In this document: positions 1 to 44,538 of the stretch, in pieces
Layout of the letters: each line of letters begins with the position of its first letter
Numbering within the stretch: position 1 is the stretch's first letter
Origin: an uncultured Bacteroidales bacterium
GTDB lineage: Bacteria; Bacteroidota; Bacteroidia; Bacteroidales; UBA932
NCBI GenBank assembly: GCA_944325505.1
Contig: CALVAJ010000016.1
Span: 1 to 44,538 of the forward strand
Length of the DNA: 44,538 nucleotides
Reading direction: 5' to 3'
Program-made: the position numbers and the translations under genes
Notes under the pieces: model-generated
What the model was told of the DNA's origin: nothing
What the model saw: only the letters and a program-made list of their open reading frames with translations
Database searches by the model: none

Positions 1-50
1 TCAAAGACCGATATGATTCTAGTGAACTGAATTTATTTAATTTTTAACCT

Positions 51-80
51 TGTCCATTTTTAGTGGACAGTAGTGGACAG
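51..80. repeat. short direct and inverted repeats of TGGACA near the left edge
   Basis: The decamer TAGTGGACAG occurs twice in tandem at 61-70 and 71-80. An upstream TGTCCA at 51-56 is the inverted partner of TGGACA at 64-69. The repeats lie in a non-coding stretch (1-114) downstream of the nqr terminator. They could be operator-like sites of a gene outside the window, or an end of a mobile element. No transposase is visible, so the role is unknown. Confidence 0.4.
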
Positions 81-114
81 GTCAGTAAAATAGAAGTTTC
101 TCCGTTAATATAAT

Positions 115-144
115 AAAAAGAAAGGATGGCAGCGCCATCCTTTC
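115..144 (-). terminator. Rho-independent terminator of the nqr operon
   Basis: A perfect 11-bp stem (arms 120-130 and 134-144) with a three-base loop is followed on the minus strand by a T-run (A-run at 115-119 on the given strand). It starts about 10 bases after the nqrF stop codon, so it closes the six-gene operon. Confidence 0.9.
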
Positions 145-153
145 TTCGTATCG

Positions 154-1419
154 TTATGCTCCGAAGTTATCGTAGAGCAGATTCTCTTTAGGAACTCCGA
201 GACTGTCAAGCAGATTCTCTACCGAAGCGGACATCATAGGAGGGCCGCACATAAGGTACAGACAGTCTTCCGGTGCTTCGTGGTTCTTCAGATAAGTCTC
301 GTAAAGAACATTGTGAACGAAGCCTGCAGTATAGGCGACATGTTTTGCATCTGCCTCAGGATCCGGTCTGTCAAGTGCCAGATGGAACTTGAAGTTAGGG
401 AATTCCTTCTCGATTTCGTGGTAGTCTTCGAGGTAGAATGCCTCTTTCAGGCTACGCGCTCCGTAGAAGAAGTTCACTTTCCTTGTAGTCTTTTCTGTCT
501 TGAACAGATGCATGATGTGGCTTCTCATAGGAGCCATACCTGCACCTCCGCCGACGAAGATGAGCTCCTGGTCTTCCGGAAGGTTGTCCGGCAGGAAGAA
601 CTCTCCGTAAGGACCTGAAATGGTCACCTTGTCTCCCGGTTTCAGAGAGTAGATATAAGAAGAGCAGATACCCGGGTTTACAGGAAGGAACTTCCTTGTG
701 GCCCTGTCGACAGGAGGAGTGGCGATACGCACGTTGAGCTTGATTATATCGCCTTCCGCAGGGTAGCAGGCCATCGAGTATGCACGGATGGTAGGGGTAG
801 GGTTGACCATCTTCAGGTCGAATACCCCCATCTTCTCCCAGTCTTCCCTGTATTCAGGATCCACATCGATATTCCTGTAGTCCACTGTGCAGGCCGGCAC
901 GTCTACCTGGATATATCCGCCTGACTTGAAGTGAAGATGCTCGCCTTCAGGAAGCTTTACTACGAACTCCTTGATGAATGTAGCCACGTTGTGGTTGGAC
1001 ACCACCTCGCACTCCCATTTCTTTACGCTGAGCGCTGAGTCTGCAATCTTGATTTTCAGGTTTTCCTTCACTTTTACCTGACATCCGAGCCTCCAGTGGT
1101 CGTTGATCTGCTTCCTGTTGAAGAAGCCTACTTCTGTAGGAAGGATAGTTCCGCCTCCTTCAAGCACCTGGCATTTGCACTGTCCGCAGCTGCCTTTTCC
1201 GCCGCAGGCAGAAGAAAGGAATATCTTCTGGTCTGCAAGGGTGGCAAGAAGCGATGAACCCGGAGTTACCTCGATTTCCTTCTTGCCGTCATTTATGCTG
1301 ATCTTGACTTTTCCGGCCGGTGTCAACTTGATCTTGACGAACAGAAGTACAGCCACCAGTAAGAGCGTGACAACGGTAATCGCTATCACAGCCGCAATTA
1401 TTGTAGTCATTAAATTCAT
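154..1419 (-). CDS. nqrF: Na+-translocating NADH:quinone reductase subunit F
   Basis: This is the NADH-oxidising subunit of the sodium-pumping NADH:quinone reductase (Na+-NQR). It passes electrons from NADH through FAD and a [2Fe-2S] centre into the membrane complex. A single N-terminal membrane helix (about residues 5-28) precedes a ferredoxin domain with the four expected cluster ligands Cys72, Cys78, Cys81 and Cys113. The flavin site RAYSMACYP and the nucleotide site GGGAGMAPMRSH follow, with CGPPMM near the C-terminus. The length of 421 aa fits the family (about 405-430). It is the last gene of nqrABCDEF, 18 bases after nqrE, and ends just before a strong terminator. The ferredoxin ligands and the linked NqrA-E genes exclude a free-standing oxidoreductase. 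Confidence 0.97.
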   Translation of the reverse strand: MNLMTTIIAAVIAITVVTLLLVAVLLFVKIKLTPAGKVKISINDGKKEIEVTPGSSLLATLADQKIFLSSACGGKGSCGQCKCQVLEGGGTILPTEVGFFNRKQINDHWRLGCQVKVKENLKIKIADSALSVKKWECEVVSNHNVATFIKEFVVKLPEGEHLHFKSGGYIQVDVPACTVDYRNIDVDPEYREDWEKMGVFDLKMVNPTPTIRAYSMACYPAEGDIIKLNVRIATPPVDRATRKFLPVNPGICSSYIYSLKPGDKVTISGPYGEFFLPDNLPEDQELIFVGGGAGMAPMRSHIMHLFKTEKTTRKVNFFYGARSLKEAFYLEDYHEIEKEFPNFKFHLALDRPDPEADAKHVAYTAGFVHNVLYETYLKNHEAPEDCLYLMCGPPMMSASVENLLDSLGVPKENLLYDNFGA

Positions 1420-1437
1420 ATTCCGTTGCCTCCAAGA

Positions 1438-2046
1438 TTAAAGTTGAATACCCATGAATGTCATGAACGCGATGGCCATCAGACCTACGGTAATGAACGT
1501 GATACCGAGTCCTTTGAGAGCGTCAGGCACGTGCGAGTATGCCATTTTTTCCCTGATGGCAGCCAGAGTCACGATAGCCAGGAACCAGCCTATGCCGGAG
1601 CCGAGAGCATATACCGTAGCTTCTCCGAAATTCACGAAATCCCTTTCCTGCATGAAAAGCGAACCACCGAGGATGGCGCAGTTCACGGCGATGAGCGGGA
1701 GGAAGATTCCGAGCTGCGAATACAGGGTAGGGGAGAATTTCTCCACCACCATCTCCACTATCTGGGTGATTGCAGCAACCACTGCGATGAATACGATGAA
1801 GCTCAGGAAGCTGAGGTCGAGGTCAGGAAATCCTGCCCAGGCAAGTGCGCCCGCCTTCAGTACATGCTCGTTGAGCAGGTAGTTGATAGGAAGGGTAATC
1901 AAAAGCACGAATATCACAGCTATACCCAAACCAGTCGCAGTCTTAACATTTTTCGATACCGCCAGATATGAGCACATGCCCAGGAAGTAGGCGAATATCA
2001 TGTTGTCAATGAAGATTGACTTTACGAATAAACTTATATATTCCAT
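1438..2046 (-). CDS. nqrE: Na+-translocating NADH:quinone reductase subunit E
   Basis: NqrE is an integral membrane subunit that, with NqrD, forms the central core of the Na+ pump and takes part in carrying electrons across the membrane. The 202-aa product is almost wholly hydrophobic with about six membrane segments. It has typical NqrE sequence, including [20 protein letters not shown] near the N-terminus and [11 protein letters not shown] in the middle. The cysteine in GMCSYLAVS corresponds to one of the conserved core cysteines of the NqrD/E pair. It sits between nqrD and nqrF in the standard order, with short spacers on both sides, and is surely co-transcribed with them. NqrE is related to RnfA, but the neighbours identify this copy as NQR. 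Confidence 0.97.
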
Positions 2047-2065
2047 GTCCGATTCGAGTTAGTTG

Positions 2066-2689
2066 TTATTTTTCCTGCAGGTCTTTCTGGATGCTTCTCT
2101 GGATCCAGACAATACATCCGAGCAGGATGAGTGCCATAGGAGGCAGAATTACCAGACCGTTGTCCATATATCCTGCATCATAGAATGACTGAGGGATTAT
2201 CCTTACGCCGAACAGTGTGCCTGATCCAAGAAGTTCGCGAACGAACGCCACGACTACCAGAATGAGTGCATATCCGGCCCCGTTAGCAAGTCCGTCGAGG
2301 AGTGACGGAATCGGCTTGTTCCCCAGAGCGTATGCTTCGATACGCCCCATCACGATACAGTTCGTGATGATAAGTCCGACATATACCGACAGCGCCTTGC
2401 TTGTACTGTACATATATGCTTTCAGGACCTGGTCGACCAGGATTACCATCAGTGCGACTACCACAAGCTGCACGATAATCCTGATACGGTTCGGAATGGA
2501 GTTTCTCATGAGAGAAACCACGAAACTTGACAGTCCTGTCACAATGGTCACTGAAATACCCATTACCAGGGCTCCTTCCAGCTGTACGGTCACTGCCAGT
2601 GATGAACAGATACCCAGGACGAGAACCGTTACAGGGTTGCCCTTGAATATCGGTTTGAGCAATACTTCTTTATAATCGATTTTTGCCAT
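2066..2689 (-). CDS. nqrD: Na+-translocating NADH:quinone reductase subunit D
   Basis: NqrD is the partner membrane subunit of NqrE in the Na+-NQR core. The 207-aa protein has about six hydrophobic segments. It carries the family signatures NPVTVLVLGICSSLAVT near the N-terminus and ITNCIVMGRIEAYA in the middle, each with a cysteine at the conserved place. The C-terminal segment LPPMALILLGCIVWIQRS ends in a charged tail. It is paralogous to RnfE, but its position between nqrC and nqrE fixes the assignment. The gene lies 16 bases after nqrC and 19 before nqrE. Confidence 0.97.
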   Translation of the reverse strand: MAKIDYKEVLLKPIFKGNPVTVLVLGICSSLAVTVQLEGALVMGISVTIVTGLSSFVVSLMRNSIPNRIRIIVQLVVVALMVILVDQVLKAYMYSTSKALSVYVGLIITNCIVMGRIEAYALGNKPIPSLLDGLANGAGYALILVVVAFVRELLGSGTLFGVRIIPQSFYDAGYMDNGLVILPPMALILLGCIVWIQRSIQKDLQEK

Positions 2690-2705
2690 TGATTAGTCCT
2701 CCTTA

Positions 2706-3536
2706 TTATTCTGCTGTTTGTGTCTGGCCGGAAACCTCTTCTGCAGCTGCAGGAACTTCCTGACTGACAGTCGACAGTGTCTTGAGATATGGCTCATAGT
2801 ATTTTGCCCACAGGTTGATGCTGCGTCCGAGTGCCTGTGAAGTGATCGTGGCACCGCTGATGGCGTCCACAGCATGAGGGTTGGCTGAATTGTCCCCTTT
2901 GAGGACTGCGAACATGTCGTTGCCGGTATTGAAGGACTTGCCTTTGAACTCCTCGCAGAACGGTTCGTCGGCAATCTTCGCACCCAGACCAGGAGTCTCT
3001 CCCTTGTGGTCGAATACTGCTCCTCCGATAGTCTTTCCGTCCTCAGCCAGAGCGACATATCCCCAGATAGGGCCCCAGAGCCCGGCTCCGTAGCAAGGGA
3101 TTACCGTTATGGTCTTGCCGTTTATGTCGAAGACATAGACCGGCAACTGGAGCTCTCCGAGCAGATCCGTATTGCCTTCTTCCAGCTTTTTCATCAGATC
3201 GTTCTGTTTCTTGAGGTCGGAAGTAGTGGATACCTGTATGTCATTCAGGTTTTCCTTCCCGATATTCATTTCACCGACTTTCTTGCCGTTGCCGTCAACG
3301 AAGAAAGCTTCTTTGGCTTTCTCGGAGTACATTTTCATGACGTCGGTCCCTTCGGTGATAGTCACATTCCCGTCAGCCTTTGAGGCCGCACTGAGAAGTT
3401 TTGTTATAGTCTCCTTCTTGACGTTCTCGTTCTGCATAGGCTGGAGAATCATGGCTACAAAAGCAAGAATCGCTGCAACCAGAATGACGAGAACGGCCGA
3501 ATAGATGACTGTATATGTATTACCGTTTGTATTCAT
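2706..3536 (-). CDS. nqrC: Na+-translocating NADH:quinone reductase subunit C
   Basis: NqrC carries a covalently bound FMN and relays electrons within the Na+-NQR complex. One N-terminal membrane helix (about residues 9-30) is followed by a periplasmic domain. The flavinylation motif SGAT lies in DAISGATITSQALG, with the FMN-accepting threonine at about residue 230. The upstream GLGAKIADEPFCEEFKGK is typical of FMN-binding NqrC/RnfG domains. At 276 aa it is slightly longer than some homologues because of an acidic, Ala/Glu-rich C-terminal tail after the FMN domain. Threonine flavinylation needs an ApbE-type flavin transferase, which is not encoded in this window. Confidence 0.97.
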   Translation of the reverse strand: MNTNGNTYTVIYSAVLVILVAAILAFVAMILQPMQNENVKKETITKLLSAASKADGNVTITEGTDVMKMYSEKAKEAFFVDGNGKKVGEMNIGKENLNDIQVSTTSDLKKQNDLMKKLEEGNTDLLGELQLPVYVFDINGKTITVIPCYGAGLWGPIWGYVALAEDGKTIGGAVFDHKGETPGLGAKIADEPFCEEFKGKSFNTGNDMFAVLKGDNSANPHAVDAISGATITSQALGRSINLWAKYYEPYLKTLSTVSQEVPAAAEEVSGQTQTAE

Positions 3537-3549
3537 ACCTTATATATAA

Positions 3550-4740
3550 TTAAGCGACTTTAACTTTTTTAGCCCTTCTGCCCAGCGAAGCCTCGATTAC
3601 ATAGTGGTCGATGAGCGGAGCGAATGTATTCATGAGCAGGATGGCGAGCATCATACCCTCGACATATCCCGGGTTGAAGAGTCTTACTGTCACTGTGAGT
3701 GCTCCTACCAGGAATCCGTATATCCATTTTCCTGTCTCGGTCTGGGCTGAAGTTACAGGGTCCGTTGCCATGAATACCGTACCGAAAGCGAATCCGCCGA
3801 GAACCAGATGGTAGTATGCTGGCATCTCCATGGCCGGCGTGCCGCCGATTGCATTGCACAGGCCGCCGATAGCAAGAGCTCCGATAACCGATGAAAGCAT
3901 GATCTTCCAGCTTGCCACTCCGGTCCAGATAAGGATTACCGCACCGATGAGGATAGCGATAACTGAAGTTTCACCGACAGCTCCCGGAATAGTACCGATG
4001 AAAAGGTCCATGAATGATGTCCCTGCATCAGCAAGGCCCTGGACTCCGCCTGCACCTGCGTGTACGAGAGGAGTCGCTCCGGAAAATGCGTCGGCAAGAC
4101 CGTTGCCGCTCTGGAAAGCGGTCCCGTCAGTCAGATATCTTGTCACACCGCCTGTCCAGATGGTGTCGCCAGACATCTTGCTCGGATAGGAGAAGAACAG
4201 GAATGCGCGGCACAGGAGTGCAGGGTTCCAGATGTTCATGCCGGTACCGCCGAATACCTCTTTGCCGATGATGACGGCAAATGCAACTGCGATGGCGAGC
4301 ATCCAGAGAGGGACGTCTACCGGTACTATAAGAGGAATGAGCATACCTGAAACGAGGAATCCCTCGTTTACCTCATGTCCCCTTATCTGAGCTGATATGA
4401 ACTCGATTGCAAGACCTACGACGTATGCCACGACATACAGAGGAAGAACCCTGAGGAATCCGTACCATACCATCTGCCAGAAGCCCCAGCCGAGGTCGAA
4501 TGCTATATTATGCTGGTAACCTACGTTCCATATACCGAAAAGGGCGCATGGTACGAGGGCTACCACTACTGTTATCATTATTCTCTTCAGATCGACACTG
4601 TCCCTTACGTGAGAACCTTTGAGGGTCACGGTATTCGGAACATAAAGGAATGACTCGAAAGCGTCGAAGGTCGAATGAAGGAATCCGAATTTTCCGCCTT
4701 TCTCGAATGACGGTTTGATTTTATCGATAAATTTTCTCAT
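3550..4740 (-). CDS. nqrB: Na+-translocating NADH:quinone reductase subunit B
   Basis: NqrB is the large membrane subunit that binds a second covalent FMN, riboflavin and the quinone. The protein has about ten membrane helices. The flavinylation motif SGAT occurs in ADAFSGATPLVH, with the threonine at residue 226 counted from an upstream GTG, or 223 from the chosen ATG. The RGHEVNEGFLVSGMLIPLI segment and the MATDPVTSAQT segment near the C-terminus are characteristic of NqrB/RnfD. I chose the ATG at 4740. A GTG three codons upstream (4749) is also in frame, but the purine-rich AGTGGAAG between nqrA and the ATG looks like upstream untranslated sequence. It begins 12 bases after nqrA. Confidence 0.95.
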   Translation of the reverse strand: MRKFIDKIKPSFEKGGKFGFLHSTFDAFESFLYVPNTVTLKGSHVRDSVDLKRIMITVVVALVPCALFGIWNVGYQHNIAFDLGWGFWQMVWYGFLRVLPLYVVAYVVGLAIEFISAQIRGHEVNEGFLVSGMLIPLIVPVDVPLWMLAIAVAFAVIIGKEVFGGTGMNIWNPALLCRAFLFFSYPSKMSGDTIWTGGVTRYLTDGTAFQSGNGLADAFSGATPLVHAGAGGVQGLADAGTSFMDLFIGTIPGAVGETSVIAILIGAVILIWTGVASWKIMLSSVIGALAIGGLCNAIGGTPAMEMPAYYHLVLGGFAFGTVFMATDPVTSAQTETGKWIYGFLVGALTVTVRLFNPGYVEGMMLAILLMNTFAPLIDHYVIEASLGRRAKKVKVA

Positions 4741-4752
4741 AACTTCCACTCT

Positions 4753-6111
4753 TTAAGCCATTTCTTTCATCATGAGGTCTATGCCGTCCGAAAGGATGGA
4801 CTGGATTTCGATCTTTGACGGGCATACATACTCGCAGAGGGCGAGATCCTCCTCGAGGACTTCGTATATGCCGAACTTCTCCATCTTGTCGATGTCCCCT
4901 GCAAGGCAGGCCTTGATGAGGTAGACAGGATATATGTCCATAGGAAGCACTTTCCCGTAGACATCCGACATGACGAAAGCACGCGGTCCTCCGTGGAGGT
5001 TCGTGTCCATATCGTATTTCTTTCCTGGGGTAAGCCATGAAAAATATGTGTGGGAGAAGCTGAAAAGACTGGTCCTGAATGGTTTTGCCCATCCGAGCAT
5101 TTCATAGTGGTTGCCTTCTTCGATCAATGTCACCTGGTTGTCATGGAAGCCGAGGAAACCCTGCTCTCCGACATTCTTTCCGGTGAGTACATCTCCGCTG
5201 ATGAACCTTACGCTGCTTTTGCCGTCCTTGCAGAAGTCGGCGATGCTTTCCATAGGCATGCCTGCGATTCCCTGCACATAGCAAGGATCGTTTGCCTCGG
5301 GACCAGAGACCGCCACCAGACGGGAGAGGTCATATTTGCCGGTGTTGAACAGCTTGCCGATTGCCGCAAGCATAAGAGGCGATACGGTCCATACAGTTTC
5401 CCCTTTCAGGATAGGGGAGATGTGGTGAATCTGTACTCCTACGTTTCCTGCGGGGTGCTTTCCGGAGAATACATGGAAAGTGACATTCTCCAGCTTGTGG
5501 AAAGGCGTTCCGGAGTAGTTTTCGCTGTTGAGAGAAACATGGACGCCTCCGTCGGTCAGTTTGGCGATTGCATTGACAGCCGTCTGGATGTTTTCCATTT
5601 CATCCTTGAACACATACTCTGCGCATGCTGCCAGAGGGGCTGTAGAGAAAGCGGATACGAAAATTGCCTTAGGCCGGATTTCAGGATTTGCGATGATGCC
5701 GTAAGGTCTCTGGATGAAAGCAGGCCACAGACCGCTCTTCAGCAGTGCATCCTTGATTTCATCGGCGCTGAGACCGGAAACCTTCCTGGCTCCGAAATCG
5801 ACATACTCCTGAGTTTCGTCAGCCTTGATACGGACTTCAAGCAACTTTCTTTTTTCTCCTCTGACGATTTCCGCAACGGTCCCGCTTACAGGGGAAGCGA
5901 ACAGAATCTCAGGGGATTTCTTGTCAGCCAGTACAGGAGATCCGGCCATCACCTTGTCGCCTTCCCTGACCAGCAGTCTCGGCATGAGACCCCTGAAATC
6001 AGTGGGCTTTACGGCTACGACGTCAGGCTTGATCACCTTCCTGGTCTTCTGGACTGCAGTTCCCGAAATCGGGATGTCGAGTCCACGTTTTAAATCAATG
6101 TTGTTTGACAT
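4753..6111 (-). CDS. nqrA: Na+-translocating NADH:quinone reductase subunit A
   Basis: NqrA is the membrane-associated subunit on the cytoplasmic face of Na+-NQR, implicated in quinone interaction. The 452-aa product begins with the typical IDLKRGLDIPISG and has the barrel-sandwich-like region (about 35-100) containing LVREGDKVMAGSPVLADK and PVSGTVAEIVRG. Later signatures include LAGDIDKMEKFGIYEVLEEDLALCEYVCPSKIEIQSI. The C-terminal CEYVCPSK resembles RnfC cluster motifs but lacks the repeated CxxCxxCxxxCP sets, as expected for NqrA rather than RnfC. It is the first gene of the operon, so its upstream region should hold the operon promoter. Confidence 0.97.
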   Translation of the reverse strand: MSNNIDLKRGLDIPISGTAVQKTRKVIKPDVVAVKPTDFRGLMPRLLVREGDKVMAGSPVLADKKSPEILFASPVSGTVAEIVRGEKRKLLEVRIKADETQEYVDFGARKVSGLSADEIKDALLKSGLWPAFIQRPYGIIANPEIRPKAIFVSAFSTAPLAACAEYVFKDEMENIQTAVNAIAKLTDGGVHVSLNSENYSGTPFHKLENVTFHVFSGKHPAGNVGVQIHHISPILKGETVWTVSPLMLAAIGKLFNTGKYDLSRLVAVSGPEANDPCYVQGIAGMPMESIADFCKDGKSSVRFISGDVLTGKNVGEQGFLGFHDNQVTLIEEGNHYEMLGWAKPFRTSLFSFSHTYFSWLTPGKKYDMDTNLHGGPRAFVMSDVYGKVLPMDIYPVYLIKACLAGDIDKMEKFGIYEVLEEDLALCEYVCPSKIEIQSILSDGIDLMMKEMA

Positions 6112-6149
6112 TATAATAACCGTTTTTGAGTATTTTCAGAAAACCGCCG

Positions 6150-6157
6150 CGAATATA
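6150..6157 (-). promoter_or_regulatory. possible -7 element for the nqr operon
   Basis: The minus-strand octamer TATATTCG lies 39 bases before the nqrA start. It differs at one base from the Bacteroidota -7 consensus TAnnTTTG. No convincing -33 TTG is seen at the right spacing, so this is tentative. Confidence 0.35.
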
Positions 6158-6170
6158 ATCATTTTTTTCG

Positions 6171-6178
6171 TATTTTCG
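6171..6178 (+). promoter_or_regulatory. possible -7 element for the uvrD-like gene
   Basis: TATTTTCG, one base off TAnnTTTG, ends only 8 bases before the ATG at 6187. If used, the message would be almost leaderless. It faces the putative nqr promoter in the 75-base divergent spacer. Confidence 0.35.
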
Positions 6179-6186
6179 CGCCCATT

Positions 6187-8640
6187 ATGGACAACAATGC
6201 GAATACTATATTAGAAGGACTGAACAGCGAGCAGAAACGTGCTGTCAGTTGTGTGGACGGGCCGGTGCTTATAGTAGCGGGGGCGGGATCGGGAAAAACA
6301 AGGGTGCTTACCAGCAGGATAGCCTATATACTTGAAAAAGGGTGTCCTCCGGACAGGATTCTTGCATTGACATTTACCAAGAAGGCCGCTTCGGAGATGA
6401 AGGAGAGGATAGCTTTGATGGTAGGTGAGCGCAAGGCCAGACGTCTGGCCATGGGGACATTCCATTCCGTATTCATACGTTTCCTGAGGGAATTCGCAGA
6501 GAGTCTCGGATATCCTTCCGCATTTACCATATATGATACGGGAGATTCTACAAGTGCCATAAAAAGCTGCATCAAAGAGCTCCAGCTCGATGAAAAGGTG
6601 TATAAGCCCAAAGACGTGCTTTCGAGGATATCCATGGCCAAGAACAATCTGGTCACGCCGGAAGCCTACCGGCGCAATGCCTTGGCACAGCAGAACGACG
6701 CGGCATCCAGGAAGCCCCGGATATGCGATATCTACCAGCTTTATGCAGGCAAGTGCAGGCAGTCTGGGGTAATGGATTTCGACGATATCCTTCTGAACAT
6801 GAATATTCTCCTGAGGGACAACCCTGCCGCGCTGGAATCCGTCTCGTCCAGGTTCTCATATATAATGGTAGACGAGTACCAGGATACCAACTATGCGCAG
6901 TACCTTATATTGAAGAAATTGAGTGCGGCTCACCGCAATATCTGCGTGGTCGGGGACGATTCGCAGTCAATCTATGCGTTCAGGGGCGCGAAAATAGAGA
7001 ATATCCTTAATTTCCAAAAGGACTATCCGGATAACAGGACATTCCGTCTGGAGCAGAACTACCGTTCCACAAAGACAATAGTTGATGCGGCCAATTCCCT
7101 GATAGCACGCAACAGCGCCAGGATTCCAAAGAAATGCTACTCCGAAGGGGATGAAGGGGAGAAGATAAAGCTGATCAATGCATATACCGAGCAGGAGGAA
7201 GCGCTTCTGATAGCGTCTTCGATCATGTCCCGGATCAGATCCGATTCGGCCCAGTATCAGGATTTCGCAATCCTTTACAGGACAAATTCCCAGTCCCGGG
7301 CGCTTGAGGAGGCCCTGCGCAAGAGGAATCTTCCGTATGTGATATATTCCGGCAATTCGTTCTACGAAAGGGCCGAGGTCAAGGATATGATGGCCTATAT
7401 CAAGCTGGCCGTCAACCTGAATGATGACGAGTCGTTCAAAAGGGTCGTCAACAAGCCTGCGAGAGGTATCGGCGATACTTCTCTTGCAGCGTTGTCCGCC
7501 GCGGCCCTTGATAACGGATGCACCCTTTTCAAGGCCGTGTATCTCGAGAATCTGGAATCATACGGACTGAAGTCTGCGGCCATACAGAAATTAAGGGCGT
7601 TCTGCGACATGATGGGGCGCTTGTCTGCCAGGTCTTCATCTGAGGATGCAGGCGCGCTGGCCCTGTCCGTTGCACTGGATTCGGGCCTGCTGATGTTCTA
7701 TAAGAGCGACAACAGTATCGAAGGGCAGTCGCGCTCCTCCAATGTGGAGGAGCTGCTCAACAGTGTCAAGACCTTTGTCGAGGAACGCCAGAGCGAGTAT
7801 TTCGAGCAGATGCAGGCCGACGGGACCATAGGGGAAGGAGCGGAACTTTCTTCAGCGGATCTTCCGGTAGTGACATTGGATGAGTATCTTGAAAACGTTT
7901 CCCTGCTTTCCGCAGTCGACATGGAGGACGATGATGACGCAAGCAACCGCATAACGCTTATGACCGTCCACTCTTCCAAAGGTCTGGAGTTCCCGTATGT
8001 ATATGTCGCCGGAATGGAGGAGAATCTGTTTCCGTCAGGAGGGTCGATGGCTTCGGAAAACGACATAGAGGAGGAGCGGAGACTGTTTTATGTAGCCATT
8101 ACCCGTGCAAAGAGGGCCGTGCAGCTTTCGTTTGCGTCCACACGTATGCGTAACGGCAAGCATGAGTCCAATTCCCCGAGCCGCTTTATCCGGGAGATAG
8201 ACAGCAGGTATATAGCCAATCCGTTGACCAGGAATGAAGAAGATGCGGAAGACAGGCCGGTTCAGCATTCACCTTGGTCAGGTGTCCGGCAGTGGAACCG
8301 TTCAGGAACGGCATATTCTTACGGACGTTCTGGACCGGTGCGGAAAGAACCGTCCGTGGAAAAGCCGAGGGATACGGCCTCGGTGAAAGCCGGCTCCCCG
8401 AGAACGGTAACGGCTTTCAGAAAGCCGTCGGCTGCGGTTCCGCAGCGGCCGGTGGCGGACTTTGACCCTACACCGGTGCTTCAGCTGAAAGCCGGACAGA
8501 GAATCGAGCATAACAGGTTCGGCTACGGGAATATTCTCGAAATAACAGGCGGCCCGTCAGATCTGAAAGCGAGGATTTCCTTTGATGACTACGGAGAAAA
8601 GATACTGCTTCTCAAATATGCAAGGATAAGGGTCATATAA
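6187..8640 (+). CDS. UvrD/PcrA-type superfamily 1 DNA helicase
   Basis: An ATP-dependent 3'-5' DNA helicase of the UvrD/PcrA family, expected to act in nucleotide-excision or mismatch repair and in clearing replication obstacles. All SF1A motifs are visible: Walker A AGAGSGKT (residues 31-38), motif Ia LTFTKKAASEM, motif II DEYQDT (229-234), motif III VGDDSQSIYAFRGA, motif IV LEQNYRST, motif V TVHSSKGLEFPYVYVAG and motif VI RRLFYVAITRAKR. After the helicase core there is a low-complexity, Pro/Ser/Arg-rich linker (about 675-765). A small C-terminal domain, AGQRIEHNRFGYGNILEI onward, matches the Tudor-like end of PcrA. The length of 817 aa is normal. PcrA or UvrD would be acceptable names; Rep is less likely because of the C-terminal domain. 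Confidence 0.95.
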   Translation: MDNNANTILEGLNSEQKRAVSCVDGPVLIVAGAGSGKTRVLTSRIAYILEKGCPPDRILALTFTKKAASEMKERIALMVGERKARRLAMGTFHSVFIRFLREFAESLGYPSAFTIYDTGDSTSAIKSCIKELQLDEKVYKPKDVLSRISMAKNNLVTPEAYRRNALAQQNDAASRKPRICDIYQLYAGKCRQSGVMDFDDILLNMNILLRDNPAALESVSSRFSYIMVDEYQDTNYAQYLILKKLSAAHRNICVVGDDSQSIYAFRGAKIENILNFQKDYPDNRTFRLEQNYRSTKTIVDAANSLIARNSARIPKKCYSEGDEGEKIKLINAYTEQEEALLIASSIMSRIRSDSAQYQDFAILYRTNSQSRALEEALRKRNLPYVIYSGNSFYERAEVKDMMAYIKLAVNLNDDESFKRVVNKPARGIGDTSLAALSAAALDNGCTLFKAVYLENLESYGLKSAAIQKLRAFCDMMGRLSARSSSEDAGALALSVALDSGLLMFYKSDNSIEGQSRSSNVEELLNSVKTFVEERQSEYFEQMQADGTIGEGAELSSADLPVVTLDEYLENVSLLSAVDMEDDDDASNRITLMTVHSSKGLEFPYVYVAGMEENLFPSGGSMASENDIEEERRLFYVAITRAKRAVQLSFASTRMRNGKHESNSPSRFIREIDSRYIANPLTRNEEDAEDRPVQHSPWSGVRQWNRSGTAYSYGRSGPVRKEPSVEKPRDTASVKAGSPRTVTAFRKPSAAVPQRPVADFDPTPVLQLKAGQRIEHNRFGYGNILEITGGPSDLKARISFDDYGEKILLLKYARIRVI

Positions 8641-8707
8641 AAAAGCAGAAAGTTTTTTTACTCCTTTCATTAAAAAACGGAAAAAAGTTTAAGAAACGGA
8701 AAAAGTT

Positions 8708-8735
8708 CGGCTCCGGGTGTTTCCGGAGCCGTTTT
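8708..8735 (+). terminator. Rho-independent terminator after the uvrD-like gene
   Basis: A 9-bp perfect GC-rich stem (8708-8716 with 8723-8731), a loop GTGTTT and then TTTT. It lies 67 bases after the helicase stop. The A-rich spacer before it contains a near-duplicate AAACGGAAAAA motif. Confidence 0.88.
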
Positions 8736-8742
8736 CTCATTA

Positions 8743-8750
8743 TACTTTTG
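8743..8750 (+). promoter_or_regulatory. putative -7 element for the lipoprotein gene
   Basis: TACTTTTG fits TAnnTTTG and lies 27 bases before the ATG at 8778, directly after the preceding terminator. A -33 TTG at standard spacing would fall inside the terminator hairpin and is not evident. Confidence 0.4.
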
Positions 8751-8777
8751 GGCTTATGAACCGATAAATATTTGATT

Positions 8778-9872
8778 ATGAGAAAAAGATTTTTTCGTTT
8801 TCCGGCATTACAGGCAATCCTGTTGCCGGCATTGCTGATGACTGCGGCCTGCAGCAAGGACCACGGTCAGGACGGAACTGCGGGACGTATCAGACTTTCT
8901 TTCCCGGATGAAATGTACAAGGCTGCCCTGGAGCATTTCGAGCTGCCGGATACCAACGATTTTATACTCGATATAAGGAATTCGGCAGGAAAAAGTGTGT
9001 ATTCCGGCTATTATGGGGACTCTCCGGAAGCTATTTCAGTCCCTGCCGGAAGCTATACGGTAAAGGTCAAGTCCATCGAATTCGACAAGCCGCGTTTTTC
9101 CGTACCCCAGTTCGGAGACGAGCAGTGTGTGGTAGTGCCTTCCGACGGGGATCTGAATGTAAGGCTCGAGTGCCGGCAGATAAATTCCGGTATCAGACTG
9201 AAGGTTTCTCCCGATTTCCTGACAGCGTTTCCTGACGGCGTGCTGTTTGTCTCTTCTGATGAAGGCAGCCTGATGTACGGCTATTCCGAAAAGCGTATTG
9301 CATACTTCAATCCCGGAACAGTATCGGTCATCATGAATGACGGAGGAAGTTCCAGAACGCTTATGACAAGAACCCTGTCTGCCCGGGAGATCCTTACGGT
9401 AGGAATATATGTCTCGGATGATATTCAGGAAGAGGATAGCGGGACACTGTCCATTTCCATAGACACTGCCAGAATCTGGAATGACGAGAGCTATGTGATA
9501 GGCGCTTCCGATGACGGCAAGGGAAATACTCCGGAGAATGCCATGTCGGTGAACCAGGCCAGGGCCAGTATCGGAGACAAGGATGTCTGGGTCTGCGGCT
9601 ATATAGTAGGAGGGGACCTGAGCAAGTCGTCCGTATCGTTCCAGCCTCCGTTTTCTTCGAGGACGAACATAGCGGTGGCGACACGTTCGACGGCGTCCGA
9701 CAAAAGCGTCTGCCTGTCCGTGTCATTGCCTGACGGTGACCTCAGGGATGCGCTGAATCTGGTAGACCATCCGGAGAACCTGGGCCGGAGACTGTATCTG
9801 AACGGTGATATAGTAGAGTCTTATTTCGGACTTGTGGGTATAAAGAATGTGTCGGATTATATCTTGAAATAA
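8778..9872 (+). CDS. secreted lipoprotein with DUF4493-like and DUF6359-like regions
   Basis: A probable envelope lipoprotein of unknown function. The start is the ATG at 8778; an in-frame TTG at 8772 is less likely. The signal peptide ends in a lipobox (LMTAAC, Cys25). Residues about 30-215 resemble the DUF4493 type of Bacteroidota lipoproteins: a domain with VPAGSYTVKVKS and a late ISIDTARIWNDE. Residues about 230-364 (ENAMSVNQARASIGDKDVWV onward, with CGYIVGG, and ending in GLVGIKNVSDYIL) look like the DUF6359 OB-fold-like domain common in Bacteroidales surface proteins. Both domain names come from my reading of motifs, without a search. It has its own terminator upstream, and a promoter for the next gene begins inside its 3' end. 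Confidence 0.8.
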   Translation: MRKRFFRFPALQAILLPALLMTAACSKDHGQDGTAGRIRLSFPDEMYKAALEHFELPDTNDFILDIRNSAGKSVYSGYYGDSPEAISVPAGSYTVKVKSIEFDKPRFSVPQFGDEQCVVVPSDGDLNVRLECRQINSGIRLKVSPDFLTAFPDGVLFVSSDEGSLMYGYSEKRIAYFNPGTVSVIMNDGGSSRTLMTRTLSAREILTVGIYVSDDIQEEDSGTLSISIDTARIWNDESYVIGASDDGKGNTPENAMSVNQARASIGDKDVWVCGYIVGGDLSKSSVSFQPPFSSRTNIAVATRSTASDKSVCLSVSLPDGDLRDALNLVDHPENLGRRLYLNGDIVESYFGLVGIKNVSDYILK

Positions 9873-9893
9873 GGATAAAATTACATATATTTG
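9864..9893 (+). promoter_or_regulatory. promoter of the outer-membrane barrel gene
   Basis: TTG at 9864-9866, a 19-base spacer and TATATTTG at 9886-9893 match the Bacteroidota vegetative consensus exactly. The -33 element lies in the last codons of the preceding lipoprotein gene. The predicted untranslated leader is about 20 bases. Confidence 0.75.
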
Positions 9894-9921
9894 AGGCGGT
9901 TTAAAATAAAATCGAACTGCC

Positions 9922-10632
9922 ATGAAACACTTTAAAGCATTTCTCGCCATTGCCGTTCTGGCGCTTGCGGGAACCGGGGCTTCCGCAAAGGTCGGCATTG
10001 AAGCCGGATATATGAATATGAACTATTCCCTGTCAGGGGAGGGGCCGATGATAAACAATCCGACCATGAACGGATTCTATGTCGGAGTGAGCGATGACAT
10101 GAGGCTTGTTGCAGGACTGGGGCTCAGGATAGGACTGAATTATTCATATACGATGGACAAGTCCGCCAAATCGTTTCTGGACGGATTCAGTTCCATAGGC
10201 GCTTCGGAAAAGGACCATTATCTGAATGTTCCGCTACGTGTCAGGTATAACTTTACGCTTGTCCCGAAAGTTCTCAAGATACAGGCATATGCCGGCCCGG
10301 TGTTTTCTTTCGGCCTCAGCCATACTCAGGAATTCGATGTTTCCGTAGATATGGGTGACGGAGGCATTTCCGGTACCCTGAAATACAACTATTATTCAGG
10401 GAAGTTCAAGTCGGATGCCATCGACCAGGCGCAGCTGGAAGATTCTGACTTGCCTGCATATAAGAGGTTTGATGCCGCACTGGGCGGAGGAGTGGGCATA
10501 GAACTCCTGAACCTGATAGAGGTTAAGGCCGGGTATGACTGGGGCCTGACTAACCGGCTTAAAGGGACTTTTGCCGATACCGCTTCCTGCAAGAGAAACA
10601 TGTTCTATGTGACCATAGGTCTCAGATTCTGA
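9922..10632 (+). CDS. PorT-family outer-membrane beta-barrel protein
   Basis: A small outer-membrane barrel of unknown substrate. The signal peptide (about residues 1-22, ending GTGASA) is followed by a series of amphipathic strands. Typical features are AGLGLRIGLNYSYTM and NVPLRVRYNFTL, and a final strand MFYVTIGLRF that ends in the terminal Phe needed for BAM recognition. The 236-aa length and strand pattern fit the porin-family/PorT-like beta-barrel proteins abundant in Bacteroidota. It has its own promoter. The aminotransferase gene follows after 9 bases, so the two may be co-transcribed, although no functional link is evident. Confidence 0.8.
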   Translation: MKHFKAFLAIAVLALAGTGASAKVGIEAGYMNMNYSLSGEGPMINNPTMNGFYVGVSDDMRLVAGLGLRIGLNYSYTMDKSAKSFLDGFSSIGASEKDHYLNVPLRVRYNFTLVPKVLKIQAYAGPVFSFGLSHTQEFDVSVDMGDGGISGTLKYNYYSGKFKSDAIDQAQLEDSDLPAYKRFDAALGGGVGIELLNLIEVKAGYDWGLTNRLKGTFADTASCKRNMFYVTIGLRF

Positions 10633-10641
10633 CGGACGGGT

Positions 10642-11835
10642 ATGGTGAAGACTTCTGACAGGATAAACGGTATCGCCAATTCCCCGATACGTAAACTCAC
10701 ACCTCTGGCTGATGCAGCAAAGGCCAGGGGTGTGAAGGTTTATCACCTTAATATTGGACAGCCCGATATCAGGACTCCGCAGGCGGCTATCGATGCGTTG
10801 AGGCATATTGACAGGACCGTCCTGGAATACAGCCCCTCAGGCGGATTCCTGTCTTTACGGGAAAAGATAGCCGCATATTATTCCGGTTACGGGATGTCGT
10901 ATGCTCCAGACCAGATCGTCGTGACTGCCGGAGCATCCGAGGCGGTGCTTTTTTCTTTCATCGCATGTCTCGACCCTGGTGACGAAATCATAACCACCGA
11001 TCCGACTTATGCCAACTATATCGCCTTTGCCGCAGCGGCGGGTGTCAGGGTGAGGACGGTCCTTACGAGGATAGAGGACGGTTTTGCATTGCCTCACGCG
11101 AGCGAGTTCGAGAAGATGATAACCCCGGCAACAAGAGCCATACTGATCTGTAATCCCAACAACCCTTCCGGTACCCTGTATTCTCCGGAGGAGATGCGCA
11201 TGCTTGCCGGTATTGTCCGGGACCATGACCTGTTCCTTTTTTCCGATGAAGTGTACAGGGAGTTTGTTTATGACGGGGCGGAATACCTTTCCGCAGGCCA
11301 TCTTTCCGGGGTGGACGGGAATGTGGTGATCTTCGACTCTTTTTCGAAAAGATATTCTGAGTGCGGCATAAGGATAGGTGCGGTACTTTCCAAAAACAGC
11401 CATGTCATTGAAGGCGTGCTGAAACTCGGGCAGGCGCGGCTGAGTCCGCCTCTGCTCGGGCAGATAGTGGCAGAGGCATCCTGCAGTGCGGGACGCGAAT
11501 ATCTTGATCCGGTCATAGAAGAGTATGACCGCAGGAGAAAGACTCTTCTGAAAGGTCTCGAAGGTATTCCGGGTGTTGTCGCCGCAGTTCCTTCAGGGGC
11601 TTTCTATGTGATAGCAAAACTTCCTGTAGATGATGCTGACAGGTTCTGTGCGTGGTGTCTTTCCGATTTTGAATATGAAGGGGAGACCGTGATGATGGCT
11701 CCGGCTTCAGGCTTTTATTTCACACAGGGTGCAGGCCGTTCCGAAGTGAGGATCGCGTATGTACTGGAAGAAAAGAGCCTTGAAAGAGCAGTCCTGCTGC
11801 TTTCCAAGGCTCTTGAAAAGTATCGGTCGCGATAG
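10642..11835 (+). CDS. PLP-dependent aminotransferase, class I/II
   Basis: A fold-type I pyridoxal-phosphate aminotransferase, probably acting on aspartate, aromatic or similar amino acids; the exact substrate cannot be told from sequence. The core motifs are present: LNIGQPDIRTP (36-46), the substrate/PLP motif NPNNPSGT (171-178), SDEVYREFVY with Asp202 and Tyr205, the Schiff-base lysine Lys236 in SFSKRYSECGIRIG, and a C-terminal Arg in SEVRIAYV. The length of 397 aa is standard. The final codons form a large hairpin that appears to serve as terminator for the convergent GH84 gene, whose stop is one base away. Confidence 0.9.
   Translation: MVKTSDRINGIANSPIRKLTPLADAAKARGVKVYHLNIGQPDIRTPQAAIDALRHIDRTVLEYSPSGGFLSLREKIAAYYSGYGMSYAPDQIVVTAGASEAVLFSFIACLDPGDEIITTDPTYANYIAFAAAAGVRVRTVLTRIEDGFALPHASEFEKMITPATRAILICNPNNPSGTLYSPEEMRMLAGIVRDHDLFLFSDEVYREFVYDGAEYLSAGHLSGVDGNVVIFDSFSKRYSECGIRIGAVLSKNSHVIEGVLKLGQARLSPPLLGQIVAEASCSAGREYLDPVIEEYDRRRKTLLKGLEGIPGVVAAVPSGAFYVIAKLPVDDADRFCAWCLSDFEYEGETVMMAPASGFYFTQGAGRSEVRIAYVLEEKSLERAVLLLSKALEKYRSR
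11773..11814 (-). terminator. probable terminator of the GH84 gene, inside the aminotransferase coding end
   Basis: Arms 11773-11791 and 11794-11814 form a stem of about 19 bp with two single-base bulges and a two-base loop. On the minus strand it is followed by a pyrimidine-rich TTCTTCC tract. It begins 23 bases after the stop of the minus-strand GH84 gene. It lies wholly within the last codons of the plus-strand aminotransferase. Confidence 0.55.
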
Positions 11836-11836
11836 T

Positions 11837-14359
11837 CTACAGGACAATCTCGTAGATATCGGCGTTCCCGTTTATTGTCACTTTTTCGGCTCCCGGGACT
11901 ATCTCGATCTTTGAGAACGGGTCGATGACCGTTTCGGATGCAAGTTCCGTCCCGTCGGAAGCGTACTGGCTGACAGTATATTTCCCGTCCCTTCCGGTCA
12001 GAACCGTGACCCTGCCGGTGTTTTCCGTCACTCCGAATGACAGGGCCCCTCTGAGCTGGAAAGAGGACTGGATATTCCTGTCGAAAGCCTTTACCGCCAT
12101 GTCCGGTTCGGTCGATTCAAGGGTAAAACCGAGATTGTCAGCCCTTACAGGGTTTACCTCGAATGTCCTGACCGATGCCCAGTTCTGTTTTTTCGAGTCC
12201 AGTCTCTGCAGCCTGACATACCTTGCCTGGAGAGGCTCTCCCGTCCATCTGATGACATATTGCTTCTGCATGTCATCGATAAGGGTCGTCCACGTTTTCC
12301 CGTCTTCAGAGCACTGGAGTGCCGCGTGGTCGAAATAATCCACGTCATCGGTGGAGTTGCGGCCCTGGAGGATGAAGATCTCCCTGACAGACATTACAGT
12401 CCCGAGATCTGCGCCGATCCATGAACCGGGAGTCTGGGCCACACCGGAAGTATAGAATGTGGTCGAGTCGTTGTCGAACATGAGCTTGGTCTGGGTGGAG
12501 TATGAGTTGTTGAATGAGCCCATCCCGCGCATGACTGACGTTTTCTCTCCGGAAAGCTTTTCGTAGAACCTTATTCCGAGATCGTCCATGGCGTTTTCAT
12601 AGAACGGCTGAAGTTTCAATGTTCCGCATTTGTGCGCATTGTAGCTTTCCAGTTCTTCCCTGGTCATGAGGTTGTCGATATAGTCTGACCAGAATGCTTC
12701 ATAGTAGCCTTTTTCGAGGATTTTTATCAGTTCGAGGGCTTTTTCTCCGCGCAGTCCCAGCTTGCCGAATTCTTCAAGCCATGGACGCAGTTCCCCCAGC
12801 AGCAGGTTGTTGCCGCACCCTGCTTCCATCGTTGCAGGAACTTTGGCCACTTTCCTGAACTCGGACATAAGCGCATCGTACTGCTCACTGGTGTAATTGT
12901 CAATAAGGAAAGTGGTGGTTTCCCAGGACTCGCTTCTCCTGTATCCGGTCTCGGTGTCGCAGGAGTGGATTGCGAATGTCCGGTATGCATCAGTGGCGTC
13001 CGGGACGAGTTCCGCAAGCCCCCTCTCCCAGTTGTCCAAAGGATTGTATCCGGCTATGTTCCAGCAGTAGTCCGCTACGCCGTAAAGAGCTATCTTGGAT
13101 GCCTCTCCATGCTCCATAGGGTTGCTTACCATACCGCACAGATCATCGGACGTAAGTTCAGGATCGAGGCCGTAGGCGGGGCCTTGCATGATTATGTGGC
13201 GGGCGTAGTCGGTTACAGGGAAATTCCACCAGTAGAAGGCCGGCCTGCCGATTCTGGAGTTTACCCAGTCCATTGTTTCCTTCGTAAGGTCGCTGCAGAC
13301 ATAGTCTCCGGTCCAGAATACTTCAATGTCCGGATCAAGCGTGCGGCCGTATATGGCCAGATTGCCGTTCTGGCCCGGATTCGCCCATAATTTCGAATAG
13401 TCGGTAGGACATACTATCAACGGGCGTACGTCTGTTTTCGTCTTTACGAATTCGGCGTTCAGCCTGTTGAGCAGTTCGGCCTGCCTGGTCGGGTTGGTGC
13501 CCTCTCCTGAAATATCATCGAAGAAAATGGCGAACGCCCGCACTCCGAGACCGTACATCAGGTTGAATTTATTCAGAAGGTTCTGATAATCCTCTTCGTT
13601 CCATTTGATGTCCTGACCCGGATGTATCGCCCAGACGAAATCGACATGGTTGCGCCTTGACGCCTCTACCAGCTCGGAGATGTTTCTTGCTTCGTCTTCA
13701 GGATAAGGAAGCCTCCAGTTCGGGCTGCTGTGGTACGGGTCATCCTTCGGACCGTAGATGTAGGTGTTCATCTTGTTTTCTCCGTAAAAGTCTATGAGGG
13801 AAAGCCTTACTTCATGAGACCATGGCGTTCCGTAGAAACCTTCCACTACTCCGCGGTACTTAAGGTCCGGCCAGTCGTTGATTTCGATATAAGGGAGTTT
13901 CCCGCTGCGCAGGATCTGCCGCAGTGTCTGGATGCCGTAGAATGCTCCTCTTTCATTGTATCCGGTGATTTTTACGCCTTTTTCCGTGACGGTGAGCCTG
14001 TAGGCTCCGTCCGCTGCCTTTACTCCGGCCTTTTCAGCTGCCTTGTCTCCGAAGTCGACAGTTACGGGCAGTCCTTTCTTATTGTAAGCCAGGAATTTCA
14101 GATCATCAGCAAAAACGCCGCTCCTGTCTTTTACCTTGAAACCGGCCGAAATATCGGCGGCCGTACCTCCACTCAGATTCATTTCGTGCGGTACTGGATT
14201 TATTATCAGACCATTATAGTCGATTTTGTGCCCCGGTACCTTAGCTACAGTCTGTGATTCCAGTCTTTGGGAAGACAGATCGAATTCAGCATCCTGGGCC
14301 GGTAAGGACAGTACAGAGGCCAGAAATGCCGCTGCTGTGGTTAAAATTTTGTTCTTCAT
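11837..14359 (-). CDS. GH84 beta-N-acetylglucosaminidase (O-GlcNAcase-like)
   Basis: A secreted glycoside hydrolase of family 84, closely patterned on Bacteroides O-GlcNAcase-type enzymes, which remove terminal beta-N-acetylglucosamine by substrate-assisted catalysis. A signal peptide (about 1-21) precedes an N-terminal GH20-like alpha/beta domain (about 50-165). The catalytic domain starts at KYRGVVEGFYGTPWSH (about 168), with YIYGPKDDPYH (200-210). The catalytic aspartate pair is Asp281-Asp282 in IFFDDISGEG. A C-terminal discoidin-like region (about 640-770) and a short beta-rich tail follow. The length of 840 aa exceeds the roughly 740 aa of the Bacteroides enzyme because of the extra C-terminal part. 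Likely periplasmic or outer-membrane-associated, working on host mucin or glycoprotein glycans. Some databases label the family hyaluronidase, which is misleading. Confidence 0.93.
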   Translation of the reverse strand: MKNKILTTAAAFLASVLSLPAQDAEFDLSSQRLESQTVAKVPGHKIDYNGLIINPVPHEMNLSGGTAADISAGFKVKDRSGVFADDLKFLAYNKKGLPVTVDFGDKAAEKAGVKAADGAYRLTVTEKGVKITGYNERGAFYGIQTLRQILRSGKLPYIEINDWPDLKYRGVVEGFYGTPWSHEVRLSLIDFYGENKMNTYIYGPKDDPYHSSPNWRLPYPEDEARNISELVEASRRNHVDFVWAIHPGQDIKWNEEDYQNLLNKFNLMYGLGVRAFAIFFDDISGEGTNPTRQAELLNRLNAEFVKTKTDVRPLIVCPTDYSKLWANPGQNGNLAIYGRTLDPDIEVFWTGDYVCSDLTKETMDWVNSRIGRPAFYWWNFPVTDYARHIIMQGPAYGLDPELTSDDLCGMVSNPMEHGEASKIALYGVADYCWNIAGYNPLDNWERGLAELVPDATDAYRTFAIHSCDTETGYRRSESWETTTFLIDNYTSEQYDALMSEFRKVAKVPATMEAGCGNNLLLGELRPWLEEFGKLGLRGEKALELIKILEKGYYEAFWSDYIDNLMTREELESYNAHKCGTLKLQPFYENAMDDLGIRFYEKLSGEKTSVMRGMGSFNNSYSTQTKLMFDNDSTTFYTSGVAQTPGSWIGADLGTVMSVREIFILQGRNSTDDVDYFDHAALQCSEDGKTWTTLIDDMQKQYVIRWTGEPLQARYVRLQRLDSKKQNWASVRTFEVNPVRADNLGFTLESTEPDMAVKAFDRNIQSSFQLRGALSFGVTENTGRVTVLTGRDGKYTVSQYASDGTELASETVIDPFSKIEIVPGAEKVTINGNADIYEIVL

Positions 14360-14394
14360 TCAGTGAAAGTATTATTGGTTGATACTAAATCATA

Positions 14395-14402
14395 CAAATT
14401 TA
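14395..14402 (-). promoter_or_regulatory. putative -7 element for the GH84 gene
   Basis: Minus-strand TAAATTTG fits TAnnTTTG and lies 36 bases before the ATG at 14359. A TTTG further upstream is only 14 bases away, shorter than usual, so the -33 is unclear. Confidence 0.4.
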
Positions 14403-14506
14403 ATTAAATTATGAAACAAAACCGTTGCCCGACACGGAAAATTATGAAAACGATTTCCTTTCTGAAGAGGGGCGGGGACCGTACTTTCCCGGGGAAAAGT
14501 ACATAA

Positions 14507-15520
14507 TCAGAGCATTTTTTCTATCCAGTGGAAAATCAGGATTATACGCTTTCGGAGGATTTCATAGTCCAGCGTATCCGCAGTGTCGTATGTCTTGTTG
14601 TTGTTCATGGTAATGCCAGAGGTGAAAAGTATTCCGGGCACACCGTTTTCTATAAACGCCCTCTGGTCCGACAGAGTATGGAATATCCTGGTGAAGTCTT
14701 TGCTTCCGTAGTAGGTGTGCGAGATTTCCAGATCGGTGCCGTAAAACAGGTTGCACTGGGTGATCTTGTTCCGGTCTTCTTCCCGGAGGGTTCCGTTTCC
14801 GAGCATTATGATGTAATCCCTGCGGCCCGATGAAAGCGGCGACAGCGTACACCCTATCTGGTCTATGTTTACCATAAGCGATATACGGTCTTTCGTTATG
14901 GCTTCGCCGGTAACTGGATCTTTCAGCTCTCCTGATTCTATCATCCTCCACAGCGAATATGAGCCGGACAGGTTCATGCAATGGCCGTCGAAAGCCGCGA
15001 AGATAATGTTCTGTCCGTAGACTTTCCCGAGAGTCTTCATCGAAGAGAACATTCCTGCAAGGGAAACGAGAGAGACTGTCCCGGAGGCATTGCTGTCGGC
15101 CCCAGGATACATTTTCCCTCCCAGTCTTCCCAGATGGTCGTAGTGTGCCCCTATTATTATATAGGAACTGCACGGATTCTTCCTTGAACCTGGGATCATC
15201 CCGATAATGTTGTGCCCTATTACGCCTCCTCCCGTATAGACATGCTTCGCATAAGTCCCGCCTAACTCCATCAGTCCTGCTTTCCTGAAGTTGCGTATGA
15301 GCCAGAACGCCGCTTCATTCCCTCCGGCCGTCCCTGCAGCCCTTCCGTCGCAGAGGGTGTCGGAAAGGAATTCCACCTGCCGCCGCAGCTTGTCTTTCCA
15401 TATCAGATTGTGGGCTGTCGTATCATTTGTTATCCACGGACTCTGGCCGGATACTCGTGCGGGCCCTGATACGATCAGGATAATGGCCGCAGATGCCGAT
15501 ATGAAGATTTTTTTGTTCAT
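14507..15520 (-). CDS. secreted M28-family protein with a degenerate active site
   Basis: This protein has the M28 zinc-aminopeptidase fold pattern but probably not the usual chemistry. I start it at the ATG at 15520 (337 aa), because a clear signal peptide begins there (MNKKIFIS to VSGQ). An upstream in-frame start at 15583 would add 21 non-signal residues. Retained ligand positions are His126 (GAHYDHLG), Asp142 (GADSNASGT) and Asp220 (MVNIDQIG). The catalytic-plus-ligand Glu-Glu pair expected in the segment before LxGS is His180-Cys181 (FDGHCMNLSGS). The last ligand histidine, expected four residues before DTAD, is Asn308. It may be a pseudopeptidase, bind a different metal, or be a divergent subfamily. 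It is followed by the GH84 gene on the same strand after 147 bases. Confidence 0.85.
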   Translation of the reverse strand: MNKKIFISASAAIILIVSGPARVSGQSPWITNDTTAHNLIWKDKLRRQVEFLSDTLCDGRAAGTAGGNEAAFWLIRNFRKAGLMELGGTYAKHVYTGGGVIGHNIIGMIPGSRKNPCSSYIIIGAHYDHLGRLGGKMYPGADSNASGTVSLVSLAGMFSSMKTLGKVYGQNIIFAAFDGHCMNLSGSYSLWRMIESGELKDPVTGEAITKDRISLMVNIDQIGCTLSPLSSGRRDYIIMLGNGTLREEDRNKITQCNLFYGTDLEISHTYYGSKDFTRIFHTLSDQRAFIENGVPGILFTSGITMNNNKTYDTADTLDYEILRKRIILIFHWIEKML

Positions 15521-15547
15521 TTTATCTGTCAGGGCATGATAAATTCG

Positions 15548-15555
15548 TATATTTG
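15548..15555 (+). promoter_or_regulatory. -7 element for the TPR gene
   Basis: TATATTTG matches TAnnTTTG exactly, 55 bases before the ATG at 15611. It lies in the divergent spacer with the M28 gene. A -33 TTG at 19-21 bases is not evident. Confidence 0.5.
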
Positions 15556-15610
15556 CGCGTCCGGTTTTGGAACGGCGTGCCAAAATTAGGAAAAATTACA
15601 GTAAAAGGGA

Positions 15611-17629
15611 ATGGGTCTTCTGAGAAAATATATTCTGGCTGCGGCAGTGCTCTTTTCAGTCACTGCCGGCAGTCTCTATGCCCAGTACGACAAGGATGTT
15701 TTCTTTTTCCGCGGAAGACAGGCCCTCGCGGAGGGCAAATATGCCAGGGCAATCGAGAACTTCAATGTCCTGGCCAGACTTGACACTACGGACTACTGGA
15801 CTTTCTTTTTCAGAGGAATCGCCAAGTACAATCTCGGGGATATCCGCGGAGCCCAGAGCGATTTCGACTCTTCCGTAAGGCTGAATCCTGTCTTTACTTC
15901 AGGATACCACTACAGGGCGATAACCCTGAGCCGTGCGGGGAAGTATAACGAAGCCCTCGAGGACCTGCAGCAGGCCATCAGCCTCAGACCGGGATATATC
16001 GGACTGTATTTCAGCCGTGGAGTAACGTATTTCCTGTCACAGCAGTTCGACAAGGCCGTTTCGGATTTTGACAGGTATATAAGGAAAGAGCCGAAGGATC
16101 CTTCCGCGTATCTTAACCGCGGGGCAAGCTATCTCTTCCTGAAAGACACGCTGAAAGCGATGGCTGACTATAACAAGGCGATCCGGCTGGACCGTTTCGA
16201 CCCGGAAGGCTACATCCGCCGTGGGCGCCTGTATGCCGATACCGGAGACTATCCCAAGGCAATAGAGGACCTTGACAAGGCCATACAGATCGATACTTCC
16301 AATACTTTCGCCTATTTCAACAGGGCGATAATGCTTTACGAGCAGAAAGACTACATGGGGGCTATGCATGATCTGAACAGGGTGCTGGAAGATGAGCCGG
16401 GAAATGCCCTTACACTGTATAACAGAGGTCTGATCAATGCCCAGGTAGGTGCCTATGAAGACGCTTTGTCCGATATGGACCGTGTCCTGAACATCAATCC
16501 TGAAAATGTGCTTGCGTACTTTAACAGGGCATCCATCTTCATCGAAATGGAGCGTTATCAGGACGCGCTGGAAGACTATGACAGGGCGATCGAACTTTAT
16601 CCTGATTTCGCAAAGGCTTACATGAACCGGGCTTATGTAAAGAACATGCTCGGCGACTACCGTTCCTCAAAGGAGGACTATGAGACGGCACAGGAAAAAG
16701 TCCGTGAGTACAGGGAAGCCAGTTCCAGAAATGCGGAGTCCTTTGCGGATACGACCAGAAAATACAGTTCCCTTATAGCACTCGATGCTGATTTCGCGAA
16801 AAAAGACTTTAACGATGAACTTCTCCAGCACCGGGATATCGACATAAGGCTGAAGCCGCTTTACCGTTTTGCCCTGTCAGACAGCAGGGACGATACCAGA
16901 TATGCCCTTCAGCGCAGATATGAAAACCCTCTCATTGACAAGTTCCTTGCAGAGTCGGCAGTGCCTGTGACGATCACGAATACGGATACGGTCTATACAG
17001 GTCCGCTGAATTCCAGGACGATAGAGAACGCTCTGTACGGGGCTCCGGATGAAGGTTCTCCTCAGAACAGTTTCCTGAAGGCCCTTTATGAAACTTCCGG
17101 CAGGCAGTTCAACTCGGCCCTGAACTACTATGATTCTTCCATAGAAACGCCTGCGGACAATGATATAGAAGCACTTTACAAGGCGTTCTATTACATGAAC
17201 CGGGGAGTCCTCCGTGCTGAAATGATAGATTTCATTTCATCGATAGAAAGCAATGTACAGGTGCTCACAATGGATGATTCAGGCACGACCCGGGCCAGGG
17301 TAAAGGATCAGGTCAGCCGTATTTACGATTATTCCACGGCAATAGCCGACATGAAGAAGGCAGCAGAGACGGTCGGTGATATCCCGTACATATATTTTAA
17401 TCTCGGGAACCTGTACTGTCTGACTGCCGAGCATATTGCATCTATTGACAGCTATAACAGGGCCATCGGCCTGTACCCTTATATGGGAGATGCGTATTAT
17501 AACAGGGGACTGGTCCTGATCTACCTGAAAGACAAGGAGAAAGGTTGTATCGATCTGTCGCGTGCAGGCGAGCTCGGAGTAAGCGAAGCCTACAGCGTCA
17601 TAAAGAAATATTGTGAGCAGGAGGAGTAG
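15611..17629 (+). CDS. exported tetratricopeptide-repeat protein
   Basis: A TPR scaffold protein, probably periplasmic or outer-membrane associated; the partner is unknown. The signal peptide (about 1-24, ending LYAQ) is followed by roughly ten consecutive 34-residue TPR units (about 25-370), recognised by repeated patterns such as AYFNRA, GDYPKAIEDLDKAI and ALEDYDRAIELYP. A non-repetitive middle region (about 375-520) comes next, and further TPRs occupy the C-terminus (about 585-665, for example YIYFNLGNLYCLTAEH). The repeats are at protein level only and diverged in DNA. The metallo-hydrolase gene starts 7 bases downstream, and its SD lies in the last codons of this gene, so the two form an operon. 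Confidence 0.88.
   Translation: MGLLRKYILAAAVLFSVTAGSLYAQYDKDVFFFRGRQALAEGKYARAIENFNVLARLDTTDYWTFFFRGIAKYNLGDIRGAQSDFDSSVRLNPVFTSGYHYRAITLSRAGKYNEALEDLQQAISLRPGYIGLYFSRGVTYFLSQQFDKAVSDFDRYIRKEPKDPSAYLNRGASYLFLKDTLKAMADYNKAIRLDRFDPEGYIRRGRLYADTGDYPKAIEDLDKAIQIDTSNTFAYFNRAIMLYEQKDYMGAMHDLNRVLEDEPGNALTLYNRGLINAQVGAYEDALSDMDRVLNINPENVLAYFNRASIFIEMERYQDALEDYDRAIELYPDFAKAYMNRAYVKNMLGDYRSSKEDYETAQEKVREYREASSRNAESFADTTRKYSSLIALDADFAKKDFNDELLQHRDIDIRLKPLYRFALSDSRDDTRYALQRRYENPLIDKFLAESAVPVTITNTDTVYTGPLNSRTIENALYGAPDEGSPQNSFLKALYETSGRQFNSALNYYDSSIETPADNDIEALYKAFYYMNRGVLRAEMIDFISSIESNVQVLTMDDSGTTRARVKDQVSRIYDYSTAIADMKKAAETVGDIPYIYFNLGNLYCLTAEHIASIDSYNRAIGLYPYMGDAYYNRGLVLIYLKDKEKGCIDLSRAGELGVSEAYSVIKKYCEQEE
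17619..17626 (+). promoter_or_regulatory. Shine-Dalgarno sequence deciding the metallo-hydrolase start
   Basis: AGGAGGAG lies 10 bases before the ATG at 17637, inside the last codons of the TPR gene. It supports that ATG over the in-frame GTG at 17613, which lies upstream of the SD. Confidence 0.7.
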
Positions 17630-17636
17630 CGGCCAG

Positions 17637-18431
17637 ATGGTGAAGTTCATGAGTTTTTCCAGCGGCAGCTGCGGTAACTGCTATTATTTCGGTGACGGAG
17701 ACAACGGTATAATCATCGATGCCGGAGTAAGTCTCAAGAGACTGAAACGGTCCCTTGAAGCGAACGGTCTGTCATTTGATTCCTTCGGAGCGGTTTTGGT
17801 GACCCATGACCATCTGGATCATATCAGGCATCTTGGCTCGTTCTGCAAGCGTCTCCACAAGCCGGTCTATGCCACGTCCACTTTGCACAGGGCCCTTGCC
17901 AGACATACATTCACGGCCGACCATATAGCATCGTGCCGGCATATACTTCCGGACGAGGACGCTGAAACCGTATGCGGAATGCAGGTCCGCCATTTCATCG
18001 TCCCTCATGACGCTACCCAGACTGTCGGCTATGCCATCAGCTATGCCGGGCACCGGTTCGTGATAATGACAGATCTGGGCCGCATGACCGATGAAGCTGT
18101 CGCTTATGCGGAAGAAGCGGATACGGTAGTCCTGGAGTCAAACTATGATATGGATATGCTGATGGGCGGTCCTTATACTTATGACCTGAAAATGCGGATA
18201 GTCCAGGGAAACGGCCATTTAAGCAATGATGAATGCGCATCTGCGATACGCCGGTTCTGGCATCCGGGCCTCAGGAACCTTTTCCTGTGCCATCTCAGTG
18301 AAAACAACAATACCGCCGAACTGGCTTACCGCTGTTCTGCCGATGCTCTCAAGGCCTCGGGTGCGGCAAAGGGCACAGTCTCCCTCCGCTGTCTTCCACG
18401 TACCTATCCTTCCGATCTTTTTACACTATAG
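17637..18431 (+). CDS. MBL-fold metallo-hydrolase, WalJ/YycJ-like
   Basis: A metallo-beta-lactamase-fold hydrolase of the YycJ/WalJ-like group, predicted to be a cytoplasmic phosphodiesterase or nuclease; the exact substrate is not settled. The N-terminus MVKFMSFSSGSCGNCYY is the family hallmark. The metal motif THDHLDH lies at 56-62. Further ligand regions are FIVPHDA, VIMTDLG, LESNYDMDML and GHLSNDE, with CHLSENNN near the end. The length of 264 aa from the chosen ATG matches the family. It is translated from an SD embedded in the upstream TPR gene. It is not an antibiotic-resistance beta-lactamase: there is no signal peptide and the family is different. Confidence 0.9.
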   Translation: MVKFMSFSSGSCGNCYYFGDGDNGIIIDAGVSLKRLKRSLEANGLSFDSFGAVLVTHDHLDHIRHLGSFCKRLHKPVYATSTLHRALARHTFTADHIASCRHILPDEDAETVCGMQVRHFIVPHDATQTVGYAISYAGHRFVIMTDLGRMTDEAVAYAEEADTVVLESNYDMDMLMGGPYTYDLKMRIVQGNGHLSNDECASAIRRFWHPGLRNLFLCHLSENNNTAELAYRCSADALKASGAAKGTVSLRCLPRTYPSDLFTL

Positions 18432-18480
18432 CGGCTCCCGATACGACGACAGAGAATCTCCTTGTACAGTTATATATGAA

Positions 18481-18510
18481 AAAAAACAGACTGACCTTCA
18501 GGTCAGTCTG
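18481..18510 (-). terminator. Rho-independent terminator of rpsU
   Basis: A perfect 10-bp stem (18487-18496 with 18501-18510) with a four-base loop is followed on the minus strand by at least six T (A-run at 18481-18486). It starts 25 bases after the rpsU stop. With the rpsU promoter it makes rpsU a single-gene transcript. It also separates rpsU from the convergent metallo-hydrolase. Confidence 0.92.
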
Positions 18511-18535
18511 CCTATGTTTCTTTTCAGGAGATAGA

Positions 18536-18730
18536 TTACTGCTCGTCCATCAACTGCATATGCTGAACGTAGATGGCTTTCTTGATTTCCTCTCTCCTTT
18601 TTACGGACGGCTTTACGAAAGCTTTCCTTGCACGGAGTTCACGGATAGCGCCGGTCTTCTCGAATTTCCTCTTGAATTTCTTGAGTGCCTTCTCTATGTT
18701 CTCGCCTTCTTTTACAGGTACTATAATCAT
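18536..18730 (-). CDS. rpsU: 30S ribosomal protein bS21
   Basis: Ribosomal protein bS21, a small basic protein of the 30S platform close to the 3' end of 16S rRNA. The 64-aa sequence is highly charged, with IEKALKKFKRKFEKTG and LRARKAFVKPSVKRREEIKK typical of the family. In Bacteroidota, published ribosome work on Flavobacterium (recalled from memory) shows bS21 helping to sequester the anti-SD through a tyrosine at position 54. Tyr54 is present here, in IYVQHM. The gene has its own promoter, an unusually perfect SD and a dedicated terminator, which suggests it is regulated independently and possibly by its own level. Confidence 0.96.
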   Translation of the reverse strand: MIIVPVKEGENIEKALKKFKRKFEKTGAIRELRARKAFVKPSVKRREEIKKAIYVQHMQLMDEQ

Positions 18731-18736
18731 CGCTTA

Positions 18737-18749
18737 ATCACCTCCTTTT
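18737..18749 (-). promoter_or_regulatory. perfect extended Shine-Dalgarno of rpsU
   Basis: The minus strand reads AAAAGGAGGTGAT, complementary over its whole core to the universal 16S 3' end (ATCACCTCCTTT). It lies about 6-10 bases from the rpsU ATG. It is the longest anti-SD match seen in this window, where most genes have none. Confidence 0.85.
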
Positions 18750-18761
18750 GTTTTGCGGGTG

Positions 18762-18791
18762 CAAAGGTAGTCAAATTATTTGATATTCAAA
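18762..18791 (-). promoter_or_regulatory. promoter of rpsU
   Basis: Minus-strand TTTG (18791-18788), 18 bases, then TACCTTTG (18769-18762). This fits TAnnTTTG with a nearly standard spacer. The -33 end lies within the last codons of the sirtuin gene. Confidence 0.75.
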
Positions 18792-19489
18792 ATATTTTTG
18801 AATGCCTCCATCCCTTTTGTGGCGACATCTTCTATATGTGTGATCCTGGAGTCATGCACAGGTACTTCTTTCGGGTCTATAATATATATAGGTGTATCCG
18901 GACCGGCGTATCTGTACAGTCCGGCGGCAGGGTAGACCTGGAGCGAAGTCCCTACAATCAGCATTATATCAGCCTTTTCTACCGTATCGATTGCTTTTTC
19001 TATTTTCGGTACGGCTTCCCCGAACCATACGATATGCGGCCGCAGCTGCGCTCCGTTCGGTGCCTTGTCTCCGAGATGTATTTCTCCGTACCCTATGTCG
19101 AATACGGATTCTTCCGAAAAGCCGTCATTTTCATTGCAGCAGTTTTCGGGACGGACCTTGGTCAGCTCTCCGTGCAGGTGGATGATACGGGTGGAACCTG
19201 CCCTTTCATGCAGGTTGTCCACGTTCTGGGTAATGACGGTAACATCATAATCCTTTTCGAGCGAAGCTATGAGCTCATGGGCTTCATTCGGCCTGACGCC
19301 TGCAAGCTGCGTCCTTCTGGCATTGTAGAAATCGAGCATCAGACCGGGGTTCCTGTACCAGCCGTCAATTGAGGCCACATCCTCCACATTGTAGTTCTCC
19401 CACAGCCCTCCGCTGTCTCTGAAAGTGCTTATTCCGCTTTCCGCACTCACTCCTGCTCCGGTGAGTACCGCTATCGTTTTCTTTTTCAT
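18776..19489 (-). CDS. Sir2-family NAD+-dependent protein deacylase
   Basis: A sirtuin that removes acyl groups from lysines using NAD+. Motifs: GAGVSAESGISTFRDSGGLW (11-30), TQNVDNLHERAG, catalytic His106 in HLHGEL, and LRPHIVWFGE. Tyr55 and Arg58 (FYNARR) form the YxxR signature of CobB/SIRT5-type (class III) sirtuins, pointing to desuccinylase or demalonylase activity. The zinc-binding module is reduced: only a Cys-Cys pair (ENCCNENDG) is seen and the second pair is absent, as in some other Bacteroidales sirtuins by my recollection. The length of 237 aa is normal. The gene starts 5 bases after the AAA ATPase gene, so both probably share one message. Confidence 0.92.
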   Translation of the reverse strand: MKKKTIAVLTGAGVSAESGISTFRDSGGLWENYNVEDVASIDGWYRNPGLMLDFYNARRTQLAGVRPNEAHELIASLEKDYDVTVITQNVDNLHERAGSTRIIHLHGELTKVRPENCCNENDGFSEESVFDIGYGEIHLGDKAPNGAQLRPHIVWFGEAVPKIEKAIDTVEKADIMLIVGTSLQVYPAAGLYRYAGPDTPIYIIDPKEVPVHDSRITHIEDVATKGMEAFKNILNIK

Positions 19490-19494
19490 TTCCG

Positions 19495-20652
19495 TTACAG
19501 ATCAGGGATTTCGAAATAATATTTACGCAGCCAGTATTCGAACAGAGGGTCAAGTACCGACGGTTCCTCCCTCTCGTTGAATGTGATGATTTCCTTTTTG
19601 CACAGGGCATCCTTGACTCTTCTGACATTGGCTGAAGAATTCAGTGAGTACTTTTCTATCACATCCGTAGAACTGAATTTTACGACACTCTCAAGTATGG
19701 CCCTCAGAAGGCTTGTCTGATGGCTGGTCAGGTTTCCCGTTATGCGCATGAAATGAGGCTCATGGAGAGACAGTTCCGTCCTGAGCGCTTCCATCAGTAT
19801 GCCTTCGTTGATATATCCTTTGGTCAGGGAATCGCATGTGGCCATGAAATGATTGATATACCACATGTTGCCCTTGAACAGTCTTGCGGTTGAGGAAATC
19901 ATGTCCTGCTCTATGACTTTGCCGCTGTTCTGGAATCCGCGCATAACGTGCTCGATTATTTCCATTTCGTCGATGTTCTGCATCGGCACATGCTCGACAA
20001 GCCTGTGGAAGTACTTGTACTCGTCGAATATGTATTTCATGGCATTTACACGGGATCCTGAGAAAATAAAGCAGCATGTACCTCCCGTCAGCCCCCTGTT
20101 CTGCTGCATCGCTTCCCTGAGTGCCTGGAAGATATCTTCGAAGCGGCTGTCTTCCATAAGGTTCTGGAATTCTTCGATGATGACGAACAGTCTTGTCCCG
20201 TGTTCTTCCGCAATCCTTCCGGGAAGACCGGTCATCGCACGGATATCCCCCGTATCAGGAGCACTGCTTGCCGATACCACTTCATCATATCGGGCGAACC
20301 TTTCCCTGTCGAATACGAAATGCGTACCTGCCAGCATCCCGGATATGGTCTCCTCATATTCTGCCGGAGTGGAACAGCAGGACCGGATAACCGCTGACCC
20401 GAATCTGGTCAGGAATGTCCCTGTGTCCCTTATGTTGAACAGGTTCAGGTCGCAGACGGTGAACTGCTCCCCTTTGATGCGCATATTGAACAGAGCCTGC
20501 TGTATAAGGGACCGTTTTCCGGATTTGGGCGGTCCGTAAATGACTACGTTCTCTCCTGCTCCGAGGAGATTCCCCAGCGCATTGCACTCGGCTTTCCTCC
20601 CGATGAAATTCCTGCCTGTTACGTATGTACTGTATATGAAAGGCATATCCAT
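19495..20652 (-). CDS. AAA-type ATP-binding protein (archaeal-ATPase-like)
   Basis: A STAND/AAA-like P-loop ATPase of unknown role. Walker A is GPPKSGKRS (40-48) and Walker B LFVIIEEF (about 155-162), followed by a sensor-like FIFSGS. The C-terminal part (about 305-365) has a winged-helix-like pattern with LLRAILESVVKFSSTDVI and RRVKDALCKKEIITF, ending DPLFEYWLRKYYF. This arrangement matches the archaeal-ATPase/DUF234-type proteins common in Bacteroidales, whose function is uncharacterised. The start is the ATG at 20652; an internal ATG two codons later is also possible. It is upstream of, and almost touching, the sirtuin gene. Confidence 0.8.
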   Translation of the reverse strand: MDMPFIYSTYVTGRNFIGRKAECNALGNLLGAGENVVIYGPPKSGKRSLIQQALFNMRIKGEQFTVCDLNLFNIRDTGTFLTRFGSAVIRSCCSTPAEYEETISGMLAGTHFVFDRERFARYDEVVSASSAPDTGDIRAMTGLPGRIAEEHGTRLFVIIEEFQNLMEDSRFEDIFQALREAMQQNRGLTGGTCCFIFSGSRVNAMKYIFDEYKYFHRLVEHVPMQNIDEMEIIEHVMRGFQNSGKVIEQDMISSTARLFKGNMWYINHFMATCDSLTKGYINEGILMEALRTELSLHEPHFMRITGNLTSHQTSLLRAILESVVKFSSTDVIEKYSLNSSANVRRVKDALCKKEIITFNEREEPSVLDPLFEYWLRKYYFEIPDL

Positions 20653-20678
20653 ATGGATGAAGTGTTCGGTTCTGTCTG

Positions 20679-20686
20679 CAAAAATA
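20679..20686 (-). promoter_or_regulatory. -7 element for the ATPase-sirtuin operon
   Basis: Minus-strand TATTTTTG fits TAnnTTTG, 26 bases before the ATG at 20652. No clear -33 TTG is seen. Confidence 0.5.
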
Positions 20687-20703
20687 GAAAAAAGTGAAAT
20701 CCG

Positions 20704-20737
20704 TTTGCTTTTTTATTATATAAATTCCCTATATTTG
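20704..20737 (+). promoter_or_regulatory. promoter of the outer-membrane barrel gene at 20860
   Basis: TTTG at 20704-20707 and TATATTTG at 20730-20737, separated by 22 bases, slightly longer than usual. The -7 element is a perfect match. The leader is about 115 bases. Confidence 0.6.
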
Positions 20738-20786
20738 TCCAGCCGATAAGGCATAAGTGTGTCGTTTTCTGTTGTGGTGAAAATGT

Positions 20787-20844
20787 GTGCGGCGCCGCAC
20801 TGGTTTTCTAATGTTTAAATCATGCCCTGGTGTGCCGCAGGGGC
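20787..20844 (+). other. structured 5' leader of the outer-membrane barrel gene
   Basis: The 14-base perfect palindrome GTGCGGCGCCGCAC at 20787-20800 is followed by a second stem, CCCTG/CAGGG, at 20825-20829 and 20838-20842. Both lie between the promoter and the ATG at 20860. There is no T-run, so these are not standard terminators. They could stabilise the message or be a regulatory target. Confidence 0.45.
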
Positions 20845-20859
20845 CTAATTTATTAAATT

Positions 20860-21597
20860 ATGAAAAAAGTATTTGCTGCAGTGGCAGCCGTGCTGTTGTG
20901 CGCATCCGCATCCTATGCGCAGAATTTCCGTGACATGTTCCGCAGTGACGCCAAGGGGGAAATCGAGTATGGTGTCCGTGCCGGACTTAACATTTCCGAC
21001 ATTACCGGAAAATATACGGGCGGAGGAATGTCTGTAAAGGCTGACCTGAAGTCTCTTGCCGGTTTTCATGTCGGAGGCGTAGTCGGTATTCCTATTACAA
21101 ATGGATTCTACCTGCAGCCGGGTCTCATGTTCTCGTCAAAAGGTGCAAGAGACGTATATAAGGACAGCGGAGAGGGCTGGTCTGAGAAAAGCGTGTCCAA
21201 GATGTTCCCGGTATATATGGAGATTCCGGTACTTGCTTCATTCAGGGCTGATATCGTTGACAATGTGAAACTTCATGTCAATGTAGGACCGTATTTCGGT
21301 ATCGGGCTCGGCGGTAATGTTACCGGAAAATATGAATGGACGGAAGACGGTCAGTCCGGATCCGGGAAATCCGATCCGTATCCTCTCTTCGGAAAATCCG
21401 ATGAAAACAAGGAGCGCGGAAATATGCAGCGTTTCGACTTCGGACTTTCATTCGGTGCGGGAGTCGCTCTGTGGCAGCACTATTATGTCGGTCTGAAATA
21501 TGATCTCGGACTTGTGAACATGGCGGTAAAGGACCTTGCGAATTCAGTCAAGTATCATAACGGCACTTTCGCCATCACCCTCGGATACAATTTCTAA
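20860..21597 (+). CDS. PorT-family outer-membrane beta-barrel protein
   Basis: A second small outer-membrane barrel of the porin/PorT-like family. The signal peptide (about 1-20, ending ASYAQ) is followed by GVRAGLNISDITGKY, which is the family's common first strand. Further strands include FHVGGVVGIPITNGFYLQPG and LHVNVGPYFGIGLGGNV, and the last strand FAITLGYNF ends in the BAM-type aromatic residue. The length of 245 aa is typical. The gene has its own promoter and a long structured leader, and is followed by a good terminator. The substrate is unknown. Confidence 0.85.
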   Translation: MKKVFAAVAAVLLCASASYAQNFRDMFRSDAKGEIEYGVRAGLNISDITGKYTGGGMSVKADLKSLAGFHVGGVVGIPITNGFYLQPGLMFSSKGARDVYKDSGEGWSEKSVSKMFPVYMEIPVLASFRADIVDNVKLHVNVGPYFGIGLGGNVTGKYEWTEDGQSGSGKSDPYPLFGKSDENKERGNMQRFDFGLSFGAGVALWQHYYVGLKYDLGLVNMAVKDLANSVKYHNGTFAITLGYNF

Positions 21598-21623
21598 ATT
21601 ACAGAATTTGAATTAATTGCATA

Positions 21624-21665
21624 GGGCGAAGATGTTGGGATTGCCTGTCACACCTTCGCCCTTTT
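21624..21665 (+). terminator. Rho-independent terminator after the barrel gene
   Basis: GGGCGAAG (21624-21631) pairs with CTTCGCCC (21654-21661), extended by TGT/ACA after a mismatch, and is followed by TTTT. It lies 27 bases after the stop at 21597 and 30 bases before the next gene. Confidence 0.85.
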
Positions 21666-21694
21666 CATGTACACTTAAGAAAAATATAAAACTT

Positions 21695-22102
21695 ATGAAA
21701 AAGATTATTTATGTGATAGCGGCCCTTTTGATGGTTCCTGTATTTTCCGGCTGCGAGAAAGAAGATGATGTAAATATAGGTTATCTTATCGGCAAATGGA
21801 TGCAGTACCAGCGGATGGACGAGGACGGGGAGAAAGAGAATGTCGGTCCTGAGACAGGAGAGGAATATTATGTGGAATTCAGAGAGGACGGAACAGGGAT
21901 AATTACCAACAACGGGGTTTCAGGCAATTTCACATGGGAGATTTCAGACAGGACTTTGAGTGTTTACGGCCAATATGATTATATAGGCGACATGGAAATG
22001 ACAATAGACCGTCTGACAAGCGACGAGCTGGTTCTGATGACGAGCGAAAGCTATGAAGGGCATGTCTACCGCTATTATGCCTATTTTAGGAGAGTGGAGT
22101 AG
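21695..22102 (+). CDS. small lipocalin-like lipoprotein of unknown function
   Basis: A 135-aa envelope lipoprotein. I chose the ATG at 21695 because it begins a proper signal peptide with a lipobox (VFSGC, Cys20); an in-frame upstream TTG at 21617 would overlap the terminator. The mature part starts with an acidic stretch. It has GYLIGKWMQYQ, EYYVEFREDGTGII and FTWEISDRTLSVYG, the pattern of lipocalin-like domains in Bacteroidota lipoproteins. Only a short AT-rich spacer without a clear promoter separates it from the upstream terminator, so it may depend on read-through. The ligand is unknown. Confidence 0.75.
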   Translation: MKKIIYVIAALLMVPVFSGCEKEDDVNIGYLIGKWMQYQRMDEDGEKENVGPETGEEYYVEFREDGTGIITNNGVSGNFTWEISDRTLSVYGQYDYIGDMEMTIDRLTSDELVLMTSESYEGHVYRYYAYFRRVE

Positions 22103-22117
22103 AAAAACGCTTTTTAT

Positions 22118-22148
22118 TTTGCCGGAATCGGGAAAAGTATTATCTTTG
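22118..22148 (+). promoter_or_regulatory. promoter of rplU-rpmA
   Basis: TTTG (22118-22121), 19 bases, TATCTTTG (22141-22148): an exact match to the Bacteroidota consensus. Transcription should start near 22155. Confidence 0.87.
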
Positions 22149-22243
22149 CACCTCGGTAAAATTATATAGGGCTGTCAAGCTATTGATTAAGAGTCACTTG
22201 TGTGTCCGCTTGCAGTCAGGACTTTTAAAGTTTTTCATTATTT
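22149..22243 (+). other. 5' leader of rplU, possibly regulatory
   Basis: About 90 untranslated bases precede rplU. AAGAGTC (22189-22195) can pair with GACTTTT (22220-22226, one G-T pair) around a variable loop. No SD precedes the ATG. An autoregulatory ribosomal-protein leader is plausible but unproved. Confidence 0.35.
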
Positions 22244-22555
22244 ATGTACGCAATCGTAGATATTGCCGGACACCAGTTTAAAGTTGAGGCTGGTATGGAG
22301 ATCTTTGTCAACCGTCTTGCGGCTGAGAAAGGTGCTGCCGTTGAGTTTGACAAAGTGCTGCTCGTAGATGCAGACGGAGCTGTAAAGGTAGGGGCCCCTT
22401 ACGTTGAGGGAGCCGTAGTCAAGGCTACAGTCCTTGATGATACCTGCAGGGGAAAGAAGGTTCTGGTTTTCAAGAAAAAACGTCGTAAAGGATACCAGAA
22501 GCTGACCGGACACCGTCAGGACCTTACAAAGCTTCAGATTAACGAGATCGCTTAA
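22244..22555 (+). CDS. rplU: 50S ribosomal protein bL21
   Basis: Ribosomal protein bL21 of the large subunit, which binds 23S rRNA. The 103-aa sequence has the family start [17 protein letters not shown], the central [16 protein letters not shown] and the C-terminal RNA-binding [20 protein letters not shown]. It is normal in length. It is transcribed from a consensus promoter through a leader of about 90 bases and is followed 26 bases later by rpmA, the usual pairing. Confidence 0.97.
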
Positions 22556-22565
22556 TTAACGTTTA

Positions 22566-22572
22566 GAGGAGG
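22566..22572 (+). promoter_or_regulatory. Shine-Dalgarno sequence of rpmA
   Basis: GAGGAGG lies 9 bases before the rpmA ATG. It is one of only a few clear SD sites in the window, and shorter than that of rpsU. Confidence 0.65.
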
Positions 22573-22581
22573 AATTGAATT

Positions 22582-22842
22582 ATGGCACATAAAAAAGGCG
22601 TCGGTAGTTCCAAGAACGGTCGTGAATCACACAGCAAACGTCTTGGTCTCAAGAAATTCGGTGGCCAGGCAGTTAAGGCCGGCAACATCCTTGTACGTCA
22701 GAGAGGCACTGTACATAATCCTGGAGCTAATGTAGGAATGGGTAGGGATCATACCCTTTATGCTCTTGTGGACGGAACAGTGGCATTCTGCAAGAAGGCT
22801 GAAAACAAATCTTTCGTCTCGGTGGTTCCGTTTGAGAACTAA
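22582..22842 (+). CDS. rpmA: 50S ribosomal protein bL27
   Basis: Ribosomal protein bL27, whose N-terminus reaches toward the peptidyl-transferase centre. The 86-aa product starts [20 protein letters not shown], which is the direct mature form and lacks the cleavable N-terminal extension known from Firmicutes. LGVKKFGGQ-like and [20 protein letters not shown] segments are diagnostic. It is co-transcribed with rplU and closed by a terminator 23 bases after the stop. Confidence 0.97.
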
Positions 22843-22865
22843 GGCTCGGGGGATTATGAAAATTA

Positions 22866-22912
22866 GAAGAGGACTGCAAGCTCCGGGTGAGTTTCAGCCC
22901 TCTTCATTTTTT
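22866..22912 (+). terminator. Rho-independent terminator of rplU-rpmA
   Basis: GAAGAGG-A-CTG (22866-22876) pairs with CAG-C-CCTCTTC (22895-22905), with one mismatch, followed by A and six T. Confidence 0.87.
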
Positions 22913-22944
22913 ACAATAATGAATAGAAATATAACAGATATACC

Positions 22945-24213
22945 ATGCTAACACTCAAATTGCTGCGTGAAGATCCTGAATACGTGATCAGGAAACTGGC
23001 AGTCAAGCATTTCGATGCACGTGAAATCGTTGAAAAGATAGTCGCTCTGGACAAGAACCGCAGAGACCTTCAGAAAGACCTGGATGCCTGCCTGGCAGAG
23101 CAGAAACGGAAAGCGGCCATGATAGGCAGTCTGATGAAAGAAGGAAAAAAGGCAGAGGCTGAGGCAGCCAAGAGCGAAGTGGCCTCGCTGAAAGAGCATT
23201 CAAAGGAGCTTGAAGCGGCCTCTGAAAAGAACAACGATGAGCTCATGTCGCTGATTGTCCTCCTTCCGAACATACCTTGCGACCTGGTTCCTGAAGGAAA
23301 GGATTCCAATGACAATCTTGTCGTGAAGACAGGAGGTACGGTCCCTGAACTCGGTCCGGATGCACTTCCTCACTGGGATCTTGCAAAGAAACTGGATATC
23401 ATTGATTTCGACTTGGGTGTCAAGCTTACCGGAGCAGGATTCCCGGTATATAAAGGTAAAGGGGCAAGACTCCAGAGGGCCCTTATCAACATGTTTCTGG
23501 ATATCAATACCAGGGCAGGGTATCTGGAAGTGGAGCCTCCGGTAATGGTCAACGAGGCTTCAGGCTTCGGTACCGGCCAGCTCCCCGACAAGGAAGGCCA
23601 GATGTACCATGCCACTCTCGACAATTTTTATCTTGTTCCTACGGCAGAAGTCCCTGTTACCAATATCTACAGGGATGTAATCCTTTCAGAGAACGATTTT
23701 CCTGTCAAGATGACGGCCTATACTCCTTGTTTCCGCAGGGAGGCCGGTTCATACGGGAAAGATGTCCGCGGGCTTAACAGGCTGCATCAGTTCGACAAGG
23801 TGGAAATAGTCAGGATAGAGAAACCTGAAAATTCATATGCCGCCCTGGACGATATGGTTGCGCATGTTGAAGGCATAGTCTGCAAGCTCGGGCTGCCTTA
23901 CAGGATACTCAGGCTTTGCGGCGGCGATCTCAGCTTTACTTCCGCCATAACATATGACTTCGAGGTCTATTCCGCGGCACAGGGAAGGTGGCTGGAGATA
24001 AGCTCCGTATCCAATTTCGAATCATATCAGGCCAACCGTCTGAAACTCAGGTATAAGGATGCCGACGGCAAGACTCAGCTCGCTCATACCCTTAACGGAA
24101 GTTCCCTTGCTTTGCCGCGTGTCGTGGCCGCACTTCTCGAAGACTTCCAGAAGGACGGGCATGTCATCATCCCTGAAGCCCTCAGGCCTTATACCGGCTT
24201 CGATATTATCTGA
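22945..24213 (+). CDS. serS: seryl-tRNA synthetase
   Basis: A class II aminoacyl-tRNA synthetase that charges tRNA-Ser and tRNA-Sec with serine. The N-terminal coiled-coil arm (about 28-105), rich in Lys/Glu/Ala, binds the tRNA variable arm. The catalytic domain has TRAGYLEVEPPVMVNEASGFGTGQLP, motif 2 FRREAGSYGKDVRGLNRLHQF and motif 3 NGSSLALPRVVAALLE. The length of 422 aa is standard. It follows the rpmA terminator and is followed 11 bases later by ruvC, so the two are probably co-transcribed. Confidence 0.97.
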   Translation: MLTLKLLREDPEYVIRKLAVKHFDAREIVEKIVALDKNRRDLQKDLDACLAEQKRKAAMIGSLMKEGKKAEAEAAKSEVASLKEHSKELEAASEKNNDELMSLIVLLPNIPCDLVPEGKDSNDNLVVKTGGTVPELGPDALPHWDLAKKLDIIDFDLGVKLTGAGFPVYKGKGARLQRALINMFLDINTRAGYLEVEPPVMVNEASGFGTGQLPDKEGQMYHATLDNFYLVPTAEVPVTNIYRDVILSENDFPVKMTAYTPCFRREAGSYGKDVRGLNRLHQFDKVEIVRIEKPENSYAALDDMVAHVEGIVCKLGLPYRILRLCGGDLSFTSAITYDFEVYSAAQGRWLEISSVSNFESYQANRLKLRYKDADGKTQLAHTLNGSSLALPRVVAALLEDFQKDGHVIIPEALRPYTGFDII

Positions 24214-24224
24214 AGCTGAAATTT

Positions 24225-24803
24225 ATGAAAACAGGTCTTCTGGACAAAGTCATATTGGGCATAGACCCCGGAACCAACATATTGGGTTACGGGGTCATTG
24301 CTGTAGGGGAGAAGGGCCCCAGGTATTTGACGATGGGCACCATCGACATGAGGAAGGAGAAGGATGCGTTCAGGAAACTTGATATGATCTTTACCGGTAC
24401 GGGACAGATAATGGACCGGTATCATCCGGATTTCGTGGCTGTGGAATCCCCCTTCTACGGGAAAAACCCTCAGGTAATACTCAAGCTCGGCAGGGCTCAG
24501 GGCGCGGCAATTACAGCCGCCCTGCATAGAGGGATTCCCGTGGAGGAATATGCCCCGAGAAAAGCAAAAGCCGCGATAACAGGTGTCGGCTCCGCTTCCA
24601 AGGAGCAGGTATGCAACATGCTGTGCAAAATCCTCCGTCTGGAACTTTCTCCGGAGCATCTTGACGCTACGGATGCCCTGGCGATAGCCTTGTGTCATTA
24701 CTACAGGCTTACCAGTCCCCTTGCAGAGGTCAGGTCCTCATCCGGTTGGGAGAAATTTATTGAAGATAATCCGGACAGAGTAAAAAATGACATCCGTCAT
24801 TAA
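24225..24803 (+). CDS. ruvC: Holliday-junction endonuclease RuvC
   Basis: The dimeric Mg2+-dependent resolvase that cuts Holliday junctions, working with RuvAB. The RNase H-like catalytic tetrad is complete: Asp14 (LGIDPGTN), Glu74 (VAVESPF), and Asp147 and Asp150 (HLDATDALAIALCH). The RAQGAA helix is also present. The length of 192 aa is normal, with a short extra C-terminal tail. It lies just downstream of serS, and ruvA/ruvB are not in the window. Confidence 0.97.
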   Translation: MKTGLLDKVILGIDPGTNILGYGVIAVGEKGPRYLTMGTIDMRKEKDAFRKLDMIFTGTGQIMDRYHPDFVAVESPFYGKNPQVILKLGRAQGAAITAALHRGIPVEEYAPRKAKAAITGVGSASKEQVCNMLCKILRLELSPEHLDATDALAIALCHYYRLTSPLAEVRSSSGWEKFIEDNPDRVKNDIRH

Positions 24804-24872
24804 ACTTGGAAGTCGGTGCTGTGTCTAATCACTCGGTTTTTTTGTTGCGGAATGAATAAAACGGATTGACGA

Positions 24873-27857
24873 ATGGAAAAAGTATCGGGATTTATTCTCA
24901 GAAGATGTGTTATCGTATTGGCTTTGGCCATATTGTGTTTTCCTGTATTTGCCCAGTCGGGCTTTTCGGTCAAGGTCAGGCTTTCAGATGCCAGGACCGG
25001 AGAACCGGTTTCTTTTGCTACAGTGTCCCTTACGGCCAAAGGAGGATCCAAACCGCTCAAATACGTTCTGAGCACCGAAGAAGGGAATGCATCCCTTTCT
25101 CCTCTCCCGAAAGGGAACTATACGTTAAGGGCTGACCTTCTCGGCTATAAATCCTATACCGTCGAGCTTACGGTCGACAAGAATCTGGATCTCGGCACGG
25201 TGAAGATGGATCAGGACAATGAAGTCCTTGAGGCGGCTACCGTCGAGGCTATCGGCAATCCTATTATAGTAAAGAAAGATACTATCGAGTACAGTGCCTC
25301 CTCATTCAAGACTACCGATAATGACATGCTGGAGGAACTCCTGAAAAAGCTTCCGGGAGTGGAGGTCGACTCCGACGGTACCATTACCGCCAACGGCCAG
25401 ACCATCTCCAAGATAATGATCGACGGGAAGGAGTTTTTCCTGGATGATCCACAGATGGCGACAAAGAATATTCCGGCCAAGATAATCAATAAGATAAAGG
25501 TAGTGGAGAAAAAATCCGAGCAGGCGGAGTTTACCGGAATAGACGACGGGGAGGAGGAGCATGTGATAGACCTTTCCATCAAGCCGGGAATGATGGACGG
25601 CTGGTTCGGAAACCTCATGGCCGGAGGTGGACATGACGTTCCTGACAAAGGATATTATACGGACGGCCTGACCCCGGGCAAGGACGGCTGGAGATACCAG
25701 GCGGCAGGAATGCTGGGCCAGTTCAAGAAGAAAAGCCAGATAAGCATCATCCTGAATGCGAACAATACCAATAACCGCGGTTTCAACGACATGTCCTCCA
25801 GCATGATGCAGACTATGCGAGGCGCCCGGGGAATGGGCCGAGGAGTAGGCGGATGGGGCAGAAACGGTATCACTACTTCATGGATGGCCGGTGCGAACGG
25901 CGCATTCGACCTGTTGGATGACAATATGGAGCTGAATGCAAATTATATGTACGGAGGCTCGAAGCGATACGTCGAGGAGCAGAGTTCCAGAACGACCTAT
26001 CTGGATGACGGCAGTTCCCTGATATACGACAATAACGGATACAATATCTCCAACAGCGACGGGCACAGGTTCGGAGTAAGGATCGACCATAAATTCTCGG
26101 ACAACACATCCATCCTTTTCGAGCCGAGATTCAATATCGGCACAGGAGACTTCCAGGAGTATTCCGACTTCCTTACATTAAGCCGGACAGATTCTGCTAC
26201 GGATACAACCAATATCGGTTTCAACAATAACAACGGATACAACAGGAACTGGACTGCAAGCGGTTTCCTCCTGTTCAGGCAGAAACTCGGAAAGCCGGGG
26301 CGTACGCTTTCGGCAATGCTCAACTATAATTTCAGCAACAATACCCTGAACGGCTTCAACCAGTCGCTCACCACTACATTCGATGAGATGGATACGCCTC
26401 TGGACTCCATCATCAACCAAAGGTACGACCAGAATTCAAGGAATTCTTCATTTTCCGCAAGGTTCGTCTATACCGAACCGTTAGGACATGATTTCTACCT
26501 GGAGGCGAACTATTCATACAGTTACAATATAAGCAAGTCCATCAAGGATACGTACAACAGCGGCGGAGAGCCGGTAAGCAACCTTGACCGGGCAAACAAT
26601 ATCCTTTCCTACAACTATTCAGGAGAAGTCTATGATCCCGTGTACTCCAATAATATTCTCAACCGTTACGTCAATCAGAGTGCCGGACTTACATTCATGT
26701 ACCAGAAAGAAAAGCTGAGAGCCCAGTTAGGAGCTTCTCTCAGGCCTACAAATACCCATAATGAGACGAACGGCGAGGCGTATGACAGCAAAGTGCTGAA
26801 CTGGTCTCCGGAAGCGATGCTCAGCTATGACATAAACGACAACACGATGGTCCGCATGTTCTATTTCGGACGTTCGTCCCAGCCGTCCACATCCCAGCTG
26901 ATGCCTGTTCCGGACAACTCCGATCCGCTTAACGTTTCACTCGGTAACCCGTATCTTCTGCCGTATTTCAACCACAACATCAGAGGAATGTTCGGATATA
27001 CCAACAGGGAGACTTTCACATCCATCCACGGAAGAATCGGAGGAAGCCTTGTCCAGGACGGTATAGTCAATGCCCAGTGGTATGACGAGAACGGGGCGCA
27101 GTTCTCCATGCCTGTCAATGGTCCGCTTTCGGGTTCTGCTGATGCAAACCTGATGATTAACAGTCCTTTCGGACGTAATTCGAAGTTCTCGATATTTTCG
27201 ATGACCTTTGCCAGGTACAATGAGTCTTCGTCCTATATCGGGAAGTCCGGTACTTTCAATACGGATGACTACTATGACTCAGAAAATGCGGAGTTCGACT
27301 ATGAGACTTTTATGAACATGTTCAACGCCGACAGTGACAAGTACTTCACCAAGAACAAGACACAGTCGGTAAGTTTCACCCAGCGCCTGCGGTTCACTTT
27401 CCGCAGCGACCTTGTGGAACTGAATGTCGGAGGAAGGACAAGGTTCTCGAAATCATGGTACACAATATCTTCGTCCAACAAGCCTGCTACATGGAACAAC
27501 CAGGTGGATTTCTCGATGAACTGGACCCTGCCTGGAGGATTCGGTCTGGTTTCAGACCTTGACTACAATTGGTACGACGGCTATACCACGCCTCAGGAAG
27601 ACGAGTTCGTACTCAATGCTGAAATAACCAAACTTCTGTTCAAGAGCAAGTTTACACTTTCCCTAAAGGCGTATGACATACTGAACCAGTCGAAGAACCT
27701 TTCAGTATCCGATGCTTCCAACTATCACCTGGAGACAAGAAACAACACTCTGGGCCGTTATATTATCCTTTCTCTTACATACAGGTTCGGGACATTCGGC
27801 GGACCTGGCGGAGGAGGTCCGGGAGGACGCGGGCCTATGGGACCGCCGCGCAGGTAA
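24873..27857 (+). CDS. TonB-dependent-receptor-like outer-membrane protein (OMP_b-brl_3 type)
   Basis: A large outer-membrane beta-barrel of the CarboxypepD_reg/OMP_b-brl_3 class. A signal peptide (about 1-28) precedes a carboxypeptidase-regulatory-like domain (about 33-115, with VRLSDARTGEPVSFATVSL). A plug-like segment (about 125-245) carries DTIEYSASSFKT and LLKKLPGVEVDSDGTI, and the barrel fills the rest to about residue 975. The barrel's last strand (IILSLTYRFG) is followed by a Gly/Pro/Arg-rich tail of about 20 residues. No SusD partner or sigma pair adjoins it, so it is not a SusC. Substrate unknown; peptides or metal chelates are possibilities for this class. No clear promoter was found in the 69 bases after ruvC. 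Confidence 0.9.
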   Translation: MEKVSGFILRRCVIVLALAILCFPVFAQSGFSVKVRLSDARTGEPVSFATVSLTAKGGSKPLKYVLSTEEGNASLSPLPKGNYTLRADLLGYKSYTVELTVDKNLDLGTVKMDQDNEVLEAATVEAIGNPIIVKKDTIEYSASSFKTTDNDMLEELLKKLPGVEVDSDGTITANGQTISKIMIDGKEFFLDDPQMATKNIPAKIINKIKVVEKKSEQAEFTGIDDGEEEHVIDLSIKPGMMDGWFGNLMAGGGHDVPDKGYYTDGLTPGKDGWRYQAAGMLGQFKKKSQISIILNANNTNNRGFNDMSSSMMQTMRGARGMGRGVGGWGRNGITTSWMAGANGAFDLLDDNMELNANYMYGGSKRYVEEQSSRTTYLDDGSSLIYDNNGYNISNSDGHRFGVRIDHKFSDNTSILFEPRFNIGTGDFQEYSDFLTLSRTDSATDTTNIGFNNNNGYNRNWTASGFLLFRQKLGKPGRTLSAMLNYNFSNNTLNGFNQSLTTTFDEMDTPLDSIINQRYDQNSRNSSFSARFVYTEPLGHDFYLEANYSYSYNISKSIKDTYNSGGEPVSNLDRANNILSYNYSGEVYDPVYSNNILNRYVNQSAGLTFMYQKEKLRAQLGASLRPTNTHNETNGEAYDSKVLNWSPEAMLSYDINDNTMVRMFYFGRSSQPSTSQLMPVPDNSDPLNVSLGNPYLLPYFNHNIRGMFGYTNRETFTSIHGRIGGSLVQDGIVNAQWYDENGAQFSMPVNGPLSGSADANLMINSPFGRNSKFSIFSMTFARYNESSSYIGKSGTFNTDDYYDSENAEFDYETFMNMFNADSDKYFTKNKTQSVSFTQRLRFTFRSDLVELNVGGRTRFSKSWYTISSSNKPATWNNQVDFSMNWTLPGGFGLVSDLDYNWYDGYTTPQEDEFVLNAEITKLLFKSKFTLSLKAYDILNQSKNLSVSDASNYHLETRNNTLGRYIILSLTYRFGTFGGPGGGGPGGRGPMGPPRR

Positions 27858-27859
27858 TA

Positions 27860-28807
27860 TTATTCTTTTACGCCGGAGTTTCTTTCCGGCGTTTTTGTCG
27901 TATACTGTGAAAGCACCACTCCGAGAGCGGAAACCGCTATGCCGATAAATTGTCTCAGGTTGAGATCCTCATGGCCGAGCATCCATGCCACGATGGCGGC
28001 TACTACAGGAATCAGGGCTGAAAAGATACTGGATTTCGCCACTCCAAGGCTTTTGATAGTGCTCACCCACAGCGAGAATGCCAGACTCGAGCAAAGTACT
28101 GCCAGACATATTATGGGATACCATACATCCGCACTCAGATATCTGGCTGAAAATCCGTCCATTCCCTTGAAAACAAACAGAGGAAGCAGGTACACGGAAC
28201 CTATCAGGAACTGGTACATCACTATTACCTGGCTGGAATAGTTTCCCGAGAGGCTTTTGGTTACTGAGGCATGGCCGACTTCGCTCAGTACGGCAATGAC
28301 CAGCAGGATTATCCCGAAGATGAAATGCCTGCCGAGTTCACCCTTGCTCATTACAACGAGCACTATCCCGACAAGGCACATAAGCATTCCGGCTATATTG
28401 ACCGCATTTACCTTTTCCTTGAAAAAGAGTATTCCCGCGCCGACGGAAAAAATAGGGATTGTCGCTATTATCATGGCGCTGAGTGTCGGGGAGCCGGTTT
28501 CCTTCACTCCGTATGACTCGCATATGAAATAAATGAACGGCTCGAAGAATGCCAGGAGCAGGAATTTGGGTATATCTTTCCTTTTTATCTTGGCTATCCT
28601 GCCGCTTGCCGCGTTCAGCAGGAAAAGGACGAATCCTGCCAGCAGAATCCTGACAAAGACAAAATATGTTACGGGGATATCCAGGGAAATGAGCTGGTTG
28701 GTCCATATGTATGATATACCCCAAAGGATAATCGCAAAAAGCGAAACGGTATAAATGAGTATTTTGGAATTTTTCCCGAGTTCTTTTCTTATCGCGCTGT
28801 ATTTCAT
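27860..28807 (-). CDS. EamA/DMT-family transporter
   Basis: An inner-membrane drug/metabolite-superfamily transporter with two EamA repeats and about ten helices (315 aa). Characteristic segments are ILWGISYIWTNQL near the start, FFEPFIYFICESYGVKETGS in the first half, and LGVAKSSIFSALIPVVAAIVAWMLGHEDL in the second repeat. The substrate is unknown. It is the last gene of an operon after the glycosyltransferase and dihydroorotase genes, 6 bases behind the latter. Its 3' coding end overlaps the terminator of the convergent receptor gene, so its last residues are constrained by that hairpin. Confidence 0.9.
   Translation of the reverse strand: MKYSAIRKELGKNSKILIYTVSLFAIILWGISYIWTNQLISLDIPVTYFVFVRILLAGFVLFLLNAASGRIAKIKRKDIPKFLLLAFFEPFIYFICESYGVKETGSPTLSAMIIATIPIFSVGAGILFFKEKVNAVNIAGMLMCLVGIVLVVMSKGELGRHFIFGIILLVIAVLSEVGHASVTKSLSGNYSSQVIVMYQFLIGSVYLLPLFVFKGMDGFSARYLSADVWYPIICLAVLCSSLAFSLWVSTIKSLGVAKSSIFSALIPVVAAIVAWMLGHEDLNLRQFIGIAVSALGVVLSQYTTKTPERNSGVKE
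27871..27896 (+). terminator. terminator of the TonB-type receptor gene, inside the EamA coding end
   Basis: CGCCGGA (27871-27877) and TCCGGCG (27885-27891) form a perfect 7-bp stem with a seven-base loop, followed by TTTTT. It begins 14 bases after the receptor stop and lies within the last codons of the convergent EamA gene. Confidence 0.87.
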
Positions 28808-28813
28808 GTATTT

Positions 28814-30232
28814 TTATTTAAAGAACAGTTTTTTCCCGGATGGCGGGTTCTGTATGGTGCCGTCTTCCCGGACACTCTTGTATCCGTTGACGAATACGGT
28901 ATCTATTTTCCCTTTCATCTGCACACCCTCGTACGGACACCATCCGCACTTGTATTTCAGGTCATCCTTTCTTACGGTATATACCGCTTCGGGGTCTGCT
29001 ATCACTATATCTGCATAATATCCCTCTTTAATGAACCCTCTGTCCCGTATCCCGAACATTTCCGCCGCTTTTTCTGAAAATACGGCTGCAATTCTGCTCA
29101 GCGGTATATCCTCCTGCGATGCTACAGTCAGCAGTACCGGAAGACTCTGCTGGACTGACGGGATTCCTGACGGGGCGGACATATACGGCCGGTCCTTTTC
29201 GCTTTCCAGATGAGGGGCGTGGTCGGTCCCGACGGTATCGATAAGGCCGTTTTTCAGTGCTTCCCGGAGGGCATCCCTGTCAGCTGCCGTTTTGACCGAC
29301 GGGTTGCACTTTATCCTGCTTCCGAGCCGTTCATAGTCCGAGTCGCTGAACCACAGATAATTTATCGAGGTTTCGGCCGTGATTCTACTGTTTATGTTTT
29401 TTGCTGCACGTACCATTTCGATTTCTTCGGAAGTGCTTACATGCAGCAGATGAAGGGCTGTCCCGTATTTTATCGCCATCTCCAGCGCCTTTGCCGAAGA
29501 TTTGATACAGGCTTTCCTGCTTCTGATCTCTTCGTGTGCACGGAAAGGGATTTCCTGTCCATAGAGCTCCCCGGCTTTTTCGAGATTATCCCTTATGATA
29601 TGTTCGTCTTCACAATGTACCAGGATTCTTTTCCCCTCTACCCTGAATATTCCCTCCAGGACAGAGTCTTCGTCAACCAGCATGTTGCCTGTAGACGAAC
29701 CCATGAAAACCTTGATCCCTCCGAAGTCTTCCGGGCATGTGGCGGTCATCCTTACGATTTCCTGCAGATTGGCGTTAGTGGCTCCGATATGGAATCCGTA
29801 GTTGGCGAATGTCCGGCCTTCGGCCAGGGCGAGTTTTTCCCTGATCCTTTCTTCCGTGACTGCAGGAGGATTTGTATTGGGCATATCGATACAGGACGTT
29901 ACGCCGCCACAGACGGCTGCAAGCGATTCCGTGGACATGTCGGCCTTGGCGGTCATGCCCGGTTCACGGAAATGGACGTGAGCGTCTATCCCTCCCGCCA
30001 TGAGCAATTTGCCGCCGATGTCGGAAATTTCCGCTTCCGGATGCTTTTTCCTGAACTCTGAAGGCAGATTTCCGAAAGGGATGGAGGCCCCGTCATATTC
30101 TATATTCCCTTCCTGATCAGGATACCATACTCCGCTGATTTTCTCGCCGCATACGGCGACTGAACCGGTCCGCACGCCTTCCCCGGTGGCTATCTCCGCC
30201 CCATGTAGAAGAAAACTGTTTTCAGGAATCAT
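28814..30232 (-). CDS. dihydroorotase (class I type)
   Basis: A zinc amidohydrolase that converts carbamoyl-aspartate to dihydroorotate, the third step of pyrimidine synthesis. Metal motifs are His85-x-His87 (GIDAHVHFREPG), with the following CIDMPNTNP, VHCEDEH, LLHVST and GTDHAPHLESEKD. The length of 472 aa fits class I (PyrC-type, about 430-470). It overlaps the upstream glycosyltransferase by four bases (ATGA), indicating translational coupling. Hydantoinase or allantoinase are weaker alternatives, as the DMPNTNP and TDHAPH motifs favour dihydroorotase. Confidence 0.92.
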   Translation of the reverse strand: MIPENSFLLHGAEIATGEGVRTGSVAVCGEKISGVWYPDQEGNIEYDGASIPFGNLPSEFRKKHPEAEISDIGGKLLMAGGIDAHVHFREPGMTAKADMSTESLAAVCGGVTSCIDMPNTNPPAVTEERIREKLALAEGRTFANYGFHIGATNANLQEIVRMTATCPEDFGGIKVFMGSSTGNMLVDEDSVLEGIFRVEGKRILVHCEDEHIIRDNLEKAGELYGQEIPFRAHEEIRSRKACIKSSAKALEMAIKYGTALHLLHVSTSEEIEMVRAAKNINSRITAETSINYLWFSDSDYERLGSRIKCNPSVKTAADRDALREALKNGLIDTVGTDHAPHLESEKDRPYMSAPSGIPSVQQSLPVLLTVASQEDIPLSRIAAVFSEKAAEMFGIRDRGFIKEGYYADIVIADPEAVYTVRKDDLKYKCGWCPYEGVQMKGKIDTVFVNGYKSVREDGTIQNPPSGKKLFFK

Positions 30233-30954
30233 ATTTTTCTCGGTTTTATTTTCCTGAACCTCATTCCCAGTACTCCCCAGAATGCTTCCCCGAATATTCC
30301 GCTGCTCATTTTGGATGTGCCTTCTTTCCTGTCTACGAATATAATCGGCACTTCCGCAATCCTGAATCCCAGTTTGTACGTAGAATATTTCATCTCGATC
30401 TGGAATCCGTAGCCTTTCATTCTGACGCTGTCCAGGTCGATGGTTTCAAGTACTTTCCTTTTATAGCATTTGAATCCCGCCGTCGTGTCGTACACCTTCA
30501 TTCCCAGTACTTTCCTTACATAGACAGAGGCATAGTAGGACATTATCACCCTTCCGATGGGCCAGTTGATCACGCTTATCCCGTCACAGTAGCGGGACCC
30601 GATGGCGAGGTCCGCCCCCTCTTTGCACGTCCGGTAGAGTCTGGGGAGATCATCAGGGTTGTGGGAGAAATCGGCGTCCATTTCGAATATGAAATCGTAC
30701 CCGTGGGCGACCGACCATTTGAATCCGGTAATATATGCAGTCCCGAGTCCCTGCTTGCCTGCCCTCTGGATCATGAACAGTTTTTCCGGAAATTCCTTCT
30801 GCAGTCTTTTTACGATGTCTGCCGTCCCGTCAGGGGAGCCGTCCTCTATAACCAGTATGTGGTATTCTCCGTCAAGGGAAAAGACTGCGCGGATGATTTT
30901 TTCGATGTTTTCCTTCTCGTTGTATGTCGGGATTATGACGACCTTGCTGTCCAT
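30229..30954 (-). CDS. polyprenol-phosphate mannosyl/glycosyltransferase (DPM1-like, GT2)
   Basis: A GT-A glycosyltransferase like dolichol-phosphate mannose synthase, expected to transfer a sugar from a nucleotide donor to polyprenol phosphate at the cytoplasmic membrane. Motifs: VVIIPTYNEKENI (5-17), VIEDGSPDGT, the metal-binding DAD at 93-95 (EMDADFSHNP), GSRYCDG, and DTTAGFKCYKR. The start is the ATG at 30954 (241 aa). An upstream in-frame start at 31026 would lie before the likely promoter and terminator, so it is rejected. It is the first gene of a three-gene operon with the dihydroorotase and EamA genes. It lacks the C-terminal membrane domain found in some relatives. Confidence 0.92.
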   Translation of the reverse strand: MDSKVVIIPTYNEKENIEKIIRAVFSLDGEYHILVIEDGSPDGTADIVKRLQKEFPEKLFMIQRAGKQGLGTAYITGFKWSVAHGYDFIFEMDADFSHNPDDLPRLYRTCKEGADLAIGSRYCDGISVINWPIGRVIMSYYASVYVRKVLGMKVYDTTAGFKCYKRKVLETIDLDSVRMKGYGFQIEMKYSTYKLGFRIAEVPIIFVDRKEGTSKMSSGIFGEAFWGVLGMRFRKIKPRKI

Positions 30955-30972
30955 ATGTTTTTTATTTGCCTC

Positions 30973-30980
30973 CAAAGATA
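30973..30980 (-). promoter_or_regulatory. -7 element for the glycosyltransferase-dihydroorotase-EamA operon
   Basis: Minus-strand TATCTTTG fits TAnnTTTG, 18 bases before the ATG at 30954 and directly after the preceding terminator's T-run. It supports the chosen start. Confidence 0.6.
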
Positions 30981-30981
30981 G

Positions 30982-31044
30982 AAAAAAGTGGCTTAAAACG
31001 TACCATTGTCTCTCAGGACTTTCCATAGTGCCGTTTCAAGCCAC
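30982..31044 (-). terminator. terminator of the S41 protease gene
   Basis: A 13-bp inverted repeat with one mismatch (30988-31000 with 31032-31044), separated by 31 bases, is followed on the minus strand by TTTTTT. It begins 24 bases after the protease stop. The long loop is unusual, but the T-run is convincing. Confidence 0.75.
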
Positions 31045-31067
31045 TGTGCGGGTATTGATTGAATCGT

Positions 31068-34000
31068 CTACTTTTCTCCGATTTCCTTGAGCATTTCCTT
31101 TACGGCAGCCTCGAGCTGTTTGTCCTCTCCGTTAAGTACGGAAGCAGGGTCATTGTAGACAAGGATATCCGGCTCGATCTGCATGTTCTCCAGATAGCGT
31201 CCTTCTTTCAGTCCTATTGCGCCTACCTGAGGGATTCCGAAGATAATCGTAGGGTCGATCTGCTGTTCCCACCATACGGCAGTCATTGTTCCCGGTACCG
31301 GGGCTCCGATGAGCTTGCCGATTCCCAGGGTTTTATAGACATACGGGAAACCGCATGCATCGGAGTAGTTGTTTTCTCCGATAAGCACGCAGGAAGGTTT
31401 TGTCCACTTGCTGTAAGGCTCCGTGCCGATATACTGGCCGCGGGGTTCGAACCTTATGTATGCTTCTCCGGAAAGCAGGGTTGCCAGATCGTCATGCAGC
31501 CAGCCACCGCCGTTGTTCCTTGTATCGACTATTACTGCTTCTGCAGTCCTGTATTTTCCGAGCAGTTTAGAATAAACTTCCCTGAAACTGTCGGAATCCA
31601 TACCGGCGACATGTACGTATCCTACACGTCCTCCAGAGAGTTTTTCTACCATGTCCTCACGCTGTTTCACCCATCTTCTGTACAGCTGGCTGTAGTCGCT
31701 GTAGCCGGCTTCCACATAGATGTCCTCGCTCTTTTTCCCTTTTCTGACGGTGACAAGCACCTTGTCTCCGGCCTTAAGGGTCAGAAGCGGGAACCAGTTC
31801 ATCCCTGCAGTGATCTTTTGTCCGTCTATCGCCTCTATGACATCTCCGGCCTTGATTTCAGGATCCACTATGGAAAGAGGTCCTCCTTTCAGCACCTCGG
31901 CTATTTTCAGACCGTCTCCGTCATATCCGTAGTCCGGAATGAAACCGAGAGTCCCCATGTTCCTTGAAGCCGCGCCATAATATCTGGCGCCTGTATGGGA
32001 GCCGTTCAGTTCACCCAGAAGCTCGGAGAGCATTTCCTGGAAATCGAAATTGTTGTTTATATACGGGAGGAAACGGCTGTATGCATCCCGGTACATCGCC
32101 CAGTCTATGCCATGTATATCCTTGTCGTAGAATTTTTCAGAGACCTGCTTCCATACATGGTTGAAAATGTACTCCCGTTCCTGTGCCGGCCTGTAGTTGA
32201 ATTTTCCTGTAAACGAAATACCCTTCTGCGAGCCTGAAGCCGTGTCGAATTTCGTCACTCCGTTATAGCCGAGAATATAGAAGGACTTTCCGTCTTTAGT
32301 CGGGTAGATGGAGCCCATGACATTCCTTGCCAGTACATTGATGCTGCCTTCCTTGATGTCCAGAGCACAGAGGTCATAGCTCTTTTCGAGCCTTGTCATA
32401 TAGTAGAGCTTTTTCCCTTCCGGATCCAGATAATGGTCTCCGAGTCTGCCCGAGAACCTTGTCAGACGGATGATCCGGTCTTCCCTGTTTTCCAGGTCGA
32501 GGACCAGTTTCTCTGTTTTCTTGTCTACCTTGGCGGAATCCTTGGCCTCCTTCTCTTCTTTTTTCTCCTCTTTCTTTACCTCTTTTTCATCTGCCAGCAG
32601 CTCTTCCATCGCATCGCTTTCCTTGTCACGGGTAAATTTATAGAACTCTTTCCCGTCAAAAAACATGGCGTAGATATCATATTCCGCTCCCCAGCTTCCG
32701 TGGCTGCGGTAGCCAGCCCTGTCGGACATCCATGTCATGGCTTTCCCTTTGAGGGCCCATCTGAAGTTCCCGTCGGTATAGCCGCTTTCGGTCAGGTCGG
32801 TAATCTGTCCGCTCTCGATGTCTATGAGGGCTATGTCCTCGTTGTTCCATCCCCCGTTCGCCTGCCAGTTGCACAGGATGTACCTGCTGTCAGGACTCCA
32901 TGCAAAACTCTGGTCTCCGTCCGAGTACGAGTAGTTTACATTCTTATGGAGCGACTTTTCCTTGCCGCTCTTGATGTCTTTAATCACCAGCTCTGTCCTG
33001 TCGCGCAGGAATCCGAGCCACTTGCCGTCAGGGGATACGGCAGGCTGGAAACATGTCTGTCCATGGTCAGTGACAGGCTTTTCTTCCATTTTCACGCTGT
33101 AGGTGAAGTATTTGTCATCCTTGTCGGTCAGGGAAGTCGCGTAGATGCCCCAGTGCCCGTCCCTTTCGGCGGAGTAATACAGGGTCCTGCCGTCTTCCGA
33201 GAAACACAGGTCCCTCTCCTGCTCCGGAGTGTCGGTGATACGTTTTGTCGTTCCGTAGTCTACTGAAGCCACATATACATCCCCCCTGAGGATGACCGCC
33301 ACCTCTTTCCCGTTAGGTGAAACGGCCAGATCATTTGTCCCTCCGGAAAGATATCTGACGATATTCTCCCTTTCTGTTTCGTCGCTTGTGATGCTGATTT
33401 CCACCTTCTGGGGATCCTGTCCCTCTTTTACCGTGTAGAGCTCGCCGTTATAGGAGAAAGAGAGCAGCCCTCCGTCGGATACGGAGATGTATCTGACAGG
33501 ATGCGTGGTGTTATGTGTGATCTGTGTCGAAACGGTAGGGTCTGAAAGTGAGCTCTTGTATATATTGAAGGTACCGTCCTGCTCGCTCAGATAATAATAT
33601 GTGTCTCCGTCGGCGGCAAATACCGGATTCCTGTCCTCTCCCTTGAATGATGAAAGTTTCTGGAATGTCCCCTGTCCGTTGATGGAGAAACCTTCCTGCC
33701 CTGCAGCAGGCCTGTATACCCATACGTCACGGGTGACAGATGATGTGTGATGTTTTCTGAAAGGATCTTCGTACCCTTTCCAGTCTTCATAAAGGACTGT
33801 CCCTTCCTTGTTTATGCTCAGACTGGATACAGGGAGGGATGTCACGTATTGCGGACGTCCTCCTTCCTTCCCGACAGTGTAGAGCTGTGCCGCGTTCCCC
33901 GGGAATCCGTCATATCCGGCGTCCTGCTGGAAACTGGCCGAGAAAACGATTCTTCCGTCAGGCAGCACTGCCAGCGGGGTTTCTTTTCCCGGATAATCGG

Positions 34001-34313
34001 TCACCCTTTCAGGAGCGCCTCCTTCAGCGGATGTAATGTAGATATCCTTGTCGGCATCCCTGTATGAACTGAAAACTATGCTTTTCCCGTCCGGAGTCCA
34101 TATCGGGTCGGAGTCATAAGCCGGATTGCTGGTAATCTGCAAGGCCTTTCCCCCGTCTGAACTTACTACATAGATATCTCCTTTATAGCAGAATGCGATT
34201 TTGCTTCCGTCAGGAGAAATACAGTTCCTTCTCAGCCACAGCGGAGAGTCTTCTGCCGCAAACAGACCTCCGGCAAGGAGGAAGGCTGAAACTGTCAAGA
34301 GAAATTTCTTCAT
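31068..34313 (-). CDS. tricorn-like S41-family serine protease
   Basis: An exported protease related to the archaeal tricorn protease, likely degrading peptides in the periplasm. The signal peptide (about 1-19) is followed by a WD40/PD40-like beta-propeller region (about 22-560) with repeats such as DSDPIWTPDGKSIVFSS and AFCYKGDIYVV. A PDZ-like segment (about 835-875) and the S41 peptidase domain follow. The catalytic residues I align with tricorn are His773 (NGSHTGAR), Ser984 (NNYSDACGF) and Glu1042 (GRYLENM); the Ser-Glu spacing of 58 equals that of tricorn. A Lys/Glu-rich linker lies between the propeller and catalytic parts (about 565-605). The length of 1081 aa is normal for the family. 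It is a single-gene unit with its own promoter and terminator. Confidence 0.93.
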   Translation of the reverse strand: MKKFLLTVSAFLLAGGLFAAEDSPLWLRRNCISPDGSKIAFCYKGDIYVVSSDGGKALQITSNPAYDSDPIWTPDGKSIVFSSYRDADKDIYITSAEGGAPERVTDYPGKETPLAVLPDGRIVFSASFQQDAGYDGFPGNAAQLYTVGKEGGRPQYVTSLPVSSLSINKEGTVLYEDWKGYEDPFRKHHTSSVTRDVWVYRPAAGQEGFSINGQGTFQKLSSFKGEDRNPVFAADGDTYYYLSEQDGTFNIYKSSLSDPTVSTQITHNTTHPVRYISVSDGGLLSFSYNGELYTVKEGQDPQKVEISITSDETERENIVRYLSGGTNDLAVSPNGKEVAVILRGDVYVASVDYGTTKRITDTPEQERDLCFSEDGRTLYYSAERDGHWGIYATSLTDKDDKYFTYSVKMEEKPVTDHGQTCFQPAVSPDGKWLGFLRDRTELVIKDIKSGKEKSLHKNVNYSYSDGDQSFAWSPDSRYILCNWQANGGWNNEDIALIDIESGQITDLTESGYTDGNFRWALKGKAMTWMSDRAGYRSHGSWGAEYDIYAMFFDGKEFYKFTRDKESDAMEELLADEKEVKKEEKKEEKEAKDSAKVDKKTEKLVLDLENREDRIIRLTRFSGRLGDHYLDPEGKKLYYMTRLEKSYDLCALDIKEGSINVLARNVMGSIYPTKDGKSFYILGYNGVTKFDTASGSQKGISFTGKFNYRPAQEREYIFNHVWKQVSEKFYDKDIHGIDWAMYRDAYSRFLPYINNNFDFQEMLSELLGELNGSHTGARYYGAASRNMGTLGFIPDYGYDGDGLKIAEVLKGGPLSIVDPEIKAGDVIEAIDGQKITAGMNWFPLLTLKAGDKVLVTVRKGKKSEDIYVEAGYSDYSQLYRRWVKQREDMVEKLSGGRVGYVHVAGMDSDSFREVYSKLLGKYRTAEAVIVDTRNNGGGWLHDDLATLLSGEAYIRFEPRGQYIGTEPYSKWTKPSCVLIGENNYSDACGFPYVYKTLGIGKLIGAPVPGTMTAVWWEQQIDPTIIFGIPQVGAIGLKEGRYLENMQIEPDILVYNDPASVLNGEDKQLEAAVKEMLKEIGEK

Positions 34314-34367
34314 GTAAAATTGAAATTAAAAGCAATTTGCTGATTTGTATTTATTTACATATTTAAA

Positions 34368-34384
34368 GCCTGTCATGGACAGGC
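34368..34384 (-). other. hairpin at the 5' end of the S41 protease message
   Basis: GCCTGTC and GACAGGC (34368-34374 and 34378-34384) form a perfect 7-bp stem with a three-base loop, a few bases inside the predicted transcript. The following TTTAAAT is too weak to call a terminator. It may protect the message end or serve as an operator. Confidence 0.5.
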
Positions 34385-34396
34385 CGTAAACCGACA

Positions 34397-34427
34397 CAAA
34401 AATATAAATTAGTCAGAGAAAAACCAA
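34397..34427 (-). promoter_or_regulatory. promoter of the S41 protease gene
   Basis: Minus-strand TTG (34427-34425), 20 bases, TATTTTTG (34404-34397). This matches the consensus. The leader is about 75 bases. Confidence 0.75.
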
Positions 34428-34471
34428 TATATCTGTTACATATTGTTAATATTTACTTAAAGGGGAAAATC

Positions 34472-34502
34472 TTGCAAATTTTCCCGCAGGAGTGTAACTT
34501 TG
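34472..34502 (+). promoter_or_regulatory. promoter of the ECF sigma gene
   Basis: TTG (34472-34474), 20 bases, TAACTTTG (34495-34502). This matches the vegetative consensus, with the -7 element ending only 10 bases before the ATG at 34513. Confidence 0.8.
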
Positions 34503-34512
34503 GGCCTCTGAT

Positions 34513-35082
34513 ATGTTGTTGGACAATCTATATTTCGAGAATCTGTACTACGAGTACAGCGACAGGTTATGCAACTATGCGGCGCATTATCTGTCGGACA
34601 GTGCCATGGCAAGCGATATTGTGCACGACGCATATGTCAGTCTGTGGGAAAAGTACAGAGGAAAGGAATCCGCCGAATGGCATCCCCTGCTGTTCACGAT
34701 GGTGAGGAACAGGTGCATTGACCGGCTCAGACATCTGGAGCTCTCCGGAGCAAGGGCCTTTGTCACTTCTCTTTCCGATGTATGCGACGACCGTCTCTAC
34801 CATTCCGATTTCCATTCCGACAGCATGGCCATTTGCGACGAGCTTTCATCCCAGATCGGCAGAGTGATGTCACGGCTTCCCGAAAAGTGCCGGGAAGTGT
34901 TCATGATGAGCAGGTTCCAGGGAATGAAAAACAGGGAGATCGCATCCATGCTCGGCATATCTGAAAAAGCTGTCGAAAAGCACATTTCCAAAGCTTTGAG
35001 GATTTTCAAGGAAGAGCTTCACAGGAGCGGTTATCTCGGACCCGACCTCCGTCTGTTTCTGCTTTTCATTTTCGGACTCTGA
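34513..35082 (+). CDS. ECF-type RNA polymerase sigma factor
   Basis: An extracytoplasmic-function sigma-70 factor (189 aa) of the Bacteroidota SusC/FecR-linked group, expected to activate its own Sus-like locus. Region 2 covers about residues 8-75, with YEYSDRLCNYAAHYL, SDIVHDAYVSLWEKY and FTMVRNRCIDRLR. Region 4 (about 115-170) has LPEKCREVFMMSRFQGMKN and the helix-turn-helix REIASMLGISEKAVEKHI. Transcription from the consensus promoter would leave almost no leader. The FecR gene follows after about 78 bases. Its C-terminus ends in a hydrophobic stretch (LRLFLLFIFG), typical of the family. Confidence 0.95.
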   Translation: MLLDNLYFENLYYEYSDRLCNYAAHYLSDSAMASDIVHDAYVSLWEKYRGKESAEWHPLLFTMVRNRCIDRLRHLELSGARAFVTSLSDVCDDRLYHSDFHSDSMAICDELSSQIGRVMSRLPEKCREVFMMSRFQGMKNREIASMLGISEKAVEKHISKALRIFKEELHRSGYLGPDLRLFLLFIFGL

Positions 35083-35102
35083 TTCCACGGCAGTTATTTT
35101 TT

Positions 35103-35120
35103 CCCCCTTTAAGGTAGGGG
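35103..35120 (+). promoter_or_regulatory. C-rich/G-rich element between sigma and anti-sigma genes
   Basis: A run of five C (35103-35107) and GGTAGGGG (35113-35120) are partly complementary. Similar TAGGGG-containing spacers recur before FecR genes in Bacteroidales as far as I recall. It could be a promoter or a processing element for the anti-sigma gene. No direct evidence settles this. Confidence 0.35.
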
Positions 35121-35160
35121 ATAATGCGTCTTGTCCGTTTTATGTGTATGTAACATTGAC

Positions 35161-36132
35161 ATGGATATGGACTCAGAAACCATTAAAGACAAGATTTTCC
35201 GGTATTTTAACGGAAAGTCGGACTATGCTACCGAAAAAGAGATATTCGAGTACATTTCATCCGGAGAGAAGGCTATGGACAGCTACAGGTCTCTGGAGAA
35301 GGAATGGAAGTCACATAACATACCGACAATCCTTCAGCGCCAGTCGTTCGACAGGATTACCGCGCGGATAAAGGCCAGGAAGAGAAACCGGATATTGAAG
35401 GTTTCTCTGTTTTCCGCAGCCGCCGCGCTTGCCCTCGCACTGGTTCTGACAGGTATCCGTACGGATTTTTCCTCAGGTCCGTCACAGGGAATTCTCACCA
35501 CGGTCAGCACGGGATACGGGGAAAAGACACGTCTCGTGCTGCCGGACAGCACTGAAGTATGGCTGCATGCGGCAACCACCATTTCCTATTCGGAAAACTT
35601 CAACAGGACCGACAGGGTGGTCGAGCTTTCCGGCGAGGCTTTCTTTGACGTAACGCATAACGGGGACCTCCCCTTTGTCGTCAGGCTCGGAGACAAATCC
35701 ATCACTGTAAAGGGAACACGTTTCGATGTCGCGGCTTATCCGTCTGAAAACGAGATAACTGCGGCGCTATTGGAAGGTTCCGTAATTTTCCGTTCTGAAA
35801 ATGCCATAGTAAACCTGCAGCCCGGGGAAGTGCTGACATACGACGTGTCGAATGCCAATATTTTCCGGAGCCGGGCGGATGTCGACAGTTATGCGGCATG
35901 GATCAACGGCAAGCTGGACTATCCGGAGGTGACCCTGGACAGACTTCTGTCCCGGCTTTCCTCGATTTATGGCGTCGATTTCATCTATTCTCCGGTAAAA
36001 TACGCGGACAAGAAGCTGAGGATTATCCTGAACGGGGATGAGGAGCTGTCCGACCTGCTGGACGCCATCTCTTTCATAGCCCCTCTCGAATACAGGATCA
36101 GCGGGACGCAGATATATGTCAAGGAACTGTAA
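35161..36132 (+). CDS. FecR-family anti-sigma factor
   Basis: An inner-membrane anti-sigma factor that holds the ECF sigma until signalled by the SusC N-terminal domain. The cytoplasmic N-terminal part (about 1-75) is followed by one membrane helix (about 80-100, VSLFSAAAALALALVLTGI). A periplasmic FecR domain (about 115-225) includes GYGEKTRLVLPDSTEVWLHA and VELSGEAFFDV, and the C-terminal DUF4974-like domain (about 250-323) includes LDYPEVTLDRLLSRLSSIYG. The start is the ATG at 35161; an upstream TTG in frame at 35131 and an ATG at 35167 are alternatives. SusC begins 53 bases after its stop. Confidence 0.93.
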   Translation: MDMDSETIKDKIFRYFNGKSDYATEKEIFEYISSGEKAMDSYRSLEKEWKSHNIPTILQRQSFDRITARIKARKRNRILKVSLFSAAAALALALVLTGIRTDFSSGPSQGILTTVSTGYGEKTRLVLPDSTEVWLHAATTISYSENFNRTDRVVELSGEAFFDVTHNGDLPFVVRLGDKSITVKGTRFDVAAYPSENEITAALLEGSVIFRSENAIVNLQPGEVLTYDVSNANIFRSRADVDSYAAWINGKLDYPEVTLDRLLSRLSSIYGVDFIYSPVKYADKKLRIILNGDEELSDLLDAISFIAPLEYRISGTQIYVKEL

Positions 36133-36185
36133 ATGCTTGCAGTTCCGTATATTATAAACTCTATTATTTTTATCTAACTGGCAAA

Positions 36186-39100
36186 ATGAAGAACAGAAGC
36201 TTGTTTAAATGCCTGTTCACCGTATTGACTTGTTTGGCATCCTCGCTGGCTTTGCCGGCACAGGATGTGACCAAGGAGTTCACGAACACGGCACTCTCGG
36301 ATGTAATCAAGGAACTTGAGCATCTGACAGATTATTCTTTCATTTATGAAAGCGAGGATCTACGCGCTGCACCTAAGGTGACGGCGGATTTCAGTAAGGC
36401 TTCTATCGTTGAAGTCCTTTCGGAAATAATCAGACCGCCTTTGAAGTATGACATCAAAGGCAACATCGTCGCTATCACCAAGGATTCCGGCCCGTCGGAC
36501 GATTCCGTTGCCGGGACAGAAACGGTAGTGGCCGGTGTAGTCAGGGATGCAGTCACGGGTGAACCCGTCATCGGTGCTGCAGTATGGGTGAAGGATACGC
36601 CTATCGGAGTCGTCACCGACGTGGACGGAAAGTACGAGATGTCATTCGAAGGCAACTACGGCTACATCAGCGTTTCATATCTGGGATACCTGGACCAGGA
36701 AATCGCTGTCTCCAAAGGAGTACAGGTGATAGACATCAGGCTTGAACCGAATGAGAACGAACTGGATGAAGCCATCGCGGTCGGATACGGACGCCAGACC
36801 AGGGCCAGCATCGTGGGGGCCATCGCTTCGGTCAACCCGACGGAAATGAAAGTCCCGGTGTCCAAGATATCCAACTCTTTGGCCGGCAGGCTTTCCGGTG
36901 TCATCTCGGTCCAGCGCAGCGGTGAGCCCGGACAGGGTTCTACATTCTGGATCAGGGGTATAAGTACGTTCGGAGCCAATTCCAACCCTCTTGTCCTTGT
37001 GGACGGGGTCGAGCGTGACCTTGACCTGGTGGACGTCGAGGATATCAAGGAGTTTTCCGTACTGAAAGACGCGGCTGCCACTGCCGTGTACGGTGTCAGG
37101 GGAGCCAACGGCGTAATCCTCATCACCACCCGCAGCGGCGAGGCCGGCAAACCGAAGGTTACTGTCAAGGTGGAAAGCGGAATAGTCAGTCCTACCAAAG
37201 TCCCTGAAATGGCAGACGCCGTCCAGTTCTGCCGGATGTACAATGATGCCGCCGGCTATGAATACTACTCTCCGGAGTATATCGGCAAGGTCATCGACCA
37301 GTCTGACCCGGACCTTTATCCAAATGTGGACTGGGTAAATACCATTTTCAAGAACATCAGCAACAATACGCGTGCTAACGTAAACGTAAGCGGAGGCAAC
37401 AGCACCGTGAAATATTATGTTTCCGGAGGTTTCTACAATGAGAACGGACTGTTTAAAAACGACCCGATGCTCAACTACAACACCGGTACATATTACCGCA
37501 AATTCAACTTCAGGGCGAATGTGGACGTCAAGATTACCCGATACACTACCTTGAATGTCAATCTGGCTACCACTTTCGAACAGAAGAACCAGGGCGGCAC
37601 CAACTCGGGAACCATCTGGGGCTATGCGCTGAAAACCCCGTCCAACATGTTCCCTCCGGTCTATTCTAACGGAAAGTATCCCGGTCCGGGAGCGCAGCAG
37701 GGATATAACCCGTATGCGCTCCTTACCCAGACCGGTTACAGACAGAATTTCTATAACAACGCACAGTCCCTTGCCAGCCTTACTCATGATTTCTCATGGC
37801 TGACCCCAGGGCTTACCGCTACGGTAAAGGCATCTTTCGATGCGCAGAATACGGCATACCAGAACAGGACCAAGACAGCCGAGCAATGGGGGAACGCCTA
37901 CCGCGACGAGCAGGGTGTACTTCAGATGTCGCAGCTCGTGCAGGGCTCCCAGACTCTGGATTTTTCTTATGGCAACGGAGGATGGCGCTCTCTCTACCTC
38001 GAGGCAAGTGCAAACTATCTCAGATCTTTCGGAAAGCATAACGTTTCAGGACTTCTGCTGTACCAGCAGTCCCAGAAAAACTATATCGGCAACAGCGCCA
38101 CCGATTCGCAGGCAGCCCTGCCATACCGTCATCAAGGACTTGCTTTCCGTGCCACGTACAACTACGCAAGCCGTTACTTCATCGAGTTCAATGCCGGCTA
38201 TAACGGTTCGGAGAATTTCTCTCCGGGACACCGTTTCGGATTCTTCCCTTCAGTAGCGGCAGGCTGGATGCTCTCGAATGAAAAATTCTGGCAGCCGGTT
38301 TCCGGTGTTATCGATGAATTCAAGATCAAAGGCTCTTACGGACTGGTCGGCAATGACCAGATCGGCGGTAACCGCAGGTTCATCTATCTCGAGACGATAA
38401 ACGACGGGAACAGCTACATGTTCGGTGAATCCGTGCACAACGAGAATTCATTGATAATGGGTGAATGGCCGAATGACCAGGTCGGCTGGGAGAAGGCCCG
38501 CAAGCTCGATGTCGGAGTAGAACTTTCCCTGTTCGACAAACTCAAGCTTCAGGTTGACTATTTCCATGAGTACCGTTCCGGAATTTTCCTTGAAAGAAAC
38601 TCAATCCCCGCTTATGTCGGCATTTCGTCCGATCCGTATGTAAATATGGGAAAGATGCGCAATCAGGGCTGGGATGCCTCCTTCCAGTATGACCATACTA
38701 TCGGAGAGGTGACACTCTCGGCCATGGGTAATTTCACCTTTGCCAGGAATGTCATTCTGGAGCAGGACGAACCTGCATGGACCGAACCGTACATGAACAG
38801 GACCGGACAGGCCAGATACCAGCAGTTCGGCTATGTCTCCGACGGACTTTTCCAGAGCCAGGAGGACATAGACTCTTCTCCGGACCAGTCATTCTTCGGG
38901 GATATCTACCCCGGAGACATCAAGTATAAGGACCTTAACATGGACGGGAAGATTGACGAACTCGACCAGAAAGCCATCGGCTATACCGATATTCCTGAAA
39001 TAGTGTACGGCTTCGGACTTTCCGTACTGTGGAAAGGATTCGACGTTTCGGTGTTTTTCCAGGGCATCAGCCATGTGAACTTCTCTATAAATTCCACGAT

Positions 39101-39476
39101 GGTGCGCGCCTTTACCGCATCGAGACCTGCCGACAGCAATGTCTTCAGCGATATATACGGCAATTACTGGACTCCGGAAAACCCCGATGCCAAGTATCCG
39201 CGACTTTCTACGCATGAAATACAGAACAACAGCGTCAACTCGGATTTCTGGATGGTGGACGGAAGCTATCTCAGGCTCAAGAATGCAGAGATAGGCTATA
39301 CTCTGCCTAAGAAGGTCACTCAGAAAATGAAAATCTCGAACATGAGGTTTTATCTTTCCGGGACCAATCTCCTGACATTCAGTCCGTTCAAACTGTGGGA
39401 CCCGGATCTTCAGACCGGTCCGGACAACTATCCTAATAATATGGTTGTCAATCTCGGAGTCCAATTGTCGTTCTGA
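36186..39476 (+). CDS. SusC-like TonB-dependent receptor with STN signalling domain
   Basis: The outer-membrane importer of the locus. A signal peptide (about 1-26) is followed by a secretin/TonB short N-terminal (STN) domain (about 28-100), which in FecA-type systems contacts the anti-sigma factor. A carboxypeptidase-regulatory-like domain (about 114-190) precedes the plug, with the SusC hallmark LVDGVERDLDLVDVEDIKEF and SVLKDAAATAVYGVRGANGV (about 270-310). The barrel runs to the terminal VVNLGVQLSF. The length of 1096 aa is typical. The STN domain and the upstream sigma and FecR genes define it as a trans-envelope-signalling SusC. It is followed by susD after 35 bases. Confidence 0.96.
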   Translation: MKNRSLFKCLFTVLTCLASSLALPAQDVTKEFTNTALSDVIKELEHLTDYSFIYESEDLRAAPKVTADFSKASIVEVLSEIIRPPLKYDIKGNIVAITKDSGPSDDSVAGTETVVAGVVRDAVTGEPVIGAAVWVKDTPIGVVTDVDGKYEMSFEGNYGYISVSYLGYLDQEIAVSKGVQVIDIRLEPNENELDEAIAVGYGRQTRASIVGAIASVNPTEMKVPVSKISNSLAGRLSGVISVQRSGEPGQGSTFWIRGISTFGANSNPLVLVDGVERDLDLVDVEDIKEFSVLKDAAATAVYGVRGANGVILITTRSGEAGKPKVTVKVESGIVSPTKVPEMADAVQFCRMYNDAAGYEYYSPEYIGKVIDQSDPDLYPNVDWVNTIFKNISNNTRANVNVSGGNSTVKYYVSGGFYNENGLFKNDPMLNYNTGTYYRKFNFRANVDVKITRYTTLNVNLATTFEQKNQGGTNSGTIWGYALKTPSNMFPPVYSNGKYPGPGAQQGYNPYALLTQTGYRQNFYNNAQSLASLTHDFSWLTPGLTATVKASFDAQNTAYQNRTKTAEQWGNAYRDEQGVLQMSQLVQGSQTLDFSYGNGGWRSLYLEASANYLRSFGKHNVSGLLLYQQSQKNYIGNSATDSQAALPYRHQGLAFRATYNYASRYFIEFNAGYNGSENFSPGHRFGFFPSVAAGWMLSNEKFWQPVSGVIDEFKIKGSYGLVGNDQIGGNRRFIYLETINDGNSYMFGESVHNENSLIMGEWPNDQVGWEKARKLDVGVELSLFDKLKLQVDYFHEYRSGIFLERNSIPAYVGISSDPYVNMGKMRNQGWDASFQYDHTIGEVTLSAMGNFTFARNVILEQDEPAWTEPYMNRTGQARYQQFGYVSDGLFQSQEDIDSSPDQSFFGDIYPGDIKYKDLNMDGKIDELDQKAIGYTDIPEIVYGFGLSVLWKGFDVSVFFQGISHVNFSINSTMVRAFTASRPADSNVFSDIYGNYWTPENPDAKYPRLSTHEIQNNSVNSDFWMVDGSYLRLKNAEIGYTLPKKVTQKMKISNMRFYLSGTNLLTFSPFKLWDPDLQTGPDNYPNNMVVNLGVQLSF

Positions 39477-39511
39477 TAATACCTTATAATAAAGAATAAA
39501 GATAGCATACA

Positions 39512-41437
39512 ATGAAAAGAATAAGCAGAATACCGGCATTGCTGATATTGTCCCTTTCCGTTGCAGCCTGTGACAGTTTCCTTGACAGGCAGCCGGATGA
39601 CCAGCTTACTTCCAAAAATGTCTTTGACAGGGAGGAATCCACATGGGAGTATCTCGTCAATGTATATTCCTTTGTCCTCCGCTATGCCGAAGACGGAGGA
39701 TATGACAAGAACTCGTTTTCCATAGCCGCCTCAGACGAAACGTCCTGCGCATACAGCGGAAACAGGTCTTTCGCCCTGTGGACGCATAATCAGCTGACGC
39801 CTCTTACGACACATGCCGGCTATCGTACCGGTACATATTCCGATCAGTACAAGGGCATAAGGGAAGCAACGTTCTTCATGCAAAACGTAGGCTCGTGCCC
39901 GGAACTGACTCCTGCTGAAAAGAAGATCTGGAGCGCCGAGGCACGTTTCCTGAGGGCATACTACTATACCGAACTTTTGAAATGGTACGGTCCTGTCATA
40001 TTCAACGGCGACGAGGTTGTCGATTTCAATGATCCGGATCTCGACAAGACGGACAGGGCTCCTTGGGAGACCATCGTAAACTGGGTCGCCAATGAGTACG
40101 ACCTTGCCGCCGCTGACCTTCCTGACAGCTGGGGGGGGCATGACTTAGGGCGCGCTACCAAAGGGGCTGCCCTGGCCATGAAGGCCCGTCTGCTGCTTTA
40201 CAGTGCCAGCCCTCTGTTCAACGGGCAGAACGGGACAGGAATGTATGACGGCATCGTAAACAGGTTCGGGGAAAAACTCTTCAACACTGAATATGACAAG
40301 GAACGCTGGAAAAAAGCCGCCGATGCCGCCAAGGCTGTCATAGACCTCGACCTGTATTCCCTGGTCAATGACCCTGACCTCAGCCCTATCGAGAACATAC
40401 ATCAGGCTTTCATCAGCATGAATTCCCCTGAGAATATATTTGTCCGTCAGGAGCAGGGCCGCGCATGGAGGGTAGGATGTACTCCTGCAGGTATCGGAGG
40501 CACTTCCTATGGCGGAGTCGCAGCAACGCAGAAACTGGTCGACGCATTCGCCATGGCCAACGGACGTTATCCTGTCACCAACATGGAAGAGCCTGCATAC
40601 AACAACGGTCTGGGAGAAATAGAAATCGATCCCGAATCAGGATATACCGAGACCGGATACAGCCAGCTGGTACATCCGTTCTTCGAACATTTCCCGACCG
40701 CACCGCAGACAACACCTCTCAATACCATGAACATGTATGTCGGACGCGAGCCGCGCTTCTATGCCAACATCTTCTGGAGCGGACAGACATGGGTGAGCGG
40801 ACCTGTCATAAAAACGAATATACAGTTCTATCAGGGAGGTGCAAACGGCCCGAGAACCTCCAACAATTACCCTCCGACAGGGTATATCTGCCTTAAATTC
40901 ATAGATCCGACACTCAATACTACAACCAGCAATGACTCTGGCGTATACGGTTACATGTCATGGCCTATGATCAGGTATGCCGACATCCTGCTGATGTATG
41001 CAGAGGCGCTCATCGAGTACGACTGCGTCGTTTATCAGGATGAAATCCTCAATGCATGGAATCAGGTGCGCAGCAGGGCCGGAGTCCGCAATATCGAGGA
41101 AGTATATCCCGAGATAATAGGCAGCCACGACCTTATGCAGAAATATATCCGCAGGGAAAGGCTTGTCGAGCTATGCTTCGAAGGACACAGATATTTCGAT
41201 ACGAGAAGATGGATGATAGCGGAGCAGGAGGACAATGGAGAAGTGGTCGGATGCAACATTGAAGCTACGAACCATAATATGAACGGTGATTACTGGACCA
41301 GGACTTCCGTGTTCGACTGCTACGGCGAAGGCGGATTCATGACAAGACGCACATTCACCAAAAGGAACTACCTTCTGCCTATCAATCAGGAGGAACTGAA
41401 CCGAGTGCCGGGTATGACACAGAACCTTGGCTGGTAA
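39512..41437 (+). CDS. SusD/RagB-family nutrient-binding lipoprotein
   Basis: The surface lipoprotein that sits as a lid over SusC and binds the nutrient. The lipobox is SVAAC with Cys20. TPR-type helices typical of SusD include AEARFLRAYYYTELLKWYG (about 130-150), KGAALAMKARLLLYSASPLF (about 215), and the C-terminal IRYADILLMYAEALIEYD with RRERLVELCFEGHRYFDTRRW. The length of 641 aa is at the long end of the family, which leaves room for an extended binding face. The ligand cannot be read from sequence. Confidence 0.96.
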   Translation: MKRISRIPALLILSLSVAACDSFLDRQPDDQLTSKNVFDREESTWEYLVNVYSFVLRYAEDGGYDKNSFSIAASDETSCAYSGNRSFALWTHNQLTPLTTHAGYRTGTYSDQYKGIREATFFMQNVGSCPELTPAEKKIWSAEARFLRAYYYTELLKWYGPVIFNGDEVVDFNDPDLDKTDRAPWETIVNWVANEYDLAAADLPDSWGGHDLGRATKGAALAMKARLLLYSASPLFNGQNGTGMYDGIVNRFGEKLFNTEYDKERWKKAADAAKAVIDLDLYSLVNDPDLSPIENIHQAFISMNSPENIFVRQEQGRAWRVGCTPAGIGGTSYGGVAATQKLVDAFAMANGRYPVTNMEEPAYNNGLGEIEIDPESGYTETGYSQLVHPFFEHFPTAPQTTPLNTMNMYVGREPRFYANIFWSGQTWVSGPVIKTNIQFYQGGANGPRTSNNYPPTGYICLKFIDPTLNTTTSNDSGVYGYMSWPMIRYADILLMYAEALIEYDCVVYQDEILNAWNQVRSRAGVRNIEEVYPEIIGSHDLMQKYIRRERLVELCFEGHRYFDTRRWMIAEQEDNGEVVGCNIEATNHNMNGDYWTRTSVFDCYGEGGFMTRRTFTKRNYLLPINQEELNRVPGMTQNLGW

Positions 41438-41460
41438 AACATGAATAAAATATCAGGAAT

Positions 41461-42792
41461 ATGAGAAAATATATGGTTTGGATGGCCGCAGCCCTGGCTG
41501 CAGTGTCCTGCGAGCCGTCCCATCTGAATGACAATATGTACAGCCCCGTTGTCTATATCGTCAACAGCGGGCTGACGCAAGAGGTGATCTATTCCGTTGA
41601 AGGTACGCATACCTTTACGGTCCATGCGTATTGCGGCGGAATCGAGAGCATTGATCCGGAGGTCGTTGCCGAGATAAACAGATCGGCACTTGATACCTAT
41701 AATATAAATACGGGAGAGAACCTCGAGGTCCTTCCGGAGTCATGCTATACTCTGGAATCCTCTCCCAAGAAAATGAGCGATAACAGAGTGTCGTTCGATA
41801 TAGTATTCGACTGCGGGAAGCTTGAGGAACTTTCGCAGAGCGAAGACTGGACCGACATTACGGGCTATGCCGTGCCGGTGGTGCTGCGCAGCCTTACCGA
41901 GGGAGTGGGCGTGTCGGAGGACTCCGGCCTGTCGGCAGCCATTATCGTCCCTGACTTGAGAAAGATGGGATTTACATTCGAACAGGCCGGGGTCAACAGC
42001 GGAGACCTGACGGATTTTACCGACAAAGACGGTTTCCTGACGTATGAATACAGACTGTTTACTCCGGTGGACAATCATTGGGACAACCCTGTAAGTTTCA
42101 CTTTCCCTGCCGAGTCTCCGGATGCCGACTACGGTCCTCTGCCGGATGGGTCCTATACCGTAACAAAGTCAGCGGAACAGTTCTCCGACGGAGTCTCCGA
42201 GATCATCTATACCGTAAAGATAGACAAGGAAGCGGCCTCGGCCTTCAATTATTCGCTTGTTGCGAAAGTCGAATCGGAAGGCGGGTTCGAACTGCTCGGC
42301 GAAGGGACATCGGTCCTCAATTTTACAAACAGGTACACTTACGACCAGTCCAGGATTACCGCTGCTGCCGATACTTATGTTACGGGGAAAGGTGCGGATA
42401 TGACTCTGGACGGAAATCCCGGTACGTTGTGGGAAAGTGCCTATAATACCAGTGCCTCCCATATCGGACTCCGTCTTATGCCATATACTATTGTATATAC
42501 GCTATCAGAGCCGGTTGTGCTATACGATATCAAGATCGACAGAAGGTCCGACCAGAATCTGAAATATACATCCGACCTTAAAGCCGGATATTATGAAGTA
42601 TCAACGGATGGAGAAACCTATACAAAGGTTGTCGATTTCGATTACGGGACTTCCAAAGATGTTACATTTATTCATTCCCTTGATACTCCGGCAGAGGTGA
42701 AATATGTCAAGTTTGTCGCTACGGAGTCAAACCGCAAATCCGGCAACTACCCGCTTGCGTCTATAGCTGAAATGAATTTCTATTACAGGTAA
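41461..42792 (+). CDS. DUF1735 (BT_3987-type) plus discoidin-domain surface lipoprotein
   Basis: A surface lipoprotein (443 aa), lipobox Cys17 (AAVSC). The N-terminal domain (about 25-150), with NMYSPVVYIVNSGLTQEV and LEVLPESCYTLES, matches the BT_3987-like DUF1735 domain, found in glycan-binding proteins and at the N-terminus of some GH18 enzymes. A second beta domain (about 160-295) follows, with DGSYTVTKSAEQFSDGVSE. The C-terminal 140 residues form a discoidin (F5/8 C)-like domain: MTLDGNPGTLWES, ASHIGLRLMPYTIVYTLSE and YEVSTDGETYTKV. It probably helps bind glycans or glycoproteins at the cell surface. No catalytic residues or hydrolase domain are seen. Confidence 0.88.
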   Translation: MRKYMVWMAAALAAVSCEPSHLNDNMYSPVVYIVNSGLTQEVIYSVEGTHTFTVHAYCGGIESIDPEVVAEINRSALDTYNINTGENLEVLPESCYTLESSPKKMSDNRVSFDIVFDCGKLEELSQSEDWTDITGYAVPVVLRSLTEGVGVSEDSGLSAAIIVPDLRKMGFTFEQAGVNSGDLTDFTDKDGFLTYEYRLFTPVDNHWDNPVSFTFPAESPDADYGPLPDGSYTVTKSAEQFSDGVSEIIYTVKIDKEAASAFNYSLVAKVESEGGFELLGEGTSVLNFTNRYTYDQSRITAAADTYVTGKGADMTLDGNPGTLWESAYNTSASHIGLRLMPYTIVYTLSEPVVLYDIKIDRRSDQNLKYTSDLKAGYYEVSTDGETYTKVVDFDYGTSKDVTFIHSLDTPAEVKYVKFVATESNRKSGNYPLASIAEMNFYYR

Positions 42793-42804
42793 AATTTTTA
42801 TAGA

Positions 42805-44220
42805 ATGAATAATAAAGTATTTAAAATATACCGGTCCCGCCGGATCTGTATCCCGGCGGCTTCACTGCTTGTCCTTGCTTCTTCCTTTTCCTGTAAAGAA
42901 GCCATGTATGAATCTATTCCGTACAGTCCGCAGGAAAGAGGGGAAGCGGTCAGTATCGGAGCCCCTTCGGATGCCCTGTGGATAAAGGCGGGAGAGACAC
43001 TCAGACCAACGCTTGTGCTGGAATATGAAAACGGAGAAACGGCAAAGGTCCTGGCATCGGATATCGGCTGGAGTATCGGGGATCCGTCGGTAGCTGTCGG
43101 GGAGGCTGCCGGAATCAAAGGTCTTGTTCCCGGAACGACCATGGTAAAGGCTGCGGCAGGAGAGAGTTCTGCTGATTTTACCCTTACTGTCAAGGACGGA
43201 AAGTCTACGACTGGTATCACTGCCGCATTGACGGAGGAACATATATACAGCAAGGGACATTATCTTGACAGGAATTCCGTTATACAGGGATTCGACATTA
43301 CCGGCAAAGGCGATCTGTATTATATGCAGATAGCAGGCTCCGATTATCACAACCTGGCAGTCATCCGTACAAAGCCGAATAAAGGCGATTATATTACGGA
43401 TAACTCCAATGTAATGTATTTCAAGTATTTCGGACACGGTACCAACTTCGCTGTCGAAGAAGCTGCCGACGGGGACTACATATGGATAGGAAGCTATGGC
43501 TCGAAGAACTCATCGGGCGAATACTGGAACAGCCAGACAATCGCCAGGGTAAAATACGAACCTGGCAAGACTGTCACTCCGGATATGTGCGACACGCATT
43601 TTTATATAGGTGCCAGAAAAGAGATACATCCGGCGCTTGATGTAGAGAATGATGTCCTTGCTGTCTACTATCCTGGCGAGAATGCTTCCAGATGCGTCCG
43701 TCTTTACTCTCTGAGCGATGCCATGGCTCTTCCTCCGACTGCCGTTACTCTCCAGTCCGTGTCTTACGGCGGGAATGCAAGCTCGGATCCTGAAATGTCG
43801 GTTTCTCCTGAAGTGAACGTGAAGGACTTGCGTATGCTGACTTCTCTATCTGAAATAAGTTTCCAGGGTCAGGCCGCCGCTACCGGTCCCGATGAGATAT
43901 CATATTATGACTGGCAGGGGTTCGACCTTTCCGACGGACTGCTGTACTGGCTTGAAGGCGAGGGGAGCACCTCCGGCAGCCTGGCGTATCTTACTGTAAT
44001 GGACTGTTACGGAAATACTATAGAAGACCGCACGGCAGTCGCCGCCGCTTCGGACAAGACGGCAGTCGCTTCTCTCGGTATTACTTCGACCGGTTTTATG
44101 GAGGCTGAAGGAGTAAAGGTCCATAACGGACACCTTTATATAGGCTTTGCATCGAGAGATGCCGTCAATGATAAAGACCGTCGCCGTGCAAATGTCCTGC
44201 TTTACGATCAGGTCAAATAA
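42805..44220 (+). CDS. predicted beta-propeller lipoprotein, helveticin J/TarC-baseplate-like
   Basis: A 471-aa lipoprotein (lipobox ASSFSC, Cys30) that ends the locus, 12 bases after the previous gene. Residues about 45-130 form an Ig-like (Big_2-type) domain with IKAGETLRPTLVLEY, ending FTLTVKDG. The rest (about 145-471) has repeated beta-blade patterns. The segments VIQGFDITGKGDLYYMQIAG, FKYFGHGTNFAVEEAADGDY, YIWIGSYGSKNSSGEYW and TIARVKYEPGKTV resemble the helveticin J / teichoic-acid-biosynthesis-protein-C / phage baseplate propeller family, in which a FGHG-type motif precedes a blade and an IARxxxxxG segment follows. This link is my own pattern recognition and has not been searched. The function is unknown; carbohydrate recognition fits the context. 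Confidence 0.72.
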   Translation: MNNKVFKIYRSRRICIPAASLLVLASSFSCKEAMYESIPYSPQERGEAVSIGAPSDALWIKAGETLRPTLVLEYENGETAKVLASDIGWSIGDPSVAVGEAAGIKGLVPGTTMVKAAAGESSADFTLTVKDGKSTTGITAALTEEHIYSKGHYLDRNSVIQGFDITGKGDLYYMQIAGSDYHNLAVIRTKPNKGDYITDNSNVMYFKYFGHGTNFAVEEAADGDYIWIGSYGSKNSSGEYWNSQTIARVKYEPGKTVTPDMCDTHFYIGARKEIHPALDVENDVLAVYYPGENASRCVRLYSLSDAMALPPTAVTLQSVSYGGNASSDPEMSVSPEVNVKDLRMLTSLSEISFQGQAAATGPDEISYYDWQGFDLSDGLLYWLEGEGSTSGSLAYLTVMDCYGNTIEDRTAVAAASDKTAVASLGITSTGFMEAEGVKVHNGHLYIGFASRDAVNDKDRRRANVLLYDQVK

Positions 44221-44254
44221 TATGTGATACTGACATCTCGATTCTATTTCAAAA

Positions 44255-44297
44255 AAACGATTCCGCATGAAAAATTTTTTTTCATACGGAATTGTTT
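44255..44297. terminator. long AT-rich inverted repeat downstream of the Sus-like locus
   Basis: Arms at about 44255-44274 and 44278-44297 pair over some 18-20 bases with one G-T and one C-A position. On the minus strand the 3' arm runs into a T-run, whereas on the plus strand no T-run follows. It may terminate transcription from either side. Its position 35 bases after the last stop suggests it closes the locus. Confidence 0.5.
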
Positions 44298-44379
44298 GAG
44301 AATCAGGTGTCTTGACGAGGGATGATGAGATTTGAGAGGGTGGGACAGGAAAAATAAGGACTAAAAAAGTTGAAAAAAG

Positions 44380-44410
44380 TTTGGAAGTAAAGAAAAAAGG
44401 TGTACCTTTG
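44380..44410 (+). promoter_or_regulatory. strong promoter, probably of an rRNA operon
   Basis: TTTGG (44380-44384) and TACCTTTG (44403-44410) are separated close to the optimum (19 bases after TTTG). A-tracts upstream (44350-44378) look like an UP element. This form is typical of Bacteroidales rRNA promoters. Confidence 0.82.
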
Positions 44411-44538
44411 CAATCCCGTTCGGGAAATGGGGCATGAGAGAGCGAGGCTGAGGGCGATTTTCGAGGGAAAAAGAAGATCATTGACAAGACTGCGGAAAGT
44501 ACAATCAAGTACCTTAGAAAGATGAAACGAGAGCGTCA
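44411..44538 (+). ncRNA. probable 16S rRNA operon leader, continuing past the right edge
   Basis: The 128 bases after the promoter contain no ORF. They include GATCATTGACAAGACTG (from about 44476), which resembles the TTTGACA-containing leader upstream of 16S rRNA in Bacteroidales, followed by an A/G-rich tract. The 16S gene itself is not in the window. The whole 44221-44538 stretch has no protein gene. This identification rests on resemblance. Confidence 0.62.

Follow-up and report, generated by a model that had tools for sequence, protein, structure and literature searches.

An extended Shine–Dalgarno sequence before rpsU in a family of gut Bacteroidales and its probable role in bS21 autoregulation

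The rpsU gene of an uncultured Bacteroidales bacterium carries an extended Shine–Dalgarno (SD) sequence for which autoregulation by the gene product, bS21, as described in Flavobacterium johnsoniae, is the best explanation and a probable one. The gene lies on the minus strand (18536..18730) of the window, by which we mean the whole 44,538-nucleotide stretch of DNA analysed, and its reading frame encodes a 64-residue protein that matches PF01165 (6.5e-19) and has a tyrosine at position 54. The SD sequence, AAAAGGAGGTG, occupies positions 18739..18749 on the same strand. The nearest bS21 proteins, some of them 100% identical, come from Candidatus Cryptobacteroides and from uncultured Bacteroidales that are mostly metagenome-assembled according to their titles, and the window organism is a Candidatus Cryptobacteroides-like Bacteroidales. 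Its GTDB family is called f1 here, and we take it to be UBA932.

In F. johnsoniae the 3′ tail of 16S rRNA is held by bS21, bS18 and bS6 (PMC9976891). Reporters, depletion and purified ribosomes were used to show the mechanism: cells that lose bS21 translate rpsU more, as they do a reporter with a strong SD (AGGAGGU), and initiation on rpsU mRNA is faster when ribosomes lack bS21 or the C-terminal part of it (McNutt et al. 2023, PMC9976891). The same source reports that ribosomes of the class do not recognise SDs, that the SDs of other ribosomal genes are weaker than, and distinct from, that of rpsU and, citing Jha et al. 2021, that an SD occurs on rpsR in Bacteroidales.

On the minus strand the rpsU leader of the window reads CAAAACAAAAGGAGGTGATTAAGCG-ATG, with the ATG at 18730 and AAAAGGAGGTG 8 nt before it. 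Bacteroidetes promoters follow a consensus of the TTTG/TAnnTTTG type. The sequence at 18762..18791 (minus strand) fits this type as a putative promoter, with TTTG at 18791-18788, 18 nt and then TACCTTTG at 18769-18762. This putative promoter runs into the end of sir2, and many relatives likewise show a TA(C/T)CTTTGC-like element. Past rpsU, a 13-pair stem followed by a T run (18484..18513, minus strand; fold z -4.48) forms an intrinsic terminator. Of the dedicated promoter and terminator noted in an earlier, sequence-only reading of the window, the terminator is confirmed and the promoter fits the type. With a putative promoter upstream and a strong intrinsic terminator downstream, rpsU is probably transcribed alone, on a transcript whose leader would be about 26 nt long and mostly SD. 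The stretch from the leader into rpsU has no special fold (z 0.6).

A search of the source assembly (2.36 Mb, 54 contigs) found no 16S rRNA gene, and we judged pairing on relatives. All 18 same-genus genomes that were read (18/18) have the tail AACACCTCCTTTTT, ending AACACCTCCTTTTTGG, and this tail is complementary to the rpsU leader: AAAAGGAGGTG pairs with it over 11 contiguous nucleotides, after which comes an A–A mismatch. The mismatched A is the first base of the AT at 18738-18737 that follows AAAAGGAGGTG, and the T could pair. The sequence-only reading had called AAAAGGAGGTGAT a perfect SD on the assumption that the 16S end contains ATCACCTCC, and had named a tail without ATCACCTCCTTT as grounds for giving up its proposal. 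ATCACCTCCTTT is not the tail of the window's genus and the same-genus tails differ from ATCACCTCC, which takes away the literal claim, yet the 11-nt pairing core persists. Across the family, a 16S-end search that allowed mismatches matched in 118/299 genomes, though a few of the matches have the look of chance hits. A stricter pattern requiring GTGCGG matched in 0/50 named genomes, at least partly because most of the family reads GTGTGG. Most f1 16S ends read have GGTGTGGCTGGAACACC (L082-L111, L377-L396) at the place where GGTGCGG stands in a few members, and two g14 genomes read AATACC. Several leaders of genus g11 are AAGGAGGTGTT, which is fully complementary to the tail.

We scored anti-SD pairing across 1.98 of the 2.36 Mb (84%) of the source genome, in which simple hexamer calling gave 1,524 genes and 1,510 scored starts. 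Energies are from RNAduplex, not the free_scan of McNutt and colleagues, the starts are self-called, and ribosomal protein genes in the remaining 16% fall outside the scan. With the family tail, rpsU ranks first of the 1,510 starts at -17.3 kcal/mol, ahead of the next at -15.4, and it has the longest contiguous match (11 nt, against 10 for the runner-up and then 8). It is thereby below -13 kcal/mol and the strongest of the ribosomal protein genes scanned. The sequence-only reading had described the rpsU match as the longest in the window and asked for such a ranking, to which many equally strong genes would have been fatal; rpsU leads the 34 scored window genes, and no start in the scanned genome reaches its energy with the family tail. 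With an alternative assumed tail ending UUUCU, rpsU is second (-16.5), after a G-run that precedes a doubtful start. The word AAGGAGGTG occurs 14 times on both strands of the 1.98 Mb, and the rpsU copy alone falls 0–30 nt before a called start. The genome is otherwise SD-poor at -9 or below, where 74/1,510 starts match as against 68 in a mock window. The statement that most genes have no SD therefore holds broadly, though strong matches outnumber those of the mock window (26 versus 16 at -11; 9 versus 2 at -13). Within the window, a gene for an Rnf/Nqr membrane subunit (2066-2689) has AAGGAGGACTAATCA upstream of its start, at -11.1.

SD matches are over-represented in the main ribosomal protein operons, where 8/27 genes reach -9 versus 74/1,510 overall (p 2.4e-5). 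These 27 genes include four that encode non-ribosomal proteins by sequence reading (rpoA, secY, map and infA), two of the eight matches are map and infA, and some of the operon starts are probably misplaced by the gene caller. Since other operon genes bear such SDs, of moderate strength, rpsU is not the sole candidate target. The enrichment, together with the excess at -13, would also suit an SD that merely makes rpsU highly translated on f1 ribosomes able to use SDs constitutively. That account is unlikely in our judgement, given that a genome-wide excess is absent at -9 and that ribosomes of the class are reported to be blind to SDs (PMC9976891).

Conservation of the leader was assessed in the window and the 80 loci nearest to it by protein (n = 81). 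AAGG(A/G)GGTG is present in 71/81 leaders, and 71/81 score below -13; in leader L042 the word is interrupted by a T, and the remaining nine have short words or none. The core of the block served as the alignment anchor, and in one column the search word admitted only A (60 leaders) or G (11 leaders), either of which can pair with U, so that the invariance of the core is no proof of conservation. The two bases that precede the anchor are A in 71/71 and 69/71 leaders, and the common block is therefore AAAAGG(A/G)GGTG, the 11 pairing nucleotides. Of 30 columns scored on either side of it, 22 carry at most 0.6 bit. The last column of GGTG has 2.0 bit and the next three have 0.9, 1.5 and 1.0 bit, indicating partial conservation beyond the pairing. 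The base directly after GGTG, where a T would pair, is A in 52/71 leaders, which argues that selection has not maximised complementarity. The spacing from GGTG to the start is 7–11 nt, with a mode of 8. All 81 compared bS21 sequences (81/81), that of the window included, have Tyr54, in agreement with the conservation claimed for it earlier.

In f1 the rpsU SD is widespread. In a survey of the order for AAGGRGG 4–14 nt before an rpsU-like start, 10/393 genomes match, comprising 6/6 from f1 and 4/387 from outside it. bS21 was found in 221/247 genomes of the order. A survey of the family itself gave at least 205/299 matching genomes, and among the matches listed the window's genus has 59/62. These counts are lower bounds because the pattern is blind to MIIVQ and GTG starts, and one match, in G347, may be chance. 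We examined 30 of the 94 misses, hand-picked to cover genera. Of these, 27/30 have bS21, and 21/27 carry the extended SD before MIIVQ or GTG starts, including all three that come from the window's genus. The six bS21-bearing misses without an SD are four g9 genomes, one g24 genome and G131. The bS21 of G131 (L363), which is without an SD, is unlike that of G069 from the same genus and possibly reflects bin contamination. An apparent GTG start follows the extended SD in 5/27 leaders (L360, L365, L371, L373 and L375), which belong to g11 and g17; such starts are as would be expected if the SD sets the rpsU start.

A quick-method tree of bS6, bS18 and bL9 (55 rows, 348 columns) places g9 and g24 together as sister to the other 27 f1 rows (SH-aLRT 95), although the alignment is short and many of the deeper forks are open. 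By pattern or by reading, 26 of those 27 rows have the rpsU SD; G076 could be settled by neither. This small tree suggests that the rpsU SD was gained once in f1, after g9 and g24 had split off. Tyr54 is found in nearly all Bacteroidales bS21 sequences read, with or without an SD, and is thus no predictor of one.

Outside f1, strong rpsU SDs are rare. Of the four pattern matches there, the one in G726 is a bS21 gene and the other three have no detected bS21 frame. We read 84 rpsU leaders outside f1, of which four fall below -13 when scored with an assumed tail ending UUUCU. Two of the four belong to genus g195 of family f41 (-21.7). The other two are interrupted matches (-13.1 and -13.2), and the latter falls to -9.5 once tail and window are shortened; a further leader (L231) reaches -13.0 with a tail ending UUUUU. 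A wider survey of f41 matched 39/150 genomes, largely with words unlike rpsU. In g195, AAGGAGGTG stands before an rpsU-like start in 9/13 genomes, with bS21 confirmed in 9/9; four g234 genomes in the same survey also have AAGGAGGTG before an rpsU-like start, in these cases only a candidate rpsU. The g195 rpsU SD is AAGGAGGTGT (L113, L210, L469-L471 and L473-L476), and a tRNA-Leu (CAA) lies within about 20–300 nt upstream of rpsU at 8/9 of the g195 loci scanned. Relatives of bS21 are also carried by 15 viral contigs (L477-L491), with a tyrosine at position 54 in 10 and an extended SD in none (strongest -7.8). If the feedback loop operates in the hosts, phage bS21 with such leaders would escape it.

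The rpsR gene, which encodes bS18, also has an SD in most f1 members. Its leader reaches -7 in 27 of the 30 f1 genomes read, and the SD is weaker than that of rpsU, at about -8 to -13. In the source genome it is AAGGAGTAGG (-8.2 or -7.8, depending on the tail); three congeners have stronger versions (-11.1 to -11.8). The three leaders that fall short of -7 belong to g8 and g20, both of which have the rpsU SD; the two g9 genomes and one g24 genome that were read show the reverse, an SD on rpsR without one on rpsU. A replacement of the rpsR SD by the rpsU SD is ruled out as a description of the family, as most f1 members read have both. Outside f1 we compared the two leaders in 48 genome pairs, of which 45 were scored; G391, G465 and G398 were excluded because a gene was not parsed. 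At -6 (n = 45), both SDs occur in 1 genome, rpsU alone in 6, rpsR alone in 30 and neither in 8 (Fisher p 0.002, a test that ignores kinship at a cut-off picked after seeing the data, with too few independent pairs on the tree). Stricter cut-offs give p values of 0.008 (-7), about 0.1 (-8) and 0.09 (-9). These counts are suggestive of a tilt towards exclusion between the two SDs outside f1. A tentative reading, and one we hold to be rather less likely than its alternatives, is that in Bacteroidales the sensing of an incomplete 30S platform moves between bS18 and bS21, such that lineages tend to hold either the rpsR or the rpsU SD, and that f1 went through a stage with two sensors after which g8 and g20 lost the rpsR SD. 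Were it true, f1 would offer a natural series of a ribosomal feedback loop changing hands.

The sequence-only reading had also put forward rpmA and a hydrolase gene as secondary targets at low bS21. rpmA (bL27, PF01016; 22582..22842, plus strand) has GAGGAGGAATT upstream (-12.1) and is a possible secondary SD gene. The metallo-beta-lactamase-fold hydrolase gene (PF12706/PF00753; 17637..18431, plus strand) has AGGAGGAG upstream, a doubtful SD that scores -11.0 with the family tail and -12.6 with another. The role of either gene as a bS21 target is weakly supported. Among the 30 f1 genomes read, the rpmA site is at -9 or below in 8, from genera g1, g6 and g12, with GGAGG in 4/4 genomes of the window's genus and in 1/1 of g6, and AAAAGGAG in 3/3 of g12. 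The hydrolase site overlaps the final codons of the preceding gene and could be scored in 3/80 loci, with values of -10.8 to -14.1. At the energies of the rpmA and hydrolase sites, matches are fairly common in mock windows. By analogy with the AGGAGGU reporter that responded in F. johnsoniae (PMC9976891), rpmA or the hydrolase gene could respond as well, but nothing here singles either out.

The same reporter bears on a broader possibility, that ribosomes deficient in bS21 or bS18 prefer all SD-bearing ribosomal protein mRNAs (rpsU, rpsR, rplE, rplB, rpmD, rplI and rpmA), with rpsU the strongest. Moderate SDs do stand on the listed genes in the source genome and the rpsR SD is retained in most f1 members read, but the rpmA SD is not kept across f1 (8/30 at -9), and in the analysis of McNutt et al. 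ribosomal genes other than rpsU have weaker SDs, distinct from the one on rpsU, even though the AGGAGGU reporter responded (PMC9976891). We give this wider regulon only a small chance. A last alternative, that a dedicated regulator binds the block as DNA or RNA and the likeness to an SD is accidental, is highly improbable: the block is short and conserved, adjoins the promoter and is followed by a few partly conserved bases beyond the pairing, but it is made up of the bases that complement the 16S tail, keeps the spacing of an SD from the start (7–11 nt, mode 8), and an Rfam scan of the window returned no family at the gathering score.

Autoregulation of the F. johnsoniae type is supported by the retention of the pairing word across most of f1 examined. 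The bS21, bS18 and bS6 homologues align over nearly their full length with those of F. johnsoniae (7jil), and the alignment includes the C-terminal bS21 helix with Tyr54. In complete 30S subunits these three proteins would keep the 16S 3′ tail off the mRNA, and SDs would be ignored. In subunits without bS21 the free tail would pair with some 11 nt of the rpsU leader, and bS21 synthesis would presumably continue until subunits are complete again. The earlier proposal that the same feedback operates here accordingly stands as the best explanation of the rpsU SD, with the regulatory response itself predicted from sequence. The loop would be present in f1 except in the early-branching g9 and g24, and was probably gained once, in addition to an rpsR SD that is common in Bacteroidales. 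With a probable single gain, relatives in g9 and g24 that have no rpsU SD, a second occurrence in g195 and lineages that have one or both of the rpsU and rpsR signals, the evolution of a specialised-ribosome feedback becomes testable, and a large gut Bacteroidales family known largely from metagenome bins gains a clear case of an rpsU SD.

The type of mechanism is already known, and f1 is an exception to a published absence. The 2023 survey by McNutt and colleagues covered complete genomes only and states that no Bacteroidales satisfies its rpsU criteria (PMC9976891); this base of complete genomes probably omitted f1. The accessible portions of PMC8710568 and PMC10783764 yielded no Bacteroidales case, and a full-text literature search that excluded bioRxiv and most subscription journals returned no paper describing an SD on rpsU in this order. 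Members of f1 resemble F. johnsoniae in having an extended rpsU SD that is the strongest in the genome (here, a sampled one), an SD-poor background, Tyr54 and a canonical CCUCC tail, but differ in belonging to an order with no qualifying member in that survey and in that most of those read also have an rpsR SD (PMC9976891). They share this rpsR SD with the Bacteroidales pattern attributed to Jha et al. 2021, but the signal is weaker (about -8 to -13), and those g8 and g20 genomes that were read, all with the rpsU SD, have lost it.
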